Assembly (NCBI GenBank): GCA_026398735.1
Contig: JAPLSH010000003.1
Coordinates: 124,001 to 188,000, forward strand
DNA from: Pseudomonadota bacterium
GTDB lineage: Bacteria > Pseudomonadota > Gammaproteobacteria > Steroidobacterales > Steroidobacteraceae
Direction: 5' to 3'
Length of the DNA stretch: 64,000 nt
The translations under genes were made by a program, and so were the position numbers. The notes under the pieces are model-generated. The model was not told the DNA's origin and made no database searches. It saw nothing but the letters and a program-made list of their open reading frames with translations. Position 1 is the first letter of the stretch, and each line of letters starts with the position of its first letter. Of the stretch, positions 1 through 64,000 are shown one piece after another.

Positions 1-509
1 TGGCTAAAGCCAAGGCTTGGAACATCAAAGACGATATGTCGGTGGCTAACGCTTGCCGCGTGCCGTCCATCATCTATTCGATGCAAGGGCCCTTCCCTAT
101 CGAGATCTTCCAGGGCACCGAGCTGACGGTGATCCGCATGGAATATTTTGATATGACGCGCGTACTCTTTACCGATGGCCGCAAACACCTGCCCGCCGAT
201 GGTCCGCATACCAAGACGGGTGATTCGATCGCTCATTGGGACGGCGACATGCTGGTGGTCGAGACGACTCACCTTAAAGAGTCCACCCTGACTAACAACG
301 GCTTGGATCACAGTCGCAACGTGAAGGTGATCGAGCGCTTCAAAATTTCTGCAGACCGCAAGCAGCTGCTGTCGACCCAAGAGTTTGAAGACCCAGAGGT
401 GCTGGATAATCGCGGCGCCAGATTCATCAGCTGGGATCGCGGCGTCGAAGGCGATCATGTGCACGCCTACGACTGCGACCCCAGCTTTGCAGAGAACTAC
501 GCGAACTAG
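1..509 (+). CDS. Uncharacterised protein, C-terminal part (5' end outside window)
   Basis: The reading frame is open from base 3 to the stop at 507-509, giving 168 visible residues; an internal ATG at 36 is unlikely to be the start because the frame continues in from the left edge. Motifs such as GPFPIEIFQ, FTDGRKH, IAHWDGDMLVVET and FKISADRKQL resemble the C-terminal half of a large family of exported bacterial hypothetical proteins that carry a 'GHSIGHWEGDTLVVDT'-like segment. No catalytic motif is recognised and no function is assigned. It is the first gene of an accessory region rich in exported enzymes. Confidence 0.75.
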   Translation, partial: AKAKAWNIKDDMSVANACRVPSIIYSMQGPFPIEIFQGTELTVIRMEYFDMTRVLFTDGRKHLPADGPHTKTGDSIAHWDGDMLVVETTHLKESTLTNNGLDHSRNVKVIERFKISADRKQLLSTQEFEDPEVLDNRGARFISWDRGVEGDHVHAYDCDPSFAENYAN

Positions 510-529
510 TTGCGTGCAGTGCCGGTGCG

Positions 530-892
530 CTAGCGCCCCGGTGCTGCCGGCACCACATCCTTAACGCAATCGCGCTTGGCCTGAACTTCTTGCAGTGCCG
601 CGCGGCGCGCATTGACTGCTTTATGCGCCTCGCTCTTGGCCATGCCGTTGCCTATACCCAGATCACCCAGAAAGCCGGCGACGGAACGCCAATCCATGTT
701 GCCGGTTTCATCAATCTGCTTTTGAATCTGATCTGCACGGGCCAGTTCCAGTGCAATGTCACGACATCCAAGCAGCGAGGCCTCGGTCGGTGCCAGCGGC
801 GTGGCAATGGGATAACGCTTGGTAGCACAACCAGTAAGTAGCACTACTGTTATAAGGCCAGTGGTAAGCAGGATGCGCGTATCGAACTTCAT
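530..892 (-). CDS. Small lipoprotein of unknown function
   Basis: The protein has 120 residues. The N-terminus MKFDTRILLTTGLITVVLL is followed by the lipobox LTGC (Cys about 21), so it is predicted to be lipid-anchored at the cell envelope. The mature part is mostly helical and charged (ARADQIQKQIDE, AHKAVNARRAALQEVQAKRDC) with a second Cys near the C-terminus. The ATG at 892 is chosen over an upstream start at 1177 because AGGAG lies 8 bases upstream and the signal peptide begins exactly there; the upstream start would overlap the divergent Rieske gene. Function unknown. Confidence 0.7.
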   Translation of the reverse strand: MKFDTRILLTTGLITVVLLTGCATKRYPIATPLAPTEASLLGCRDIALELARADQIQKQIDETGNMDWRSVAGFLGDLGIGNGMAKSEAHKAVNARRAALQEVQAKRDCVKDVVPAAPGR

Positions 893-977
893 GATCGCTC
901 CTAGATGAATTGCCGGTACGCTGAAATAGTGGGCCCTGTGAAATGAACGTCGAATGAATGCAAGAGGGAATACAGCC

Positions 978-2006
978 ATGATCGTAAAAAACGCTTGGTA
1001 CCTCGCAGCATGGTCCAGCGAGGTCAGCAGCAAACCGTTGGCACGCCGCATTTGCAACGAGCCCGTGGTGTTGTTTCGCGGTCTGGATGGCAAAGCCTCC
1101 GCCTTGATTGACAGCTGCGAGCATCGCGGCGCACCGCTGAGCTTGGGCACCGTGGTCGCAGATGGCATCCGCTGCAACTATCACGGCGTGGTGTTCAACT
1201 GCCAAGGCAGTTGCGTACAGATCCCCAATCAGTCGCTCATTCCTGCGCAGGCGCGAGTCAAAGCGTTTCCGCTAATCGAAAAAGATCAAATGCTATGGAT
1301 ATGGATCGGCGATGCCGCAGCCGCCGATGCCTCGCTGATCGTCGACTACCCGTTTCATGGTGATCCGCGCTGGCCGTGCCGCCAGACCTTGGCGCCGGTG
1401 GCTGCGCATTACCTGCTGATCGCCGACAACCTGCTGGATGCGACTCACTTGGCCTATGTGCATGGCAACACGGTCGGTGGCGCCAACCCTGCCGTACATA
1501 TGAACGCAGAATCCTCGTTGCAGCCCATGCCGCAGGGTCTGCGCTATGAACGGCTGATGCGCGATGCGCCACCACCACCGGCGTATTCTGCTTGTGTGAG
1601 CTTCCCGGGCCATATAGACCGCTGGCAGGAGTTTGATTTCATCGCACCAGCCACAGTCCTACAGTATTCCGGTGGCATACCTGCCGGTGCAGACCGCCAT
1701 ACCGCACAGGCGCCGCGCTTTGACATGCGCATCTTTCACAGCGCAACACCGGCGACCGACAACAGCTGTTATTACTTCTATTCGGTAGCCAACGGCCATC
1801 ACACCGACGACCCGCAGGCTACGCAGATCATCTGCGAACAGGTGGATGCGGCCATCATCGAGGACAAACTGTTCATCGAAGCACAGCAGCAGCGGGTCGA
1901 AGAGCTTGGGGAGGAAAGGTTGTTTGCCACGGCTGCCGATGCGGCGCGCCTGATGGCACGCCGCGCCGTGGCTAAATACAACCGGGCTCACTCTTCGGGA
2001 GAGTGA
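978..2006 (+). CDS. Rieske non-heme iron oxygenase, VanA-like oxygenase subunit
   Basis: The protein has 342 residues. The N-terminal Rieske [2Fe-2S] motif is complete: Cys47-x-His49 and Cys66-x2-His69 (CEHRG, CNYHG). The catalytic-domain iron motif DNLLDATHLAYVH at about 150-162 supplies the Asp/His ligands typical of vanillate O-demethylase-type oxygenases. Members use electrons from a separate ferredoxin reductase to demethylate or hydroxylate aromatic ethers; no reductase (VanB) gene lies next to it. ATG 978 is preferred over 954 because of the GAGGG box and the family-typical start MIVKNAWYLAAW. The substrate is unknown; neighbouring tannase-like esterases make a phenolic compound plausible. 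Confidence 0.85.
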   Translation: MIVKNAWYLAAWSSEVSSKPLARRICNEPVVLFRGLDGKASALIDSCEHRGAPLSLGTVVADGIRCNYHGVVFNCQGSCVQIPNQSLIPAQARVKAFPLIEKDQMLWIWIGDAAAADASLIVDYPFHGDPRWPCRQTLAPVAAHYLLIADNLLDATHLAYVHGNTVGGANPAVHMNAESSLQPMPQGLRYERLMRDAPPPPAYSACVSFPGHIDRWQEFDFIAPATVLQYSGGIPAGADRHTAQAPRFDMRIFHSATPATDNSCYYFYSVANGHHTDDPQATQIICEQVDAAIIEDKLFIEAQQQRVEELGEERLFATAADAARLMARRAVAKYNRAHSSGE

Positions 2007-2018
2007 GCCGACGCACTG

Positions 2019-3593
2019 CTAGGGACGCGCCTTGCACTGAAAGCTAGCTGCGTCATCAGTGCTGCCCTTGCCGTTGTACACGGCCACCTGCGGATAAGCA
2101 CACAGCGGTCGCGACCGGGCGGCTTGCGCTGGCTGGTTGCTGGCAATGATGCGCTCGGGTGCTTTACCGGTTTCAACCCAGCGATCTAGCTCACCCAACA
2201 TATCGATGTTTGAAGGCCCGCTGCCGCCAGAGCAATGAGCCATACCAGGTGCCATGAACAGACGCAGACCTTGTGCTGCATTCTTGGGCCCGATGTCTTT
2301 AGCTACTGCCGCATGAAAATCGACTGTTGATTGCGCAGGGATCAAACCATCGGCCCAACCATGCGATAGCAATAGCTTGCGATTGCCGGCAAAGAAACGC
2401 TTAAGGCCCGTGGCGGGGATGTCCAAGGCATCGCTGCCATAGGCCAACGCGCGCTGCGTATCCCGGTCGTAATCCATGGTGCGAAAATCCCATGCCGCAT
2501 TACCCAGTACGGGGCCTTTGAAGAAGGTGGTGGCCACTGGGAAAGGCTCGTTGCCGACCGTCAGCACAGGCATTTGCGCCTCGCTGCCCACCGACAGGCC
2601 AGGATAAATACGTGCGCCGGTGCGTGGATTGCGCGGACCGTCATACACCGCACGCAGCGCTGTGACCTGAGGTGCCGTGAGGCAATCGGCCGCATCACCG
2701 GCCTTGCACTGCAACACAGCCGGATCGAACTTGCAGGCTGGTGGATTGCTGATGATGCCGTCGCTCACACCATCATTGGCATCGCAAGCTGCCATGGCGG
2801 CTTTGCCCACCATCGCAAGCTTGGCCGGCGCAATGCGGCTAGCGTCATCTTTCATGGTGGCTGTGCCACTCCACACCGACATCACCATCAGCGGCACCAT
2901 CGGGTTGGCCGGAGCCATAGCCGAGATGCCGTCATAGTCCTCTGGGTAGCGATAGGCTTCCATCAGACCGATGCGGCCGCCGGTTGAGCAGCTGGCATAC
3001 AACGAGCGGCTAGGTCCTTGACCATAGAACGCGGCGATAGTGGCCTTGGCGGCCGTGGCTGTTTCGTGCACCGCGCGATGACCAAAATCGATCAGCTTCT
3101 CGGGGTGTCCAACCAGAAACGTGCCATCTAGCGGGCTGCCTTGATGACCGACATCTGAGGCTGCTGTGGCATAGCCGCGCGACAGCGGACCGACCATGTC
3201 GCCGTAGGCAATAGAGCCCGCCCAAACGCCGTTGCCGCCGCCCACATACTTGCCATTCCAGCCGGTTAACGGCATCCACACTTCAAAGCGAATGTCGCTG
3301 TCGGCCGTAGGTTTGGCTGTTGCTGCGATGCGGCAGAAGGCCGGTAATTTCGAAACGTCCATCGGCGGGCCCATGCCGTTCCCTGGCAAGCGCAGCGCCC
3401 CGGCAGCCACTTCGTCAGCAGAGGTAATAGTGACGTGAGGCAATTGCAGTGTCTGTGCGAGCGCAGTGCAACTACCGCCAGCCGGTGCGAGCTTAGCTGC
3501 CGCCTGACCTTGGGCAGATGGAGCGTGCAGTGCAAGGGCAACAGCCGTGGCAACCAATGCCACACCAGCCAGCGAAGCGATGCGAGTGTTCAT
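2019..3593 (-). CDS. Tannase/feruloyl esterase family protein, exported
   Basis: The protein has 524 residues with a signal peptide (MNTRIASLAGVALVATAVAL ... AQGQA). It belongs to the tannase/feruloyl esterase family, alpha/beta hydrolases that cut ester bonds between phenolic acids and sugars or alcohols. Visible motifs are the nucleophile elbow CSTGGRIGLMEAYRYPEDYDG, with Ser next to a conserved Cys, and the C-terminal catalytic His region GMAHCSGGSGPSNID, whose Cys normally disulfide-bonds to the elbow Cys. It is the last gene of a three-hydrolase run on the minus strand (6230 to 2019). Probably periplasmic or outer-membrane exposed; substrate cannot be read from sequence. Confidence 0.88.
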   Translation of the reverse strand: MNTRIASLAGVALVATAVALALHAPSAQGQAAAKLAPAGGSCTALAQTLQLPHVTITSADEVAAGALRLPGNGMGPPMDVSKLPAFCRIAATAKPTADSDIRFEVWMPLTGWNGKYVGGGNGVWAGSIAYGDMVGPLSRGYATAASDVGHQGSPLDGTFLVGHPEKLIDFGHRAVHETATAAKATIAAFYGQGPSRSLYASCSTGGRIGLMEAYRYPEDYDGISAMAPANPMVPLMVMSVWSGTATMKDDASRIAPAKLAMVGKAAMAACDANDGVSDGIISNPPACKFDPAVLQCKAGDAADCLTAPQVTALRAVYDGPRNPRTGARIYPGLSVGSEAQMPVLTVGNEPFPVATTFFKGPVLGNAAWDFRTMDYDRDTQRALAYGSDALDIPATGLKRFFAGNRKLLLSHGWADGLIPAQSTVDFHAAVAKDIGPKNAAQGLRLFMAPGMAHCSGGSGPSNIDMLGELDRWVETGKAPERIIASNQPAQAARSRPLCAYPQVAVYNGKGSTDDAASFQCKARP

Positions 3594-3647
3594 GAACAGT
3601 CTCCGTAAATGCGGGATCGGTTTGGGTAGCGTTTTAAGGGCTGAGCT

Positions 3648-5255
3648 TCAACGACACGAGAAGCTGTGTTCGTCTTCGGGATTGCCGCCGTCGTAGCGAG
3701 CCACCTGGGGGTAGGGGCATAGCGGCCGCGTACGGCCCGGAAAGGCCGCGCCCTTGGCGACAATGCGATCCGGTACTTGGCCGCGCTCGACCCAGTCCTG
3801 AATCACCGACAGCACATCAAACTGATCGGTCGAACGACCGCCACCACAATGTGTCATTCCAGGCACCAGGAATAATCGCGCCCAGGCTTGTGGGCCTTGG
3901 GGCTGGCGCGGCGTAAGTCGCTCATACCAATTGACCAGCGAGCCGGTCGACATCGCCTGATCTGACAGACCGTGATAGACCAACAGCTTGCCACCGCGGC
4001 CCGCAAAGCTGCTGTGCTCAGTGCCGTTGGCATCGTTAATGGCAGCAGTCTCGGTGGTGCGCTCGACATCGCGATCAAAGTCAAAGCGCAGCGGATCAAG
4101 CCGCGGATCAGTTGGCGTGACCGAAAAGTTGCGTAGCGTATCGGCGCCCAGCGTGGCATTGGCCGGCAGTCCATTACCGTTGCCCAGGTGCATGGAGCGC
4201 CACGCTGGTAAGGCAATACCGGTGTCATAAGGGAAGCTGCCATACAGTGACTCGCCACGGGAATTACGGGCACCCGCAAAAATCTTTTCGAGCACATCAG
4301 CCTGCTGCGGCGCCAAACAACTGCCTGCCGCGGGTGCGCTTTTGCGACCACACACCAGTTCGCGCGGGCTAAAGCGACACGCCTTGGTGTCGTTGATCAT
4401 GCCGTCCTTGAGTCCATCCAATGCATCACATCGATTGAGGACCGCATCAGAAACCGCTGAAAGCTGTGCGTCGGTGTAGGTCTTGGAATATTCGGGCTGA
4501 CCCTTGGCGTCGCGTGGTGAGATGCGATGCACCTGCTGCAGGCTCCAGACTTGATTGATCGCAACACGCGTGAGATTCCAAGAAGCGTTGCCCGACACCA
4601 CACCATCGAACTCCAGCGGCAAGCGTTGAGCAGCCAGCATGGCCTCACGGCCGCCGGTCGAGCAGCCGACAAAATAAGAACGATCGGGCTGACGACCATA
4701 GAACACATCGATCAGCGACTTGGCCTCGCGAGTTGCGCGCTCCACAGCCTGATAGCCAAAGTCGAGCTTGGCCTGTTGGTCTGCACCAAAGCGCGAGTCG
4801 ATGTTGTTGCGACCCTGATGACCGCCATCGGCCGAAACCACGGCAAAGCCGCGCTCAAGTGCCGAAGCAAATCCCGCGACGCGACCGACCGCAGGCAGCA
4901 GCACGCCGTTAAGCCCGCCGCCACCTTGGAACAACAAACGACCATTCCAGTCGCGAGGCAGTCGCAGCTCAACGCCGGTGCCATAGCTCATGTCTGGCAG
5001 CCCCGATGCGCGCGCATCAATCATCAACCGCACCAGACAATGCTCGGGCGCAGCGACCATAGCGCCAGCGGGCCCCAGTGGCAGTGCGCTAGCAGGTACC
5101 CAACTAGCCTCTTTGAGTTGCAGGCGCGGTGTGGCGCGCTGCGCCAACGCCGTGCAACTCTGGCTTGTGGGCAACGGTGCAGCGGCCGTTGCAAGCGACG
5201 GTGCTGCACAGCCAAGCATTAGCACGCTACCTAAAACAGCTCTTGAAAAACGCAT
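3648..5255 (-). CDS. Tannase/feruloyl esterase family protein, exported (second paralogue)
   Basis: The protein has 535 residues with a signal peptide (MRFSRAVLGSVLMLGCAAPSLA); a Cys at 16 also permits a lipobox reading (MLGC). Family motifs are CSTGGREAMLAAQRLPLEFDG around the Ser nucleophile, FDFDRDVERT, and PGMTHCGGGRSTDQFD around the catalytic His with its paired Cys. It is a clear but diverged paralogue of the next gene downstream (2019-3593) and starts 4 bases after the stop of the alpha/beta hydrolase upstream, so the three are almost certainly co-transcribed. Tandem duplication followed by divergence suggests related but different ester substrates. Confidence 0.88.
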   Translation of the reverse strand: MRFSRAVLGSVLMLGCAAPSLATAAAPLPTSQSCTALAQRATPRLQLKEASWVPASALPLGPAGAMVAAPEHCLVRLMIDARASGLPDMSYGTGVELRLPRDWNGRLLFQGGGGLNGVLLPAVGRVAGFASALERGFAVVSADGGHQGRNNIDSRFGADQQAKLDFGYQAVERATREAKSLIDVFYGRQPDRSYFVGCSTGGREAMLAAQRLPLEFDGVVSGNASWNLTRVAINQVWSLQQVHRISPRDAKGQPEYSKTYTDAQLSAVSDAVLNRCDALDGLKDGMINDTKACRFSPRELVCGRKSAPAAGSCLAPQQADVLEKIFAGARNSRGESLYGSFPYDTGIALPAWRSMHLGNGNGLPANATLGADTLRNFSVTPTDPRLDPLRFDFDRDVERTTETAAINDANGTEHSSFAGRGGKLLVYHGLSDQAMSTGSLVNWYERLTPRQPQGPQAWARLFLVPGMTHCGGGRSTDQFDVLSVIQDWVERGQVPDRIVAKGAAFPGRTRPLCPYPQVARYDGGNPEDEHSFSCR

Positions 5256-5258
5256 GGC

Positions 5259-6230
5259 TCAGGGCATCCGCTTTTTATCGAAGGACCACTGCGCGTCCCG
5301 GCACAGACCGCAGTCTTTGCCTGCAAAGCGCTTACCTGCATCGGCATCTGCGCGCAATTGCCACTGCAGCCAACTCACGGCAACCGACGCTGCCGGACCA
5401 CCGTCAGGCTTGAAGTATGAGCCGCCATGACCAGCACCCAACAAGTTCGCGACGGCAACTGGCACATGCGCAAGTTGCTTAAAGTCATCCATGCCGTTCT
5501 TGTAAGCAATGTCAGTCTCGCCACCCAAGATGTAGAGCACCGGTGTGTGCAAATCTTTGAGAGCGTCCTTCTTAAGATCCATGCCCGGTATCGCACTGGG
5601 CCCATCGATGAAGATACCGGTGTTCTGCAGCACTACAGCGGCCACGCGTGGGTCTTTCGCAGCGGTCAGCGCCTGCAGGCCGCCACAGCTAAAGCCTGAA
5701 ACAGCCACTTTGCGCGGATCGATCTTGCCCAGATACGGGCTGCTGGCGCGCTGGTTCTCGGCCAGCGCCCAATCGATGGCTGCTGTGAGATCGGAGGCCT
5801 TGGTACGCGGTGGCGGCAACTGGCCTGGCTGCGCCGGCGGTGCGGGCGGACGCGGCGCAACGCCCGGGCCGCTGAGAATCTTGCCGCTGGCGATGACTAG
5901 ATAACCATGCGAGGCCAGTTCAAGCAGATGAAAGCGGGTGCTGGCACCGTCGTCAGAGCAACCGCCATTGCCCCAAGCCACTACGCCTAGCTGTTGCGAA
6001 CCGAGAGCTGCAAGGTCCCGCGGTCGATAGACCACATGATCTGGCAGCGATGCCACCTCTTCTTTAAGTGCAGGGTAGCGGCCAGTACCGACGTTATCTG
6101 GCAGCTTGTTGATCTCGGCCATGGGCGGCGGCGCAGCCGGCGCGGGCTGCTGCGCCGAAACGACCGTCGCACTCGACGAACTAAGGGCAACAACCGCGAG
6201 CAGCCTGATGGCCTTCAGTGCGATATTCAT
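5259..6230 (-). CDS. Exported alpha/beta hydrolase
   Basis: The protein has 323 residues and starts MNIALKAIRLLAVVALSSSSA with signal cleavage near VSAQQ. Motifs are the nucleophile GFSCGG (G-x-S-x-G), a following GGETD acid segment and GAGHGG for the catalytic His, with WGNGGCSDDG forming the likely oxyanion region. This layout resembles dienelactone-hydrolase/cutinase-like secreted esterases. A proline-rich insert (APRPPAPPAQPGQLPPP) precedes the helix before the nucleophile. ATG 6230 is preferred over 6314 because of GGGGGA upstream and the signal peptide. First gene of the three-hydrolase run; divergent from the DUF3237 gene at 6315 across 84 bases. Confidence 0.8.
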   Translation of the reverse strand: MNIALKAIRLLAVVALSSSSATVVSAQQPAPAAPPPMAEINKLPDNVGTGRYPALKEEVASLPDHVVYRPRDLAALGSQQLGVVAWGNGGCSDDGASTRFHLLELASHGYLVIASGKILSGPGVAPRPPAPPAQPGQLPPPRTKASDLTAAIDWALAENQRASSPYLGKIDPRKVAVSGFSCGGLQALTAAKDPRVAAVVLQNTGIFIDGPSAIPGMDLKKDALKDLHTPVLYILGGETDIAYKNGMDDFKQLAHVPVAVANLLGAGHGGSYFKPDGGPAASVAVSWLQWQLRADADAGKRFAGKDCGLCRDAQWSFDKKRMP

Positions 6231-6314
6231 CTGTAGTTTCCCCCGACCCTGATTTTTCTTTAGTGTAGGCACAGAGTAACCAATATTCACAAAATCTACA
6301 GACTGGGGGGACAC

Positions 6315-6914
6315 ATGGGCTTTAGCTCTATTGCCTTGCGCGCATCACTTGTATCAATGCTGCTCGGTATCGCGTGGCACACCTCTGCGACGCCTGTCCA
6401 AGCTGCAGCACCCGCAGCAGCACTACCACCCGTGCTGGGCGCTCAGCCCGCGGCCGGGATCATGCCCAAGGTGGAGTTTGTATTTGAAGAGCGAGTCACG
6501 CTCTCACCGCCGGTCGTGCTGGGCGAGACGCCCTTTGGTCGCCGGCAATACATCGGCATTACCGGAGGCACTGTTGCCGGTCCCAAGCTCAAAGGTGAGG
6601 TCGTGCCGGGCGGATGGGACTATCAGCTCAAACTCAACGACGGCTGCGGCACCTTGTCTGCGGACTATTTCCTACGCGCCGACGATGGGACTCTCATCCA
6701 TATTGTGAATGAAGCCTACAGCTGCGGCCCCAATGTTGTAACCGGTGAAAGGTTCTTCTTCCGCCCGAAGTTTGAAGCCCCGAAGGGCCCGCATGAGTGG
6801 CTTAACCGCAGCAGCTTTGTCGCCTTGCTGGAAGTAGAGCCGCCGGTTGCAGCCACAGCAGGTGGCAGCCCGCCCACCATGGCTATTCGCATCAAGTTCT
6901 TTCAGGTCAAGTAA
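6315..6914 (+). CDS. DUF3237 domain protein with signal peptide
   Basis: The protein has 199 residues. A signal peptide (to about residue 30, ATPVQAA) precedes a full DUF3237 domain: PKVEFVFEERVTL, RRQYIGITGGTVAGPKLKGEV, PGGWDYQL, DYFLRADDGTLIHI, GPHEWLNRSSFVAL. DUF3237 folds as a beta-barrel and its biochemical function is not established. GGGGGG lies just upstream of the ATG. It is divergent from the hydrolase operon and may share its control region. A second DUF3237 protein without a signal peptide lies at 19162-19683. Confidence 0.85.
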   Translation: MGFSSIALRASLVSMLLGIAWHTSATPVQAAAPAAALPPVLGAQPAAGIMPKVEFVFEERVTLSPPVVLGETPFGRRQYIGITGGTVAGPKLKGEVVPGGWDYQLKLNDGCGTLSADYFLRADDGTLIHIVNEAYSCGPNVVTGERFFFRPKFEAPKGPHEWLNRSSFVALLEVEPPVAATAGGSPPTMAIRIKFFQVK

Positions 6915-6956
6915 CGTACTGCGCCATACGCTTGCTGGAATTGCTGCGCAGCGCTC

Positions 6957-7667
6957 TTATCCTTGGCGCGTCAGCGCAAGGCGCTGTGCAGCAGTTTCCC
7001 AGCGAATGCCAGAGAAAAAAGCGTCAATGTATTTGGCGACGGCGGCGCCATAGTCCATCTGATACGAGTGCTCATACATATCGAGCACCAGCACCGGCGT
7101 AGTGCCCACGGGCCCTGTGGCGTGATCGGCCATCCAGTAGTTTTCCAGTACGTTCAACTGCGTGTTGTAACCCAACATGACCCACCCCGAACCGCCGCCC
7201 AGTCCCTGTGCGATCTTGCGAAACTCGGACTCCCACGCATCAAAGCTGCCAAAAGAAGCCGCAATACGGCTGCGTACGGATGCATCGGCAAGACCGTCAC
7301 CGCCAAGATTGGCAAAGTACAGCTCGTGCAAAACCACTGAACCGGTGCGCAGCAACTGCTCACGCTTGAGGCCGTTGTAGACATAGGCAGGCGTATTGGC
7401 ATCGGTTAGCGCCTGCTGCAGACGCGAGCGCACAATGTTGAGCGCTTTGACAGAGCCGATATAGTTGTTCTCCCAGTGCGACTGAATCAGCTTTTCAGAA
7501 AGCCCTTTGACGGACCCCGCCTTAAAGGGCAACGGCAACGGCTCGTGCTGATACAGGAATGAGCTCTGTGCTGCCTTGGTGGCCTCTGCGGCAGTAGCAG
7601 CCAGGGTGGCTATTGCGCCCAGCGCAACGCTGCCCATCAAGAATTTGCGGCGGTTGCGTACATCCAT
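6957..7667 (-). CDS. Fe/Mn-type superoxide dismutase with Tat signal
   Basis: The protein has 236 residues. The N-terminus MDVRNRRKFLMGSVALGAIA carries a twin-arginine motif (RRKFLMG), so export of the folded, metallated enzyme is predicted. The four metal ligands of the Fe/Mn SOD family can be seen: His in SHWENNY, His in LHELYF, and Asp and His in LDMYEHSYQMDYG. The sequence is diverged from cytosolic SodB. ATG 7667 is supported by AGGAGAG upstream; a start at 7724 would place the Tat motif internally. A periplasmic SOD would remove superoxide near the exported oxidative enzymes; metal preference cannot be told from sequence. Confidence 0.85.
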   Translation of the reverse strand: MDVRNRRKFLMGSVALGAIATLAATAAEATKAAQSSFLYQHEPLPLPFKAGSVKGLSEKLIQSHWENNYIGSVKALNIVRSRLQQALTDANTPAYVYNGLKREQLLRTGSVVLHELYFANLGGDGLADASVRSRIAASFGSFDAWESEFRKIAQGLGGGSGWVMLGYNTQLNVLENYWMADHATGPVGTTPVLVLDMYEHSYQMDYGAAVAKYIDAFFSGIRWETAAQRLALTRQG

Positions 7668-7819
7668 GTTGCTCTCCTGGGTAACAAGTGCCTGTTGGTA
7701 TAGCAGCTTCCAGCGGCAGGACATAACCTATCGGCTCGATGCGCCCTGCCTTTCCGCGGCGTTGGGGTGCGGTAGTAGCCTCCACACTTAATCCATCAAT
7801 GCGTAGCAGAGTCGAAACC

Positions 7820-9634
7820 ATGAAACATGCAGCTACTGTCCTGACCTGTCTGCTACTGGTCGCTTGCGGGGGCGGCAGTTCCTCCAACTCCGGCTCGACG
7901 TCTACGCCTACGCCTACGCCTTCAGCCACAGCGCCTGGCGCCCCCACTGGCGTCACGGCCACAGCAGCGAACGCCAGCGCCATCGTGGTATTCATCGCCC
8001 CTGCTTCCAACGGCGGCGCGAGTATTACCAGCTACACAGCCTCGTGCACCGGCGGTGGTGCTACACGTACCGCAACCGGTACAGCCAGCCCGCTGTCTGT
8101 GACCACGCTGACCAACGGCACGGCCTACGCCTGCACTGTGGCTGCCACCAACTCTGCAGGTACCAGTGCGGCCTCAAGCAGCGCCACTGTCACGCCCACT
8201 GGCGGCAACAGCGGCAGCTTTACGCTGACCAGCACCGCAGGCATTGAGGGCGCCACCATGGCTGCCGACTACACCTGCGACGGCACGGGCTCGTCGCCGC
8301 AGCTGACTTGGTCCAACCCCCCTGCTGGCACCACAGAATTTGCAGTGCTAATGACCACGCTGCCGGGTGATGGCACCACTAAGTGGAACTGGGTCATGTC
8401 TGGCATTGCTGCTGCCACGCGCAGCTTGGCCAAAGACAGCTTTGGATTGGGCACACCGGGTGTAGGCAGCGACGGTCCGTTCGTGGGCTATCAAGCGCCG
8501 TGCTCACAAGGACCTGGCGCCAAGGTCTATACCTTTACGGTGTACGCGTTGTCGGGCAGTCCCACGCTAAGCACTACACCGGCTACCGGCGCAGCCCTGA
8601 CCACTGCAATGAGCGGCCTTACCTTGGGCACCGCCACACTTAATCTCAGCTTTAGCCGTGCCACCACGCCCACCGGCTCTACCACTGCTTGCGGTTATGT
8701 GCGCACTGCCATAGCAGCCTCTGCAGGTGCCAGCGTGAGCTGCGATGCCACCTATGCCTATGTCAGCTCTAACAGCATCGCTACACACACCATGATGGAT
8801 GGCATCACAGCCACCAACTTACAGATCCCGGTACAACAGAACTTCTTAGGAGCCAATGGCTGGAAGATACCGCTGGCTCCGGCAATCGCCGCCAGCACAA
8901 CAGCCGCTGTCGATGGGCCCATCGGCATCGCAGTCAACGGGGTGATGATCTTTAATCCTTGCAAGCAAGGCGGCTGCGCCAACGGCGACACCAAAGTGCT
9001 GGGTGAGCTGGACGTATGCAACGGGCATGCGGGGCGTGCCGACGATTACCACTATCACGCCGCACCCACCTGCTTAATGGCCACCAAAGCAGCCAACTAC
9101 TGGGACACGCATCCGCTGGGCTGGGCGCTGGATGGCTTTGCGATTTTTGGCTACAACAATGCTGATGGCACTGTGGCCACTCGCGATAGCACCTGCGGTG
9201 GCAACACCACCGCAGTAAGCAACGCACCGGCCGGTTACAGCTATCACGTCACCGATGCCTCGCCCTATGTGCTGTCTTGCTTTCGCGGCACACCCAGTCC
9301 TGATCTTGCCGGTCAGGGCAGCAAGTACTCACCGTTTCGCCAGCCGCCGGTTACGCCATTTAAGGTGTCGAACATGACGCTGACCACAGCTAGCGATGGC
9401 TATTCAGTGTTGCAGTTCACCTCTGGCATTAGCTTCACCACGACAGAGACCGGCACCGACAGCTATGCCAATACTGCCGGCACCTATCGGGTGCGTTACA
9501 AGCAGTTGACCGGCAGCGCGCTGAGCACTCAGCTGGCGTTAACCGCCAACAGCAACAAGTCTTCGTGCTGGAGCTTTCAGTTCACCGACAGCAACGCCAA
9601 CACCACCCAGCCCGCCATCAGTTATTGCCGCTGA
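7820..9634 (+). CDS. Lipoprotein with fibronectin III, PEBP-like and YHYH domains
   Basis: The protein has 604 residues. MKHAATVLTCLLLVACGGG gives a lipobox LVAC (Cys about 17) followed by a Ser/Thr/Pro linker. Residues about 40-125 form a fibronectin type III domain (PGAPTGVTATAANASAIVV ... YACTVAATNSAGTSAASSS). Residues about 135-285 match a YbhB/YbcL-type PEBP domain (ADYTCDGTGSSPQLTWSNPP, KWNWVMSGI, GYQAPCSQGPGAKVYTFTVY). The C-terminal half is a YHYH domain (CNGHAGRADDYHYHAAPTC, HPLGWALDGFAIFGYN). All parts share one frame without a break. Predicted surface or periplasmic binding protein; ligand unknown. The gene at 9636 starts 2 bases after its stop. Confidence 0.82.
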   Translation: MKHAATVLTCLLLVACGGGSSSNSGSTSTPTPTPSATAPGAPTGVTATAANASAIVVFIAPASNGGASITSYTASCTGGGATRTATGTASPLSVTTLTNGTAYACTVAATNSAGTSAASSSATVTPTGGNSGSFTLTSTAGIEGATMAADYTCDGTGSSPQLTWSNPPAGTTEFAVLMTTLPGDGTTKWNWVMSGIAAATRSLAKDSFGLGTPGVGSDGPFVGYQAPCSQGPGAKVYTFTVYALSGSPTLSTTPATGAALTTAMSGLTLGTATLNLSFSRATTPTGSTTACGYVRTAIAASAGASVSCDATYAYVSSNSIATHTMMDGITATNLQIPVQQNFLGANGWKIPLAPAIAASTTAAVDGPIGIAVNGVMIFNPCKQGGCANGDTKVLGELDVCNGHAGRADDYHYHAAPTCLMATKAANYWDTHPLGWALDGFAIFGYNNADGTVATRDSTCGGNTTAVSNAPAGYSYHVTDASPYVLSCFRGTPSPDLAGQGSKYSPFRQPPVTPFKVSNMTLTTASDGYSVLQFTSGISFTTTETGTDSYANTAGTYRVRYKQLTGSALSTQLALTANSNKSSCWSFQFTDSNANTTQPAISYCR

Positions 9635-9635
9635 C

Positions 9636-10190
9636 ATGAAAGCACTGATCGCGCTGCTGCTAATGTCACTACCTATTAGCGTCAGTGCGCACGAAGTGGT
9701 GGCCAACCGGCTGACGCTGGTGCAACGCGACGCCAACCACGTGTCGATGACACTGGTGATCGACTACGTCACCACGATTAGGGCGGTCGCTGCACCGGCT
9801 GCCAGCTACAAAGAGTTTGTGATCGCCTGCTCTGGCATGGCTGATGCGCAGTTGCAGCGCACGCTGTCGCAGGCGCATGCAACACTGGAAAAAGGCATCG
9901 TGCTGCAAGATGCGCAGCACCGTTCGCTGTCAGTCACACCACTGCGCTGGCCGTCATTGAACCAGGCGCGCAAGCTGCTGCAGCAATCGGCCATGGCCGC
10001 TATTGCCCTAGGCACAGACAAAGCCGAGCCAACTACTCTGGAGTTGACGGCAGACATTGTCTCTAGCCAGCGCATTCAATCGCTGGACGTGCAATTACCG
10101 GCAGCGCTCGCCGATGTACTGGTGGTCTCTTATAAGCCCGTGCAGACCACAATCGATCCACAAAGCCGCAAGGCCCGCATTACATTCTGA
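9636..10190 (+). CDS. Exported protein of unknown function
   Basis: The protein has 184 residues with a clear signal peptide (MKALIALLLMSLPISVSA, then HEV). The mature part is predicted beta-rich near the N-terminus (NRLTLVQRDANHVSMTLVID) with a central helix (LNQARKLLQQSAMAA). A 'signal peptide-AHE...' start is common in proteins associated with HupE/UreJ-type transporters, but no HupE follows. It begins 2 bases after the fn3-PEBP-YHYH lipoprotein and is likely co-expressed with it. Not recognised further. Confidence 0.65.
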   Translation: MKALIALLLMSLPISVSAHEVVANRLTLVQRDANHVSMTLVIDYVTTIRAVAAPAASYKEFVIACSGMADAQLQRTLSQAHATLEKGIVLQDAQHRSLSVTPLRWPSLNQARKLLQQSAMAAIALGTDKAEPTTLELTADIVSSQRIQSLDVQLPAALADVLVVSYKPVQTTIDPQSRKARITF

Positions 10191-10203
10191 TAGTGCGGTG
10201 ACC

Positions 10204-11663
10204 CTACAGAAGGGATTTGAGAGACGCCTTCTGCTTTTCGGAAATATTGAGCTTGTTGATCTCTTCAACGGCTTTATCCAAGGGTAGCCCAGCCAAGGCG
10301 GATTCGGTCTTGGTCACCATTGCGGCCAACTGTTCCAAGGTGGGCTTGTCGATCCCGGCTCCCGCCAGACGAGACTGTGCCTTTTTCTTAAGCGCTTCAA
10401 ATTGGTCTTCTGACAGATGCAGGCGTATCCGCTCCTGCTCAAGGCTGGATGCTTCCGCGTCTGTCAGGATGCCGTCGGCAAACGCATCCTCAATCTCCTT
10501 GAGCATTTCCTCACGGTCTTGGTGCAGCTGATCCGAAAACGCAGAGCCCAGGATACCGGCTGGCAACGCAACGATGCCGATTCCCATGATCGCCAAAATC
10601 ATCGTGAATGCCTGTCCAAGCGGAGTGATAGGCGAAATATCACCATAGCCAACGCTGGCCAAGGTGATCACCGCCCAGTACATCGCTCGGAACATGGTGT
10701 CGTATTTATCTGGCTGAACGGCATGTTCAGCCTCGAACACAATTGCTCGCGCGCCATGACCATCGTGAAAGTTTTCATCGCAGTGTTGTAGCGCGACAGC
10801 TTGGCTACTCTCAGCACGCGCAGAATTCGCACGAACCGCAAGTCGACCGACACAAAGACCTGCAGGTAGAACGGTAGAACGGCCACCAGATCAACCAAGG
10901 TTGTCGGTCTGCGCAGGTAACTCAGTCTAGAGAACAGCGGCGAATCAACACCCAATCTTTCTGGGGCGCAGTACAGGCGCAACAGGAACTCGATCGAAAA
11001 TATTCCGACAGAAAACAGATCGAGATAGTGAAATTCCAAGGCCAAGGGTTCGTGGATCTCTGGAACCGTCTCAAGAAATACGCAAACGACACTCAGGAGA
11101 ATTACGAAAACCAGGATGAGGTCTAGCTGATGCTGCAACCGCCCAGAGGTGGGCGTTTCATTCATCAGCGAGTCCACTTTCTGCCGAATCGTTCTGCCTT
11201 TATTGGCAGCTCTGAACTCAGAAATTGCCGGGATGATCTCGCGCATCAGCTTCAGCAGTCGCAACAGACGCAAGATCCGCAGGGCGCGCAGGTCCAGCTC
11301 GACAATGCCCAGCAAGTGCAGCCAATGCGGCGCAATGACCAGCAAATCGATAATTGAAAACGGGTTGAAAATGTGCCGAACGGTTCCGAATTTACGGCCG
11401 GCATATTTTGGGTTTGCCGAAGCGCTTATCAGCCGCAAAAAGTATTCTGCGGAGAAAATGTATATCGATATCAAATCAAACAGCGCGAATGACTCTTTGT
11501 GGCCCGAGTACATCGCAGGAATGTGCTCTAGCAGCAATGCCAGCAAATTAATGATAATCAGCCAGTTGACAAAGCTCTCAAGACGCTTGGGTCCAGCGTT
11601 CAGGCCTTCAACATCAAATAGGGCCGAATACAGGCGCTTCTGGGCGCTTCTTATAAAATTCAT
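10204..11663 (-). pseudogene. Voltage-gated potassium channel with two voltage sensors, disrupted (frameshift, S5 lost)
   Basis: Read 11663 to about 10741 in one frame and about 10740 to 10204 in another. The first part encodes two ion-transport voltage-sensor domains in tandem: S4 of the first is LRALRILRLLRLLKLMR, S4 of the second is LRFVRILRVLRVAKLSR. The second part encodes the pore helix and selectivity filter (AVITLASVGYGDISP), S6 (MGIGIVALPAGILGSAF) and a helical cytoplasmic tail (FADGILTDAEASSLEQE). The S4-S5 linker ends at MVMARE and the other frame resumes at IVFEAEHAVQPD, so the S5 helix of roughly 20 residues is absent and the frame is shifted. Start ATG 11663 follows GAGG. Either a pseudogene or an assembly error; function of an intact form would be membrane K+ flux. 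Confidence 0.75.
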
Positions 11664-11814
11664 GGGAACCTCGTTCTCGAGAGCTGGTGCGGGACCAACT
11701 GGCTGCTGGCAAAAACGATTGCAAAACGCACAACCGGCGTGCAATTTGGGCAGCGAGGATCGCAATTACAATTTTATCGAGTCCAATTTGGACCGAGTGA
11801 CCAGGGGGAACAGC

Positions 11815-13053
11815 ATGACGATTTCGTTAAAGCATCTGGCTGGTACAGCTTTGCTGTGCATCGCACCAACCGGTCTTTCCTGGGCGCAACAAGCTGTGCC
11901 CTTCGCCAGTGGCGTACCGGTGGCGCCCACCGGACTGGCTGATCAGCCGCTGCCGCCGGGCCCGTTCACTTATAAAACCGGCGAAGGTATGGATATCCGG
12001 GTCAGCGTGCTGCTGCGCGATATTGAGTATCCGCATGCCATGACCTGGTTACCCAACGGCGACATGCTGTTTACCCAGCGCCGCGGCCTGCTGCGCATCG
12101 TGCGCGGCGGCAAACTCGACCCCAAGCCCATCGGTGGTACGCCCGATTCGTTCTATGCGGGTCAGTCTGGTGGTTTGGGCGCGGTGCACGGTTACATGAA
12201 CGTGGTTTTGCACCCGCAATTCGCGCAGAACAAGCTGGTGTATCTGAGCTACACCAAGAAGGTCGACGCCAAGACCAATGCACCGGCGATCATTCGCGGT
12301 CGCTTTGACGGCGACAAGCTGGTGGATGTGAAAGAGGTATTCAGCAGCAACACGGTGCGTGGTGCACTGCCCTTCACGCTGACCGCAGACGGCATGCTGT
12401 GGATTGCCACGGCCGGTTTCACCTATGACGAAGCGCAAGATGCCAATGCACTGGGCGGCAAGGTGCTGCGCCTCAAGGATGACGGCAGCATTCCTGCGGA
12501 CAATCCCTTTGTGGGCAAGGCGGGCATGCGTCCCGAGATCTATACGATGGGCCATCGCAGCATCCTGGGTTTTGCCCAGCATCCGCAGACCCACGAGATG
12601 TGGATCACCGAGATGGGCCCTAATGGCGGTGATGAACTCAATGTGCTCAAGCCCGGTCGCAACTACGGCTGGCCGCTGGTGAGTTTGGGTCGTACCTATC
12701 CGGGACCGTGGCAGGCCAAGGTTAACGAGCCCACTCACGCCGGCTTCGAGCCACCCGTGGTGTATTGGACGCCTTCAATCTCTGTCACCGGCATTGCGTT
12801 CTATACCGGCGACAAGCTGGCCAAGTGGAAGGGTGACATCTTCGTAGGCGGTGTTCGCACGGGCGAAATCCCCGGCACCGGTCGCTTGGATCGCGTATTG
12901 CTCAACGAGAAGAACGAGGAGCTGCGCCGCGAGACACTGCTGGCCGATCTGCATCAGCGCATTCGCGATGTGCGGCAGGGGCCGGATGGCTTGATCTACA
13001 TCGCAACCGATGAGCCCAAGGGCGCAATTTTGCGCATTGAACCAGTCAAGTAA
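11815..13053 (+). CDS. PQQ-dependent sugar dehydrogenase (soluble GDH/YliI-like)
   Basis: The protein has 412 residues with a signal peptide ending near SWAQQ. The six-bladed beta-propeller family of glucose/sorbosone dehydrogenases is shown by EYPHAMTWLPNGDMLFTQR, GGLGAVHGYMNVVLHPQF, MGHRSILGFAQHP, WITEMGPNGGDELNVLKPG and NYGWPLVSLG. Family members oxidise aldoses in the periplasm with PQQ, passing electrons to cytochromes. ATG 11815 has AGGGGGA directly upstream; the much longer open frame from 11149 runs antisense through the ion-channel gene and is not real. No PQQ biosynthesis genes are in the window. Confidence 0.85.
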   Translation: MTISLKHLAGTALLCIAPTGLSWAQQAVPFASGVPVAPTGLADQPLPPGPFTYKTGEGMDIRVSVLLRDIEYPHAMTWLPNGDMLFTQRRGLLRIVRGGKLDPKPIGGTPDSFYAGQSGGLGAVHGYMNVVLHPQFAQNKLVYLSYTKKVDAKTNAPAIIRGRFDGDKLVDVKEVFSSNTVRGALPFTLTADGMLWIATAGFTYDEAQDANALGGKVLRLKDDGSIPADNPFVGKAGMRPEIYTMGHRSILGFAQHPQTHEMWITEMGPNGGDELNVLKPGRNYGWPLVSLGRTYPGPWQAKVNEPTHAGFEPPVVYWTPSISVTGIAFYTGDKLAKWKGDIFVGGVRTGEIPGTGRLDRVLLNEKNEELRRETLLADLHQRIRDVRQGPDGLIYIATDEPKGAILRIEPVK

Positions 13054-13061
13054 GTGACAAC

Positions 13062-13088
13062 GCTGCGCCGCATACCCTGCGGCGCAGC
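13062..13088. terminator. Perfect hairpin between convergent genes, possible terminator
   Basis: GCTGCGCCGCA, a 5-base loop and TGCGGCGCAGC form a perfect 11-bp stem in the 48-base gap between the convergent sugar dehydrogenase and amidohydrolase genes. There is no T-run on either side, so it is not a classical intrinsic terminator, but position and stability suggest a bidirectional transcription block or 3'-end protector. Confidence 0.5.
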
Positions 13089-13101
13089 ATCAGCGCGCCT
13101 C

Positions 13102-14376
13102 TTAGCGCTTTTTCTCGAACACCACCACGCCACCCTTGATGGTGGTGACCACGTTGAGCAGGTCGCTGGCACGCAGTAGCGGATCACCGTCAACGATGAC
13201 CAGATCAGCGTATTTGCCTGGCTCCAACGTGCCCAATTGATCGGCATGCTGAGTGGCGACGGCAGCATTACGCGTCAATATCTGCACGATGTCTGACGGT
13301 GCAAACACCAGTGACAGCGCGCGCAGCTCATCAAAGAGACTCTCTTTGGGCGGCCACTGTGTGTCGGTACCAAAGCCATAGTCCTTCAGACCGGCCTGCC
13401 ACAGCTGACGTGCGTTAACCGGTCCTTGGCCTGCGCTGGACAGTGTGTCGAACGGGAACGGCCCGCCATCGCGGAACAGCGGTTTGCCATCGGCAGCAAA
13501 GTGCGGCAGGAACACCTGCAGCGTGGATGTCATCGGCACTTTCGCATCGACGATTTTCTTGAGCGCCGCTTGGTCGGCAAACAGATCGCCAACATGCGGT
13601 GTATGTACCAGCAACGCCGGAGGCGTGCCTTGTAGCGCGGCCAACGTATCGCGCACGCTGACCGCGTGGGTAATGGTGGGCATGCCACGCTTGCGGCCTT
13701 CTTCAACGACCAACTGCTGCGTGGCGATTTCTGGACCACCCGGCGTCGCGTTCATGATGGTCTTAAGGTAGTCGTAGCCTGCAGCCTTGGCAGCCTCGAT
13801 GGTCTTGATCGTGGCCTCACGAGCAATAGTCGGCGCCGCAGGACCTGCCAGCGGTGCACGCGCCGGATCGGTGCGAGCCGGATCCGTGAAGGCAGGGCGT
13901 GGCCCGGGCGGCGGCGGCGCAAAGCCCGCCAACGGCACCATCGTGCCTACAAACAAACGGGGGCCCTTGAGCGTGCCAGCATCAATGCGCTTGCGCGCTT
14001 CGAGCAGTTGCGGCGGATCTATGGCGCCAAGCACGGTGGTGAAGCCGGCATCTAGGAACTGCTGCAGCTCACGCGCGGCATCCTTGTCGAGCCACTTGAC
14101 CGGATCACCCTTGATCACATGACGGTGCGCATCGATGTATCCAGGCATGACGGTACGGCCCTTGGCATCGATGACCCGACCGGCTGCTGCAGTGGGTGCG
14201 CCTGCTGCTACCGAGACAATCTTGCCGTCGCGAACTACGACCGAGCCGCGTTCGATGACTTTGCCGTTGCCATCAAGAATGCGGGCATTGGTGACAGTGA
14301 GGCTTTGCGCCTGGGCCAGCGCAGCCGCACAGGCGAGCGCCAGCGTGAGGCCGCGAACGGCCAGCTTGGTAGTCAT
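13102..14376 (-). CDS. Exported amidohydrolase family protein
   Basis: The protein has 424 residues with a signal peptide (MTTKLAVRGLTLALACAAALAQA). Amidohydrolase features are VRDGKIVSV near the N-terminus, the metal-binding H-x-H in PGYIDAHRHV, THAVS, HTPHVG and the late Asp in GFGTDTQWPP, plus a C-terminal beta-strand set (LGTLEPGKYADLVIVDGDPL). Exported members include prolidase- and imidazolonepropionase-like enzymes; substrate unknown. Two adjacent ATGs (14379, 14376) follow GGGGGA; 14376 has the better spacing. Convergent with the sugar dehydrogenase. Confidence 0.82.
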   Translation of the reverse strand: MTTKLAVRGLTLALACAAALAQAQSLTVTNARILDGNGKVIERGSVVVRDGKIVSVAAGAPTAAAGRVIDAKGRTVMPGYIDAHRHVIKGDPVKWLDKDAARELQQFLDAGFTTVLGAIDPPQLLEARKRIDAGTLKGPRLFVGTMVPLAGFAPPPPGPRPAFTDPARTDPARAPLAGPAAPTIAREATIKTIEAAKAAGYDYLKTIMNATPGGPEIATQQLVVEEGRKRGMPTITHAVSVRDTLAALQGTPPALLVHTPHVGDLFADQAALKKIVDAKVPMTSTLQVFLPHFAADGKPLFRDGGPFPFDTLSSAGQGPVNARQLWQAGLKDYGFGTDTQWPPKESLFDELRALSLVFAPSDIVQILTRNAAVATQHADQLGTLEPGKYADLVIVDGDPLLRASDLLNVVTTIKGGVVVFEKKR

Positions 14377-14456
14377 CATGAAATCCCCCGGACAGTCAGT
14401 AGTGATCTGAGGAGGCGAGTGTAATCCGGCAATGGCGCAGCGCACACGCCGCCAAG

Positions 14457-15098
14457 TCAGAACAGGCGCTGCAACCAATCGCCACCGGCCAACAGGGCGC
14501 GGACCGCAACCCAGCCGACACCCACTGTCAGGCCAATACCGCCAGTACCGACTGCCGCTGACAGCAGCAGTGCCAGACCATCACGGAACATCCACCCCAA
14601 GCTCAACAACACCAGACTGCTGCCGCAGACCAGATTGCCGAGCGGAACAGGCAGAAAAATGATGATCGCCATGACGGCAATCCATAGCCCCCAAAAGCCG
14701 GCAAAGCGCGGTTCGCACAAGGCCGTCAAGCGTTCGCGCAGCAGACGAGATGAGGTGGCATAAAGCCAAGTTAGGGCCTGCAGACTGCGCTGCGACCAGC
14801 GCGCCGTCAGCCGCAACTGCACCAGTTTGTCGGGCAGTTGAATTTCGTGTTCCTGACGCCGCCATCGCTGTGCCAGCACCAGCATCAGCAAACCCAACAC
14901 AGAGCCGACGCCAGCCAAGGGCAACATGCTGAACAGGGACATCACCAACAACAACACGGCCAGCGACTGCTGGCCGTGCAACTGCAGCAATTCACCAAGG
15001 CTTACGCGGCCTTGCTGATCTGGCCCGACAGAGTCTGCTTCGGCCAGAGACCGCGCTGCCCGGCGAAACACCAACGCCAGGCGACGCGGACGCAGCAC
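14457..15098 (-). CDS. ExoD-like integral membrane protein
   Basis: The protein has 213 residues. A short cytoplasmic N-terminus with VSLGELLQLHGQQSLAVLLL matches the start of the ExoD (exopolysaccharide synthesis) family, followed by 4-5 hydrophobic segments including LLVMSLFSMLPLAGVGSVLG and FWGLWIAVMAIIIFLPVPLG. ExoD proteins are linked genetically to exopolysaccharide production and alkali tolerance in rhizobia; the mechanism is unknown. It begins 3 bases after the stop of the Bax-inhibitor-1 gene upstream, implying co-transcription. Confidence 0.65.
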   Translation of the reverse strand: MLRPRRLALVFRRAARSLAEADSVGPDQQGRVSLGELLQLHGQQSLAVLLLVMSLFSMLPLAGVGSVLGLLMLVLAQRWRRQEHEIQLPDKLVQLRLTARWSQRSLQALTWLYATSSRLLRERLTALCEPRFAGFWGLWIAVMAIIIFLPVPLGNLVCGSSLVLLSLGWMFRDGLALLLSAAVGTGGIGLTVGVGWVAVRALLAGGDWLQRLF

Positions 15099-15100
15099 CG

Positions 15101-15805
15101 TTAGTCCTCGGAGCTGCCCATGCCCAGCAAGCTGAGCAGGCTGGTGAACAGGTTGAAAATCGAGACGAACAGGCTGACCGTCGCCATGACCGGACTGGTC
15201 TCGCCGCCGTTAACGATGTTGCTGGTCTCGAACAGGATCAAACCAGCCGACAACAACGCCACTGCAGCGGACACTGCCAGTGACAGCGCAGGAATGTTGA
15301 AGAACATCGCGGCAAGGCCTGCAAGCATGGCGATGACCATGCCGGCCAACAGGAACCCACCGAGGAAGCTGAAGTCACGGCGTGTTTGGATGGCATAGGC
15401 AGACATCGCGATGAACGTGACGCCCGTCAAACCCAAGGCCATGGCGATTGTCTCGCTGCCGCCCGGTACTGCGGCGTAACGCGACAACACCGGGCCGAGC
15501 GTGTAGCCCATGAAACCAGTGAGCGCGAAGACCATCGGCAACGACCACAGGCTGTCGCGCATCTTGTGAATGCCGAACAGCAAGCCGTAGAAACCAACCA
15601 AGGTGATGATCAGGCCGGGTGCTGGCAACCGCCACACGGTGCTGGCGGTAGCGACAGCGGCGCTGAACAACAGAGTCATCGACAACAGCATGTAGGTGCT
15701 GCGCAGCACGGCTGCAGAACTGGCCGGCACAGTGGCAGCGCCCAGCGCCGCGGGAAGATTGGCAAAGCCCTGATTGGCAGGGACGGGCAAGCGTGAGCGT
15801 TCCAT
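15101..15805 (-). CDS. Bax inhibitor-1/YccA family membrane protein
   Basis: The protein has 234 residues with seven predicted transmembrane segments, including YMLLSMTLLFSAAVATA, MVFALTGFMGYTLGPVL and LALAVSAAVALLSAGLILF-type helices, and the C-terminal NIVNGG ... VSLFVSIFNLFTSLLSLLG signature. In E. coli YccA binds and modulates FtsH protease; other members act as calcium leak channels. ATG 15805 is supported by GGAGG upstream and by a typical cytosolic N-terminal tail. Confidence 0.88.
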   Translation of the reverse strand: MERSRLPVPANQGFANLPAALGAATVPASSAAVLRSTYMLLSMTLLFSAAVATASTVWRLPAPGLIITLVGFYGLLFGIHKMRDSLWSLPMVFALTGFMGYTLGPVLSRYAAVPGGSETIAMALGLTGVTFIAMSAYAIQTRRDFSFLGGFLLAGMVIAMLAGLAAMFFNIPALSLAVSAAVALLSAGLILFETSNIVNGGETSPVMATVSLFVSIFNLFTSLLSLLGMGSSED

Positions 15806-15909
15806 GTAATCCTCCAAAACCAAAGTGTCAGCACCCGCATTGGGGCTGTGCATTGGACAGTCTGGGCCGTTAGGGCTGTTTTAAAAAGCTGATTTAAATA
15901 GCCTCTTAT

Positions 15910-16800
15910 TCAGGATAAACCTGAATGTTTGACCGCCATGACCCGCTGAACCAGCGGATGGTGCTGGCCACGGCGGGTGCGGATCGCGTGGATTTCCTCG
16001 CCTACCTCGTCGCAGCGGCCTAGCAATTTGAGGCCCCGTGTCAGCGCGACCTCATCGCCACCGAGCCGACTGACCGGAAAAACACCCATGCCCCCGGCGG
16101 CAAACACCGTCAGCAAGGCGCTGTCCTCGAACTCTCCCACAACCGTAGGCTGCAGGCCGAGGCCATCGAACCAGCGATCCAAACGACCCCGCAGCGCTGC
16201 ATGGACCGTGGGCAGCAACACCGGCAACCGCGCCAGCGACTGCGGGAACTGGTCGATGGCCGACTTGTTCACGAAGGCAGCAGGTCCATACCAATCCACC
16301 GGTGAATCGACCAGCAGCTGACTGGTCAGGCGCAGGCTGGCGTTGTACGGCGCAGGCTGACCGGTCAGCACCAAGTCGAGTTGGTGCAAGGCCAGTTCGC
16401 CGAGCAGCTGCGCAGCCTCGCCTTCATGACAAACCAACCGCAGTTGCGGTGTGTCGAGCACCGGCGCCAACACCGCGTGTGCAGCCAGCTTGGACAGGCC
16501 ATCGGACAAGCCCACCGCTAAGCGCGCCACCGGCGCTGCCGCAGTAGCACGTACCGCATCGCTGAGGCCCTGGCCCAACTGGAAAATTTCGTCAGCGCGC
16601 AAAAAGGCCACCTTGCCTGCCTCGGTGAGCGTGACGCCGCGACCGGCAGACTTGAGCAATTGCAGTCCCATGCTGCGCTCGAGTTCGCGTACCTGTGCGC
16701 TGACGGTTTGTACCGCCATGCCCAGCCGTTCTGCGGCGCGCACGAAGCCGCCCTCCTTGGCCACCACCCAAAAGTAATGCAGATGGCGATAGTTGAGCAT
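15910..16800 (-). CDS. LysR family regulator, NhaR-like
   Basis: The protein has 296 residues. The N-terminal helix-turn-helix (YRHLHYFWVVAKEGGFVRAA ... TVSAQVRELERSMG) is very close to NhaR, the sodium-responsive activator of the Na+/H+ antiporter gene nhaA in E. coli. The C-terminal effector domain spans about 90-296. Its start is 72 bases from the divergent TerC-family gene, which is its most likely target; no nhaA is in the window. The effector cannot be told from sequence. Confidence 0.85.
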   Translation of the reverse strand: MLNYRHLHYFWVVAKEGGFVRAAERLGMAVQTVSAQVRELERSMGLQLLKSAGRGVTLTEAGKVAFLRADEIFQLGQGLSDAVRATAAAPVARLAVGLSDGLSKLAAHAVLAPVLDTPQLRLVCHEGEAAQLLGELALHQLDLVLTGQPAPYNASLRLTSQLLVDSPVDWYGPAAFVNKSAIDQFPQSLARLPVLLPTVHAALRGRLDRWFDGLGLQPTVVGEFEDSALLTVFAAGGMGVFPVSRLGGDEVALTRGLKLLGRCDEVGEEIHAIRTRRGQHHPLVQRVMAVKHSGLS

Positions 16801-16872
16801 CTGGTTTGTCCTGTTTTACCGATATATCAATTTACCAATGGCTGGTTTTTCAGGCAACTGAATCTGTGCAGC

Positions 16873-17874
16873 ATGCCCCACATGCAAAACCTTATCGAAT
16901 TGACCGCGGGTAACTGGCTGGGCACACCCGTCTGGGCGTGGCTGGTGTTTGCCGGCATCGTCATCGTCTTACTGGTGCTGGACCTGGGCTTGCTGCACAA
17001 ATCAGAACGCCCCATACAACCGGCCGAGAGCTTGCTGCTGTCCGCAGGCTATATCAGTGTGGCGTTGGCTTTTGGCGCAGGCGTCTGGATGCAGTTTGGC
17101 GCTCAGGCAGGCCTGGACTACTACACGGCGTTTCTGGTCGAGAAGTCGCTGTCGATGGACAACGTCTTTGTAATCGCACTGGTGTTCAGCGCACTGGCCA
17201 TCCCTGCACATCTGCAACATCGCGTGTTGTTCTGGGGAATCTTGGGCGTCATCATCTTGCGCGGCGTGCTCATCGGCGTCGGCGCCGCGCTGGTCAGCCA
17301 ATTTCATTGGGTGCTGTATGTGTTTGGTGCCTTCTTACTCTGGACCGGCATCAAAATGTGGCGGTTGGCCGAGCAACAACACGACCTGACGCACAGTGCG
17401 TTGATGGTGTGGCTGCGCAAACATCTGCGCCTCACCGAGGGCCTGCGCGGCAATCGCTTCTGGAGCCGAGAGGCCACCGCAGATGGCAAAGGTGTCGCGC
17501 TGCATGCCACGCCGCTATTTCTGGCCCTGCTGCTGGTGGAGCTGTTTGATCTGGTGTTTGCAGTGGACTCGGTGCCGGCGACATTCGCCATCACCACCGA
17601 TCCGTTCATTGTCTACACCAGCAACATCTTTGCGATTCTGGGTCTGCGAGCGCTTTATTTTGCGCTGGCCGCACTGGTGGATCGCTTCCGCTATCTCAAA
17701 TACGCATTGGCCCTGGTGCTGGTGTTCATCGGCTCCAAGATCTTTCTGGTCGGGTTCATCGGTAAATTCCCGCCGCTGCTGTCGCTGGGTATCACCGGCG
17801 GACTTTTGGCCGGTGGTGTGATCTGGTCGTTATGGAAGACACGCGGCGACAGGGGCATCATGCCCTCATCATGA
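16873..17874 (+). CDS. TerC/Alx family integral membrane protein
   Basis: The protein has 333 residues and eight or nine hydrophobic helices. TerC-family landmarks are LVFAGIVIVLLVLDLGLLHK, the acidic FLVEKSLSMDNVFVIALVF, and LLLVELFDLVFAVDSVPATF with charged residues inside helices 2 and 7. Members such as E. coli Alx export manganese and respond to alkaline pH; others confer tellurite resistance. Two starts are possible (16873 and 16882); neither has a strong ribosome site. Its stop overlaps the glycosyltransferase ATG by 4 bases. Divergent from a NhaR-like regulator, which suggests ion-responsive control. Confidence 0.85.
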   Translation: MPHMQNLIELTAGNWLGTPVWAWLVFAGIVIVLLVLDLGLLHKSERPIQPAESLLLSAGYISVALAFGAGVWMQFGAQAGLDYYTAFLVEKSLSMDNVFVIALVFSALAIPAHLQHRVLFWGILGVIILRGVLIGVGAALVSQFHWVLYVFGAFLLWTGIKMWRLAEQQHDLTHSALMVWLRKHLRLTEGLRGNRFWSREATADGKGVALHATPLFLALLLVELFDLVFAVDSVPATFAITTDPFIVYTSNIFAILGLRALYFALAALVDRFRYLKYALALVLVFIGSKIFLVGFIGKFPPLLSLGITGGLLAGGVIWSLWKTRGDRGIMPSS

Positions 17875-19109
17875 AACTGCTGTTCATCCACCAGAACTTC
17901 CCTGGTCAGTTTGCGCATGTCGCGCCAGAACTGGCCCGGCAGGGACATCAGGTGGTGACGCTGGGCATCAGCAACAGCGGGCAGCAGTGGCCGGGTGTGA
18001 CGCAACTGCTGCACAAGCCACAGCTGCGACCCGGTGACAGCAGTGGCAGCGACACAAATGCGCGTGAGTGGGCCGCCAAACTGGTACGCGGTGAATCTGC
18101 CGCACGCGCCATGCTGCAACTGCGCCAGCAAGGCTTTGCGCCAGATGTGGTGGTGGCGCATCCGGGTTGGGGCGAAGCGCTGTACATCCGCGATGTGTTC
18201 CCGGCATGCCGGCTCATCACCTATGCCGAGTACTACTATGGCAGTGACGGCGGTGACACCAGCTTTGATCCCGAATTTGATGCCATCCCGCCCTCCTTTG
18301 AAGCGCTGCAACGGTTGCGGCTCAAGAACACGCATCTGCTGCACGCGCTGTCGATTTGTAATGAAGCGCTCTCGCCCACGCAGTTTCAGCGTAGTCGCCA
18401 CCCGGCGGTGTACCAAGATCGCATTCGGGTCATTCACGATGGCGTGGATACCGACTTGCTGCAACCGGATGCCGCTGCATCAATCACGCTGGCACAGCCT
18501 GGCGCAGTAGCGCCGATTACTCTGACGCGTCGCGATGAAGTGATCAGCTTCGTAGCTCGTAACCTGGAGCCCTATCGCGGCTATCACTGTTTCATGCGCG
18601 CACTGCCCAAGCTGTTGCAGCTAAGGCCGCAGGCACGCGTGGTCATTGTCGGCGGTGATGAAGTCAGCTATGGCGCTGCAGCGCCAGCCGGCACCAGTTG
18701 GAAGCAACGCTTTTTAGACGAGGTCAAAGGCGACATCGACCTGCAGCGTGTGCACTTTGTGGGTCGTGTGCCGCACGTGCAGCTGCGCAAGCTGATGCAG
18801 GTGGCGTCGGTGCATACCTATCTCACCTATCCGTTCGTGCTGTCGTGGTCGATGCTAGAGGCGATGAGCCAAGGCTGCTTGGTCGTGGGCTCGCGTACTG
18901 CGCCCGTCGAGGAAGTAATCGAGCACGGTCACAATGGGTTGCTAGTCGACTTTTTCGATACGCAAGCGCTGGCCGACACGGTGGCCGATGCGCTGGCGCA
19001 AGGCACGGCACTGAACGGGCTGCGCACAGCCGCACGTCAGACCGTCATCGAGCGCTATGACCTGCAGCGGCACTGTCTGCCGGCGATGCTGCGTTTTATT
19101 GCGGGCTGA
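17871..19109 (+). CDS. Glycosyltransferase family 4 protein
   Basis: The protein has 412 residues and starts MKLLFIHQNFPGQFAHVAPEL, typical of an N-terminal GT-B donor-binding half. The C-terminal nucleotide-sugar domain has VARNLEPYRGYHCFMRALP, the loop HDGVDTDLL, and the E-x7-E-like motif SMLEAMSQGCLVVGSRTAPVEE. It likely transfers a sugar from an NDP donor to a polysaccharide or glycolipid on the cytoplasmic face; acceptor unknown. ATGA overlap with the TerC-family gene gives translational coupling. The dTDP-rhamnose operon lies just downstream on the other strand. Confidence 0.85.
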   Translation: MKLLFIHQNFPGQFAHVAPELARQGHQVVTLGISNSGQQWPGVTQLLHKPQLRPGDSSGSDTNAREWAAKLVRGESAARAMLQLRQQGFAPDVVVAHPGWGEALYIRDVFPACRLITYAEYYYGSDGGDTSFDPEFDAIPPSFEALQRLRLKNTHLLHALSICNEALSPTQFQRSRHPAVYQDRIRVIHDGVDTDLLQPDAAASITLAQPGAVAPITLTRRDEVISFVARNLEPYRGYHCFMRALPKLLQLRPQARVVIVGGDEVSYGAAAPAGTSWKQRFLDEVKGDIDLQRVHFVGRVPHVQLRKLMQVASVHTYLTYPFVLSWSMLEAMSQGCLVVGSRTAPVEEVIEHGHNGLLVDFFDTQALADTVADALAQGTALNGLRTAARQTVIERYDLQRHCLPAMLRFIAG

Positions 19110-19161
19110 GCACCGGGCACCAAAAAGGTTACGATCGCAACGAACCCCTACGGAGTCCGTT

Positions 19162-19683
19162 ATGCAGCCCAGCCTCACGCCCTTTCATGGCAGCTCGACC
19201 AAGGGCGAGCCCAAGCTTGAGTTCGTCTTCGAGATCAAACTCAAGTTCGCCAAATACGAGACCATTGCAGCGATGCCCAGCGGTGCGGGGCGTGGCTTTG
19301 TGTACATCGAGAGCGGTGTCATCAGCGGGCCCTATCTCAACGGCAAGGTGCTGCCCTACAGCGGTGGCGACTGGGCCATGTTCCGCCCGGACGATGTGAT
19401 CTCGACCGATGCGCGTTACATGCTGGAGGCCGACGATGGCACGCGCATCCTGATGTACAACCGCGGCTTTCTGTGGGGCCATCAGCCCGACACGCTCAAG
19501 CGCATTCAAGACTGGATGTTCCGCGGCGGGCCCGAAGTGCCCTTCGAAGAGTTTTATCTGCGTGCTGCGCCCAGCTTTGAAACCGAGAAGGGTCCGCACG
19601 ACTGGCTGATGCGCCATGTATTCATCGGCTTGGGCCAGCGTCAGTCTGACGGCAACAGCATTAAGTATTTTGCGCTGCTGTAG
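19162..19683 (+). CDS. DUF3237 domain protein, cytosolic
   Basis: The protein has 173 residues and no signal peptide. DUF3237 motifs are PKLEFVFEIKLKF, GRGFVYIESGVISGPYLNGKV, SGGDWAMFRPDDV, RYMLEADDGTRILMYNRG and GPHDWLMRHVFIGLG. GGAG precedes the ATG at 19162. It lies 52 bases after the glycosyltransferase. It shares architecture with the exported DUF3237 protein at 6315 but is clearly diverged. No biochemical activity is established for the family. Confidence 0.85.
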   Translation: MQPSLTPFHGSSTKGEPKLEFVFEIKLKFAKYETIAAMPSGAGRGFVYIESGVISGPYLNGKVLPYSGGDWAMFRPDDVISTDARYMLEADDGTRILMYNRGFLWGHQPDTLKRIQDWMFRGGPEVPFEEFYLRAAPSFETEKGPHDWLMRHVFIGLGQRQSDGNSIKYFALL

Positions 19684-19686
19684 CGC

Positions 19687-20238
19687 TTAATCGAAGGCAG
19701 CAGCCTCAGCAAACAGCTTGCCGGCCGCATCCTTGGCGGCAAGCTTGGGCTCGCCCTGCAGCGGCCAGTTCACGCCCACCGTAGGATCGCTCCACAGCAA
19801 GCTGCACTCGAACTCGGGGTGCCAATAGTCCGTGGTCTTGTACAAGAACTCGGCGACATCGCTGGTCACCGTAAAGCCGTGGGCATAGCCCGGCGGCACC
19901 CATAGCTGACGCTTGTTGTCGGCAGACAGCTCGACACCCACCCACTTGCCAAAATGGGGAGAACTGCGGCGCATGTCGACCACCACATCAAACACGCTGC
20001 CCGTCGACACGCGCACCAGCTTTCCTTGCGGATGCTGGATCTGATAGTGCAGACCGCGCAACACACCGCGCTGCGAGCGACTGTGATTGTCCTGCACAAA
20101 CTGCACATCAAGACCCGTGACGGCACGAAAGTCCCGATCGTTGAAACTCTCAAAGAAAAACCCGCGCTCGTCACCGAACACTTTGGGTTCGAGGATCAGC
20201 ACATCGGGCAGTGCGGTGGGTGTGACGGTATAGGGCAT
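19687..20238 (-). CDS. rfbC: dTDP-4-dehydrorhamnose 3,5-epimerase
   Basis: The protein has 183 residues, the usual RmlC length. It is a cupin with motifs EPKVFGDERGFFFESFN, FVQDNHSRSQRGVLRGLHYQ, GSVFDVVVDMRRSSPHFGKW and PPGYAHGFTVTSDVAEFLYK; His in LHYQ is the catalytic base. It carries out step 3 of dTDP-L-rhamnose synthesis. It is the last gene of the minus-strand rfbB-D-A-C run and sits 2 bases after rfbA. Confidence 0.95.
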   Translation of the reverse strand: MPYTVTPTALPDVLILEPKVFGDERGFFFESFNDRDFRAVTGLDVQFVQDNHSRSQRGVLRGLHYQIQHPQGKLVRVSTGSVFDVVVDMRRSSPHFGKWVGVELSADNKRQLWVPPGYAHGFTVTSDVAEFLYKTTDYWHPEFECSLLWSDPTVGVNWPLQGEPKLAAKDAAGKLFAEAAAFD

Positions 20239-20240
20239 GT

Positions 20241-21113
20241 TCAGCCTTGGCGCAGCAGTCGCATGAGGTATTGGCCGTAGCCGTTCTTGAGCAGTGGTTT
20301 GGCCAGCGACTCCAGCGCTGCATCATCGATCCAGTGCTGCGCATGGGCAATTTCTTCGGGGCAAGACACCATCAAACCCTGGCGCTGCTGAAGTGTGGCA
20401 ATGAAGCTGGAAGCTTCAAGCAAGCTGTCGTGGGTGCCGGTGTCTAGCCACGCATAGCCACGACCCATGATCTCGACTTGCAACTGCGCCTTCTCAAGGT
20501 AGCAACGGTTCACGTCAGTGATCTCAAGCTCGCCACGCGCAGACGGGCGGATATTGGCGGCAATGTCACAGACCTGCGTGTCATAAAAATACAGACCCGT
20601 GACCGCATAGTTGCTGCGCGGCGTGGCGGGCTTTTCTTCGATGCTGACAGCGCAGCGCTGGGCATCAAACTCCACTACGCCATACCGCTCTGGATCTTTG
20701 ACGTGATAAGCAAACACCGTGGCACCGGCATCGCGCTCGGCAGACTGCTGCAGCTGCTTGACCAGATCATGGCCATAAAAAATGTTGTCGCCCAAGATCA
20801 GCGCGCTGGGGTCGTTGCCAACAAAGTCGCGGCCAATGATAAATGCTTGTGCTAAGCCATCGGGTGACGGCTGCACCGCATAGCTAATGTTCATGCCCCA
20901 CTGGCCGCCATCCCCCAGCAGCTCCTCAAAGCGCGGCGTGTCCTGCGGCGTTGAAATAACCAGCACATCACGGATGCCGGCCAGCATCAGCGTGGTGAGC
21001 GGGTAATAGATCATCGGCTTGTCATAGATGGGCATCAGCTGCTTAGAGACCGACTTGGTCACCGGATACAGCCGCGTGCCGGAGCCGCCGGCGAGAATGA
21101 TTCCCTTGCGCAT
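20241..21113 (-). CDS. rfbA: Glucose-1-phosphate thymidylyltransferase
   Basis: The protein has 290 residues. The nucleotidyltransferase signature [20 protein letters not shown] is at the N-terminus, followed by [20 protein letters not shown] and [20 protein letters not shown]. It joins dTTP and glucose-1-phosphate to dTDP-glucose, the first step of dTDP-rhamnose synthesis, and is normally inhibited by dTDP-rhamnose. It starts 1 base after rfbD ends. Confidence 0.96.
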
Positions 21114-21114
21114 G

Positions 21115-22014
21115 TCAGGGTGCCTTTGTCAGCAGTTGTGTCAGAACGTGATCGGCTCCGCGCTGCCAGGCTGGCAGCACCAGCCCGAAGGCATCACGCA
21201 GTCGCGTGGTGTCGAGTCTTGAATTAGCGGGACGCTGAGCCGGTGAAGGCCAAGCACTGCCGGGAATGGGTCGCAGTGCACCCTCGGCCAGGTGCAGCGG
21301 CGCGCCCGCACGGCGCGCTGCATCGACAATGTGCGATGCGAAGCCATGCCAGTTGGTCTCGCCTGCAGCGGCTAGATGCAACGTACCCCAAGGCATCGCC
21401 GCATCACCGCGATGGCAATAAAACGCCAGCATTTGCGCAGTGACATCAGCAATCAATGCGGCTGAAGTCGGTGCGCCCCATTGGTCTGCCACCACATCCA
21501 GCGCCTGTCGTTGTGCAGCCAATCGCAGGATGCTGCGCAAAAAGTTGCTGCCATGCGCCGCATACACCCAACTGGTACGCAAAATCAGATGGCGCGCGCC
21601 ACTGTCGCGCAGTGCCTGTTCGCCTGCAGCTTTGCTTGCGCCGTAGGCATTGCAGGGCGCAATGGCATCGTCTTCGCGCCAAGCGCGAGTGCCGTCGCCA
21701 GCAAACACATAGTCGGTCGAATAGTGAATGACGGGCGCGCCACGCTGTACAGCGGCCTCACCAATGATCTGCAGTGCCGTGGCATTGATGGCAAAGGCTG
21801 CTTCACGCTCGGTCTCGGCTTTATCGACGGCAGTCCATGCCGCAGCATTGACGATGACATCCGGTGCGGCGGCATCTATGGCCGCACGGATCGAATCAGC
21901 GTCAGCCAAGTTGCAGCCCGCTCTGTCTAACGCGACCACCGGGCCCAGCGGCGCCAACGCGCGCTGCAGCTCAAAGCCAACTTGGCCATTGGCACCGGTT
22001 AACAGCAGTTTCAT
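21115..22014 (-). CDS. rfbD: dTDP-4-dehydrorhamnose reductase
   Basis: The protein has 299 residues. An extended short-chain dehydrogenase with [10 protein letters not shown] (NAD(P) loop), [23 protein letters not shown] and the catalytic YGASKAAGE. It performs the last step of dTDP-L-rhamnose synthesis. ATG 22014 overlaps the rfbB stop by 4 bases (ATGA), which favours it over the upstream start at 22047. Confidence 0.95.
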
Positions 22015-23081
22015 GGTGTAGCGGCACCGTACTGCGCGCCCACCCACTCACGGTAGGCGCCGCTGGTTACATCCTGCACCCACTGCGGATTGGCCAGATA
22101 CCAGCGCACGGTCTTTTCTATACCCGTGTCAAAGGTCTCTGCAGGACGCCAGCCCAGTTCACGCTCGAGCTTGCGCGCATCGATGGCATAACGGCGATCG
22201 TGGCCTGGGCGATCTTTTACAAAGGTGATCTGCGTGGCATACGAGGCGCCATCTGCGCGCGGTGCCAGCGCATCCAGATGTGCGCACAGCGTGCGCACTA
22301 CTTCGAGATTGGGCTTCTCGTTCCAACCACCGATGTTGTAAGTCTCACCCAGCCTGCCGCCGGCCAACACAGTGCGGATGGCGCTGCAGTGATCCCCTAC
22401 ATACAACCAATCGCGCACCTGCTGACCATCGCCATAGATAGGCAGCGGCTTACCAGCTAATGCGTTGTGGATGACCAGCGGGATCAACTTCTCGGGGAAG
22501 TGATAAGGCCCGTAGTTGTTGGAGCAGTTGGTAGTGATCACGGGCAACCCGTGCGTGTGATGCCAAGCGCGCACCAGATGATCGCTGGCAGCCTTGGTGG
22601 CGGCATAGGGGCTGTTGGGTTCGTAGCGATTGGTCTCGGCAAACGGCGGATCGGTGGGCGACAGCGTCCCGTAGACCTCGTCGGTGCTCACATGCAAAAA
22701 GCGAAATGCCGCATGGGCTTCGCCCTGCAAGCCTTTCCAGTAGGCGCGCACCGCTTCAAGCAGACGGAAGGTGCCCACAATATTGGTCTGGATGAAGTCA
22801 TCGGCACCCAGGATGGAGCGATCGACATGGCTCTCGGCGGCGAAGTTGAGCACCGCGCGCGGCTGAACCGTGGCCAGCAACTGCGCCACTAATGCCGCGT
22901 CACCGATGTCGCCCTGCACCAGCGTGTACCGCCTATCACCGACGTACTGGCCCAGGTTGGCGGGGTTGCCCGCATAAGTGAGCTTGTCGAGATTGACCAC
23001 CGGCTCGTCGCCCAGCGCCAGCCAGTCACGGATGAAATTGGAGCCGATGAAGCCCGCGCCGCCAGTTACCAATAAGGCCAT
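22011..23081 (-). CDS. rfbB: dTDP-glucose 4,6-dehydratase
   Basis: The protein has 356 residues. Motifs are [14 protein letters not shown] (NAD loop), [11 protein letters not shown] with the catalytic Thr-Asp-Glu, [12 protein letters not shown] with catalytic Tyr and Lys, and [18 protein letters not shown]. It converts dTDP-glucose to dTDP-4-keto-6-deoxyglucose. First gene of rfbBDAC. The gap to the divergent cytochrome gene (23082-23224) must hold its promoter. Confidence 0.96.
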
Positions 23082-23184
23082 CTGATGCTCCGCAGATCAC
23101 AGAAAAACGTCGTAATGATGGTTGCAACTCTACACCAAGTTTTTGGAGCATCCCGGCCCTCGCCCCAAGTCCCATGCTTGCGGT

Positions 23185-23190
23185 TATAAT
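23185..23190 (+). promoter_or_regulatory. Possible -10 box for the cytochrome c gene
   Basis: An exact TATAAT lies 35 bases upstream of the proposed GTG start at 23225. No good -35 hexamer is visible 16-18 bases further upstream, so this is only a tentative promoter. Confidence 0.3.
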
Positions 23191-23224
23191 CAGCGACTCA
23201 AGACTGGCCGTACCGGGAATCCAC

Positions 23225-23737
23225 GTGAGCAAGCAAGACACTCAGTTCTTCAACATCTTCAGCATCGTCCTCGGACTGCTCGTCGGCTTCACCATTCTGG
23301 TGTTCGCGTTTGCGCGCCATGTGGGCAACGTCACCCAGGTGCCGCAGGTGCAAGAAGATGCCCTGAACCTCAGAGACATCGGCAAGCGTCTGGAAGCCCC
23401 GGCAAAGGTGGCTGTGCAGGGCCAGGACAACAGCGCATTGGTCATCGCCCCGGTCGGCGGCGCCATGGTGGCCGCAGCCCTGCCCATCCCCGAAACTGGC
23501 AAAGAAGCCTACGAAACGGCCTGCAAGACCTGCCATGGCGCAGGCGTAGGCGGCGCACCGGTGGCTGGCGACAAGGCCGCTTGGGGCCCGCGCATTGCGC
23601 AGGGCAAGGCCACGCTGTATCAGCACGCCATCAACGGCTTCAACGGCACCAAGGGCGTGATGCCGGCCAAGGGCGCGCGCAGCGACTTCCCCGATGAACT
23701 GGTGAAGTCGGCTGTCGACTACATGATCGCGCTCTAA
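23225..23737 (+). CDS. Membrane-anchored monohaem cytochrome c5 family protein
   Basis: The protein has 170 residues from GTG 23225. An N-terminal transmembrane anchor (FFNIFSIVLGLLVGFTILVF) is followed by a linker and a class I cytochrome c domain with the haem motif CKTCH and a distal Met in GVMPAKGA. It is similar to the CycB/cytochrome c5 proteins of gammaproteobacteria, periplasmic electron carriers. The start is uncertain: an ATG at 23174 would add 17 residues but disrupt the typical SKQDTQFFN start, and GGGAAT precedes the GTG. Confidence 0.82.
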   Translation: MSKQDTQFFNIFSIVLGLLVGFTILVFAFARHVGNVTQVPQVQEDALNLRDIGKRLEAPAKVAVQGQDNSALVIAPVGGAMVAAALPIPETGKEAYETACKTCHGAGVGGAPVAGDKAAWGPRIAQGKATLYQHAINGFNGTKGVMPAKGARSDFPDELVKSAVDYMIAL

Positions 23738-23748
23738 CAGAGCACCGT

Positions 23749-23766
23749 CGGCGCCACCCGGCGCCG
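23749..23766. terminator. Hairpin between convergent cytochrome c and comM genes
   Basis: CGGCGCC, a 4-base loop and GGCGCCG form a 7-bp GC stem in the 30-base gap between two convergent genes. No T-run follows, so terminator function is only suggested by position. Confidence 0.35.
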
Positions 23767-23767
23767 C

Positions 23768-25291
23768 TCAGTGGCCTGTGCCGGCACCTCCCGCCGGCAC
23801 CCGCAGCGCTAGCGCTTCGGCCACATCGGCCTGCACCACCGCAGGCCGGCCTTCCAGATCGGCAATGCTGCGCGCCACTTTCAGCAGTCGGTGGGTGGCG
23901 CGTGCCGACAGCGCGGCCGCCTCTACAGCCCGATGCAGCAAAGTCAGCGCCGCAGCCTCGGGTCTGCACCGCTCAACTATGCCCCCTGCCGGCAAGGCCG
24001 CATTGAGACACCCTTGCCGCTGCAACTGCGCACTCCGAGCCAGCGCCACCTGCTGTGCCGCCTGTGCGGAGCCAGGTTCCGGCACCGCAGACGTGGCCGC
24101 CAGTACTGCCGCCTCGACCCGGCGCAGCGTGACATGCAGGTCGATGCGATCCAGCAGCGGGCCCGACAGCCGGCGCCGGTAGCGCTCTATATCAGGGGGA
24201 CTGCAGCGGCAGCGGCGCACCGGGTCGCCCAGCCACCCGCAATGACAGGGATTCATGGCCGCTACGAGTTGAAACGCCGCCGGGTAATCGGCCCGCAGGT
24301 TGGCGCGTGACACGCTGACCACGCCACTCTCTAGAGGCTCACGCAGCGCTTCGAGCACGCGCCGATCAAACTCGGGCAGCTCATCGAGGAACAGCACGCC
24401 CCGATGCGCCAGGCTGACCTCACCCGGCCGCGCCTCGCGTCCACCACCCACCAACGCATGCGCAGAGGCCGTGTGATGTGGGGAGCGAAACGGCCGCAAC
24501 CCGAACTGATGCACACCCGCGCGCCGCTGCGCGATGGCATCGATGGCCGCCACTTCCAGCGCTTCGTCATGCGTCAGCGGCGGCAACAAGCCCGGCAGAC
24601 GCTGCGCCAACATGCTTTTGCCGGCCCCGGGTGGGCCCGTCATGAGCAGGCTGTGACCGCCCGCGGCAGCGATGATCAGGGCACGTTTGCCCTGCCACTG
24701 ACCGCGCACGTCGGCGATATCTGGCAGTGGCGCGCCGGCGGTGACCCCGGTGGACTGTATGGGCGTGTCGGGGACCGGCTCGCCCTTGAGCAGCGCACAG
24801 GCGTCGGCCAGCGTGGCCGCAACCAGCAGACGCTGACAGCCGGCCAGCTGTGCCTCGGCGGCATTGCCTACGCCGATCAGCAGCCGATGTTCGAGCCGTG
24901 CGCCGTGCAGCGCAGCCAACAACAGCCCGGGCACAGGTTTGATTTCGCCACCCAGCGCCAGCTCGCCATAGACCTCCAGACGTTGCAGGTCGAGTTGCGG
25001 CTGCAGCTGGCCCGAGGCCACCAGAATGGCCAAGGCGATAGCCAGATCGAAGCGCCCGCCTTCTTTGGGTAGATCTGCCGGCGCCAGGTTGACGGTGATG
25101 CGACCGGCGGGAAACTCGAAGCCGCACTGCACCAGTGCAGCGCGCACCCGCTCTTTGCTTTCGCGCACCACCGGTGCCGGCAGCCCGACGATAGTAAAGC
25201 CAGGCAGGCCACTGCCTAAATGCAGCTCAACGCGCACGGGCGGCGCGGCCAGCCCGACCTGCGCGCGGCTGTGTATGTGTGCGATGCCCAT
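23768..25291 (-). CDS. comM: YifB/ComM family Mg-chelatase-like AAA ATPase
   Basis: The protein has 507 residues. An N-terminal Lon-like domain (HIHSRAQVGLAAPPVRVE, LPGFTIVGLPAPVVRESKER) is followed by an AAA+ ATPase with Walker A GPPGAGKSMLAQRLPGL, a sensor region FRSPHHTASAHALVGGG, Walker B LFLDELPEF, and a zinc-finger-like CHCGWLGDPVRRCRC. ComM is a hexameric helicase that promotes branch migration during natural transformation. It lies 42 bases downstream of ubiK on the same strand, a neighbourhood conserved in Pseudomonas and Xanthomonas relatives. Confidence 0.92.
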   Translation of the reverse strand: MGIAHIHSRAQVGLAAPPVRVELHLGSGLPGFTIVGLPAPVVRESKERVRAALVQCGFEFPAGRITVNLAPADLPKEGGRFDLAIALAILVASGQLQPQLDLQRLEVYGELALGGEIKPVPGLLLAALHGARLEHRLLIGVGNAAEAQLAGCQRLLVAATLADACALLKGEPVPDTPIQSTGVTAGAPLPDIADVRGQWQGKRALIIAAAGGHSLLMTGPPGAGKSMLAQRLPGLLPPLTHDEALEVAAIDAIAQRRAGVHQFGLRPFRSPHHTASAHALVGGGREARPGEVSLAHRGVLFLDELPEFDRRVLEALREPLESGVVSVSRANLRADYPAAFQLVAAMNPCHCGWLGDPVRRCRCSPPDIERYRRRLSGPLLDRIDLHVTLRRVEAAVLAATSAVPEPGSAQAAQQVALARSAQLQRQGCLNAALPAGGIVERCRPEAAALTLLHRAVEAAALSARATHRLLKVARSIADLEGRPAVVQADVAEALALRVPAGGAGTGH

Positions 25292-25333
25292 GGTCCCTCC
25301 TTGGACGTGGGCGCCGGCGCGGGGCCGGCGGAC

Positions 25334-25582
25334 TCAATCGCGCTTGGGTTGCGCCTCAAGCTGACGCACTCGCGCCTCGAGTTGTTCGACCATTTGCCGG
25401 GTGCGCTCGAGCACTCGGGCCTGGGCGTCGAACTCGTCGCGCGTGGCCAGATCCAGACGCGCCAGACCGGCGCGCAGGACGCTGCGGAAATTGGCCTCGA
25501 GGTCGTGCTGCGCGGCCCGTAGTGCAGGCGGCACGGTCTCGAACAGTTGGCGGGCAAGCTCTTCGATGCGACTGGTATTCAT
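25334..25582 (-). CDS. ubiK: Ubiquinone biosynthesis accessory factor UbiK (BMFP family)
   Basis: The protein has 82 residues: IEELARQLFETVPPALRAAQ, DLEANFRSVLRAGLARLDL, then a coiled coil VLERTRQMVEQLEARVRQLE. This is the YqiC/BMFP family; UbiK works with UbiJ in the ubiquinone-synthesis complex. ATG 25582 has AAGGAT upstream; an alternative start at 25720 would overlap the divergent glnK promoter. ubiE-ubiJ-ubiB lie at 31.9-34.9 kb in the same window. Confidence 0.88.
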   Translation of the reverse strand: MNTSRIEELARQLFETVPPALRAAQHDLEANFRSVLRAGLARLDLATRDEFDAQARVLERTRQMVEQLEARVRQLEAQPKRD

Positions 25583-25601
25583 GGTGATCCTTGGCAAGCA
25601 A

Positions 25602-25616
25602 GCACCCAATTGGTGC
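25602..25616 (+). promoter_or_regulatory. Likely NtrC enhancer site upstream of glnK
   Basis: GCACC-CAATT-GGTGC is a perfect 5-5-5 inverted repeat matching the NtrC consensus (TGCACY-N5-RGTGCA) except for the outermost bases. Its centre lies about 115 bases upstream of the start point predicted from the sigma54 promoter at 25699, a typical enhancer distance. Confidence 0.75.
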
Positions 25617-25698
25617 GTCAAAACAGGGCGCATGTCTAAAACTGTGCGAAATCGGGGTGTCGACCTACCCCAGAGCGCCGCGGCAAGGGCAGAGCCCG

Positions 25699-25714
25699 TG
25701 GCACGGTTTCTGCA
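25699..25714 (+). promoter_or_regulatory. Sigma54 (RpoN) promoter for glnK-amtB
   Basis: TGGCACGGTTTCTGCA matches the -24/-12 consensus TGGCACG-N4-TTGCW at all but one position, with the GG and GC dinucleotides correctly 10 bases apart. Transcription would begin near 25725, about 90 bases before the glnK ATG. With the NtrC-like dyad upstream this implies induction under nitrogen limitation. Confidence 0.85.
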
Positions 25715-25813
25715 AAACACCTACTCGAGTTCGCTCGTCCTTCGTGGATTCAAGCGTACTGGTAGATGTTCGGCAATGTGGCTTATGTGCCAGATCCTGA
25801 CCAAATGCACATC

Positions 25814-26101
25814 ATGAAAATGATCACGGCTGTAGTCCGGCCTTTCAAGCTGGATGACCTTCGAAACGCCATGGCAGAGCTTGGCGTTCAAGGCGTGACC
25901 GTTACAGAAGTGCTGGAAGACGGATTCGGACCGAGGGTCAAGCTCGAGGTGGCTGTCGCAGACAGCGTCCTCGAGCCGGTCCTCGAAGCCATCGCCAATA
26001 TCTCCCGTACGGGCAGAGTCGGCGACGGCAGCATCATCGCTGGCGAACTCGAGCAGGCCATTCGTATCCGCACCGGCGAGACCGGTAACGCGGCAACTTG
26101 A
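25814..26101 (+). CDS. glnK: PII signalling protein GlnK lacking the T-loop
   Basis: The protein has 95 residues where PII proteins have about 112. The N-terminal strand-helix MKMITAVVRPFKLDDLRNAM and GVQGVTVTEV are canonical, as are the B-loop RTGRVGDG and the C-terminal RIRTGETG. Between TEV (31-33) and VKLEVAV (42 on) only LEDGFGPR remains; the T-loop with the uridylylation Tyr51 and AmtB-plugging Arg47 is gone, about 17 residues in frame. Nucleotide binding could persist but UMPylation and classical AmtB blocking should not. Sigma54/NtrC sites precede it and amtB follows after 17 bases. ATG 25814 is the family-typical start; 25805 is possible. Confidence 0.88.
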   Translation: MKMITAVVRPFKLDDLRNAMAELGVQGVTVTEVLEDGFGPRVKLEVAVADSVLEPVLEAIANISRTGRVGDGSIIAGELEQAIRIRTGETGNAAT

Positions 26102-26118
26102 AGAACTGGGAGTCGCAC

Positions 26119-27528
26119 ATGCGCATTGATCTCGCCTCATCTCTCAAACCGCGCCTAGCAGGCGGCGCGATGGCAGCGCTGGGCACGCTGCTCCCCGTCC
26201 TGGCCGCTGCGGCCGATGCACCTGTCCCCAACAAGGGCGATACGGCATGGATGCTCACCTCGACAGTGCTGGTCATCCTGATGACCATCCCTGGCTTGGC
26301 GTTGTTCTATGGCGGCATGGTCCGCAGCAAGAACGTGCTGTCGGTACTGATGCAGGTGTTTGTCACCTTCTCGCTGATGGCGCTGTTGTGGGCCATCTAC
26401 GGTTACAGCTTCGCCTTCACCGCCGGCAACGATTTTATCGGCGGTGTTGATCGCCTGTTCATGCAAGGCTTGGCCACCGACGTGAATGCCGCCACCTTCA
26501 GTAAGGGCGTCGTCATTCCCGAGTTGGCGTTCTTTATCTTTCAGCTGACCTTCGCAGCCATTACCCCCTGCCTCATCCTCGGCGCATTTGCCGAGCGTGT
26601 GAAGTTCTCGGCGATACTGGTTTTCATGGTCCTGTGGTTCACGTTCTCTTACCTGCCTGTCGCGCACATGGTCTGGTTCTGGGCCGGTCCTGACGCCTAC
26701 ACCAGTGCTGAGGCGGGTGCTGCTGCAGGCTCGACTGCAGGCTTCCTGTTCCAAAAGGGCGCTCTGGATTTCGCCGGTGGCACCGTGGTGCACATCAACG
26801 CCGGTATCGCCGGCCTGATTGGCGCGCTGGTGATCGGCAAGCGCACCGGCTACGGCAAGGTCGCCATGCCGCCGCACAACGTGCCCTTCGTGATGATCGG
26901 TGCCGCTCTGTTGTGGGTGGGCTGGTTCGGTTTCAACGTGGGTTCGGGCCTCGAGGCCAACGGCCTGGCAGCACTGGTGTTCGCCAACACCATCCTGGCT
27001 ACCGCCGCGGCCACGCTGAGCTGGATGCTTGTTGAGTGGATCACCCGCGGCACGCCGACCATGTTGGGCGCTGCGTCGGGTGCAGTAGCCGGCCTGGTGG
27101 CCGTGACTCCGGCCTGCGGCTTCATCGGCCCGATGGGTGCCATCGTTCTGGGTCTGATCGCCGGTGTGGTCTGCCTGCTGGCAGTCAGCAAGCTCAAGAG
27201 TGCGCTGGGCTACGACGACTCACTGGACGTGTTCGGCGTGCACTGCGTCGGCGGCATCCTGGGCGCCATCATGACCGGCGTCCTGGCCGATCCGTCACTG
27301 GGCGGCACCGGCGTATACGACTACGTCGCCGACAAGGTGGCCGACTTCGACATGACTGCGCAGGTCATCGCGCAGCTGTGGGGCGTGGGCACCACGATCG
27401 TCTGGTCTGCAGTTGTATCGCTGGTCGCTTACAAGCTGGTGGATCTGACCATCGGCCTGCGCGTCAGCGAGGACACCGAGCGTGAGGGCTTGGACACCAC
27501 TTCGCATGGTGAGCGCGCTTACGACTGA
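26119..27528 (+). CDS. amtB: Ammonium transporter AmtB
   Basis: The protein has 469 residues: a signal sequence (to about LAAAADA) and eleven transmembrane helices. Landmarks are GGMVRSKNVLSVLMQVF, the pore twin histidines in VVHINAGIAGL and DVFGVHCVGGILG, and a complete cytoplasmic tail (GLRVSEDTEREGLDTTSHGE) of the kind that docks GlnK. It conducts ammonium or ammonia across the inner membrane. ATG 26119 follows GGGAG; a TTG at 26098 is less likely. Co-transcribed with the T-loop-less glnK; a strong terminator follows. Confidence 0.95.
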   Translation: MRIDLASSLKPRLAGGAMAALGTLLPVLAAAADAPVPNKGDTAWMLTSTVLVILMTIPGLALFYGGMVRSKNVLSVLMQVFVTFSLMALLWAIYGYSFAFTAGNDFIGGVDRLFMQGLATDVNAATFSKGVVIPELAFFIFQLTFAAITPCLILGAFAERVKFSAILVFMVLWFTFSYLPVAHMVWFWAGPDAYTSAEAGAAAGSTAGFLFQKGALDFAGGTVVHINAGIAGLIGALVIGKRTGYGKVAMPPHNVPFVMIGAALLWVGWFGFNVGSGLEANGLAALVFANTILATAAATLSWMLVEWITRGTPTMLGAASGAVAGLVAVTPACGFIGPMGAIVLGLIAGVVCLLAVSKLKSALGYDDSLDVFGVHCVGGILGAIMTGVLADPSLGGTGVYDYVADKVADFDMTAQVIAQLWGVGTTIVWSAVVSLVAYKLVDLTIGLRVSEDTEREGLDTTSHGERAYD

Positions 27529-27566
27529 TGCACTGTTCCGTAAGGAACGCGGGGTAACACCCTGAC

Positions 27567-27605
27567 AGCCCCGGTAACCGCAAGGTTGCCGGGGCTTTCT
27601 CTTTT
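27567..27605 (+). terminator. Intrinsic terminator after amtB
   Basis: AGCCCCGGTAACC, loop GCAA and GGTTGCCGGGGCT form a 13-bp stem with a single T-G pair, followed by TTTCTCTTTT. This closes the glnK-amtB unit before the DUF4124 gene. Confidence 0.9.
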
Positions 27606-27639
27606 GTAGTGACTGACAGCCCACGTGCCGGAGACTGAT

Positions 27640-28077
27640 ATGGCCCACCCTCGCCTGCTGCTGAGCGCCTGTGCTGTGCTGCTGGCTTTGTCTGCGCAAG
27701 CGGCAGAAGTCTGGCGCTACAAGGATGCCAACGGCATTTGGCAGTTCACCGACAGACCGGTGCCCGGCGCAGAAAAAGTCACCGCACTGCCCCGAGCTAC
27801 CGCGCGGCCCGAGCCAACCACACCGTCAGTAACCGCAACGGCGCCAGCTGCAGAAACAGCCGCTGCCAAGCGCTCAGCCCAACAGGCCAAGGTAGATGTG
27901 GCAGCAGTGCGTGCAGAGCATTGCAAAAAGGCCACCGAGAACTACGAACAAGCCATCGCCACCGCACGCATCTACAAACCCGATGCACAAGGCAACCCGC
28001 AATACCTCGACGCCGATCAGATTGATGCGTATCGCATCGCCGCGCGCACCGAGATGCAACAACTCTGCGCCAAATAG
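27640..28077 (+). CDS. DUF4124 domain exported protein
   Basis: The protein has 145 residues with a signal peptide (MAHPRLLLSACAVLLALSAQA), then the DUF4124 motif EVWRYKDANGIWQFTDRPVPGA, a Thr/Ala-rich linker and a helical C-terminus with paired Cys (EHCKKATENYEQAIA ... EMQQLC). DUF4124 proteins are small periplasmic proteins of unknown role in gammaproteobacteria. GGAG precedes ATG 27640. Confidence 0.8.
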   Translation: MAHPRLLLSACAVLLALSAQAAEVWRYKDANGIWQFTDRPVPGAEKVTALPRATARPEPTTPSVTATAPAAETAAAKRSAQQAKVDVAAVRAEHCKKATENYEQAIATARIYKPDAQGNPQYLDADQIDAYRIAARTEMQQLCAK

Positions 28078-28098
28078 CGCACACCGGAGCTCGCATAC

Positions 28099-28962
28099 AT
28101 GAAGACTGGATTTCTCGGCCTGGGCGCCATGGGTGCCCACATGGCCCGCAACCTCCATCGCGCCAAATTACTCACTGCCGTGTGGAACCGCAGCACAGAT
28201 AAGGCCACCACGCTGGCAGCAGAGCTGGGTTGCTTGGCGCCAGCCACACCGGCGCAAGTAGCTGCAGCCTGCGATGTAGTGGTGATGTGTGTGTCAGCCG
28301 ATGTCGATGTACTGGCAGTCGTGAACCAACTGCTGCCGGGCCTGCGCGCCGGGCAACTGGTCATCGACTGTTCGACGGTCAGCGGCGAGACGGCCAAGGC
28401 TGCAGCAGCTTTACTAGCACCGCTGGGCGTGGACTTTCTCGATTGCCCCGTGAGCGGTGGCACCGAAGGTGCGCGCGATGCCGCACTGGCCATCATGGTC
28501 GGCGGCAGCCAGGCTGCATTTGATCGTGCCCAACCGGTGCTTACTGCTATGGGTCGTACGATCACGCGCTTTGGTGAGACCGGCGCAGGTCAGGCCGCCA
28601 AGGCCACCAACCAGATCATGTGCGCAGGCATCATCCGTGCGGTGGGCGAGGCCATGTCGTTTGCCAAAGCACAGGGGCTGCCGTTAGCGCAGGTCGTCGA
28701 GACGCTGGGCAAAGGCGCCGGCTCCAGCTGGTACTTCGTCAATCGCGCGCCGTTCATGGTCAACGAGCGCTTTCCGCCGGGCTTTCGCGTGCGACTGCAC
28801 CAGAAGGACCTGCGCATCTGCCGCGATATGGCTGCCGCCTGCGGCGGCGCGCTACCGGTGGTGGATAACGTGTTGGCCGATTACGAGAAGCTGGTGGCCG
28901 ACGGCTATGGCGATGAGGACATCTCGGCGATCTTTCGTCTGACCGAACGGCTGTTCGACTGA
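28099..28962 (+). CDS. NAD(P)-dependent beta-hydroxyacid dehydrogenase (3-hydroxyisobutyrate dehydrogenase family)
   Basis: The protein has 287 residues. The dinucleotide-binding fingerprint GFLGLGAMGAHMARNL opens a Rossmann domain, followed by the substrate loop DCPVSGGTEGARDA and the catalytic Lys in GAGQAAKATNQ. The family includes 3-hydroxyisobutyrate dehydrogenase, tartronate semialdehyde reductase and GLYR-type succinic semialdehyde reductases; substrate cannot be fixed from sequence. It lies 21 bases after the DUF4124 gene. Confidence 0.88.
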   Translation: MKTGFLGLGAMGAHMARNLHRAKLLTAVWNRSTDKATTLAAELGCLAPATPAQVAAACDVVVMCVSADVDVLAVVNQLLPGLRAGQLVIDCSTVSGETAKAAAALLAPLGVDFLDCPVSGGTEGARDAALAIMVGGSQAAFDRAQPVLTAMGRTITRFGETGAGQAAKATNQIMCAGIIRAVGEAMSFAKAQGLPLAQVVETLGKGAGSSWYFVNRAPFMVNERFPPGFRVRLHQKDLRICRDMAAACGGALPVVDNVLADYEKLVADGYGDEDISAIFRLTERLFD

Positions 28963-28999
28963 AAGATCACCGCGGCCGGCGGTGTATCCTGTGCACACG

Positions 29000-29833
29000 A
29001 TGCAAATCGATTTCACCAAGATGCACGGGCTGGGCAACGACTTCATCGTGTTCGAGTCCGATGCCATTGCCGAACAACTCACGCCGCAACAGTGGCAACA
29101 GCTGGCCGATCGCCATCGCGGCATCGGCTTTGATCAGGCATTGATCATCGAGCGCCCGCGCAGCAGCAACACCGAAGCCTTCTATCGCATCTTCAATGCC
29201 GACGGTCATGAGGTCGAGCAATGCGGTAACGGCGCGCGCTGCATCGCCGAGCTGTTGCGACTTCATGGCCGCAGCCACGCGGGCAGCGTGCGCATGGAAT
29301 GCCCCGGTGGACTGGTCAATGCACAAGTACCCGGAGGCGGCAGCGTCGCCGTAGACATGGGCATCCCCAATTTCACGCCGGCCGCATCGCACTTCGATGC
29401 GCAACATCAGAGCGGCCCCACTTACAGCCTCGATGTGAATGAGCAGGCCGTGCACTGCGGCGTGGTGTCGATGGGCAACCCGCATGCCGTGCTGCGTGTT
29501 GATGACATTGCGCTGGTGCCAGTGGCACAGCTGGGTCCACCGATAGAGCGTCATCTGCGCTTTGCCAAGCGTGTGAACGTCGGCTTCATGCAAGTGCTGT
29601 CGCCCGAGCACATCCTGCTGCGGGTGTTCGAGCGTGGCGTGGGCGAAACCCAAGCCTGCGGCACCGGTGCCTGTGCTGCCGTAGCCGTCGGTCGCCGCGA
29701 CGGTCTGCTGGCCGACACCGTGCGCGTCAGCCTGCCGGGTGGTGATTTGACTGTGCGCTGGGCCGGGCCGGGGCAGTCGCTCTGGCTCGAAGGCCCAGCT
29801 GAAGTATCCTTTCGCGGCCAGATTGACCTGTGA
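29000..29833 (+). CDS. dapF: Diaminopimelate epimerase
   Basis: The protein has 277 residues, the usual length. It starts MQIDFTKMHGLGNDFIVFES and has both catalytic cysteines in EVEQCGNGARC and ETQACGTGACA. It interconverts LL- and meso-diaminopimelate for lysine and peptidoglycan synthesis. It heads the conserved gammaproteobacterial run dapF-DUF484-xerC. ATG 29000 is preferred over an upstream GTG (28982) by homology. Confidence 0.96.
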   Translation: MQIDFTKMHGLGNDFIVFESDAIAEQLTPQQWQQLADRHRGIGFDQALIIERPRSSNTEAFYRIFNADGHEVEQCGNGARCIAELLRLHGRSHAGSVRMECPGGLVNAQVPGGGSVAVDMGIPNFTPAASHFDAQHQSGPTYSLDVNEQAVHCGVVSMGNPHAVLRVDDIALVPVAQLGPPIERHLRFAKRVNVGFMQVLSPEHILLRVFERGVGETQACGTGACAAVAVGRRDGLLADTVRVSLPGGDLTVRWAGPGQSLWLEGPAEVSFRGQIDL

Positions 29834-29858
29834 CCGCCGACTGCCTGGAGCCGACACG

Positions 29859-30560
29859 ATGACCTCAGTCTTACCTGACGCTGATGCCACACCCGACGAC
29901 GCACAGGCGCGCCTGGTGGCCTACCTGACGCAGGATCCGGGCTTCTTCGAGCGTCACCCCGAATTGCTTGAAGCACTGGTGCTGCCGCACTCGCGCAGCG
30001 GTTCGGCAGTGTCTTTGATCGAGCGTCAGGTCGAGGTGCTGCGCGACAAAAACCAATCGCTTGAGGCACGCCTCAATTCGCTGGTGAATGTAGCCCGTAG
30101 CAATGAGGTGCTGGTGGGCAAGATCCACCGCCTCACCCGTCGGCTGCTGGCCACCACCAATCGTCAATCCGTGATCAACCAGCTGCGCCAAAGCCTCACC
30201 GAGGATTTCCAGCTGCCCGATAGCGCGCTGCTGCTGTTCGGCTTGGGAGCAGTGGATCTGGCCATCGACCGCTTTGTCGGCGTGATCGACGCCAAAGATC
30301 CGGGCCTGGCCTCCTTCGAATCGCTGCTCTCGCACGGCAAGCCGCGCTGCGGTCCGATCCGCGAAGCGCATCGCGATTTCCTGTTCGGCTCTGAGGGCAG
30401 CCACATCCAGTCCGCAGCATTGCTGCCGCTCGGCGGTGCCCAGCCCTTTGGTCTGCTGGCCATCGGCAGCCCCAGCGCCGAGCATTTCAACCCGGGCATG
30501 AGCACCGAGTTTCTGGCCAACATTGCAGACTTGGCCTCCGACGCGCTGGCGCGGGACTGA
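29859..30560 (+). CDS. DUF484 family protein
   Basis: The protein has 233 residues. The N-terminal helix LVAYLTQDPGFFERHPELLEAL and LPHSRSGSAVSLIERQVEVLRDK are diagnostic, followed by a GAF-like region (residues about 80-230). The family is always found between dapF and xerC but has no proven biochemical role. GGAG precedes ATG 29859. Confidence 0.92.
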   Translation: MTSVLPDADATPDDAQARLVAYLTQDPGFFERHPELLEALVLPHSRSGSAVSLIERQVEVLRDKNQSLEARLNSLVNVARSNEVLVGKIHRLTRRLLATTNRQSVINQLRQSLTEDFQLPDSALLLFGLGAVDLAIDRFVGVIDAKDPGLASFESLLSHGKPRCGPIREAHRDFLFGSEGSHIQSAALLPLGGAQPFGLLAIGSPSAEHFNPGMSTEFLANIADLASDALARD

Positions 30561-30584
30561 CCCCGCGGTGTGTCACACACCGCC

Positions 30585-31487
30585 ATGACACCCGCAGCGG
30601 ACGACTATCTGCAGCGCTTTGCGCGCCATCTGGCCACTGAGCGGCGCTTGTCGCCGCACACCTGCAGCGCCTATGCACAAGACCTGCAGGCCCTGCAGCT
30701 GTGGTGCGACCAGCAGCAACTGGCCGACTGGACCCAGCTCAACACCCCACTGCTGCGCAGTTTCGCGGCGCGCTCGCATGCCGGCGGGCTGGCGCCACGC
30801 AGCGTGCAACGGCGCCTGTCCGCCGTACGCAGCTTCTATAAATTTCTGCTGCGCGAGGGTGTGGTGAGCCAGCTGCCCACCGCCGATGTGCGCGCCCCCA
30901 AGGTGGGTAAACGCCTGCCCAAAGTGCTCGATACCGACCAGATGGGCCGGCTGTTGGAACTCAAGCCCGACACCACGCTCGATGCCCGCGATCTGGCGAT
31001 GATGGAATTGTTCTATTCGTCGGGCCTGCGTCTGGCCGAACTGGTGGGGCTGGATCTGGAGCAGCTGGATCTGGCCGATCGCACAGTGCGTGTGCTGGGC
31101 AAAGGGCGCAAAACGCGCATTGTGCCGGTGGGCAGTAAAGCCATCGAGGCGCTGCGCCACTGGCTGATCGAGCGAGGCGCTCTGGCACGGCCAGACACGC
31201 GCGCAGTGTTTGTGGGTCGCACCGGCAAGCGGCTGGGTGCGCGCGCCGTGCAGCTACGCATGGCTTCGGCCGCGCGGCGCCAAGGGTTGCCGATGCAGGT
31301 ACATCCGCACTTGTTCCGCCACTCTTTTGCCACCCACCTGCTGGAGTCCAGTCAGGATCTGCGCGGCGTGCAGGAACTGCTAGGCCATGCCGATATCGGC
31401 ACCACGCAGGTCTACACGCATTTGGATTTTCAGCATCTCGCCCGGGTCTATGACCAGGCGCACCCCCGCGCGCGACGCAAACCCTGA
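30585..31487 (+). CDS. xerC: Site-specific tyrosine recombinase XerC
   Basis: The protein has 300 residues. The N-terminal SAM-like domain has LATERRLSPHTCSAYAQDL and the C-terminal catalytic domain contains the Arg (SGLRLAEL), Lys (GKGRKTRI), HLFRHSFATHLL, LGHADIGTTQVYTH and the Tyr nucleophile. With XerD it resolves chromosome dimers at dif. ATG 30585 is chosen over GTG 30570; both lack a strong ribosome site. Third gene of the dapF run. Confidence 0.95.
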   Translation: MTPAADDYLQRFARHLATERRLSPHTCSAYAQDLQALQLWCDQQQLADWTQLNTPLLRSFAARSHAGGLAPRSVQRRLSAVRSFYKFLLREGVVSQLPTADVRAPKVGKRLPKVLDTDQMGRLLELKPDTTLDARDLAMMELFYSSGLRLAELVGLDLEQLDLADRTVRVLGKGRKTRIVPVGSKAIEALRHWLIERGALARPDTRAVFVGRTGKRLGARAVQLRMASAARRQGLPMQVHPHLFRHSFATHLLESSQDLRGVQELLGHADIGTTQVYTHLDFQHLARVYDQAHPRARRKP

Positions 31488-31520
31488 ACGACAGGGAGGG
31501 GATCGAGAGACTACAGCGCG

Positions 31521-31538
31521 GGCCGCCCGTAGGCGGCC
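31521..31538. terminator. Hairpin between convergent xerC and bTHX genes
   Basis: GGCCGCC and GGCGGCC form a perfect 7-bp stem; on the minus strand the loop is the very stable UACG tetraloop. It lies in the 57-base gap between convergent xerC and the bTHX gene. No T-run, so a 3'-end role is inferred from position only. Confidence 0.45.
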
Positions 31539-31544
31539 AGCAAC

Positions 31545-31658
31545 TTACTTCTTCTTCGGAGTCGCGACGGCCTTCTTGCCGTCGTCCTTCGGACGCGACT
31601 TGCCGAACGAGCCAGCGTAGATCTTGCCGCGACGGGTCCTGCGGTCACCCTTACCCAT
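31545..31658 (-). CDS. thx: Small ribosomal subunit protein bTHX
   Basis: A 37-residue, very basic protein, MGKGDRRTRRGKIYAGSFGK then SRPKDDGKKAVATPKKK. The first 20 residues match the 30S subunit protein THX first seen in Thermus (MGKGDxxTRRGKI). It binds at the top of the 30S head in a cavity of rRNA. GGAG lies 9 bases upstream of the ATG at 31658. It is transcribed convergently to xerC. The Lys-rich tail extends past the Thermus core. Confidence 0.9.
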   Translation of the reverse strand: MGKGDRRTRRGKIYAGSFGKSRPKDDGKKAVATPKKK

Positions 31659-31708
31659 GTGCCTGCTCCGTAAACCTTGAAAACCGGGGGCGGGAGTCTA
31701 TCAAAGAA

Positions 31709-31731
31709 AAGCCGGGCACAGGGCCCGGCTT
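31709..31731 (-). terminator. Hairpin with U-rich tail upstream of bTHX
   Basis: AAGCCGGGC and GCCCGGCTT pair in a perfect 9-bp stem with a 5-base loop. Read on the minus strand it is followed by TTTCTTTG, like an intrinsic terminator, yet it lies 50 bases before the bTHX start and no minus-strand gene is known above it. It may be a leader attenuator of bTHX or the end of an unrecognised short RNA from 31732-31890. Confidence 0.5.
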
Positions 31732-31889
31732 AGAATCAATACACCCCCCGACTTTCCGGCGGCCAAAGCCGCAGGAATGGGCGTCAGGATGCACCCGTCC
31801 GGCGAGGATTACCAGAGGCAGGTCGAAGCGGCCGGTTTTCACTACTATTAGGGCTTGCCGCTTTCGGCGCCGACCAGGTTCTGCCCACC

Positions 31890-32660
31890 GTGACCAGCCC
31901 CGCTTCCGCATCCCCCCCGCCGCAAGAAACCGACTTCGGCTTCGAGAAAGTCGCTTGGGAAGACAAAGCCCGCCGTGTGCGCGGCGTGTTCGACTCGGTG
32001 GCCGGCAACTACGACATCATGAACGACCTGATGTCCGGCGGTGCCCACCGCCTGTGGAAGCGCTTCACGCTGTCGTGCACCCGGCTGCGACCGGGCCAAA
32101 CGGCGCTGGATGTGGCCGGTGGCACCGGCGATCTGGCCGCCGGCATGGCGGCACAGGTGGGGACCGACGGCTTGGTGGTGCTGACCGATATCAATGCGGC
32201 GATGTTGGGTCACGGCCGTGACCGACTGCTCAACGATGGCTTGGCGCACAACACGCGCGCCGCGCAGGCCAATGCCGAATGCCTGCCATTTGCCGATGCC
32301 AGCTTCGATTGCGTCACCATCGGCTTCGGTCTGCGCAATGTAACCGACAAGCCTGCCGCACTGCGCTCGATGCTGCGTGTACTCAAGCCCGGCGGTCAGC
32401 TGATCGTGCTCGAGTTCTCGCAAGTCGCGGTGCCAGCGCTGCGGCCCATTTACGATGCATATTCGTTTCGCATTTTGCCGCTGCTGGGCAAGCTGGTGGC
32501 AGGGGATGCCGAGAGCTATCGCTATCTGGCCGAATCGATCCGCAAGCATCCCGATCAAGAAACGCTGCTGGGCATGATGCGCGATGCAGGCTTTAGCGAC
32601 TGCCGCTATCACAACCTCACCGGCGGCGTCGTCGCTGTACACCGCGGCTGGCGCAGCTGA
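31890..32660 (+). CDS. ubiE: Ubiquinone/menaquinone C-methyltransferase UbiE
   Basis: The protein has 256 residues from GTG 31890. UbiE signatures are [39 protein letters not shown], the SAM loop [10 protein letters not shown], and [20 protein letters not shown]. It methylates the benzoquinol ring in ubiquinone synthesis. First gene of ubiE-ubiJ-ubiB; the stop overlaps the ubiJ ATG by one base (TGATG). The 231-base gap upstream holds the bTHX leader hairpin and presumably both promoters. Confidence 0.95.
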
Positions 32661-33259
32661 TGTTCACCGCACGTCTACAAGCACTGCTCAACCGTCAGGT
32701 AGAAGCCTCGCCACGTGCTGCCACGCTGGTTGGCGAACTGGCCGGCAAGCGCGTCACTATCGTGGCTCGCTATACGCCGTGGCGCTTACAGCTGGGCTCT
32801 GATGGTCGATCCCTGTTGCTGACCCGCGAGGCAGCAGGCGCTGCCGATGCAGTCATCGCCGGTACGCCGCTGTCGCTGGCAGCCTTGGCCGGCAGTGATC
32901 CGGAAGCGGTCATACGTCGCGGTGATGTGCGTATCGATGGCGATGTAGAGGTGGCCGCACGATTTCGTGAACTGGGCAGCCTGTTGTATCCGGATGTTGA
33001 AGAAGAGTTGTCGCGCTTGATCGGCGATGTGCCGGCCCATCACTTTGGTGTGGTGGCACGTCAGGGTTTTGCCTGGCTGCGGCAAACGCTGCAGACCAGC
33101 ACGCACAACGTGGCCGAATATCTGGCGCACGAGAGCCGCGACCTGGTGCCGCGCGCCGAAGCCGAAGCATTCATGCGCGGCGTCGATACGCTGCGCGAAT
33201 CAGCCGATCGTCTGCAAGCGCGTGTGGATGCGCTGGACGACGGACACAAAGCATCATGA
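32660..33259 (+). CDS. ubiJ: Ubiquinone biosynthesis accessory factor UbiJ (SCP2 domain)
   Basis: The protein has 199 residues. The SCP2-like lipid-binding domain spans about 15-110 (GKRVTIVARYTPWRLQL, DAVIAGTPLSLAALAGSDPE, GDVRIDGDVEVAARFREL), followed by a helical tail that in E. coli contacts UbiK. It scaffolds the soluble ubiquinone-synthesis complex. Overlaps both ubiE (TGATG) and ubiB (ATGA). Confidence 0.92.
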   Translation: MFTARLQALLNRQVEASPRAATLVGELAGKRVTIVARYTPWRLQLGSDGRSLLLTREAAGAADAVIAGTPLSLAALAGSDPEAVIRRGDVRIDGDVEVAARFRELGSLLYPDVEEELSRLIGDVPAHHFGVVARQGFAWLRQTLQTSTHNVAEYLAHESRDLVPRAEAEAFMRGVDTLRESADRLQARVDALDDGHKAS

Positions 33260-34884
33260 AGCTGCGCGTATTGCTGCGCCTGGTGCGCATTCAGCGCACG
33301 CTCGTGCGTCACGGGCTCACCGACTTTACTGCCGGCACACCGCTGTACAGGCCGCTACAACTGCTGCGGCTGCTGTCGCCGTGGACTTGGCTACAACGCG
33401 ATTCGCAGGGTAGCCGCGGCGCGCGGCTGCGACTGGCTCTTGAAGAACTCGGCCCTGTGTTCGTCAAGTTCGGGCAAGCAGTGTCCACCCGCCGCGACTT
33501 GCTGCCACCAGACATTGCCGATGAACTGGTCAAGCTGCAGGACGCAGTGCCGCCCTTTGATGGCGCGGTGGCCCAGCAGCTGGTAGTCGACGCACTGGCC
33601 AAGCCGCTGGCCGAGGTGTTTTCACAGTTCGACGTAACGCCGCTTGCGGCTGCGTCCATCGCACAAGTCCATGTGGCCACGCTGCTCGATGGCAGCGAAG
33701 TCGTGGTCAAGGTGTTGCGGCCCGGTATGCGCGAGCGTATCGGTCAGGACCTGGAAGTGATGTATGCACTGGCCGGGCTGGTGGATCGCTGGTCGACCGA
33801 AGGCCGCAGGCTGCGGCCGCTGGATGTGGTGCGCGAATACGAGCGCACTATTCTTGACGAACTGGATCTGCTGCGCGAAGCGGCTAATGCCACGCAGCTC
33901 AAGCGCAACTTTGAGGGCAGCTCGCTGTTGCACGTGCCGGTGGTGCATTGGCCGCTGTGCCGCGACAACGTGATGGTGATGGAGCGCATCCGCGGTATTC
34001 AGATTGGTGAAGTCGCGCGGCTGCGTGAACTAGGCACCGACATGCGCAAGCTGTCCGAATCTGGCGTGGCGATCTTCTTCACGCAGGTGTTTCGGCACAA
34101 CTTCTTTCACGCTGACATGCATCCCGGCAACATCTTTGTGCTGGCCGATGATCCGGCCAACCCGCGTTATGCCGCAGTGGACTTCGGCATCATCGGCACA
34201 CTGGATCCGCGTGATCGCAATTATCTTGCAGAGAATTTTTTGGCGGTGTTTCGTCGGGACTACCGCAAGGTAGCCACGCTGCATATTGAGTCGGGCTGGG
34301 TGCCGGCAACCGCACGCGTTGACGAGATGGAATCTGCTATCCGCACCATCTGCGAGCCGATCTTCGACAAACCGCTCAAGGACATCAGCTTTGGCGTGGT
34401 GCTGCTGCGGCTGTTTGAGGCGTTGCGTCGCTTTGATGGGCGCATTCAACCGCAGCTGATCCTGCTGCAAAAAACGCTGTTCAACATCGAAGGCTTGGGC
34501 CGGCAGTTGTACCCGGATTTAGACATCTGGAAGACCGCCAACCCGATCTTGGTCGAGTGGATGCGCGAGCAGCGCCATCCAGTCGCCGTTGCCAAGCGCT
34601 TGTGGAAACACATGCCCGATGTATTGGGGGCGCTCGAGGGTCTACCCGCTGCGCTGCGCTATGCAGTGGAGTCGCGCAGCAAGCCGCAGTTCTCACCCGA
34701 TGCGCGCCAGCAGGCTATCGAGCCCGCCCGTGCGCGCCGCGATGGTGCTGCATTGGTCTCTGCCAGCGTCACGCTGCTGGCCGGCATCATCGGCATCGGC
34801 TTGGATTTACCGCTGGCACTGGGCTGGATATTGGGTGCCGGCGGTGGCGTTTGGTTGCTGCGCGAGGCTTTCAAGCCCCGCTGA
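33256..34884 (+). CDS. ubiB: Ubiquinone biosynthesis kinase-like ATPase UbiB
   Basis: The protein has 542 residues. The atypical kinase family shows VKFGQAVSTRRDLLPPDIAD (KxGQ motif), AAASIAQVH, HADMHPGNIFV and AVDFGIIGTL, with two C-terminal transmembrane helices (SVTLLAGIIGIGLDLPLALG, WILGAGGGVWLL). It acts as an ATPase assisting membrane-bound ubiquinone intermediates. The last 14 bases overlap the convergent GNAT gene. Confidence 0.95.
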   Translation: MKLRVLLRLVRIQRTLVRHGLTDFTAGTPLYRPLQLLRLLSPWTWLQRDSQGSRGARLRLALEELGPVFVKFGQAVSTRRDLLPPDIADELVKLQDAVPPFDGAVAQQLVVDALAKPLAEVFSQFDVTPLAAASIAQVHVATLLDGSEVVVKVLRPGMRERIGQDLEVMYALAGLVDRWSTEGRRLRPLDVVREYERTILDELDLLREAANATQLKRNFEGSSLLHVPVVHWPLCRDNVMVMERIRGIQIGEVARLRELGTDMRKLSESGVAIFFTQVFRHNFFHADMHPGNIFVLADDPANPRYAAVDFGIIGTLDPRDRNYLAENFLAVFRRDYRKVATLHIESGWVPATARVDEMESAIRTICEPIFDKPLKDISFGVVLLRLFEALRRFDGRIQPQLILLQKTLFNIEGLGRQLYPDLDIWKTANPILVEWMREQRHPVAVAKRLWKHMPDVLGALEGLPAALRYAVESRSKPQFSPDARQQAIEPARARRDGAALVSASVTLLAGIIGIGLDLPLALGWILGAGGGVWLLREAFKPR

Positions 34885-35341
34885 CGGGTGCGACCTTGCG
34901 CAGAAACACACTGTGCGGGTCGGGCTGGTAAGCATCAAACGGTTCGCAGGGCGTGTAGCCCGTGCGCGCATACAGTGCCAGCGCCGCGTGTTGCAACACG
35001 CCGGTCTCCAGCACGAACACCGAGCAACCGCGCTGCAACGCCTGCTGTTCCAACCACTGCAGTAATGCATGCCCGGCGCCGAGTCCGCGCAGCGCAGGCT
35101 GCACGTACATACGCTTGAGCTCTCCATGCTGCGGACCAATGACCATTGCACCGCAGCCGACCGCTTGGTGTTGCGCGTCACGCATCACAGCAAAAAGAAC
35201 ATTAGGTTGCAGCAGCGCCTGCACATCGATGCCGTGATGACTCTCGGGCGGATACAGCGGCTTTTGGTAAGCATCGAGCTCATCGATGAGCCTCAATACT
35301 GCGGGCTGATCGGGTGACTCGAGGCTGATGTGCCACTTCAT
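34871..35341 (-). CDS. GNAT family N-acetyltransferase
   Basis: The protein has 156 residues. Acetyl-CoA motif A is visible in RMYVQPALRGLGAGHALLQW, with the N-terminal LIDELDAYQKPLYPPESHHG and C-terminal ALALYARTGYTPCEPF typical of YsnE/PhnO-type GNATs. Substrate unknown. Its 3' end overlaps ubiB by 14 bases on the opposite strand. It is the last gene of the unit that begins at trpE and starts 13 bases after the thioesterase-like gene. Confidence 0.85.
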   Translation of the reverse strand: MKWHISLESPDQPAVLRLIDELDAYQKPLYPPESHHGIDVQALLQPNVLFAVMRDAQHQAVGCGAMVIGPQHGELKRMYVQPALRGLGAGHALLQWLEQQALQRGCSVFVLETGVLQHAALALYARTGYTPCEPFDAYQPDPHSVFLRKVAPVSGA

Positions 35342-35354
35342 AGGCAGTGAATCG

Positions 35355-36065
35355 TTATGCGCTGCGCGGTTGTATCCAGGTGCCGCGCGCCACGGCACAC
35401 AGCAGACCTGCCTCGTCATACAGCGCGGTGCCCACTGTGGCGACACGCCCGCGACGCGACAACTCCCAACCCGTGATGACACAGGCCTCGCCGGGATGGA
35501 CGCGGCGGTCGATGTGCAGGCTGTACTCGCCCAGCAGCCAGGATGCGCCGCCGCTGCGCAGCGCCATATAGCCTGGGCAATCGAGGCCGGCAGCGATGAT
35601 CTCGGGGGCGATCTTGCCATCGCCCAGTGCGAACTCTGCCGCTGGTACCCACGGTGTGGCCACTATGTCGCGATCTGGCACAGCGCCGGCTGTCAGCCGC
35701 AGACCCTCACCCACTGCGCGTGCCGGACCACAGACAAAGCAGCCGGGGCAAGGGTGAATGAAATCGGTTGGCGCGTTGATCGAGGCATTCAATGCGGTGA
35801 CGTAATCACAGCCCTCGGGCACCTGCAGGTCGGGCCCGCCATCGCGCACTTCAATGACCGGGCTGTGGTCGTTGAACAGTTTCCACTGGCCCTCGGCATC
35901 TGCTCGCAAGGTAATGTCAGTGTCGAGCGGTGGCGGTCCCACCAAGCGCACGATGACATCGCGATTCATTGCAGCAGCGACCAAGCCGGCCACATAGCCA
36001 CCATTGGCCGATGTGGGTGGTCCGCAAAAGCGAGCCGGAACGCGCAGACGATGTTCAGTGGACAT
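35355..36065 (-). CDS. Hotdog-fold thioesterase-like protein, uncharacterised
   Basis: The protein has 236 residues. A pattern of FCGPPTSANGGYVAGLVAAA near the start, PCPGCFVCGPARAVGEGLRL in the middle and GWELSRRGRVATVGTALYD at the end fits double-hotdog acyl-CoA thioesterase-like proteins; the CxxCxxCG segment (PCPGCFVCG) is typical of this uncharacterised group. AAGGAG precedes ATG 36065, which lies inside the end of the MFS gene (10-base overlap), so the two are coupled. No substrate is assigned. Confidence 0.65.
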   Translation of the reverse strand: MSTEHRLRVPARFCGPPTSANGGYVAGLVAAAMNRDVIVRLVGPPPLDTDITLRADAEGQWKLFNDHSPVIEVRDGGPDLQVPEGCDYVTALNASINAPTDFIHPCPGCFVCGPARAVGEGLRLTAGAVPDRDIVATPWVPAAEFALGDGKIAPEIIAAGLDCPGYMALRSGGASWLLGEYSLHIDRRVHPGEACVITGWELSRRGRVATVGTALYDEAGLLCAVARGTWIQPRSA

Positions 36066-37284
36066 GTACCGTGCTCCTTGCAACGCGATGGCGCGCAATG
36101 CGCCACAACGTAAACGCAGTCAGTCCGCCAAGCGTAGCGGCCAATTCAATCCGCCACAAACTGCCGCCCAGCGCCGGGGTAATCACGCCCATCACCACGG
36201 CACCAAAGCCCAGCGCTACAAACGTGCTGACAGAGGCTGCAGCACCGCGTGCATGCGGCTGCAGATCGAGCATTTCGAGCGTGAGAATGGGAAAGGTGAA
36301 CTGCGCGCCAAATGCCATGCAGAACAGCAGCAGCTGCTGCGGCCACAGGGGTAATACGGGCGTTAGCAACTGTGCCGACAACAGCAGCGCTGTTGCGGTG
36401 GTCATCAGCGTATAGCCAAAGCGCAGCATCGCGGCACGGCTGACCCTGCCGGCCAGACGACTGGCAATGAACGATGACGTCATGAAGCCAGTGACCACCG
36501 GACCAAACAAGTAGAAGTAGTCCGTCTCACCCAAGTGCCATCGGTCAATGACGATGGCCGGCGCCGAGCCGATGAACAACATGACGGCACCCACCGCCAT
36601 CGCCGCAGAAAACGCCAGCAACATGAAGTCTATGTTGCACAAGATGCCCCACGACGTGCGTGCCAACTGACCTAAATGAAACTGCGAGCGCTTCTCGGGC
36701 GGGTGGGTTTCAGGCAGCGACAGAAACGCAAACAGCGCCAAGCACAATCCGATGAACACCATGAAGCCGAACACCGAGCGCCAACCAAATGCCACATGCA
36801 GCCAACCACCGATGACCGGGCCGATGGCTGGCGCCACAGAGAACACCATCATCATGATGCTCATCAGGCGCTGTGCGTTGTGGCCGTCATACAGATCGCG
36901 CACCACTGCCCGCGCGATGGTGGGTCCTATGCCTGCTGCAGTGCCTTGGAGTACGCGACAGAACAGCAGCACACCGAAGCTCGGTGCAAGCATGCAGCCC
37001 AGAGACGCCACGGTGTAGAGCAGCATGCCGATGACCACCAGCTTGCGACGCCCCAGGGCATCGGACAGCGGGCCATGCACCAGTGTGAACAATGCATAAG
37101 GCAGCATGTAAGACGTGACGATCTGCTGTACCTGCCAGGCAGACAGATTAAAGTCTTGGGCAATCGCAGGGATGGACGGAAAGAAGGTATCGATCGACAG
37201 CGGACTGACGGTCGACAGCGTACCCAGCAGCAGCGCCATCGCCAACGTTGGCGCGCTGCCGGGCCGCGGTAAGGAATGCCTCAC
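36055..37284 (-). CDS. Bcr/CflA family MFS efflux transporter
   Basis: The protein has 409 residues and twelve transmembrane helices. MFS motif A is GPLSDALGRRKLVVIG, and LSIDTFFPSIPAIAQDF and the motif-C-like APAIGPVIGGWL place it in the drug:H+ antiporter-1 Bcr/CflA group. The GTG start at 37284 overlaps the trpA stop (GTGA), so the gene is translationally coupled to the trp operon. That suggests export of an aromatic metabolite or drug together with Trp synthesis, but this is inference. Confidence 0.88.
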   Translation of the reverse strand: MRHSLPRPGSAPTLAMALLLGTLSTVSPLSIDTFFPSIPAIAQDFNLSAWQVQQIVTSYMLPYALFTLVHGPLSDALGRRKLVVIGMLLYTVASLGCMLAPSFGVLLFCRVLQGTAAGIGPTIARAVVRDLYDGHNAQRLMSIMMMVFSVAPAIGPVIGGWLHVAFGWRSVFGFMVFIGLCLALFAFLSLPETHPPEKRSQFHLGQLARTSWGILCNIDFMLLAFSAAMAVGAVMLFIGSAPAIVIDRWHLGETDYFYLFGPVVTGFMTSSFIASRLAGRVSRAAMLRFGYTLMTTATALLLSAQLLTPVLPLWPQQLLLFCMAFGAQFTFPILTLEMLDLQPHARGAAASVSTFVALGFGAVVMGVITPALGGSLWRIELAATLGGLTAFTLWRIARHRVARSTVHVH

Positions 37285-38072
37285 GCAGTGCCGCCGCGCA
37301 AACCATCCAACAATGCAGCCACTGATTCACCACGCTCGAGCGTTTCGACCAAGGCAGAGCCTACGATCACACCATCACAATGCGGATCGAGTACTTTGAC
37401 CTGTGCAGCGCCGCGAATACCAAAGCCCGCGCACACAGGAATGGCTGCCTGCTTGCGCACGGCATCCAGATAGCTGCCCACTGCAGTTAGCGCATCGTCT
37501 GCGCCAGTGACATTCTTGCCGGTGGTGCCGGTCATGGTCACCGCATAGATGAAGCCCTCTGCGCCATCGCACAGGTGCTTGAGTCGCGCTGGTGGCGTGA
37601 CAGGGGTGACCATGCGCACCAGGGCCACACCATTGGCACGCAACGCCACTTCAAAGTTGCCGGCCTCTTCCAGCGGCATGTCGGGCACGATGAAACCGCA
37701 GACGCCCACACGCGCCGCATCAGCAGCGAGCTTGTCCAGGCCATAGGCCAGCAGCGGATTCATATAGCTCATCAGTACCAAGGGCGCTTTGACGGGCGGC
37801 ATCGCGGCCAACTCATCGATGATCCAGTGCAGCGTCACACCATGTGCCAGCGCACCCATGCTGGAGCGCTGAATGGTCACACCGTCGGCCATCGGATCGG
37901 TAAAGGGCACGCCGATCTCGACGACATCTGAATGTTCTGCAACCGTGGCAAGGTCTGCACGAAAGTGCTCACGTGACGGATAGCCTGCTGTGAGAAACGA
38001 CACCAGCGCCGGGCGGGTGTCGCGCGCATCGCGGATGGACTGCGTCAGACGTTGTGCGGGCGATTGGCTCAT
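37281..38072 (-). CDS. trpA: Tryptophan synthase alpha chain
   Basis: The protein has 263 residues. Motifs are LVSFLTAGYPSREHF, the catalytic VVEIGVPFTDPMADGVTIQ (Glu and Asp), LVLMSYMNPLLAYG and CAGFGIRGAAQV. It cleaves indole-3-glycerol phosphate to indole and passes it to TrpB. Overlaps trpB by ATGA and the MFS gene by GTGA. Confidence 0.96.
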   Translation of the reverse strand: MSQSPAQRLTQSIRDARDTRPALVSFLTAGYPSREHFRADLATVAEHSDVVEIGVPFTDPMADGVTIQRSSMGALAHGVTLHWIIDELAAMPPVKAPLVLMSYMNPLLAYGLDKLAADAARVGVCGFIVPDMPLEEAGNFEVALRANGVALVRMVTPVTPPARLKHLCDGAEGFIYAVTMTGTTGKNVTGADDALTAVGSYLDAVRKQAAIPVCAGFGIRGAAQVKVLDPHCDGVIVGSALVETLERGESVAALLDGLRGGTA

Positions 38073-39307
38073 GACAGCACTCCGTCGTTGGCCAGCAGCG
38101 TGGTCTGCAAAGTCGGCATGTCTTTATCGCCGCGACCCGACATGCCCACCAGGATGCGCGTGCCTGGATTCTGTCGCGCCCAATCCCGTGCGCCAACTAG
38201 CGCATGCGCGCTTTCGATGGCGGGCAGCAAGCCTTCATGCGTTGCACATTCCTTCACAGCCTCGAGCGTCTCGTCATCACCGGCCATGATGTATTGCACG
38301 CGGCCGATCTCACGCAGCATGGCGTGCTCTGGGCCTACGCCGGGATAATCGAGACCAGCAGACACCGAGTGTGTCTCTTGGATCTGGCCATCGGCATCCT
38401 GCAGCAACAGCGTATACGTGCCATGCAACACACCCGGACGGCCGGTGGTCAGCGTGGCAGCGTTATCGCCCAAGCCAGGGCCCCGCCCACCGGCTTCAAC
38501 GCCGATGATTTTGACTGACGGATCCCCCAGGAAGGCATGGAAGGTGCCGATGGCATTGGAGCCACCACCCACGCAAGCGATGACGCAGTCCGGCAGCGCA
38601 CCGGCCTTGGCCAGCATCTGCGCGCGCGCTTCGCGACCGATGATCGATTGCAGTTCGCGCACCAGATAAGGATAGGGATGCGGGCCCAGCGCAGAACCCA
38701 AGCAATAGAACGTGCCTTCCGGATCAGTGACCCAATCACGAAACGCTTCGTCGATTGCGGCGCGCAGCGTGCGATCACCACTGGTAACCGGCACCACCGT
38801 AGCACCCATCAGTCGCATACGACCGACGTTGGGCGCCTGACGGGCCATGTCGACCTCGCCCATGTAAACCACGCATGGCAAGCCCACGCGTGCGCAGGCT
38901 GCCGCAGTGGCTACACCATGCTGACCGGCACCGGTCTCGGCAATGATGCGCTTGGCCAACAACGCCTGACCCAACGCATTGTTGATCTTGTGGGCACCGG
39001 TGTGCGCCAGATCTTCGCGCTTGAACCAGATCTCTGCGCCCCAGCGACGCGACAGATTGCGCATCGGCGACAGTGCCGTGGGACGACCCACCCAATCAGA
39101 AAGCTCTGCAGCAAGTTCGGCTTGATAGCTGGCCTCGTGCAGCGTGGTACGCACAGCCTCGGTGAGCCGCTCGAAGGCAGGCACCAAGGTCTCGGGAATA
39201 AAGCGCCCGCCAAAGGGGCCGAAACGGCCATGCTCATCGGGCAATTGGCCATCGAGCAGGCTGCGCAGCAGCTTTGCCTTGGCAGCTTCGGTCATGGATT
39301 CAGTCAC
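38069..39307 (-). CDS. trpB: Tryptophan synthase beta chain
   Basis: The protein has 412 residues from GTG 39307. Signatures are FGPFGGRFIPETLVPAFERL, the PLP-lysine segment REDLAHTGAHKINNALGQAL, GAGQHGVATAAACA and the phosphate-binding GGGSNAIGTFHAF. It joins indole and serine. The GTG at 39307 has AGGAG 8 bases upstream and overlaps the trpF stop as GTGA; the ATG at 39295 has no spaced ribosome site, and the ATG-less extension to 39529 lies inside trpF. Confidence 0.95.
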   Translation of the reverse strand: MTESMTEAAKAKLLRSLLDGQLPDEHGRFGPFGGRFIPETLVPAFERLTEAVRTTLHEASYQAELAAELSDWVGRPTALSPMRNLSRRWGAEIWFKREDLAHTGAHKINNALGQALLAKRIIAETGAGQHGVATAAACARVGLPCVVYMGEVDMARQAPNVGRMRLMGATVVPVTSGDRTLRAAIDEAFRDWVTDPEGTFYCLGSALGPHPYPYLVRELQSIIGREARAQMLAKAGALPDCVIACVGGGSNAIGTFHAFLGDPSVKIIGVEAGGRGPGLGDNAATLTTGRPGVLHGTYTLLLQDADGQIQETHSVSAGLDYPGVGPEHAMLREIGRVQYIMAGDDETLEAVKECATHEGLLPAIESAHALVGARDWARQNPGTRILVGMSGRGDKDMPTLQTTLLANDGVLS

Positions 39308-39915
39308 GCTCGTTTCTCCTCTGCGCGCCAAGCAAAACCAGCTCGCGCCCGTGAAATAAATTCGGCAATTCGTTGCGGGTCTTTGTGACCCGGACTGGAC
39401 TCGACGCCACTGGAGACATCGACGCCAAAAGGATGTACAGCCAGCAAGGCCGCGGTGATGTTGTCCGGCGAGAGACCGCCGGCAAGAACCAGTTCGTGGT
39501 CTGCAGCCAAGTGTGCCGCGGCGCTCCAATCGGCTACTTGCCCAGTGCCGCTGCGCGGCCCTTCAAACAATATGCGGCCGCTAACAGCGGTAGCGCGTGC
39601 TGCATCGCGCAACACCGGCAAGCGCTGCAACTGTGCGGGCAAGTGCAACACCGCAAAGTCATCGATATCGGTCTGCAGTACGTCGGGCGCAAAGCCCTGC
39701 AGCACGTCATCGCAGTCGGCCTGTGTGGGATGCAGCATCACGGCGATGCAAGGCACACGACCGCGTGCAGGCTCGGCCAGCGCTGCGGCCTGTGCAGGTG
39801 TGACACGACGCACCGACGGCGCAAACACAAAACCCAGCGCATCAGCACCAGACTGCAAGGCCGCATCCACTGCTGCCGCATCACGCAGTCCGCAGATTTT
39901 GATGAAGCCGACCAT
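39304..39915 (-). CDS. trpF: Phosphoribosylanthranilate isomerase
   Basis: The protein has 203 residues. It starts with the diagnostic FIKICGLRDAAAVDAAL, followed by GADALGFVFAPSVRRVTPAQA, VLQTDI, and LAGGLSPDNITAAL with PFGVDVSSGVESSPGHKD. It performs the Amadori rearrangement of PRA. TAATG overlap with trpC. Confidence 0.95.
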   Translation of the reverse strand: MVGFIKICGLRDAAAVDAALQSGADALGFVFAPSVRRVTPAQAAALAEPARGRVPCIAVMLHPTQADCDDVLQGFAPDVLQTDIDDFAVLHLPAQLQRLPVLRDAARATAVSGRILFEGPRSGTGQVADWSAAAHLAADHELVLAGGLSPDNITAALLAVHPFGVDVSSGVESSPGHKDPQRIAEFISRARAGFAWRAEEKRA

Positions 39916-40751
39916 TAACAGCGTGCCTGGCGACCAGCGCGCAGCATATCGGCCAGCAAGGCAGCCGGATCAGTGCTGGTCATCAGTGCACTGCCCACCA
40001 GCGCCAGGTCGTAACCGGCAGCAGCAAGCCGCGCCGCATCGGCTGCATCGGCCAGGCCACTCTCTGCCACGCGCGGCACTGCGGTCGGTAAGGATGAGGC
40101 GAGCTGCTCCAGACGGCCAGGCACTACTTTGAGCGTCACCAGATCACGACTGTTGAGTCCTACCAACAACTGCACATCACGCGCTGCTGCAGAGCCGACC
40201 AACTCATGAGCAAGCGCGATATCGGCTGCATCGAAGGCCTCGGCCAATACAAACAAGCCAAACTTGCCTGCGGCCTGAAGCAACGCTTCGGTATTGGCGC
40301 GCGACACCATGCGCAAAATGATGAGCACGCCACCGGCACCGGCCAGTCGTGCTTCGGCTACTTGATAAGGATCGACCAGAAAGTCTTTGCGCATGGCCGG
40401 CACGCCACCGCCCTGTGCAGATAGTGCCTGCACGGCGCTGCGCAGGTGATCCAGCGAGCCATCAAAACGTGTGGGCTCAGTGAGCACCGACACCGCTGCA
40501 GCACCAGCAGCGGCATAACCGGCCACGCGTGCTGCGACGTTTTCATCGCCGCCTTTGAGTGCACCGACTGCAGGCGAGCGCAGCTTGACCTCGGAGATTA
40601 AATCCCAGCGCTGCGGCGACAGCTGCAACCGCGGCGGCTGCGGTGAAGACAATGCTTGCTGCCACAGCAGCTCGTCGCTCAGCTGCGCCCGGGCAGCGTC
40701 CACACGCGCCCGACTGCTAAGCGCCATGCCAGCCAGAAAATCCGTGCTCAT
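39915..40751 (-). CDS. trpC: Indole-3-glycerol phosphate synthase
   Basis: The protein has 278 residues. TIM-barrel motifs are LISEVKLRSPAVGALKG, SVLTEPTRFDGSLDHL, MRKDFLVDPYQVAEARLAGA, LVGLNSRDLVTLKV and VAESGLADAADAARLAAAGY. The usual KRxSPS strand-1 motif reads KLRSPA here. It closes the indole ring from CdRP. ATGA overlap with trpD. Confidence 0.93.
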   Translation of the reverse strand: MSTDFLAGMALSSRARVDAARAQLSDELLWQQALSSPQPPRLQLSPQRWDLISEVKLRSPAVGALKGGDENVAARVAGYAAAGAAAVSVLTEPTRFDGSLDHLRSAVQALSAQGGGVPAMRKDFLVDPYQVAEARLAGAGGVLIILRMVSRANTEALLQAAGKFGLFVLAEAFDAADIALAHELVGSAAARDVQLLVGLNSRDLVTLKVVPGRLEQLASSLPTAVPRVAESGLADAADAARLAAAGYDLALVGSALMTSTDPAALLADMLRAGRQARC

Positions 40752-41779
40752 ACCGGTTCCTTGCCGAATGCTGCAAGGCGCTCCAGCAAGGCAAGCGCAC
40801 GTCCATCATCGATAGCCGTAGCGGCAAGCTCTGCGGCAGCCAGCGGGTGCACAGCATGGCCGGTCACTTCCAGCGCCAGTGCCGCACCCAACACCAGCGC
40901 ATCACGATGCGCACCCTGTTCAGCACCACGCAGTACGCGGTGCATGGCTGCAGCATTGAAGGCTGCATCACCGCCCATCAGTGACTCTTCGGTGCAGCGC
41001 GCAAGGCCATAGTCGGCCGGATCACGTTGGTGCCCGGTGACCTTGCCACCCTGCACATCCAGCAACAGGAATGGACCCAGCGGTGTGGGCTCATCCCATC
41101 CGGCTGCGCCATGAATGACAAACGCTCGCTGTAACGGCAAGCCCGTGAGTGCATCGGCCATCAAGCGCGCTACCGGCTCGCTGTAAGCGCCGATCACATG
41201 AAAACCTGGTGCAGCCGGATTGGTCAGCGGCCCCAAGATGTTGAACACCGTGCGCACGCCCATTGCTGCGCGCACCGGTGCAATGGCTTTCATGGCGGGG
41301 TGATAGTGCGGCGCAAACAAAAAGGTAAAACCCATGCGCTGCAGACACTGACCAGCGCGCTGTTCATCTAGAGGCAGCGGCAGGCCCAGTGCTTCGAGTA
41401 CATCGGCGCTGCCGGCACGGCTGGAAACCGAGCGGTTGCCATGCTTGACCACCGACAGGCCCGCCGCCGCGGCCAGCAATGAGGCGCCGGTGGACAGGTT
41501 GTAACTGCCGGACTTGTCGCCGCCCGTACCCACAATATCGACCGACTGCTGCGCAACGGCAGTATCGATGACTGGCTTGCGAGCCAACGAACGCATGCCC
41601 AATGCAAAGCCACGCAGTTCGTCGGCCGTCACACCCTTGGCACGCAGCGCTGCCAGCAGTGCGCCGGCCTGAGCTGGCGGCACGTCAGGCGCAGTCAGCG
41701 CCAGCAACAAAGACTGCGCACCGGCAGCATCGAGCGACCGGTGATCAAGCAGCATGTCGAGGGTGTCGCGCAGATTCAC
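40748..41779 (-). CDS. trpD: Anthranilate phosphoribosyltransferase
   Basis: The protein has 343 residues from GTG 41779 (VNLRDTLDMLLDHRSL). Core motifs are DIVGTGGDKSGSYNLSTGAS, VKHGNRSVSSRAGSADVLEA, FAPHYHPAMKAIAPVRAAMG and RTVFNILGPLTNPA. It transfers phosphoribose to anthranilate. The GTG overlaps the trpG stop as GTGA, and GGAG lies 11 bases upstream; the longer frame to 41992 lies inside trpG. Confidence 0.94.
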   Translation of the reverse strand: MNLRDTLDMLLDHRSLDAAGAQSLLLALTAPDVPPAQAGALLAALRAKGVTADELRGFALGMRSLARKPVIDTAVAQQSVDIVGTGGDKSGSYNLSTGASLLAAAAGLSVVKHGNRSVSSRAGSADVLEALGLPLPLDEQRAGQCLQRMGFTFLFAPHYHPAMKAIAPVRAAMGVRTVFNILGPLTNPAAPGFHVIGAYSEPVARLMADALTGLPLQRAFVIHGAAGWDEPTPLGPFLLLDVQGGKVTGHQRDPADYGLARCTEESLMGGDAAFNAAAMHRVLRGAEQGAHRDALVLGAALALEVTGHAVHPLAAAELAATAIDDGRALALLERLAAFGKEPV

Positions 41780-42378
41780 CGCAAGGCGCTCCGCATCCGC
41801 AGGAAGTTGCCCATCAGGTGTGGCCCTTGCGGCGTGAGCACGCTTTCGGGATGAAACTGCACACCCTCGATGACATAGCGGCGATGACGCACAGCCATGA
41901 TCTCGTTCTCGACCGTGGAGGCGCAGACCTCGAGCTCTGCGGGCATCTTGTCGGGCGCTGCGATCAGCGAGTGATAACGACCCACCTCGCAAGGTTGCGG
42001 CATGCCTTCAAACAGAGTGCGGCCGTCGTGACCGACCATAGAGGTCTTGCCATGCATCAAGCGCGGTGCACGTACCACATCACCACCGAAAGCCTCGACG
42101 ATGGCCTGATGCCCAAGGCACACACCAAAGATAGGCAAGCGACCCGCAAAGGCACGGATCATGGCGATGGAGACACCGGCATCAGCCGGCGTGCCGGGGC
42201 CCGGCGAGATACACAGATGCGTGATATCGCGCGCCAGCGCCTCTTCTACGGTGATGGCATCGTTGCGCACCACCTCGACCTCGGCACCCAGCACCAGAAA
42301 AGCCTGCACCAAGTTGTAGGTGAAAGAATCGTAGTTATCGATCAACAGCAGCCGCGGCTGCAGCGTGGCCTCGGTCAC
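41776..42378 (-). CDS. trpG: Anthranilate synthase glutamine amidotransferase component
   Basis: The protein has 200 residues from GTG 42378 (GTGA overlap with trpE). The class I amidotransferase triad is visible: Cys in FGVCLGHQAIVEAFGG, and His and Glu in GVQFHPESVLTPQG. LLIDNYDSFTYNLVQ and LCISPGPGTPADAGVS are family-typical. It supplies ammonia to TrpE and may also serve para-aminobenzoate synthesis, since no separate pabA is in the window. Confidence 0.95.
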   Translation of the reverse strand: MTEATLQPRLLLIDNYDSFTYNLVQAFLVLGAEVEVVRNDAITVEEALARDITHLCISPGPGTPADAGVSIAMIRAFAGRLPIFGVCLGHQAIVEAFGGDVVRAPRLMHGKTSMVGHDGRTLFEGMPQPCEVGRYHSLIAAPDKMPAELEVCASTVENEIMAVRHRRYVIEGVQFHPESVLTPQGPHLMGNFLRMRSALR

Positions 42379-43757
42379 AGGCCCTCCTGGGCAAGCGCCA
42401 AGGCACTGCGCAATGCAGCGCTCTTAGCGAAGACTTCATCGTGTTCACTCTCGGGACGGCTCTCGGACACCACACCTGCGCCAGCCTGGTAGCTGTAACG
42501 GTTGCCTTCAAAGACCAGCGTGCGGATGGTGATGGCCTGGTCCATGTCACCCTGCGCACCAAAGTAACCAATGGTGCCGCCATACAGGCCACGCCCCACC
42601 GGCTCAAGTTCATCGATGATCTGCATAGCGCGCACCTTCGGAGCACCGACCAGCGTGCCAGCAGGGAAAGTGGCCGCGAACAGATCAAACGCATCGCTGC
42701 CTGCGGCCAACTCACCGCGCACACCACTGACGATATGCATGACATGGCTATAGCGTTCGATGGCGCGATACGGATGCACTTGCACGGTGCCGGCGCGTGC
42801 CACGCGACCCAAGTCGTTGCGCGCCAGATCCACCAGCATGACGTGCTCGGCGTTCTCTTTGGGATCGGCCAGTAAGCGTCGCTCATTGGCCAGATCTGCA
42901 TCAGCGTCGGCCATCCGCGGCAGAGTGCCGGCGATGGGTCGCAACTCAGCCTGACCGCCATGCAAGCGCACTAAGGCTTCGGGCGAAGAGCCCACAACCT
43001 CTACGCCACCTAGCTTCACGTAATACATGTAGGGCGACGGATTGATGAGTCGCAGCGCGCGATACACCTGAAACGGATCCAGATCATGCGTGCCGGTGAA
43101 CCGGCTGGATAGCACCAATTGATACACATCACCGCAGGCGATGTATTCCTGCGCGCGTTTAACGCCCGCTATATAGGCTTCGCGCGACAGCGACATCTGC
43201 GGCTCACTGAAGCCGCCGCTGGCGCGCGGCGCCGGCAATGGCCCCCTCAGTGCCGCGATGACCTGTGTGCGCAGTGCTTGGCGCTCGTCTTCGGTGCCGG
43301 CATGCAACAAGGCGATAGCGCGCGTGAGGTGGTCGAACACCAGCAGCGAACGCGGCGCCACGTAATGCAGGATGGGCGTATCGGCTGCAGCATGACGCGC
43401 CGGGATGCGTTCGAAAAAACGCACGATGTCGTAGGCGGTATAGCCGACGAGCCCACCGGCCAATGGCACGCCTGGCACTTGCGGCAACGGTCGCGGCGCC
43501 AGCGACAGTGCGCGACGCAGCAAGTCGAGCAACTGCGCCTGACTGGTGGGCACCGGATGGTGCTCTTGGCCGATGTGCAGGCCGTCGGCATCGAGGCGCA
43601 CCTCCAGGCCGTCACCAAACCCTATGAAGGAATAACGCGCCAGGCGTTCACCGCCCTCGACGCTCTCGAGCAGGAAACGCGGGTTGAACTCACTCAGCTT
43701 GGCAAAAGCCGAGACGGGCGTGTCCAGATCCCCTGCAATGTCGAATGGCGGCTTCAG
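42375..43757 (-). CDS. trpE: Anthranilate synthase component I, non-canonical start
   Basis: The protein has about 460 residues. The chorismate-binding domain shows QEYIACGDVYQLVLSSRF, RPIAGTLPRMAD, HVMLVDLARNDLGRVA and YGGTIGYFGAQGDMDQAI. The first ATG/GTG/TTG in frame is GTG 43601, but the frame continues upstream to encode GDLDTPVSAFAKL, then FLLESVEGGERLARYSFIG, the LLES feedback-inhibition motif that belongs in TrpE. The open frame ends at a stop at 43833-43835 with no standard start between. The best candidate is CTG 43757, 7 bases after AAGGA and just past the attenuator. A sequencing error at the start is the alternative. Confidence 0.85.
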   Translation of the reverse strand: MKPPFDIAGDLDTPVSAFAKLSEFNPRFLLESVEGGERLARYSFIGFGDGLEVRLDADGLHIGQEHHPVPTSQAQLLDLLRRALSLAPRPLPQVPGVPLAGGLVGYTAYDIVRFFERIPARHAAADTPILHYVAPRSLLVFDHLTRAIALLHAGTEDERQALRTQVIAALRGPLPAPRASGGFSEPQMSLSREAYIAGVKRAQEYIACGDVYQLVLSSRFTGTHDLDPFQVYRALRLINPSPYMYYVKLGGVEVVGSSPEALVRLHGGQAELRPIAGTLPRMADADADLANERRLLADPKENAEHVMLVDLARNDLGRVARAGTVQVHPYRAIERYSHVMHIVSGVRGELAAGSDAFDLFAATFPAGTLVGAPKVRAMQIIDELEPVGRGLYGGTIGYFGAQGDMDQAITIRTLVFEGNRYSYQAGAGVVSESRPESEHDEVFAKSAALRSALALAQEGL

Positions 43758-43770
43758 AAAATGTTCCTTA

Positions 43771-43810
43771 GAAAACGAAAAAACCCATCCCGGTGTGTGC
43801 CGGAGATGGG
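43771..43810 (-). terminator. trp attenuator terminator (segments 3:4)
   Basis: On the minus strand CCCATC-TCCGG pairs with CCGG-GATGGG (one bulged T), followed at once by TTTTTTCGTTTTC. It sits 14 bases before the proposed trpE start and 60 bases after the leader peptide stop. Confidence 0.92.
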
Positions 43811-43891
43811 TTCTGGTTCTTGAGATCGCAGCTTAGGTTCGAAAACGAAAGCGCCCAGCACCCCACTCCTTTAGGAGCGTGGCCACCACCA
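43784..43891 (-). promoter_or_regulatory. trp operon attenuator: alternative RNA hairpins
   Basis: Four segments can be read on the minus strand. Segment 1, CCACGCTCC (43882-43874), directly follows the three Trp codons. Segment 2, GGAGTGGG (43869-43862), pairs either with segment 1 or with segment 3, CCCATCTCC (43810-43802, one bulged base). Segment 3 otherwise pairs with segment 4 (43791-43784) to form the terminator. Ribosome stalling on the Trp codons would mask segment 1, allow 2:3 and read-through; free translation would give 1:2 and 3:4 and termination. Confidence 0.9.
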
Positions 43892-43918
43892 ACGACGGGT
43901 GAGGGGTTTGACGTTCAT
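43871..43918 (-). CDS. trpL: trp operon leader peptide
   Basis: A 15-codon frame, MNVKPLTRRWWWPRS, with three consecutive Trp codons (43891-43883) and a TAA stop, 60 bases before the terminator hairpin upstream of trpE. Its translation senses charged tRNA-Trp. No Shine-Dalgarno is visible; the bases before the ATG are GCTCCG. A promoter with its -10 ending at 43925 would start the RNA at or next to the ATG, so it may be read as a leaderless message. Confidence 0.92.
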   Translation of the reverse strand: MNVKPLTRRWWWPRS

Positions 43919-43924
43919 CGGAGC

Positions 43925-43954
43925 AGTATGGCCAGCGGCCCACGGCACAGTCAA
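43925..43954 (-). promoter_or_regulatory. Probable sigma70 promoter of the trp operon
   Basis: On the minus strand TTGACT (43954-43949), 18 bases, then CATACT (43930-43925). The start point predicted 7 bases after the -10 falls on the first base of the trpL ATG (43918). The divergent yajQ gene starts at 44039. No TrpR-like operator was recognised. Confidence 0.6.
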
Positions 43955-44038
43955 GCGCAGGAATGCCTCAGGAAACCGGCCCAGCGTATGCTAGCGGCCA
44001 GGCGCCTAACCGCCCAAAACCAACCGCCGGGGATTTTC

Positions 44039-44530
44039 ATGCCTTCTTTTGACGTCGTCTCGGAACTCGATGGTCACGAGCTGACCAACGCGGTGGATCA
44101 AGCCAACCGTGAGCTGGAGCAGCGCTTTGATTTTCGCAATGCCAAAGCCAGCTATGGCCGCGACGAGAAAAACGAGTTTTCAGTGCTGTTGAAGGCGCAG
44201 GCCGAACATCAGCTCAAGCAGATGCTGGAGATCTTGACCCTGCGGTTGTCCAAGCGCGGCATCGATCCGCGTTGTGTAGACGCTCAGGACTCGGAGTCCA
44301 ACATTGCCGAAGCGCGCCAGACGGTGAAGCTCAAGCATGGCATCGAGCAGGAAACTGCCAAGAAACTCATCAAGCTGATCAAAGACAGCAAGCTCAAAGT
44401 ACAGGCGCAGATTCAGGGTGAAAAACTGCGCATTACCGGCAAGAGCCGTGATGATCTGCAGGACGCCATTGCGATGCTGCGCAAAGCCGACGTGGATGTG
44501 CCGCTACAGTTTGAAAACTTTCGCGACTAA
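44039..44530 (+). CDS. yajQ: YajQ family nucleotide-binding protein
   Basis: The protein has 163 residues, the standard YajQ length. It starts MPSFDVVSELDGHELTNAVD, with RFDFRNAKASY, KRGIDPRCVD and the C-terminal KADVDVPLQFENFRD. YajQ has two RNP-like folds; the Xanthomonas homologue binds cyclic di-GMP and acts with a LysR regulator. GGGGA lies upstream of the ATG. Divergent from the trp operon; its stop overlaps the end of the convergent methyltransferase by 4 bases. Confidence 0.95.
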   Translation: MPSFDVVSELDGHELTNAVDQANRELEQRFDFRNAKASYGRDEKNEFSVLLKAQAEHQLKQMLEILTLRLSKRGIDPRCVDAQDSESNIAEARQTVKLKHGIEQETAKKLIKLIKDSKLKVQAQIQGEKLRITGKSRDDLQDAIAMLRKADVDVPLQFENFRD

Positions 44531-45282
44531 GTTTCTGCGGGCAGGCTCGTCTTGCGTCGACGGTCGCGAAACAGCAGCGAGGGCTGAACCCAGGCAATCA
44601 ACTCATAGTCTTGCTCAAGCAGGAACCGATACAGCTCGGTTCCCAGCACTTGCTGCAGCGGCACGTCCAGAGATTCAGCAATCACTAATTCCGGTCTGAA
44701 ACGCGCCCAGTCGTTGGACATCAAGACATCCAGATCGCGACCCTCGACGTCCACCGACAGCAAACGAAATTCTGCATCCGCAGGCATATGTCTGGAAATG
44801 ATGGTGGCCATCGACTGGCAAGGCACCATAACCAGTTGCGGCTCACCCAACGTGGCAGTGCGATCACGTGCGACCTGTGGGTCCGCAGTGTTAAAGACAC
44901 TGGGCACGCCCCAGCACCAGAACTGCACCTGACCTTCCTGCGTACCAACCGCGACGTTGAGATTGATGTCCTGCGTACGCACCGTGTCGAAGGGCTTCAT
45001 TGCGCCAGGAGCTGCATCAATATTGATGCCACTCCAGCCCGCCTTATAGAACACATGAGTGTTGAAACCAGTCGTGGGCGAATACGCACCGATATCCACA
45101 TAGAAGCCGTTTTTCGGCAGGCTCATCCGGCTGCCTGCAACCCAAGTCTGGCCACGAAAGTAGCCATAGGCCACTGCGTCCTCGCCAAATTGCGAATAGA
45201 ACTTGATGGCATCAGTGCCAAGCAGAGACTTAAGGTAGCCCTTGATGCTCTCTGGCAGCAGCGTCTTTATTCTATTGAGCAT
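44527..45282 (-). CDS. FkbM family methyltransferase
   Basis: The protein has 251 residues. SAM-binding motif FYVDIGAYSPTTGFNTHVFY, acidic NIDAAPGAMKPF, and LLSVDVEGRDLDVLMSNDW are the FkbM hallmarks. Members O-methylate sugars of polysaccharides, glycolipids or natural products. The start lies within the 3' end of the adjacent glycosyltransferase (11-base overlap), so the two act together, probably on a surface glycan. Confidence 0.85.
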   Translation of the reverse strand: MLNRIKTLLPESIKGYLKSLLGTDAIKFYSQFGEDAVAYGYFRGQTWVAGSRMSLPKNGFYVDIGAYSPTTGFNTHVFYKAGWSGINIDAAPGAMKPFDTVRTQDINLNVAVGTQEGQVQFWCWGVPSVFNTADPQVARDRTATLGEPQLVMVPCQSMATIISRHMPADAEFRLLSVDVEGRDLDVLMSNDWARFRPELVIAESLDVPLQQVLGTELYRFLLEQDYELIAWVQPSLLFRDRRRKTSLPAET

Positions 45283-46432
45283 GGTTTGAGTCACTTGAGT
45301 TGACCGGGCTGGGGACACCGCAGCTGGCGTTAACAACCTGGCCTATCTTCGTCGCCACTGCATCCCAGGTGTAATGGGCCAGCAGGCGCTGGCGCCCGGC
45401 CTCACCAAATTCACGCGCCATCGCAGGCGATTGGGCCAGAGTCAGCATGGCTTGGGCCAAAGACTCTTCGCTGCCTGGCTCCACCACCAACCCGGTATGG
45501 CCATGGCTGACAATTTCCGGCATTGCGCAGTGATTGGCAGCGATACAGGGCAAGGAATGGGCCATGCCCTCCAACAATGAAATGCCAAAGGGCTCATACA
45601 GTGATGGCAACACATAGATGCCGGCTTGCGCATAGGTCTCTTGAAGCAAGTGCAGGTGTTGCGGATTGGCTTTAGACAAATAGCCCAAGCATCGAACCCC
45701 TTCCGGCACCGTGGCCAACTGCGGGCCAATGAGCACCAGTTCGGCATCCGGCACGCTGCGACGCACGATCGCAAAGGCTCGCAACAATAGCGGACCTCCC
45801 TTGCGCTCAAAGTCTTTACCGACCATCAGGAAGCGCGGACCATACTGCTTTGTGGGCAAAGGATCTGGCAGCGTATCGAAATTAATTCCGGCACCCACCG
45901 CATGCACTCGCGATGCCGGCACACCAAAGTCATTGATGAACGAGTCAGCCAGCCAGCGGCTCATGGTGAAAATGCCAGACATACCGTGATATGTGCTTCG
46001 CTCCCAGGCCAAGGCGCGTTGCACTGCGATATCTGACTGACCCAACACCGTATGACCTGCGCGCAGGCGCAGTGCCAAGTTGCCATCGTGATAGGAGAAG
46101 CAGGGCCGGCCAACACGCGCACTAACGCTGTACCACGCACCGATCTGCAATACGGCTTGGGCGTCACCACCCATGGCATTGATTCGCTGGGCAGCGATGC
46201 TGCTGAGCCATTTGAAGCGACGCACGTCCAAATGATATCGCTCGCGCCAGCGCCGCTTATCGGGGGCAACATTAAGCAATCGAAATGCCAGGTCCGTGGA
46301 TCGGGACATGTCTACGTTCAGGGCGTCGGACAACAGGCCGGCGCGCTGTAACGCGGAAAAAAAATAACGGGCTGTGCCAGACCAACTTATGGGGTCGAAC
46401 GGCGGCTCGTTGAGTATTCCGACAAGTTTCAT
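45272..46432 (-). CDS. Glycosyltransferase family 4 protein
   Basis: The protein has 386 residues and starts MKLVGILNEPPFDPISWSGT. The GT-B C-terminal half has LMVGKDFERKGGPLLLRAF, ELVLIGPQL, YVLPSLYEPFGISLLEGMAHSLP with the E-x7-E-like pair, and GLVVEPGSEESLAQAML. A retaining sugar transferase; donor and acceptor unknown. ATG 46432 is chosen because the first strand (KLVGIL) starts there. Coupled to the FkbM methyltransferase. Confidence 0.85.
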   Translation of the reverse strand: MKLVGILNEPPFDPISWSGTARYFFSALQRAGLLSDALNVDMSRSTDLAFRLLNVAPDKRRWRERYHLDVRRFKWLSSIAAQRINAMGGDAQAVLQIGAWYSVSARVGRPCFSYHDGNLALRLRAGHTVLGQSDIAVQRALAWERSTYHGMSGIFTMSRWLADSFINDFGVPASRVHAVGAGINFDTLPDPLPTKQYGPRFLMVGKDFERKGGPLLLRAFAIVRRSVPDAELVLIGPQLATVPEGVRCLGYLSKANPQHLHLLQETYAQAGIYVLPSLYEPFGISLLEGMAHSLPCIAANHCAMPEIVSHGHTGLVVEPGSEESLAQAMLTLAQSPAMAREFGEAGRQRLLAHYTWDAVATKIGQVVNASCGVPSPVNSSDSNHAQ

Positions 46433-46559
46433 GGCAGCGCTTGGGTCATCGTGAGCCAAGGCTGCGCTGCTTAGCGCCCTGCCGCACCGCCACAAATCAC
46501 ACTTTTGAGCAGCCGAGCCACCGCCGCAGCGAGCTCGGACACCGCATCAATGGGAGATG

Positions 46560-46582
46560 GCGCGGCGATTTATTCGCCGCGC
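46560..46582. terminator. Perfect hairpin after the exported-protein gene
   Basis: GCGCGGCGA, loop TTTAT and TCGCCGCGC form a 9-bp stem starting 8 bases after the stop of the minus-strand gene 46590-47165, in the 157-base gap before the glycosyltransferase. No T-run follows; nothing else is recognised in this gap. Confidence 0.5.
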
Positions 46583-46589
46583 AACACGC

Positions 46590-47165
46590 TCAGCGCAGCC
46601 GCTTTACGCGCACGCTGGCACCACCGCTGGCGCGCGACATCAGGAAGGAACCGAGGCTGGCCGGATCAATGACGATTTCGTCGTCGGGTTCGGCAAAGGG
46701 ATCACGCTGCGGCTCGGTGATCATCCAGACCTGTTCATTGTTGAGGGTGACGATCTGGCCATCAGAACGCACCTTGATATCGACCACGGTGGCCTGCAGT
46801 TGCGGGCGGTCTTGTTTCTGGCGCTTGGGCAACAGACCAAACATGGACGTGATGCCAGCGCGCTTAGCAGGTTCGGCGGCCGGCGCGGCAACAGCGGCTG
46901 GGGAGACTGCGGCAACTGCGGGGGCTGCCTTGGCCACTGGAGCCGGTGCCGGTGCGGCGAGAGGAGCCGGCGCGGCGGGCGGCGACTTGGCAACTGGTGC
47001 CGCGGGGGTTGCAGGCGCGGGCCTCAGTGCCGCGTCGTAGCAAATCAAACGTGAAGCCGAATCGGCTATCGCTGCACACAGCGAGGGATCAGCTGCCTGC
47101 GCCGTAGCGCCAAATAGCGCAGAAATGGCCAGCAGACCAAAGATGGAATATCGCGTTGTGGCCAT
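46590..47165 (-). CDS. Exported protein with Cys pair, Ala/Pro-rich linker and C-terminal beta domain
   Basis: The protein has 191 residues. Signal peptide MATTRYSIFGLLAISALFGA ... AQA, then DPSLCAAIADSASRLICYDA, a CAAI...CYD motif shared by VasI/TagO-like and other small proteobacterial exported proteins. A 50-residue Ala/Pro linker leads to a beta-rich C-terminus (QLQATVVDIKVRSDGQIVTL, EQVWMITEPQRDP). GGGGAA precedes ATG 47165. Function not known; no secretion system is nearby. Confidence 0.7.
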   Translation of the reverse strand: MATTRYSIFGLLAISALFGATAQAADPSLCAAIADSASRLICYDAALRPAPATPAAPVAKSPPAAPAPLAAPAPAPVAKAAPAVAAVSPAAVAAPAAEPAKRAGITSMFGLLPKRQKQDRPQLQATVVDIKVRSDGQIVTLNNEQVWMITEPQRDPFAEPDDEIVIDPASLGSFLMSRASGGASVRVKRLR

Positions 47166-47274
47166 GACGTGTTCCCCAAGCCCTGTTGTTATGGCTTGAG
47201 TATCTGGTGTGCGGTGCGGTCCTGCAATCGCGACCGCTGCTACCATGCGCACTCCACGCCCCAAGGACGCCCGC

Positions 47275-47904
47275 ATGACCCAGCACGCCAGTAACGCGAT
47301 CATCGACAACCTGCTGTCACGCAATTCGCTTGCCGGTTCGTTTATGGCTGCGCCCGCACCCAGCGATGCAGAGCTGCGGCAGATTCTGGGCGCTGCCCAG
47401 CGCGCCTCGGACCACGGCCGTTTGCGCCCTTGGCGCTTCTGGGTGGTGCGACCGGCGCAATACGAAGCCTTTTATGACCAGCTGGCTGCAGCCGCCACGC
47501 GCGTACAGGGCGACCCGGCGCGCTATGACATGAACCGCGACAAATACCGGCTGACTGCGCGCGCGCCATTGCTGGTTGTGGCGGCTGCCAAGATCAACAC
47601 CGCGCACAAGGTCGCGCCCATCGAGCAGGTGTTTGCCGCCGGCGGCGCCACCCAGCTGGTACTCAATGGCGCCCATGCGCTGGGCTATGCGGCATTTCTG
47701 TTTTCCGGTGCGGGGGTGTTCGACCCGCAGTTCAAGGCCAGCCTCGGCTTGGGCGCGGATGACCACCTGATTGGTTTCGTTTGCCTGGGTACGCCGGCCG
47801 GTCCCGGCAAGCCAGGCCCCAGTGCTGCAGAGGCCGTCGAAGGCGGATTGGCATCTACAGTGCAACAATGGAGCCCTAAAGGGGCTTTTTCACCCCTGTT
47901 TTAG
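47275..47904 (+). CDS. Nitroreductase family protein (YdjA-like)
   Basis: The protein has 209 residues. FMN-binding elements are DNLLSRNSLAGSFMAAPAPS, LGAAQRASDHGRLRPWRFWV, GGATQLVLNGAHALGYAAFL and LGLGADDHLIGFVCLGTP. YdjA-like members are small single-domain flavoproteins with unknown natural substrates. AAGGA lies before ATG 47275. The last codons coincide with a terminator-like hairpin (47872-47890). Confidence 0.88.
   Translation: MTQHASNAIIDNLLSRNSLAGSFMAAPAPSDAELRQILGAAQRASDHGRLRPWRFWVVRPAQYEAFYDQLAAAATRVQGDPARYDMNRDKYRLTARAPLLVVAAAKINTAHKVAPIEQVFAAGGATQLVLNGAHALGYAAFLFSGAGVFDPQFKASLGLGADDHLIGFVCLGTPAGPGKPGPSAAEAVEGGLASTVQQWSPKGAFSPLF
47872..47890 (+). terminator. Terminator-like hairpin inside the nitroreductase 3' end
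   Basis: AGCCC, a 5-base loop and GGGCT, then TTTT. The stem is only 5 bp and lies within the final codons, before the TAG. It could end the nitroreductase transcript ahead of the TetR operator region. Confidence 0.5.
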
Positions 47905-47944
47905 AAACAATACGGGGCAATTCGCTGACGTACTGACTACTGTT

Positions 47945-47979
47945 TGACAGACTGTCAGACATCGAGCAGTCTGTCAGAC
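47945..47979. promoter_or_regulatory. Paired palindromes, probable TetR operator
   Basis: TGACAG-A-CTGTCA (47945-47957) is a perfect 13-base palindrome, and GTCTG-T-CAGAC (47969-47979) a second perfect one ending just before the ATG at 47980. The two share the direct repeat CTGTCAGACAT. They sit immediately before the tetR-family gene, so autoregulation of the efflux operon is likely. Confidence 0.75.
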
Positions 47980-48606
47980 ATGAACGATCTGGCAGATAGA
48001 CGTCGCGAAGAAAAAGAGCGCCGGCGCGATGAGATCCTCGATGCAGCTGCTGCCGTGGTGGCGGAAGTCGGCTTCGAGGGGCTCACCATGGGGCTGGTGG
48101 CGCAAGTAGCCCGCGTCAGCCGCGCCCTCACCTACACGTACTTCAAGGACACGCAGGCTCTGCAATGGGCGCTGTGCGAGCGGGGACTGGATCTGCTGTT
48201 GGGGCGATTCATCACCGCCTGTACAGGGACCACTACGGGCCGCGCCAAGCTGGAGGCGATGGGTGGTGCCTATATCGCCTTCGCGCAGAGCGAGCCGGTG
48301 TACTTCGGCGCCTTGGCGCATTTCGAGGCCCACCCAGGCGATGCGTCCTGTGAGTGGTGTGCGGCCGACGACAAAGTGCACAGGTTCATGACCGACGCGA
48401 TCCGCGAAGGCATGGCCGACGGCTCGATCCGCGCCGACGTGGGTGATCCGGATGCGGTCGCCACGGTTTTGTGGGGCTTCATGCACGGTGTCATCCAACT
48501 GGTAGCCAGCAAGGCGCCAGTACTGGAGCAGCGCGGCATCACGCCCCAGCGACTGTTCGAGCAGGCGATGGCGATGGCCGGGGCCGCGTTGCAGGTGACG
48601 CCGTGA
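47980..48606 (+). CDS. TetR family transcriptional regulator
   Basis: The protein has 208 residues. N-terminal helix-turn-helix: RDEILDAAAAVVAEVGFEGL, TMGLVAQVARVSRALTYTYF. The C-terminal ligand domain spans about 60-205. Paired palindromes directly upstream suggest self-repression. The stop overlaps the TolC-family GTG start by 4 bases (GTGA), so it is co-translated with the pump genes it probably controls. Inducer unknown. Confidence 0.9.
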   Translation: MNDLADRRREEKERRRDEILDAAAAVVAEVGFEGLTMGLVAQVARVSRALTYTYFKDTQALQWALCERGLDLLLGRFITACTGTTTGRAKLEAMGGAYIAFAQSEPVYFGALAHFEAHPGDASCEWCAADDKVHRFMTDAIREGMADGSIRADVGDPDAVATVLWGFMHGVIQLVASKAPVLEQRGITPQRLFEQAMAMAGAALQVTP

Positions 48607-50018
48607 GACGCCTGCTGGTCACCACCGCTGCCCTGCTGTGGGTGTTGCCGGCGCAAACGGCAACGCGTCCGTTCGAGAGCGTGGTGCAGCAATACATTGC
48701 ACAGGCCCTGGACTCCAACCTTGGGTTGCAAGGCCAGGACTTGCAGGTGGAGCGCAGCGCTGCAGCCCTGGATGCCGCTAAAGCGCGCTTCTGGCCAGAG
48801 CTCTCACTGACAGCGCGCTATTCGCTGGCGCAAGGCGGGCGCACGCTCGACTTTCCGATCGGACAATTGATCAATCCGGCATACCAAACCCTCAACCAGC
48901 TGCTGGTGGCACAGGGGCAGCCGGCGCGCTTCGGCACACTCCCCGACCAGTCCATCGCGTTTCAGCGCGAGCACGAACAAGACACCCGCATCTCGTTGCG
49001 TCAACCGCTGTATCAACCCGCCATACCCGCTGCAGTGGCTGCACAACGCGAGCTGCTCAGCAGCGAGCAATACGCGCGCGTGGCCCTGGCGCGACAGCTG
49101 CAGCGCGATGTGACCATCGGCTATGCGGGCTGGTTGATGGCGCTGGGTAACGAGCAAATCGTCCGTAGCAGCAGCCAACTGCTGGATGAGAACCTGCGCG
49201 TGGTCAGTTCGCTGCACGCCAACGGCCTTATCACCCAAGATCAAGTACTGCGCGCACAAGCCGAACAACTGGCTGTGCAGCAGCAACTCGGCGCTGTGCG
49301 CGGCGCCGTGGCCCAAGCTCGCAGCTATGTGAACTTCTTGATGAACCGGCCGCTGGATACGCCGCTGGAACAGGCCGACGCAGCCAACACGCCGGATAGC
49401 ACCAGCCAACCCGAGCCACAGCTGCGTGATGCGGCACTGCAAAATCGCGCCGAGCTGGCGCAACTCGATGCACTGGGTAAAGCCGCCGACGCGCAATTGC
49501 GTATAGCCCGTGCGGCACTGGCACCACAGTTGGCACTGGGTGTCGACGCTGGTACACAAGGTGAGCAGTACCGGCTGGGCTCCGGCTATAACTTTGTCAG
49601 TGCCTCGCTGGTGCTGAGCTGGAAGTTTTTTGATGGTGGCGCAAGCCGCGCTGCTGCGGACGAAGCACGCATTGCCGGCCGGCGTACAGCCGTCGCACGC
49701 CAGGCCACTGCTCAGCGTGTGGCGCTGGAAGTCCAACAAGCTATCGACGCATTGGCTGTCGCCCGTGATGCACTGAGCACTGCAGCGGCCAGACAACAAG
49801 CTGCTGATGCCGCACTGCGCATCGCTGGCCGCAAGCGTGATGAAGGCAGCATCAGCCAGGTGGAGTTTTTGGATGCGCGTACTGCAGCGACTGCAGCGCA
49901 TCAGGGTCTCAACACCACACGGTTCGAACTGCTGCAGCGCACCGCCGAACTCGACTACGCCACCGGCAGCGGCGAATTACCGCTGCTGCGCACTACTGCC
50001 AAGGATCTGCTGCCATGA
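48603..50018 (+). CDS. TolC family outer-membrane efflux protein
   Basis: The protein has 471 residues from GTG 48603, with signal peptide VRRLLVTTAALLWVLPAQT. Two long helical repeats typical of TolC are visible (ALDSNLGLQGQDLQVERSAA, AKARFWPELSLTARYS; then ALQNRAELAQLDALGKAADA, RAALAPQLALGVDAG). It forms the outer-membrane channel of the tripartite pump encoded with 50015 and 51052. ATGA overlap with the adaptor gene. Confidence 0.9.
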   Translation: MRRLLVTTAALLWVLPAQTATRPFESVVQQYIAQALDSNLGLQGQDLQVERSAAALDAAKARFWPELSLTARYSLAQGGRTLDFPIGQLINPAYQTLNQLLVAQGQPARFGTLPDQSIAFQREHEQDTRISLRQPLYQPAIPAAVAAQRELLSSEQYARVALARQLQRDVTIGYAGWLMALGNEQIVRSSSQLLDENLRVVSSLHANGLITQDQVLRAQAEQLAVQQQLGAVRGAVAQARSYVNFLMNRPLDTPLEQADAANTPDSTSQPEPQLRDAALQNRAELAQLDALGKAADAQLRIARAALAPQLALGVDAGTQGEQYRLGSGYNFVSASLVLSWKFFDGGASRAAADEARIAGRRTAVARQATAQRVALEVQQAIDALAVARDALSTAAARQQAADAALRIAGRKRDEGSISQVEFLDARTAATAAHQGLNTTRFELLQRTAELDYATGSGELPLLRTTAKDLLP

Positions 50019-51055
50019 CGCGTCGCCCTGTATTGCTCGCTAGCACCGCTATCGCCGTGCTGACGGTCCTGACCGGTTGCAATGGCAAACCTGCTGCCAC
50101 AGTCGCCGCGCCGACTCCCGTGCAAGCCATCAACGCTTGGGCAGGTCCGGCACTGCCGCCCATCAACACCACCGGTCTGGTGGTGGCCGCCGATGAAATG
50201 CGGCTGTCGTTCAAGGTCGGCGGAGTCATTGCACAGTTACCTGCACGCGTCGGCGATCGCGTGCGGCAAGGACAGCTGCTGGCGCGTATCGATTTGACCG
50301 AAGCCGACGCGGCACTGGAACAGGCGCAGCGGGCGGATGAGAAAGCGCGTCGTGATCTGGCGCGCGGCGAACGTCTGCAGGCCGACGAGGTGATTGCGCT
50401 GGAGCAGCTGCAAAACCTGCGTACGGCAGCAGCGATGGCGGCGGCGCAACTGCGCGCCGCGCGTTTTAACCATGAGCGCGCCACTATCGTGGCACCGCGC
50501 GATGCAGTGGTACTGCGCCGACTGGCAGAGCCGCAGGAGCTGGTGCCCGCAGGTCAGCCGGTGCTGGTGATCGGAGCGCAAGACAGTGGCTATGTTGTAC
50601 GGGCCGGTTTATCAGACCGCGAACTGGTGCAAGTACATAGCGGCGACACCGTGGCCGTAACGCTGGATGCGTTTGCCGGCACTGCACTATCGGCCAAAGT
50701 CACACGCATCGGTGCTGCTGCCGATGAACGCAGTGGCTTGTTTGAAATTGAGGCATTGCTGCAAGCGCCCCCTGCCGGTGTTGCCACTGGCATGGTGGCG
50801 AGAGTGTCGATCACACCGCGAGGCGCCGGCGACACGCCGTTGGCATGGGTGCCCGTAGCAGCCGTGCTTGAGGGTAATGGCAATCAAGCCAGTGTGTTTG
50901 TCATTCAAGCTGGTAAGGCACAGCGGCGTACGGTGCAGGTGGCGTTCGTTGCCAGCAACGGCGTCGCACTACGCAGCGGTGTGACAATCGGCGAATCGGT
51001 GGCTGCCGCTGGCGCCGCTTACCTCAATGATGGTGATGCGGTGCAGCTGCCGTGA
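50015..51055 (+). CDS. RND efflux periplasmic adaptor lipoprotein
   Basis: The protein has 346 residues. Lipobox LTGC at about 19-22 anchors it to the inner membrane. The barrel-sandwich lipoyl halves are LSFKVGGVIAQLPARVGDRV and ERATIVAPRDAVVLRRLAEP, separated by a helical hairpin; a beta-barrel (SGYVVRAGLSDRELVQVHSG) and membrane-proximal domain follow. It bridges pump and TolC channel. GTGA overlap with the pump gene. Confidence 0.92.
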   Translation: MTRRPVLLASTAIAVLTVLTGCNGKPAATVAAPTPVQAINAWAGPALPPINTTGLVVAADEMRLSFKVGGVIAQLPARVGDRVRQGQLLARIDLTEADAALEQAQRADEKARRDLARGERLQADEVIALEQLQNLRTAAAMAAAQLRAARFNHERATIVAPRDAVVLRRLAEPQELVPAGQPVLVIGAQDSGYVVRAGLSDRELVQVHSGDTVAVTLDAFAGTALSAKVTRIGAAADERSGLFEIEALLQAPPAGVATGMVARVSITPRGAGDTPLAWVPVAAVLEGNGNQASVFVIQAGKAQRRTVQVAFVASNGVALRSGVTIGESVAAAGAAYLNDGDAVQLP

Positions 51056-54000
51056 AACTGCTCGAGTTCCCGATACGTCGTCACCAGTTCACGCTGGTAG
51101 CGTTCAGCTGTCTTGCCGCTGTAGGCCTGGCTTCGTTTCTGAGCCTGCCGCGTGAAGAAGACCCACACATCAAGTTTGGTGCGGCCTTCATCGTCGGTGT
51201 GTATCCCGGCGCAGACCCCGTGGATCTGGAACGGCTGTTTGTCAAACCGATAGAAGATCGGCTGGCGCAACTCGATGATGTGCGCAAGATCGAGACGGGC
51301 ATAGCCGATGGTGTGGCCTCGATCGGCATTGAGTTCGAGGCCTCTGCCGACGCTGACAAGAAAGTTGAAGAGGTCACACGCGAAGTCAACGCCGTGCGAA
51401 CCCAGCTGCCACCGGAAATCCGTCGCATCGAAGTGCGCCGCATGGATCCGCAGCTGGTCAACATCGCACAGGTTGCTTTGGTGTCACCCGATGCGCCGTA
51501 TGCCGAACTGGAAGATAGGGCGCGCGAACTCAAAGACCTGCTCAAGACTGTTCCCGGTGTGCGCGGTGCAGAAACCTGGGCTTATCCATCGCGTGAATTG
51601 CGGGTGCAATTAGACCTGCGCCGTATGGCTGCAGCGCATCTGTCAGCCGACACCGTGGCGCGTGCCTTACAAAGTGACAATGCCAGCATCCCTGCCGGCA
51701 TTGTCGACATCGGCAGCCGCAGCTTCAGTCTGCAAACATCCGGCAGTTACCGCGATCTGTATCAAGTGCGTGACACTGCAGTCGGACAGGTGGGTGGGCG
51801 TTTGCTGCGGGTGCGGGATGTGGCCGAAGTCAGTTGGGCCGATCAGCCGCACAGCTATGTGGGGCGCTACAAAGGCGAGCGCGCCGTCTTTGTCACGGCC
51901 AACCAAAAAGACGGTTTCAATGTCATTGCGGTACAGCAATCTATCGATGCAGCGCTGACACAGTACGCCACCACCCTGCCGGCGCGCATCCGACTTGAAC
52001 ATGGCTTTGCACAGAGTGAGAACGTCGGCAAGCGTCTGAGCCGGTTAGGTATCGACTTTGGCATTGCTATCGCACTGGTGATGGTGACCTTGCTGCCCCT
52101 TGGCCTGCGCGCTGCCGGCATTGTGATGGTCTCGGTACCTTTGTCGCTGGCAGTGGGTATGACTGTGTTGTATCTGGTGGGCTATTCACTGAACCAGATC
52201 ACCATCGCAGGATTTGTGTTGTCGCTAGGTCTGCTGGTGGACGACTCCATCGTGGTCGTCGAGAACATCTCGCGTCACCTGCGCATGGGCTTGTCGCGCA
52301 CGCAGGCGGCCATCGCCGCGACCCGGCAAATCTTCGAAGCCATTGTCGGCTGTACTGCCACGCTGCTGTTGGCCTTTCTGCCACTGGCTGTGCTGCCAGG
52401 TACACCGGGCAAGTTCATTCGTGTGTTGCCCATTACGGTGATGGCCACCGTGCTGGGCTCACTGCTGGTCGCGTTATTTTTCATTCCTTTCTTGGCCAGC
52501 CGTGTGCTGGGCAAACCCGGTAACGGTGGGGAGAACAGCCAAGACCACGGCAGCCCGCTATTACAAAAATTGATGGGCGCTATCCAGCGGTATTACAGCC
52601 CGGCACTGCACTATTGCCTGGCACGGCCGCGCGCCACAGTGGCCGTATCGTTGGGTGGTGCATTGCTGTTATCGCTGCTGCTTGCAGTGTCGCTGGGTAG
52701 CAGTTTGTTCCCGAAGGCCGACACGCCGCAGTTCATGGTGCTGGTCGACGCGCCCAACGGCAGCAGTTTGGCAGAGACCGATCGCGCGCTACGATTTGTT
52801 GAGCAACGCCTGCAGAACCATGCACAGGTACGCGACTGGTTCACCAATCTGGGTCATGGTAATCCGCAGGTCTATTACAACCAGATCGTACGCAGTGACG
52901 CTGCCAACCTAGGCGAAGTGTTTGTGCAGCTGCATGAATACGATGCACGCGGCACTGCAGTCTTGCTGGAGCAACTGCGCAAAGAATTTGCCACTTATGC
53001 TGGTGCGCGCATCCAAGTGCGTGAGTTCGTGCAAGGCACACCTATCTCTGCACCGATCTCAGTACGAGTCCTGGGGCCAGATCTGGATGTGCTTCGGCGC
53101 TTGTCTGGCGAGATGCAAAAGCAGCTTGAAGCAGTGCCCGGTACACGCGATGTCACCAATCCACTGCGCGTAGCACGCACCAATCTGCAACTGCAGCCCG
53201 ATCCTCACAAGGCCGCCATGCTAGGTGTGCCCACGGTAGAGTTCGACAAAGCTGTCCGGTTGGCCGTGTCGGGTTTGCCTGCCGGTAGCTTCAAGAGTAG
53301 CGATGGCGAGCAATACGACATCGTGGTGCGATCGGCCATCGCTGACCGTGCGGGATTGGCCACGCTGGATGAAATTCGCGTGCCTACTGCCAATGGCAGC
53401 TCACTGCCGCTGTCGCAGCTGTCGTCGTTGCAGTTTAAGCCAGCCCCAACGCGCATCCAGCGATTTAATCGCGAGCGGTCGGTGACCATCGATGCGCAAG
53501 TTGTCGAAGGCTATAACACCGGCGCAGTCACTCGGGACGTGGTTAAGAAGCTTGAAGCCTATGACTGGCCGCGCGGCTATCACTATGTGTTGGGTGGCGA
53601 GGCTGAGTCCAGCACCGAGGCATTCAGTGGCATCGGCGTAGCCAGTGTGGTGGCAGTGTTTGGCATCTTTGCCATCCTGGTCCTAGAGTTTGGCAACTAT
53701 CGCTCTACGCTTATCGTGCTGACAGTTGTGCCGCTGGGCATCATGGGCGGCTTGTTGATGTTGCTGCTGACGGGCAACGACATCTCATTTACCGCAGGCA
53801 TCGGCTTTGTGGCATTGATGGGCATCGAAATTAAAAACTCGATATTGCTTGTGGATTTCACCAACCAGCTGCGCGCCTCGGGCGTGGCTCTGGATGATGC
53901 GATTGAGCAAGCTGGTGAAGTGCGCTTCCTGCCCATCTTGCTGACCTCGGCAACTGCTATCGGCGGACTGCTGCCCCTGGCCATCGAGAACTCGGGGCTG

Positions 54001-54132
54001 TATGCGCCGATGGCTTGGACCATCATTGGCGGTTTGGTTACCTCGACTTTGCTTGCACGACTGGTAACGCCGGTTGTCTACAAGCTGATGCCACCGGATG
54101 TGGAAGTCACTGGAGCAGCGTCCCATGGCTGA
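51052..54132 (+). CDS. RND family efflux permease
   Basis: The protein has 1026 residues from GTG 51052 with twelve transmembrane helices and two large periplasmic loops. The proton-relay aspartates lie in LGLLVDDSIVVVENISRH (TM4). N-terminal FLSLPREEDPHIKFG and YPGADPVDLERLFVKPIEDR are typical of the HAE-type AcrB/MexF relatives. A tripartite exporter with the two preceding genes; substrates unknown. Its last 8 bases overlap the oxyR start. Confidence 0.93.
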   Translation: MKLLEFPIRRHQFTLVAFSCLAAVGLASFLSLPREEDPHIKFGAAFIVGVYPGADPVDLERLFVKPIEDRLAQLDDVRKIETGIADGVASIGIEFEASADADKKVEEVTREVNAVRTQLPPEIRRIEVRRMDPQLVNIAQVALVSPDAPYAELEDRARELKDLLKTVPGVRGAETWAYPSRELRVQLDLRRMAAAHLSADTVARALQSDNASIPAGIVDIGSRSFSLQTSGSYRDLYQVRDTAVGQVGGRLLRVRDVAEVSWADQPHSYVGRYKGERAVFVTANQKDGFNVIAVQQSIDAALTQYATTLPARIRLEHGFAQSENVGKRLSRLGIDFGIAIALVMVTLLPLGLRAAGIVMVSVPLSLAVGMTVLYLVGYSLNQITIAGFVLSLGLLVDDSIVVVENISRHLRMGLSRTQAAIAATRQIFEAIVGCTATLLLAFLPLAVLPGTPGKFIRVLPITVMATVLGSLLVALFFIPFLASRVLGKPGNGGENSQDHGSPLLQKLMGAIQRYYSPALHYCLARPRATVAVSLGGALLLSLLLAVSLGSSLFPKADTPQFMVLVDAPNGSSLAETDRALRFVEQRLQNHAQVRDWFTNLGHGNPQVYYNQIVRSDAANLGEVFVQLHEYDARGTAVLLEQLRKEFATYAGARIQVREFVQGTPISAPISVRVLGPDLDVLRRLSGEMQKQLEAVPGTRDVTNPLRVARTNLQLQPDPHKAAMLGVPTVEFDKAVRLAVSGLPAGSFKSSDGEQYDIVVRSAIADRAGLATLDEIRVPTANGSSLPLSQLSSLQFKPAPTRIQRFNRERSVTIDAQVVEGYNTGAVTRDVVKKLEAYDWPRGYHYVLGGEAESSTEAFSGIGVASVVAVFGIFAILVLEFGNYRSTLIVLTVVPLGIMGGLLMLLLTGNDISFTAGIGFVALMGIEIKNSILLVDFTNQLRASGVALDDAIEQAGEVRFLPILLTSATAIGGLLPLAIENSGLYAPMAWTIIGGLVTSTLLARLVTPVVYKLMPPDVEVTGAASHG

Positions 54133-55036
54133 CATTAAACTCAAAGATCTGCGCTATCTGGTGGCAGTGGCGGATACGGGTCACTTCGGCCAAGCGGCAG
54201 CACTGTGCTTTGTCAGTCAGCCCACCTTGTCGGCGCAGCTGCGCAAGCTCGAGGAGTATCTGGGTGTGCAGCTGATTGAACGCCAGCCGCGCCATAGCGC
54301 GCTGACTGACGCCGGTGTGGCAGTAGTGCTGCGTGCACGTCGGATCCTCGAAGCAAGCGACGACATCGTGGCTGTGACACAGCAGTTGCGTGATCCGCTG
54401 GCAGGTCGGCTACGTCTGGCATTGCTGCCCACCATCTGCCCTTATCTGTTGCCGGTGGTTGCAGCACGCATTCGCAAGCAGCTGCCCCGCTTGGATCTGA
54501 TGCTCTATGAGCATCAAACCGGACCAATGCTGCATAAGCTGCACAGCGGTGAAATTGATGCCGGCATCCTAGCCTTGCCGGTTGACACCGAGGAGTTCAG
54601 CGAGCGCCAGCTGTATTCAGAACCCTTCGTGCTGGCAGTCCCTGAAGGGCACCGGCTCGCCACACGCAAGCAGGCGCAAGTTGATGATCTCGACGGCGAG
54701 ACGTTGCTGCTATTGGAAGACGGCCACTGTCTGCGCGATCAGGCGCTAGCGGTGTGCAGTCGCAGCGGTGCACACGAGAAACAGGATTTTCGTGCCACGT
54801 CGTTGGAGACACTGCGGCAGATGGTGGCTTCGGGTGCGGGCGTTACACTGCTGCCGGAGCTGGCCAGCAATGGTGCTTATGGCGGCGCCCGCGGCGTGGC
54901 TATTGTGCCGTTTGCCAAGCCTTCACCAGCACGCCAGATCGGCATGGTGTGGCGTCCCAGTAGTGCACGGGCTACAGCCATCAACGCGGTCTGTGATGTC
55001 ATCTACGAGTTAATGCAGCAGCCGCCAAAGGATTGA
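54125..55036 (+). CDS. oxyR: Hydrogen peroxide sensor OxyR
   Basis: The protein has 303 residues. LysR-type DNA-binding domain IKLKDLRYLVAVADTGHFGQ. The redox pair is intact: Cys202 and Cys211 in EDGHCLRDQALAVC, followed by FRATSLETLRQMVASGAG and LLPELA, as in E. coli OxyR. Peroxide forms the disulfide and switches on antioxidant genes. It overlaps the pump gene by 8 bases rather than being divergent from a catalase or peroxiredoxin gene, and is followed after 2 bases by a photolyase. Confidence 0.93.
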   Translation: MADIKLKDLRYLVAVADTGHFGQAAALCFVSQPTLSAQLRKLEEYLGVQLIERQPRHSALTDAGVAVVLRARRILEASDDIVAVTQQLRDPLAGRLRLALLPTICPYLLPVVAARIRKQLPRLDLMLYEHQTGPMLHKLHSGEIDAGILALPVDTEEFSERQLYSEPFVLAVPEGHRLATRKQAQVDDLDGETLLLLEDGHCLRDQALAVCSRSGAHEKQDFRATSLETLRQMVASGAGVTLLPELASNGAYGGARGVAIVPFAKPSPARQIGMVWRPSSARATAINAVCDVIYELMQQPPKD

Positions 55037-55038
55037 GG

Positions 55039-56412
55039 ATGCAACCGACGGCATTGGTGTGGTTCAGGCAGGACCTGCGTCTGGCAGACAACCCTGCGCT
55101 GCTGGCAGCAGTCGAGAGCGGCGCGCACATCGTGCCCGTCTACATCTGGAGCCCCGACGAAGAAGGCGGTTGGGCGCCCGGTGCGGCATCGCGCTGGTGG
55201 CTGCATCGATCGCTGCAGGCGCTGGATGCAAGCCTGCGCGAGCGCGGTTCACAGCTGCTGCTGCGACACGGTCCAGCCCAAGCAACGTTGTTGCAACTGG
55301 CACGTGAGACCGGCAGCAGTACGCTGTACTTCAACCGTCGCTATGAACCGGCCGCCCAAGCAGTCGAGAACTCGCTGCGCGATGCGCTACCCGGCGCGGG
55401 TGTTGCCGTGCACAGCAGTCAGTCCGCACTGCTGCGCGAGCCATGGGAGCTGCGCACTGGCGGCGGCGGCCCTTATCAAGTGTTCACACCCTTCTGGCGC
55501 AGCTTTCTGCGCGACTTGGTGGTGGCTGCACCCAAAGCGTCACCACAGGTTTGGTCCTCGCCGCGGCAGTGGCCCGCATCGCTGTCGCTGGATGCTCTAC
55601 AGCTGCTGCCGCGATTGCCGTGGCATGAATCATTGGCGGCACACTGGACACCAGGTGAAGTGGCTGCACGGGAGCGATTGCTGCAGTTTGGTCGCGATGG
55701 TCTTGCTGGCTATCCGGAGGCACGCGATTTGCCGGGCATCGACGGTACGTCGCGATTGTCTGCGCATCTGCACTACGGTGAAGTGTCGCCCAGACAAGTG
55801 TGGGCCGCGATCGGCAAGGCCAGTCAGCGCAACGGTGACAGCAGCTGGCGCGAGGGGCGTTATGTAGCCGAATTGGTGTGGCGTGAATACGCAGCACACG
55901 TCTTGCATCATTTTCCGCAGTTGCCCGAACGACCAAAAAACTTGGCTTTTGAGCGCATGGCTTGGCGCGACGATGCGCAAGCACTGCGCGCCTGGCAACA
56001 GGGTCGAACCGGCATTGCACTGGTTGACGCGGGGATGCGGGAGCTATGGCAAACCGGTTTCATGCACAACCGCGTACGCATGATCGCCGCTTCACTGCTG
56101 GTAAAAAATCTGTTGCTGCCATGGCAAGAGGGTCAGCGCTGGTTCTGGGACACGCTGGTGGATGCGGATCTGGCCAGCAATGCGTTGGGATGGCAGTGGG
56201 TCGCCGGCACCGGCCCCGACGCTGCACCGTTCTTTCGCATCTTTAATCCAGATACCCAAGCGCAGAAGTTTGACGCGGCAGGCGACTACCGGCGCAGATG
56301 GTTACCGGGGGGCACCGTGGCCAGTGCGATGGCACCCATTGTTGATCTGAAGCTGTCGCGTCAGCGCGCGCTAGATGCACATCTGGCGCTGCGCCAATCT
56401 GCTACCAGTTAG
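55039..56412 (+). CDS. phrB: Deoxyribodipyrimidine photolyase
   Basis: The protein has 457 residues. N-terminal antenna-binding domain (LVWFRQDLRLADNPALL, VPVYIWSPDEEG) and C-terminal FAD domain (GTSRLSAHLHYGEVSPRQVW, WREYAAHVLHHFP, MRELWQTGFMHNRVRMIAAS, WQWVAGTGPDAAPFFRIFNP). It splits cyclobutane pyrimidine dimers with blue light. AAAGGA precedes ATG 55039. It ends a cluster that begins with TetR. Confidence 0.95.
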   Translation: MQPTALVWFRQDLRLADNPALLAAVESGAHIVPVYIWSPDEEGGWAPGAASRWWLHRSLQALDASLRERGSQLLLRHGPAQATLLQLARETGSSTLYFNRRYEPAAQAVENSLRDALPGAGVAVHSSQSALLREPWELRTGGGGPYQVFTPFWRSFLRDLVVAAPKASPQVWSSPRQWPASLSLDALQLLPRLPWHESLAAHWTPGEVAARERLLQFGRDGLAGYPEARDLPGIDGTSRLSAHLHYGEVSPRQVWAAIGKASQRNGDSSWREGRYVAELVWREYAAHVLHHFPQLPERPKNLAFERMAWRDDAQALRAWQQGRTGIALVDAGMRELWQTGFMHNRVRMIAASLLVKNLLLPWQEGQRWFWDTLVDADLASNALGWQWVAGTGPDAAPFFRIFNPDTQAQKFDAAGDYRRRWLPGGTVASAMAPIVDLKLSRQRALDAHLALRQSATS

Positions 56413-56424
56413 CGCAGCGACGCG

Positions 56425-58200
56425 TTACAGCAGCGCAGCATCTACTGTTGCGACACTCGCGCCACCGCATTGCACAACCTGTGCCCAGCCCGAGGCGGCC
56501 GGCAACAGTTGTTCGGCATAGAAACGCACCGTGACCAGCTTGGCGGTATAGAACGGCGCATCGGCTGCACCGGCAGCCAAGGCGCGGGCCGCCACATCGG
56601 CCGCATGCACCATCAGTGCGCCGGCGACCACCAATCCCACCAGCTGCAAATAGGGCACTGCTACAGACAGCGCCTCGGCAGGCGCTGTGGCCTGCAGTTG
56701 TAACAGCGCAGCCGTGGCGGTTTCTAAGTGCTGGACTGCGTCGCTCGCAGCAGCAACACCCGGGGTGTGCGCTGTGGCGGTATCGAGCTTGCTGCGCAAA
56801 TCGGCTATCAGTGCAGCCATCGCCGCACCCTTGTCGCGCATCAGTTTGCGGCCGATCAGATCGTTGGCTTGGATGCCGGTAGTGCCTTCATAGATTGAGG
56901 TAATGCGCACATCGCGCAGGAACTGAGCCGCACCGGTCTCTTCGACATAGCCCATTCCACCGTGCACCTGCACACCAGTGGACGTGACATCCAGTGCAAT
57001 CTCGGTGCACCAACCCTTGACCACCGGCGTGAGCAACTCGGCGCGAGCTAACGCCACAGCGCGGCGCGCCGCGTCGGTTTGGTGATGGGCTTCATCCAAG
57101 GCCAGGCCGGCGGTATAGGCCAGTACACGCATGGCTTCAGTCCGCGCCTTCATCGACAACAGCATGCGTTTGACGTCGGGGTGCTCGATGATAGCCACAG
57201 GCCCTGCCGCTGGATCACCACCCGCAAGCTTGCCCTGCACGCGGTTACGCGCCCAATCCAAGGCTTGCTGCAACGCGCGCTCGGACTGTGCCAATCCCTG
57301 CACACCGACCGACAGACGCGCTGCATTCATCATGATGAACATGTGCGCCAGGCCGCTGTTGGGCGCACCAAGCAACATGCCCAAAGCACCCTGCTTCTCG
57401 CCAAATGCCATCACGCAGGTCGGGCTGGCATGAATGCCCAGCTTGTGTTCGATCGACAGGCAGCGCACATCGTTAAGCTCACCGCTGCTGCCATCGGCGT
57501 TGATGAGACGCTTGGGTACCAGGAACATCGAAATACCGCGCGTACCTGCCGGTGCACCATCAATACGTGCGAGCACCAGATGGACAATGTTGTCCGTCAT
57601 CTGGTGATCACCGTAGGTGATAAAAATTTTCTGGCCGTAGATGCGGTAGTGGTCGCCTTCGGGTACCGCACGCGACCGCAGCAACGCCAGATCCGAGCCG
57701 GCCTGAGGCTCGGTAAGGTTCATGGTGCCCATCCACTCGCCGCTGACCAGCTTGGGCAGCACCAGCTGCTGAATTTCCGCTCCTGCAGAGGCCGTGATGG
57801 CCTCTACTGCGCCACGTGCCAACGACGTGCCCAGATAGAACGCCATGTTGGTCGCAAAGAAAATTTCTTCAACCGCCGAGTTGAGCAATTGCGGCATGCC
57901 TTGACCGCCGTCAGCCACCGGCACAGACAGCTGGGTCCAGCCGCCTTCGGTATAAGCCTGATAGGCTTCTTTGAAGCCGGCTGGCACCTGCACACCTTCT
58001 GGTGTCCAGCGTGCACCTTCCAGATCGCCACTTTTGTTGATCGGCTCGAGCACCTGCTCACCGAAGCGGGCGGCTTCATCCAGCACGCTGTCGGCCAGTT
58101 CGCCCGAATAGTCGACATCGGCATACCACTGCTGCAGCGCGCCATCACCGAGCACTTCGTGCATAACGAAACGCATATCTTTGAGGGGAGCGTGGTACAT
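56425..58200 (-). CDS. Acyl-CoA dehydrogenase, DmdC-like family
   Basis: The protein has 591 residues, longer than the roughly 380 of short acyl-CoA dehydrogenases and matching the DmdC/large AcdB group. N-terminus APLKDMRFVMHEVLGD, core MNLTEPQAGSDLALLRSRAV, HKLGIHASPTCVMAFGEKQG, and GGMGYVEETGAAQFLRDVRI, with a C-terminal extension domain. It forms the alpha-beta double bond of acyl-CoA, transferring electrons to ETF. DmdC acts on 3-methylmercaptopropionyl-CoA, but many relatives use other acyl groups; no dmd genes are nearby. Confidence 0.88.
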   Translation of the reverse strand: MYHAPLKDMRFVMHEVLGDGALQQWYADVDYSGELADSVLDEAARFGEQVLEPINKSGDLEGARWTPEGVQVPAGFKEAYQAYTEGGWTQLSVPVADGGQGMPQLLNSAVEEIFFATNMAFYLGTSLARGAVEAITASAGAEIQQLVLPKLVSGEWMGTMNLTEPQAGSDLALLRSRAVPEGDHYRIYGQKIFITYGDHQMTDNIVHLVLARIDGAPAGTRGISMFLVPKRLINADGSSGELNDVRCLSIEHKLGIHASPTCVMAFGEKQGALGMLLGAPNSGLAHMFIMMNAARLSVGVQGLAQSERALQQALDWARNRVQGKLAGGDPAAGPVAIIEHPDVKRMLLSMKARTEAMRVLAYTAGLALDEAHHQTDAARRAVALARAELLTPVVKGWCTEIALDVTSTGVQVHGGMGYVEETGAAQFLRDVRITSIYEGTTGIQANDLIGRKLMRDKGAAMAALIADLRSKLDTATAHTPGVAAASDAVQHLETATAALLQLQATAPAEALSVAVPYLQLVGLVVAGALMVHAADVAARALAAGAADAPFYTAKLVTVRFYAEQLLPAASGWAQVVQCGGASVATVDAALL

Positions 58201-58268
58201 GAAAGGCCTCGATTGATGTTCGGCACAGAACCCGTTGCCGTTGCAACAAAGTGTACTTCAGAGAGCGT

Positions 58269-59159
58269 TCAAGTTCCCGCCAACACGGGCACAGCGTGAG
58301 CCTTTAAAAAACGCACGAAATTGCGCACCACCGGCTCATTGGCCCGGTCCGCCGGACTGACCGCCTGCAAATCGAGACGATCGACCAATTCCCAGTCGGG
58401 CATGACTCGCACCAACCGTTTGGTAGCCAGGCCACTGCGACACATGAACTCGGGCAGGACGCCAATGCCCAACCCTGCGACCACCGCCGCATGCAGTTGC
58501 AGCGGGTCTGCCGTAGACAGCCGCGGCGTACAGCGCAGATCGACCACGCCACCGCCTTTGGTGAGGCGCAGCACGGGATTCTGCGCGGGCGTGGCCCACA
58601 ACAGAGCATGTCCGGCCAACTCACTGGGGATACGCAACGTGCGACCGGCCAAGTACGTGGGACTGGCGCAGAGCAGCAGCGGCGGACTGCCCAGCGACAT
58701 CGCCACTTCGCTGGCAGTCACCTGACCATCAGCCCGCAGTTGCACGTCGAACAGCTCGGACTCGGGCTCACCCGGATGCAACAGACGCAGCACGACTTCG
58801 GGCTGGGTCTGCAGAAAGCGCGACACCAACGGTGCAATCAAGGCGCGCGCATACCCATTGTCGAGGCTGATACGCAGCGAAACCCCCGCTGCAACGGGGA
58901 TGAGCGCTATGCGGGCGGCCTCGGTTTCGGCGGCGATGCGCTGGCAATGTGCCAGCACGGCTCGGCCAGCATCGGTGATGTGAATGCGCCGCGTAGTGCG
59001 CTCGAGCAAGCGTGCGCCCAACTGCTTTTCCAGAAATGCCACGGAACGGGTAACCCGTACTTTGGGCACATTCATGACACGGGCTGCTGCGGTAAAGCCG
59101 TTGTGCTCTACCACCAGCGAGAAAATCACCATGTCGTTGGCAAACAGTTCCGTGGTCAT
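58269..59159 (-). CDS. LysR family transcriptional regulator
   Basis: The protein has 296 residues. N-terminal HTH: FSLVVEHNGFTAAARVMNVP, VRVTRSVAFLEKQLGARLLERTTRRIHIT. A LysR substrate-binding domain follows (about 90-290). It is transcribed towards the acyl-CoA dehydrogenase gene on the same strand, 68 bases upstream of its start; target and inducer unknown. Confidence 0.88.
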   Translation of the reverse strand: MTTELFANDMVIFSLVVEHNGFTAAARVMNVPKVRVTRSVAFLEKQLGARLLERTTRRIHITDAGRAVLAHCQRIAAETEAARIALIPVAAGVSLRISLDNGYARALIAPLVSRFLQTQPEVVLRLLHPGEPESELFDVQLRADGQVTASEVAMSLGSPPLLLCASPTYLAGRTLRIPSELAGHALLWATPAQNPVLRLTKGGGVVDLRCTPRLSTADPLQLHAAVVAGLGIGVLPEFMCRSGLATKRLVRVMPDWELVDRLDLQAVSPADRANEPVVRNFVRFLKAHAVPVLAGT

Positions 59160-59222
59160 GCGCTCATTACCATCTGTACTGCATCTTGTAACGCACCACA
59201 GCGCTGGCGTCGACCGGCACTG

Positions 59223-61712
59223 TTAAGGATCGCGCAATACGCCCAGCGGCGGTTCGCGTATCACGCGACGCGTGGAAGACCAGCCCATCAGACAGGCCAG
59301 CAACACGGCACCACCCACGCCGCCCAACCACAGACGCAAGTCCGGGCGATACGGCACATCGAGCAAATTGCTGGAGACCAACCAACCACCGGCGGTGGCA
59401 ATAGAGGCCGCCAGTAACCCGGACACCAGACCCAAGGCGCCAAACTCCACCAGCACACCTTGCAAGATAGTGGCCGAGCGTGCGCCCAAGGTACGCAGCA
59501 CGGCGCTTTCGTAGCGCCGCTCATCACGACTCGATTGCACGGCGGCCAGCAGCACTGTAAGTCCGGCCAGCAGCGTAAACAGAAACACACCCTGCACCGC
59601 CAACACGGCCTTGTCGATCATGGCGCGCAATTGATCAAACAGATCTTGCATGTCGAACACCGACACACTCGGATAAGCGCGCACCAATGCAGAGATCTTG
59701 GCAGCCTGAGCCGGCGGATACCGTGCGCTGGTCATCCAAGTCCCTGCTGTTGCATCGAGCAGCCCCGGGGCAAACACCAGAAAAAAGTTGGGCTGCAAGC
59801 TGTCCCATTTGACTTCCCGCACACTGGCCACAGTGACATCAAATGTTTCGCCGGCAATATCGAATCGCAATTGATCGCCCAGCTTCAGGCCTAACGCCTC
59901 CTGAAAGTCCACCGCCACAGAGACCAGCGGCTTGCCAGCATCGGCAGGCTCAAACCAACGCCCGGCGATCACCCGATTGCCCTCGCCCAGCTGCGCAGAC
60001 CAGCTGAGGTTTTGCTCGCGACGTGCGAAGCCGTCACCTCGTGGTGTGGGAAAGCTGCGTCCCTGCACCGGCTGTTCATTGATCGCCAACAGACGCCCTC
60101 GCACCATGGGCCACAGGCGCGAAGGCTCCGCACCGTCCGTCTTCAACTGCTGCACAAAGCCATCGCGCTTATCTGCAGGAATGTTGACGAAGAAAAAGTT
60201 GGGTGCGCTGGCTGGCAAGCTGGCGCGCCAGCTCTCGATCAAATCACCGCGGATCACCGCCAACAGCAGCAGCGCCGTCAGACCCAAACCAAACGCAATG
60301 ACCTGCACCACACTGCTACCGCGACGCCGCGCCAGATTGGCAATGCCATAGCGCCAGGCCACGCCCACACCGCCGCGCAGACGCCCGACGCTACGTACCA
60401 GTAACCACGCTGCAGCGGCCAACAACAACACACTGCCCGCCAGCCCCAGCGTGAACCAACCGGCCAGCGCCCAGTCACGGGTGACCTGCAAGATCATTGC
60501 AACGATGGCCAGCACTGCAGGTCCATAGGCCAGCGTCATCGCCGCTGCTGGTGCGTCCATGTCGCGCCGCAGAATGCGAATAGCAGGTACGCGTGCCAAC
60601 TGCAGCACAGGCGGCAGAGCGAAACCGCACAACAACAACACGGCAGCTGCAACGCCGGGCAACAACGGGCGCAAGGCCGGCGATGGCAACTGCACTGCCA
60701 ACAACGGTTGCAACAACTGTAGCAACCAGGCTTGCGCAAGCCATGCCATCAGAGAACCGAGCACGATTGCCAATGCCGCGATAAGCAGCAATTGAGCCAG
60801 GCTGAAGATGAACGCAAAGCGTCGGCTGGCCCCCAGCGTCTTGAGCAAAGCGACAACATCCAGATGCCGCTGCACATAGCGTCTTGCCGTCATCGCAACG
60901 GCCACTGCACCAAGCAACACACTGGCTAAGCTGGCAAGCAATAAAAATCGCGTGGCGCGGGTCGCAGCATTGGCCACTTCAGGGCTGGCCTCACGCAGAT
61001 CGCGCAGGCGTTCTGCCGGCTGCTTATTAGCTGCAATCCACAGGGCAAACTGGGCGACCTGTGACTCGTTGCCACCAAACAGCACCGCACGGCTGGCACG
61101 ACTGCCGGGCTGCAGCAGCTCAGTGGCTGCCAAATCCGCGTCGTTCATCAACAGAGACGGTGCCAATTCGGAAAATCCAGTGCCTTGATCGGGGCGTGAC
61201 ACCAGAATGCGTGTGATGCGCAGCTGCGCGCTGCCTACCGAGAGCAGATCACCGACTTGCGCGCCCAGCGCCACCGTAAGTCGCGAGTCGGCCCACAGTT
61301 CACCCGGCGCTGGAATACCGCGTACATCGCGAGGCGCACCATAGGGCGCATCGGTGACACGCACTGTGCCACGCAAGGGATAACCGTCGGCCACGGCATG
61401 CAGATTGGCCAGCTGAGTCACATCACCGTACAACACCACTGACAACATGGAGGTAATGCGCGATACCCGCATACCCTGCTGCAGTGCAGCCACTGCATAG
61501 TCTGCTGAAAGCGGTTGCGGCGATTGCAGGCGCAAGTCAGCACCTAGCACCTCGGTAGCTTGGGCACGCAGGCCGCGTTCGATGCGATCTACCAGCAAAC
61601 CCACACCACCCAGAGCGCCGACTGCCACAGTCAGCGCCAGCAGCAGCACGCCCAGTTCGCCAGAGCGCCACTGCCGCATCAACATGCGTAAACCGAGTCG
61701 GATGGCACGCAT
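59223..61712 (-). CDS. ybbP: ABC transporter permease, YbbP-like (FtsX family)
   Basis: The protein has 829 residues: an N-terminal transmembrane helix (SGELGVLLLALTVAVGALGG), a periplasmic MacB-like domain, and two FtsX-type membrane blocks (LLASLASVLLGAVAVAMTARR and LFTLLAGLTVLLAAVQSSRD). It works with YbbA at 61718; in E. coli the pair lies next to tesA as here. Substrate unknown, with lipid or lipoprotein handling suspected. ATG 61712 follows ybbA by 5 bases. Confidence 0.9.
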   Translation of the reverse strand: MRAIRLGLRMLMRQWRSGELGVLLLALTVAVGALGGVGLLVDRIERGLRAQATEVLGADLRLQSPQPLSADYAVAALQQGMRVSRITSMLSVVLYGDVTQLANLHAVADGYPLRGTVRVTDAPYGAPRDVRGIPAPGELWADSRLTVALGAQVGDLLSVGSAQLRITRILVSRPDQGTGFSELAPSLLMNDADLAATELLQPGSRASRAVLFGGNESQVAQFALWIAANKQPAERLRDLREASPEVANAATRATRFLLLASLASVLLGAVAVAMTARRYVQRHLDVVALLKTLGASRRFAFIFSLAQLLLIAALAIVLGSLMAWLAQAWLLQLLQPLLAVQLPSPALRPLLPGVAAAVLLLCGFALPPVLQLARVPAIRILRRDMDAPAAAMTLAYGPAVLAIVAMILQVTRDWALAGWFTLGLAGSVLLLAAAAWLLVRSVGRLRGGVGVAWRYGIANLARRRGSSVVQVIAFGLGLTALLLLAVIRGDLIESWRASLPASAPNFFFVNIPADKRDGFVQQLKTDGAEPSRLWPMVRGRLLAINEQPVQGRSFPTPRGDGFARREQNLSWSAQLGEGNRVIAGRWFEPADAGKPLVSVAVDFQEALGLKLGDQLRFDIAGETFDVTVASVREVKWDSLQPNFFLVFAPGLLDATAGTWMTSARYPPAQAAKISALVRAYPSVSVFDMQDLFDQLRAMIDKAVLAVQGVFLFTLLAGLTVLLAAVQSSRDERRYESAVLRTLGARSATILQGVLVEFGALGLVSGLLAASIATAGGWLVSSNLLDVPYRPDLRLWLGGVGGAVLLACLMGWSSTRRVIREPPLGVLRDP

Positions 61713-61717
61713 GCGAT

Positions 61718-62389
61718 TTAGTCCAGCCGGCCGGCGTGCAGCGTCAGTACCCGCTGGCAACGGGCCGCCAGCTGTGTGTCGTGAGTGACCAACACCAAGG
61801 TGGTGCCGGTTTCAGCGTTGAGCTCAAACAGCAGCTGACAGATAGCTTCGCCAGTCACTGTATCCAGGTTGCCAGTGGGTTCATCGGCAAACAACACAGG
61901 CGGTCGGGTGACCGTGGCTCGCGCCAACGCCACCCGTTGTTGCTCGCCACCAGAGAGTTGCCGCGGGTAATGGCCGGCACGCTCACCCAGGCCCACTCGC
62001 TGCAACATCGCCAGTGCCACAGCTCGGGCGTCGCCATGACCGGCCAGTTCCAGCGGCAACATGACGTTTTCCAGAGCGGTCAGCGCTGGCAACAAGTGAA
62101 AGGCCTGAAAAACGAAACCCACCCGCTCGGCACGCAATTGCGCCCGGGCATCCTCGTCCAGCGCTGTGATTTCGGTCCCGTCGATCCAGACCTGTCCGCT
62201 TGTTGGCAGGTCTAGGCCGGCCAACAATGCCAGCAAGGTGGACTTGCCAGCACCGGAGGCACCCACCAGCGCCACGGTTTCTCCTGCTTCGATTTGCAGT
62301 GAAACGCCATCGACAATGGTCAGCGATCCCCCGGGGCTGCTAACCTTGCGAGTCAAATCCTGCGCCTTGAGAACTATCTTGCGCGTCAT
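61718..62389 (-). CDS. ybbA: ABC transporter ATP-binding protein YbbA
   Basis: The protein has 223 residues. Walker [18 protein letters not shown], signature [14 protein letters not shown], Walker [13 protein letters not shown] and switch VLVTHD are intact; it is of the LolD/MacB class. Start [16 protein letters not shown] at 62389. Its first codons overlap the first codons of the divergent tesA gene on the other strand. Confidence 0.92.
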
Positions 62390-62999
62390 CGGGGTACTCG
62401 TCTTAGCTGTCGTGTTGTGCGGTGGCAGCGCTTTTGCAGCTGCACCGAACCCCACGATACTGGTGTTTGGTGACAGTCTCAGCGCCGGCTACGGTCTGGG
62501 CGACGCAGCCGCGTGGCCGCAGCTGCTGCAGCGCAAGCTGCAAGAGTCAGGTTACGGTGCAGCGGTGGTTAATGCCAGTGTCAGCGGCGAGACCACCAGC
62601 GGCGGCATTGCGCGACTGCCGCGCGCCTTGCAGCAGCACCGGCCGCAGCTGGTTATTTTGGAGCTGGGTGCCAACGACGGCCTGCGGGGTCTGCCGCTGA
62701 CCACCGTGAGGGACAACCTGCAGGCCATGATCAAGCTGACCCAAAAGGCAGGCGCCAAGGTGCTGCTGCTGGGCATTCAGCTGCCGCCCAACTATGGTCC
62801 GGCCTACAACACCCGTTTTACCGAGATGTTCACGCAGCTGGCTGCCACGCAGCGCGTTGCGCTGGTACCCATGCTGATGGAAGGTGTGGCCTTGCAAGAC
62901 CGTTACATGCAGGCTGATGGTCTGCACCCCAATGCTAGCGGCCAGCCTTTATTGCTGGCCAACGTCTGGCCGCGGCTGCAGCCGCTGCTGACCCGCTGA
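62367..62999 (+). CDS. tesA: Multifunctional acyl-CoA thioesterase/arylesterase TesA
   Basis: The protein has about 210 residues. A signal peptide ([20 protein letters not shown]) is followed by SGNH-hydrolase blocks: ILVFGDSLSAGYG (Ser), VSGETTSGG, ELGANDGLRG (Asn) and DGLHPNASGQ (Asp-His). Periplasmic hydrolase of acyl thioesters and small esters. No ATG is available; TTG 62367 or TTG 62379 are the best starts, neither with a strong ribosome site. It lies head-to-head with ybbA. Confidence 0.88.
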   Translation: MRTILRVIGVLVLAVVLCGGSAFAAAPNPTILVFGDSLSAGYGLGDAAAWPQLLQRKLQESGYGAAVVNASVSGETTSGGIARLPRALQQHRPQLVILELGANDGLRGLPLTTVRDNLQAMIKLTQKAGAKVLLLGIQLPPNYGPAYNTRFTEMFTQLAATQRVALVPMLMEGVALQDRYMQADGLHPNASGQPLLLANVWPRLQPLLTR

Positions 63000-63019
63000 C
63001 TGCGCACGGAGGACAGACC

Positions 63020-64000
63020 ATGGACAAAATCTGGCTCAAACACTACCCACCGGGCGTTCCCGCCGAGATAGACGTCAATCAATTCACGTCGCTGCGGCAT
63101 TTGGTAGAGCACAGCTTTGAACTGCACGCGCAGCGCGATGCCTACATCCTCATGGGCAAGCGGCTGCGCTACTGCGACATAGACCGGCTGTCGGCCTGTT
63201 TTGGCGCTTGGCTGCAGCAGCAGGGTTTTGTCAAAGGCGAGCGCATCGCCATCATGCTGCCCAACCTGCTGCAGTACCCGGTCGTCATGCTCGGCGCGCT
63301 GCGCGCCGGACTGGTCATCGTGAACACCAACCCGCTGTACACCGCCGACGAGCTGCGCCATCAGCTCATCGATTCCGGCGCTACTGCCATCGTCATCCTT
63401 GAAAACTTCTGCCATGTGCTGCAGCGCGTCATCGGTGAAACGCAGGTGCGTCGCGTCGTGGTCACTCAAGTGGGTGACCTGCTCGACTTTCCTAAGCGGC
63501 AATTAGTCAACGCAGTCCTGCGCTACGTCAAAAAGCAAATCCCTGCCTGGCAGATCAAGGGCGCACTGCGTTTGCCATCTGTACTGAATAGCGCGCGGGA
63601 TGCAGCCTTGGCGCCGGTGGATATCGGCCATGACGACTTGGCTTTTTTGCAATATACCGGCGGCACTACCGGTGTTTCCAAGGGCGCCATGCTCAGCCAC
63701 GGCAACATGGTCGCCAACGTGTTGCAGGCGCGCGCCTGGCACGAGCAAGTGCCTATTGCCCACGCCACCTACATCATTGCGCTGCCGCTGTATCACATCT
63801 TCTCGCTGACAGGGAACTGCCTGCTGTACATGTTGGTGGGCGGTTGCGGCGTGATGGTGCCCAACCCGCGCGACTTCAGCTCTTTTGTTAAAGAGCTCAT
63901 CAAACATCCGCCCAACACGCTCAATGGCGTCAACACGCTGTTCAATGCGTTGATGGACTCACCGGACTTCGGCCGCATCGACTTCAGCGGACTGGTAGCG
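63020..64000 (+). CDS. fadD: Long-chain fatty acid-CoA ligase, N-terminal part (runs off window)
   Basis: 327 codons are visible and the frame is open to the window end. MDKIWLKHYPPGVPAEIDVN is the typical FadD start, with the AMP-binding motif QYTGGTTGVSKGAMLSHGN at about 210. It activates fatty acids to acyl-CoA for beta-oxidation. GGAGG precedes ATG 63020, 20 bases after tesA. The C-terminal half is outside the window. Confidence 0.92.
   Translation, partial: MDKIWLKHYPPGVPAEIDVNQFTSLRHLVEHSFELHAQRDAYILMGKRLRYCDIDRLSACFGAWLQQQGFVKGERIAIMLPNLLQYPVVMLGALRAGLVIVNTNPLYTADELRHQLIDSGATAIVILENFCHVLQRVIGETQVRRVVVTQVGDLLDFPKRQLVNAVLRYVKKQIPAWQIKGALRLPSVLNSARDAALAPVDIGHDDLAFLQYTGGTTGVSKGAMLSHGNMVANVLQARAWHEQVPIAHATYIIALPLYHIFSLTGNCLLYMLVGGCGVMVPNPRDFSSFVKELIKHPPNTLNGVNTLFNALMDSPDFGRIDFSGLVA

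Follow-up and report, generated by a model that had tools for sequence, protein, structure and literature searches.

The glnK-amtB locus

The window (the whole stretch of DNA analysed here, 64,000 nucleotides of a Steroidobacteraceae genome, assembly GCA_026398735.1) carries at 25814..26101, on the forward strand, an open reading frame of 95 codons plus stop whose translation matches the Pfam P-II profile (PF00543; 61.1 bits against a cut-off of 25). It encodes a PII protein in which the T-loop has been swapped for a short turn, with a net loss of 17 residues. As the preliminary description had read it, TEV (residues 31-33) is followed by only eight residues, LEDGFGPR, and then by VKLEVAV; this turn occupies codons 34-41 (25913..25936, forward strand), and alignment with this genome's own GlnB (112 residues; 52 identities in 113 columns) requires a gap at the T-loop position. 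The NCBIfam equivalog PRK10665, which we take to be the GlnK model, gives the protein 93.2 bits, under its cut-off of 181. An upstream ATG at 25766, which would yield an N-terminally extended form of 111 residues, is ruled out by stops in the upstream frame of several relatives.

Immediately downstream lies amtB (26119..27528, forward strand; ORF and alignment), complete at 469 residues as had been claimed and with its conserved C-terminal region. The upstream neighbor, read from the ORFs at 25334..25582 on the reverse strand, is presumably a UbiK/BMFP-like gene beside a comM-like one. In the intervening region are a sigma54 (-24/-12) promoter-like element, TGGCACGGTTTCTGCA, at 25699..25714 on the forward strand, with 11 of the 12 fixed bases of the consensus, and an NtrC-like candidate dyad, AGCACCCAATTGGTGCG, at 25601..25617 (no strand assigned), with 11 of 14 bases of its consensus. 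The preliminary description had spoken of strong sigma54 and NtrC signals; the sigma54 match stands up to controls by shuffling and by window bins. Among the 16 distinct 400-base regions upstream of this gene in the window and its relatives (see below), all have a match of at least 10/12, found in 2.9% of base-shuffled regions and 10 of 159 400-base window bins, and 10 have a match of 11/12, found in 0.1% of shuffles and one of 159 bins. Across 17 loci the sigma54-like element falls 109 to 121 bases ahead of the glnK start; 14 of them also have a TGGTGC/GCACCA half-site, at a distance of 170 to 211 bases, and none was found upstream in the other three (L061, L062, L069).

From 25497 to 26243 (the end of the ubiK-like gene, the promoter, glnK and the start of amtB) the window is identical over 747 bases to a near relative, G002, while the 4870-base locus as a whole differs at 209 sites (95.6% identity). 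The identical tract points to either recent recombination or else unusual constraint.

Distribution in related genomes

The preliminary description had proposed looking in relatives for PII proteins of about 95 residues that lack the T-loop and adjoin amtB, and a profile search finds them: the 95-residue form is present in at least 17 of 217 family genomes, belonging to two genera (at least six of nine genomes of g1, the window's genus, and at least 11 of 15 of g10), as 16 distinct proteins with identities to the window protein down to 65%. A full T-loop at this site in relatives had been named as the sign of an assembly deletion; with one length in 17 genomes, two genera and many separately named assemblies, assembly or sequencing error can safely be set aside as an explanation.

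Seven g1 and g10 genomes lack the short form; two of these (G004, G176) have an assembled locus without glnK (see below), in three (G001, G171, G179) amtB lies at a contig end, and in G008 and G173 the amtB search gave no match. Outside the two genera, no T-loop-less form was found in samples of the order (396 genomes, E 1e-38), the class (369 genomes, E 1e-34) or the phylum (398 genomes, E 1e-32); these sets overlap, the best first-look candidates per genome were scored, and cut-offs this strict could miss diverged or independent T-loop losses. A mobile origin was rejected: the best placements of PII records from plasmids (92) and phages (15) are all below 60% identity, those listed (10 of the 92 and 5 of the 15) all have the full span, and the one relative on viral contigs, at 47% identity, is also of full span.

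Within the literature searched, whose coverage is incomplete, no GlnK that lacks the T-loop by nature was found to be described; what it does contain are T-loop deletions made by engineering (PMC7196632, PMC8092223) and short-looped families of PII-like proteins (PMC4316997, PMC12435418).

Conservation and predicted fold

Arg38, Gln39, Arg47 and Tyr51 are absent from the short GlnK, and Lys9 and Lys58 are replaced by Arg in all 16 distinct proteins. The replacement turn has invariant residues of its own: Glu35, Gly39 and Arg41, in 16/16. The B-loop and C-terminal motif had been called intact. For the C-terminal RIRTGE stretch this holds, with Arg84-Ile85-Arg86 (26063..26071, forward strand), the equivalents of Arg101 and Arg103, kept in every short protein; the B-loop (RTGRVGDGS, codons 65-73, 26006..26032, forward strand) preserves TGxxGDG, but the window copy reads GDGS instead of GDGK, with Ser at the Lys90 position. 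That position is variable in the short proteins (R in eight, K in four, H in two, and S, the window copy, and L in one each), so that 12 of the 16 have Lys or Arg there. Arg82, Thr83, Gly87, Asp88, Gly89, Arg101 and Arg103 are kept in 16/16 and Gly84 in 14/16; Gly87, Gly89, Arg101 and Arg103 are described as phosphate contacts in Corynebacterium glutamicum GlnK (PMC7919409).

An AlphaFold2 model of the window protein (single chain, alignment of 26 rows; mean pLDDT 80) predicts a hairpin in place of the T-loop, in which a turn of three residues links strands 28-35 and 39-48; confidence is poor for the last 15 residues of the chain (mean pLDDT 50 for 81-90 and 44 for 91-95). In comparison with solved structures, PII proteins come out nearest (VIA-align against the PDB: Z up to 12.8, 88-89 residues aligned, rmsd about 5), and as modeled the short GlnK has the PII fold of two beta-alpha-beta units. 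The top solved sequence for a six-row short-form profile is 5ovo chain B (110.8 bits), an engineered T-loop deletion discussed below.

Origin and selection

A tree of 88 core columns, with the T-loop region removed, rooted at its midpoint and with a bootstrap that had not fully settled, gathers the 16 distinct short proteins in one clade (support 99/85); judged from these sequences, the T-loop was lost once, in the common ancestor of g1 and g10. The sister group of the short clade, with a support of 98/98 for the pair, comprises 17 distinct GlnKs of genus g13, where GlnK was found in 19 of 24 genomes and is full length in all. Like the short form, g13 GlnK is linked to amtB, has a sigma54-like element upstream and carries the Lys9 to Arg (16/16) and Lys58 to Arg (14/16) replacements; unlike it, g13 GlnK has a T-loop, with Arg47 and Tyr51 in 16/16 counted rows, a 17th (113 residues, no Met start, Leu at 51) having been dropped. 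Arg38 is kept in 4/16 of these and Gln39 in 7/16. The median omega of the g13 T-loop is 0.243 (70 of 120 pairs), against 0.024 for the T-loops of canonical family GlnKs (18 of 45 pairs; dS 0.2-1.6 throughout), so the loop came under looser constraint either ahead of its deletion or alongside it. T-loop relaxation may have occurred a second time in the family: L031, the GlnK of G031 (genus g24), is full length and lies on a long branch outside the short clade, with an aberrant T-loop base, EEHGAGAPRTEMYRGAEYRFDW.

The preliminary description had argued that the protein is maintained, and purifying selection on the core is in line with this. Median core omega is 0.111 among the short proteins (91 of 120 pairs), 0.113 among canonical family GlnKs (30 of 45) and 0.116 in g13 (118 of 120); whole-gene omega among the short proteins is 0.117 (86 of 120). 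These medians are for pairs with dS 0.2-1.6, and since pairs are non-independent they are compared as they stand, with no test. Synonymous changes are many and others few (median pS 0.607 and pN 0.134 over 136 pairs), and all 17 copies have a gap-free 285-base match with no internal stop. A core omega so near that of canonical cores suggests that the core is doing work. A pseudogene can be rejected, given an omega well below 1 and no disrupted copies seen among the 17, even though the gene is missing in two genomes. GlnB is about five-fold more constrained: over the same 10 g1 pairs its median omega is 0.023, against 0.126 for the short glnK.

Association with amtB

In 14 of the 17 genomes amtB directly follows the short glnK (in two of these it is cut by the contig end); in two more, G175 and G180, the contig ends where adjacency would be read. 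G182 has a short glnK with no adjoining amtB: the genes that follow are, we presume, a small DUF4124-like gene and then dapF, and its amtB sits on a different contig, where the surrounding 4.2 kb showed no PII gene. Conversely, in G004 and G176 the locus is assembled and lacks glnK, and the sigma54-like element runs directly into amtB. The two genes are thus separable, and the role of the short glnK is not essential.

In an Amt tree from which identical and duplicate loci were dropped, the linked AmtBs (15 rows, 14 genomes) are scattered over several separate lineages, and well-supported branches force nine label changes, part of which are contig-end, unlinked or glnK-lost rows within the same clades. 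Amts linked to canonical GlnK are likewise scattered; taken with these mixed rows, this shows that amtB has been exchanged, but not why. The C-terminal stretch GLRV..EREGLD..HGE is kept in all linked AmtBs whose sequence extends there, and nine of the 10 unlinked Amts have a similar one.

Comparison with known PII proteins

The short GlnK stands apart from GlnB in the tree, has amtB as neighbor and is preceded by a sigma54-type promoter element: by descent it is a GlnK, though in function it falls outside the definition of a canonical PII, and it is a natural variant of this well-known family. With canonical GlnK and GlnB (Escherichia coli; Azospirillum GlnZ) it shares the predicted fold, the TGxxGDG part of the B-loop, RIRTGE, the sigma54-like element and the amtB neighbor; they differ in having the T-loop with Arg38, Gln39, Arg47 and Tyr51, and Lys where the short form has Arg at positions 9 and 58. 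In the canonical T-loop, Tyr51 is the site of uridylylation and Arg47 inserts into AmtB. With both residues gone, the earlier suggestion of a PII that could be neither modified nor used to block AmtB in the usual way gains support: judging from the family, the short GlnK would not be open to Tyr51 uridylylation or to AmtB plugging by the known route. Since Gln39 is lost as well, 2-oxoglutarate sensing, whose site in PII is served by Gln39 and Lys58 (PMC4316997), is probably also gone. The trimeric barrel and ATP/ADP binding are, by the same family knowledge, probably retained.

The nearest experimental counterpart is GlnZ delta42-54 (5ovo), in which the T-loop is likewise removed and the core kept; that protein is lab-made, with 13 residues cut and Gln39 and Lys58 in place, whereas the short GlnK is natural, is shorter by a net 17 and has a new turn. 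The c-di-AMP-binding PII-like protein PstA also has a PII fold, and its T'-loop is short and without Gln39 and Lys58, but PstA has no TGxxGDGKI B-loop; its B'-loop is long, and it carries GGFL, a c-di-AMP motif (PMC4316997). The short GlnK has TGRVGDG, and the GGFL motif is absent from its 95 residues.

Possible roles

Loss of the loop with the core kept, usually beside amtB, suggests a changed use of a very common nitrogen sensor. The preliminary description had offered nucleotide sensing and mixed trimers as other possible roles, and they are the two leading candidates here. The likeliest reading, to be held tentatively, is that the short GlnK is a T-loop-free subunit, induced by starvation, whose mixing with GlnB in trimers would lower the number of T-loops. 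Low nitrogen would lead NtrC to induce a flood of "blank" PII subunits, which would form homotrimers and also mix with full-length GlnB; fewer trimers would then have three T-loops, for as long as starvation lasts and shortly afterwards GlnB would be held back from the targets it reaches by the T-loop (NtrB, GlnE and AmtB), and AmtB would work without its usual gate and plug. PII paralogues, even distant ones, are reported to assemble into heterotrimers (PMC11121479, PMC5448240). Partly uridylylated GlnK trimers have been modeled as not blocking AmtB (PMC5448240), so by analogy trimers short of T-loops should not either.

The preliminary description had asked about a second, full-length glnB or glnK, and the window genome (2.77 Mb, 36 contigs, 98% complete) has one full-length GlnB (112 residues) with an intact T-loop, together with GlnD, NtrC and GlnE; in the genomes examined these regulators score over cut-off in 25/27 (GlnD), 23/24 (NtrC) and 19/19 (GlnE). 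T-loop targets and modification thus remain for GlnB. The single origin of the short form, its core omega, the phosphate-contact residues kept in 16/16 and the sigma54-like element found in 16/16 also count in favor of T-loop dilution, and the engineered GlnZ delta42-54 folds and crystallizes in a complex (5ovo). Counting against it are the moderate identity to GlnB (52/113 columns), the stronger constraint on GlnB, the two genomes that have lost the gene, and G017, a short-form genome that was alone among the 24 searched in giving no NtrC match at E 1e-120. The few candidates searched yielded no conserved partner beyond GlnB and its system. A bolder version, rather less likely, makes the "blank" GlnK a dominant subunit that is induced by starvation and would tune nitrogen signaling through a count of T-loops in its mixed trimers with GlnB, in a lineage that gave up GlnK gating of AmtB altogether.

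The chief rival, a serious one if rather unlikely, is that the short GlnK acts alone as a T-loop-independent adenylate sensor: a homotrimer that binds ATP or ADP and controls a partner enzyme through its body, the side cleft and the B- and C-loops making the contact, with 2-oxoglutarate and uridylylation ignored. There is precedent in GlnZ deltaQ42-S54, which binds NadE2 and relieves its inhibition by NAD+ while blind to 2-oxoglutarate (PMC7196632), and in the solved complex of GlnZ delta42-54 with DraG (5ovo), T-loops being unused in the GlnZ-DraG interface (PMC4285133). The invariance of the phosphate-contact residues and of Glu35, Gly39 and Arg41 would also fit. Against this, an engineered T-loop-less cyanobacterial PII failed to bind PirA (PMC8092223), most of the PII targets studied require the T-loop (PMC4285133), and the Lys90 position is variable. 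DraG itself finds no support as a general partner: of the 17 short-form genomes, 5 gave no match to an ADP-ribosylglycohydrolase (DraG family) domain, and the domain is present in both genomes that have lost glnK.

A less probable alternative is a fading gene: gating of AmtB would no longer be needed, and first the T-loop and then the gene would be lost stepwise, with the core lingering. The genomes can be arranged in such a series, from canonical GlnK through the relaxed T-loop of g13 and the deletion to the missing glnK of G004 and G176, but a decaying gene would hardly remain free of internal stops and gaps in 17/17 copies, keep the pS and pN values given above and a core omega like that of canonical GlnK, or acquire a turn with invariant residues of its own.

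It is very unlikely that AmtB is still regulated by the short GlnK, the PII body touching the conserved AmtB C-terminal region without plugging the channel. Adjacency in 14/17 genomes and the conserved C-terminal stretch of the linked AmtBs would suit such contact; yet the genes are separable (G182; G004 and G176), the linked AmtBs come from several lineages, which is hard to reconcile with a close protein fit, and a similar stretch occurs in most of the unlinked Amts compared.

GlnK gating of AmtB is said to be mandatory for limiting futile ammonium cycling. The T-loop, for its part, is described as the route to most studied PII targets (PMC4285133). A lineage in which the loop is deleted, the core kept and, in two members, the gene gone while amtB stayed amounts to a test of both claims set up by nature. 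The short GlnK also offers a ready-made T-loop-free PII with which T-loop signaling and nucleotide sensing through the body of PII could be told apart, and with which it could be tested whether mixed trimers carry information.

Other PII and amt genes

The window genome has a third, weak PII-like gene of 104 codons (L003, complement 1486-1800), flanked by what we take to be RND efflux-like and outer-membrane-factor-like genes; its product is probably metal-linked. A second amt gene (L159, contig C10:30828-32018 of the same genome, G000) shares its contig with glnB, some 24 kb away, and sits beside a response-regulator gene that is presumably NtrX-like; no PII gene was seen in the 4.2 kb around it. 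In g10, a further full-length GlnB-like gene often accompanies the short glnK (L207 and L208 are the G017 sequences), and at least 9 of the 15 g10 genomes have three PII matches.
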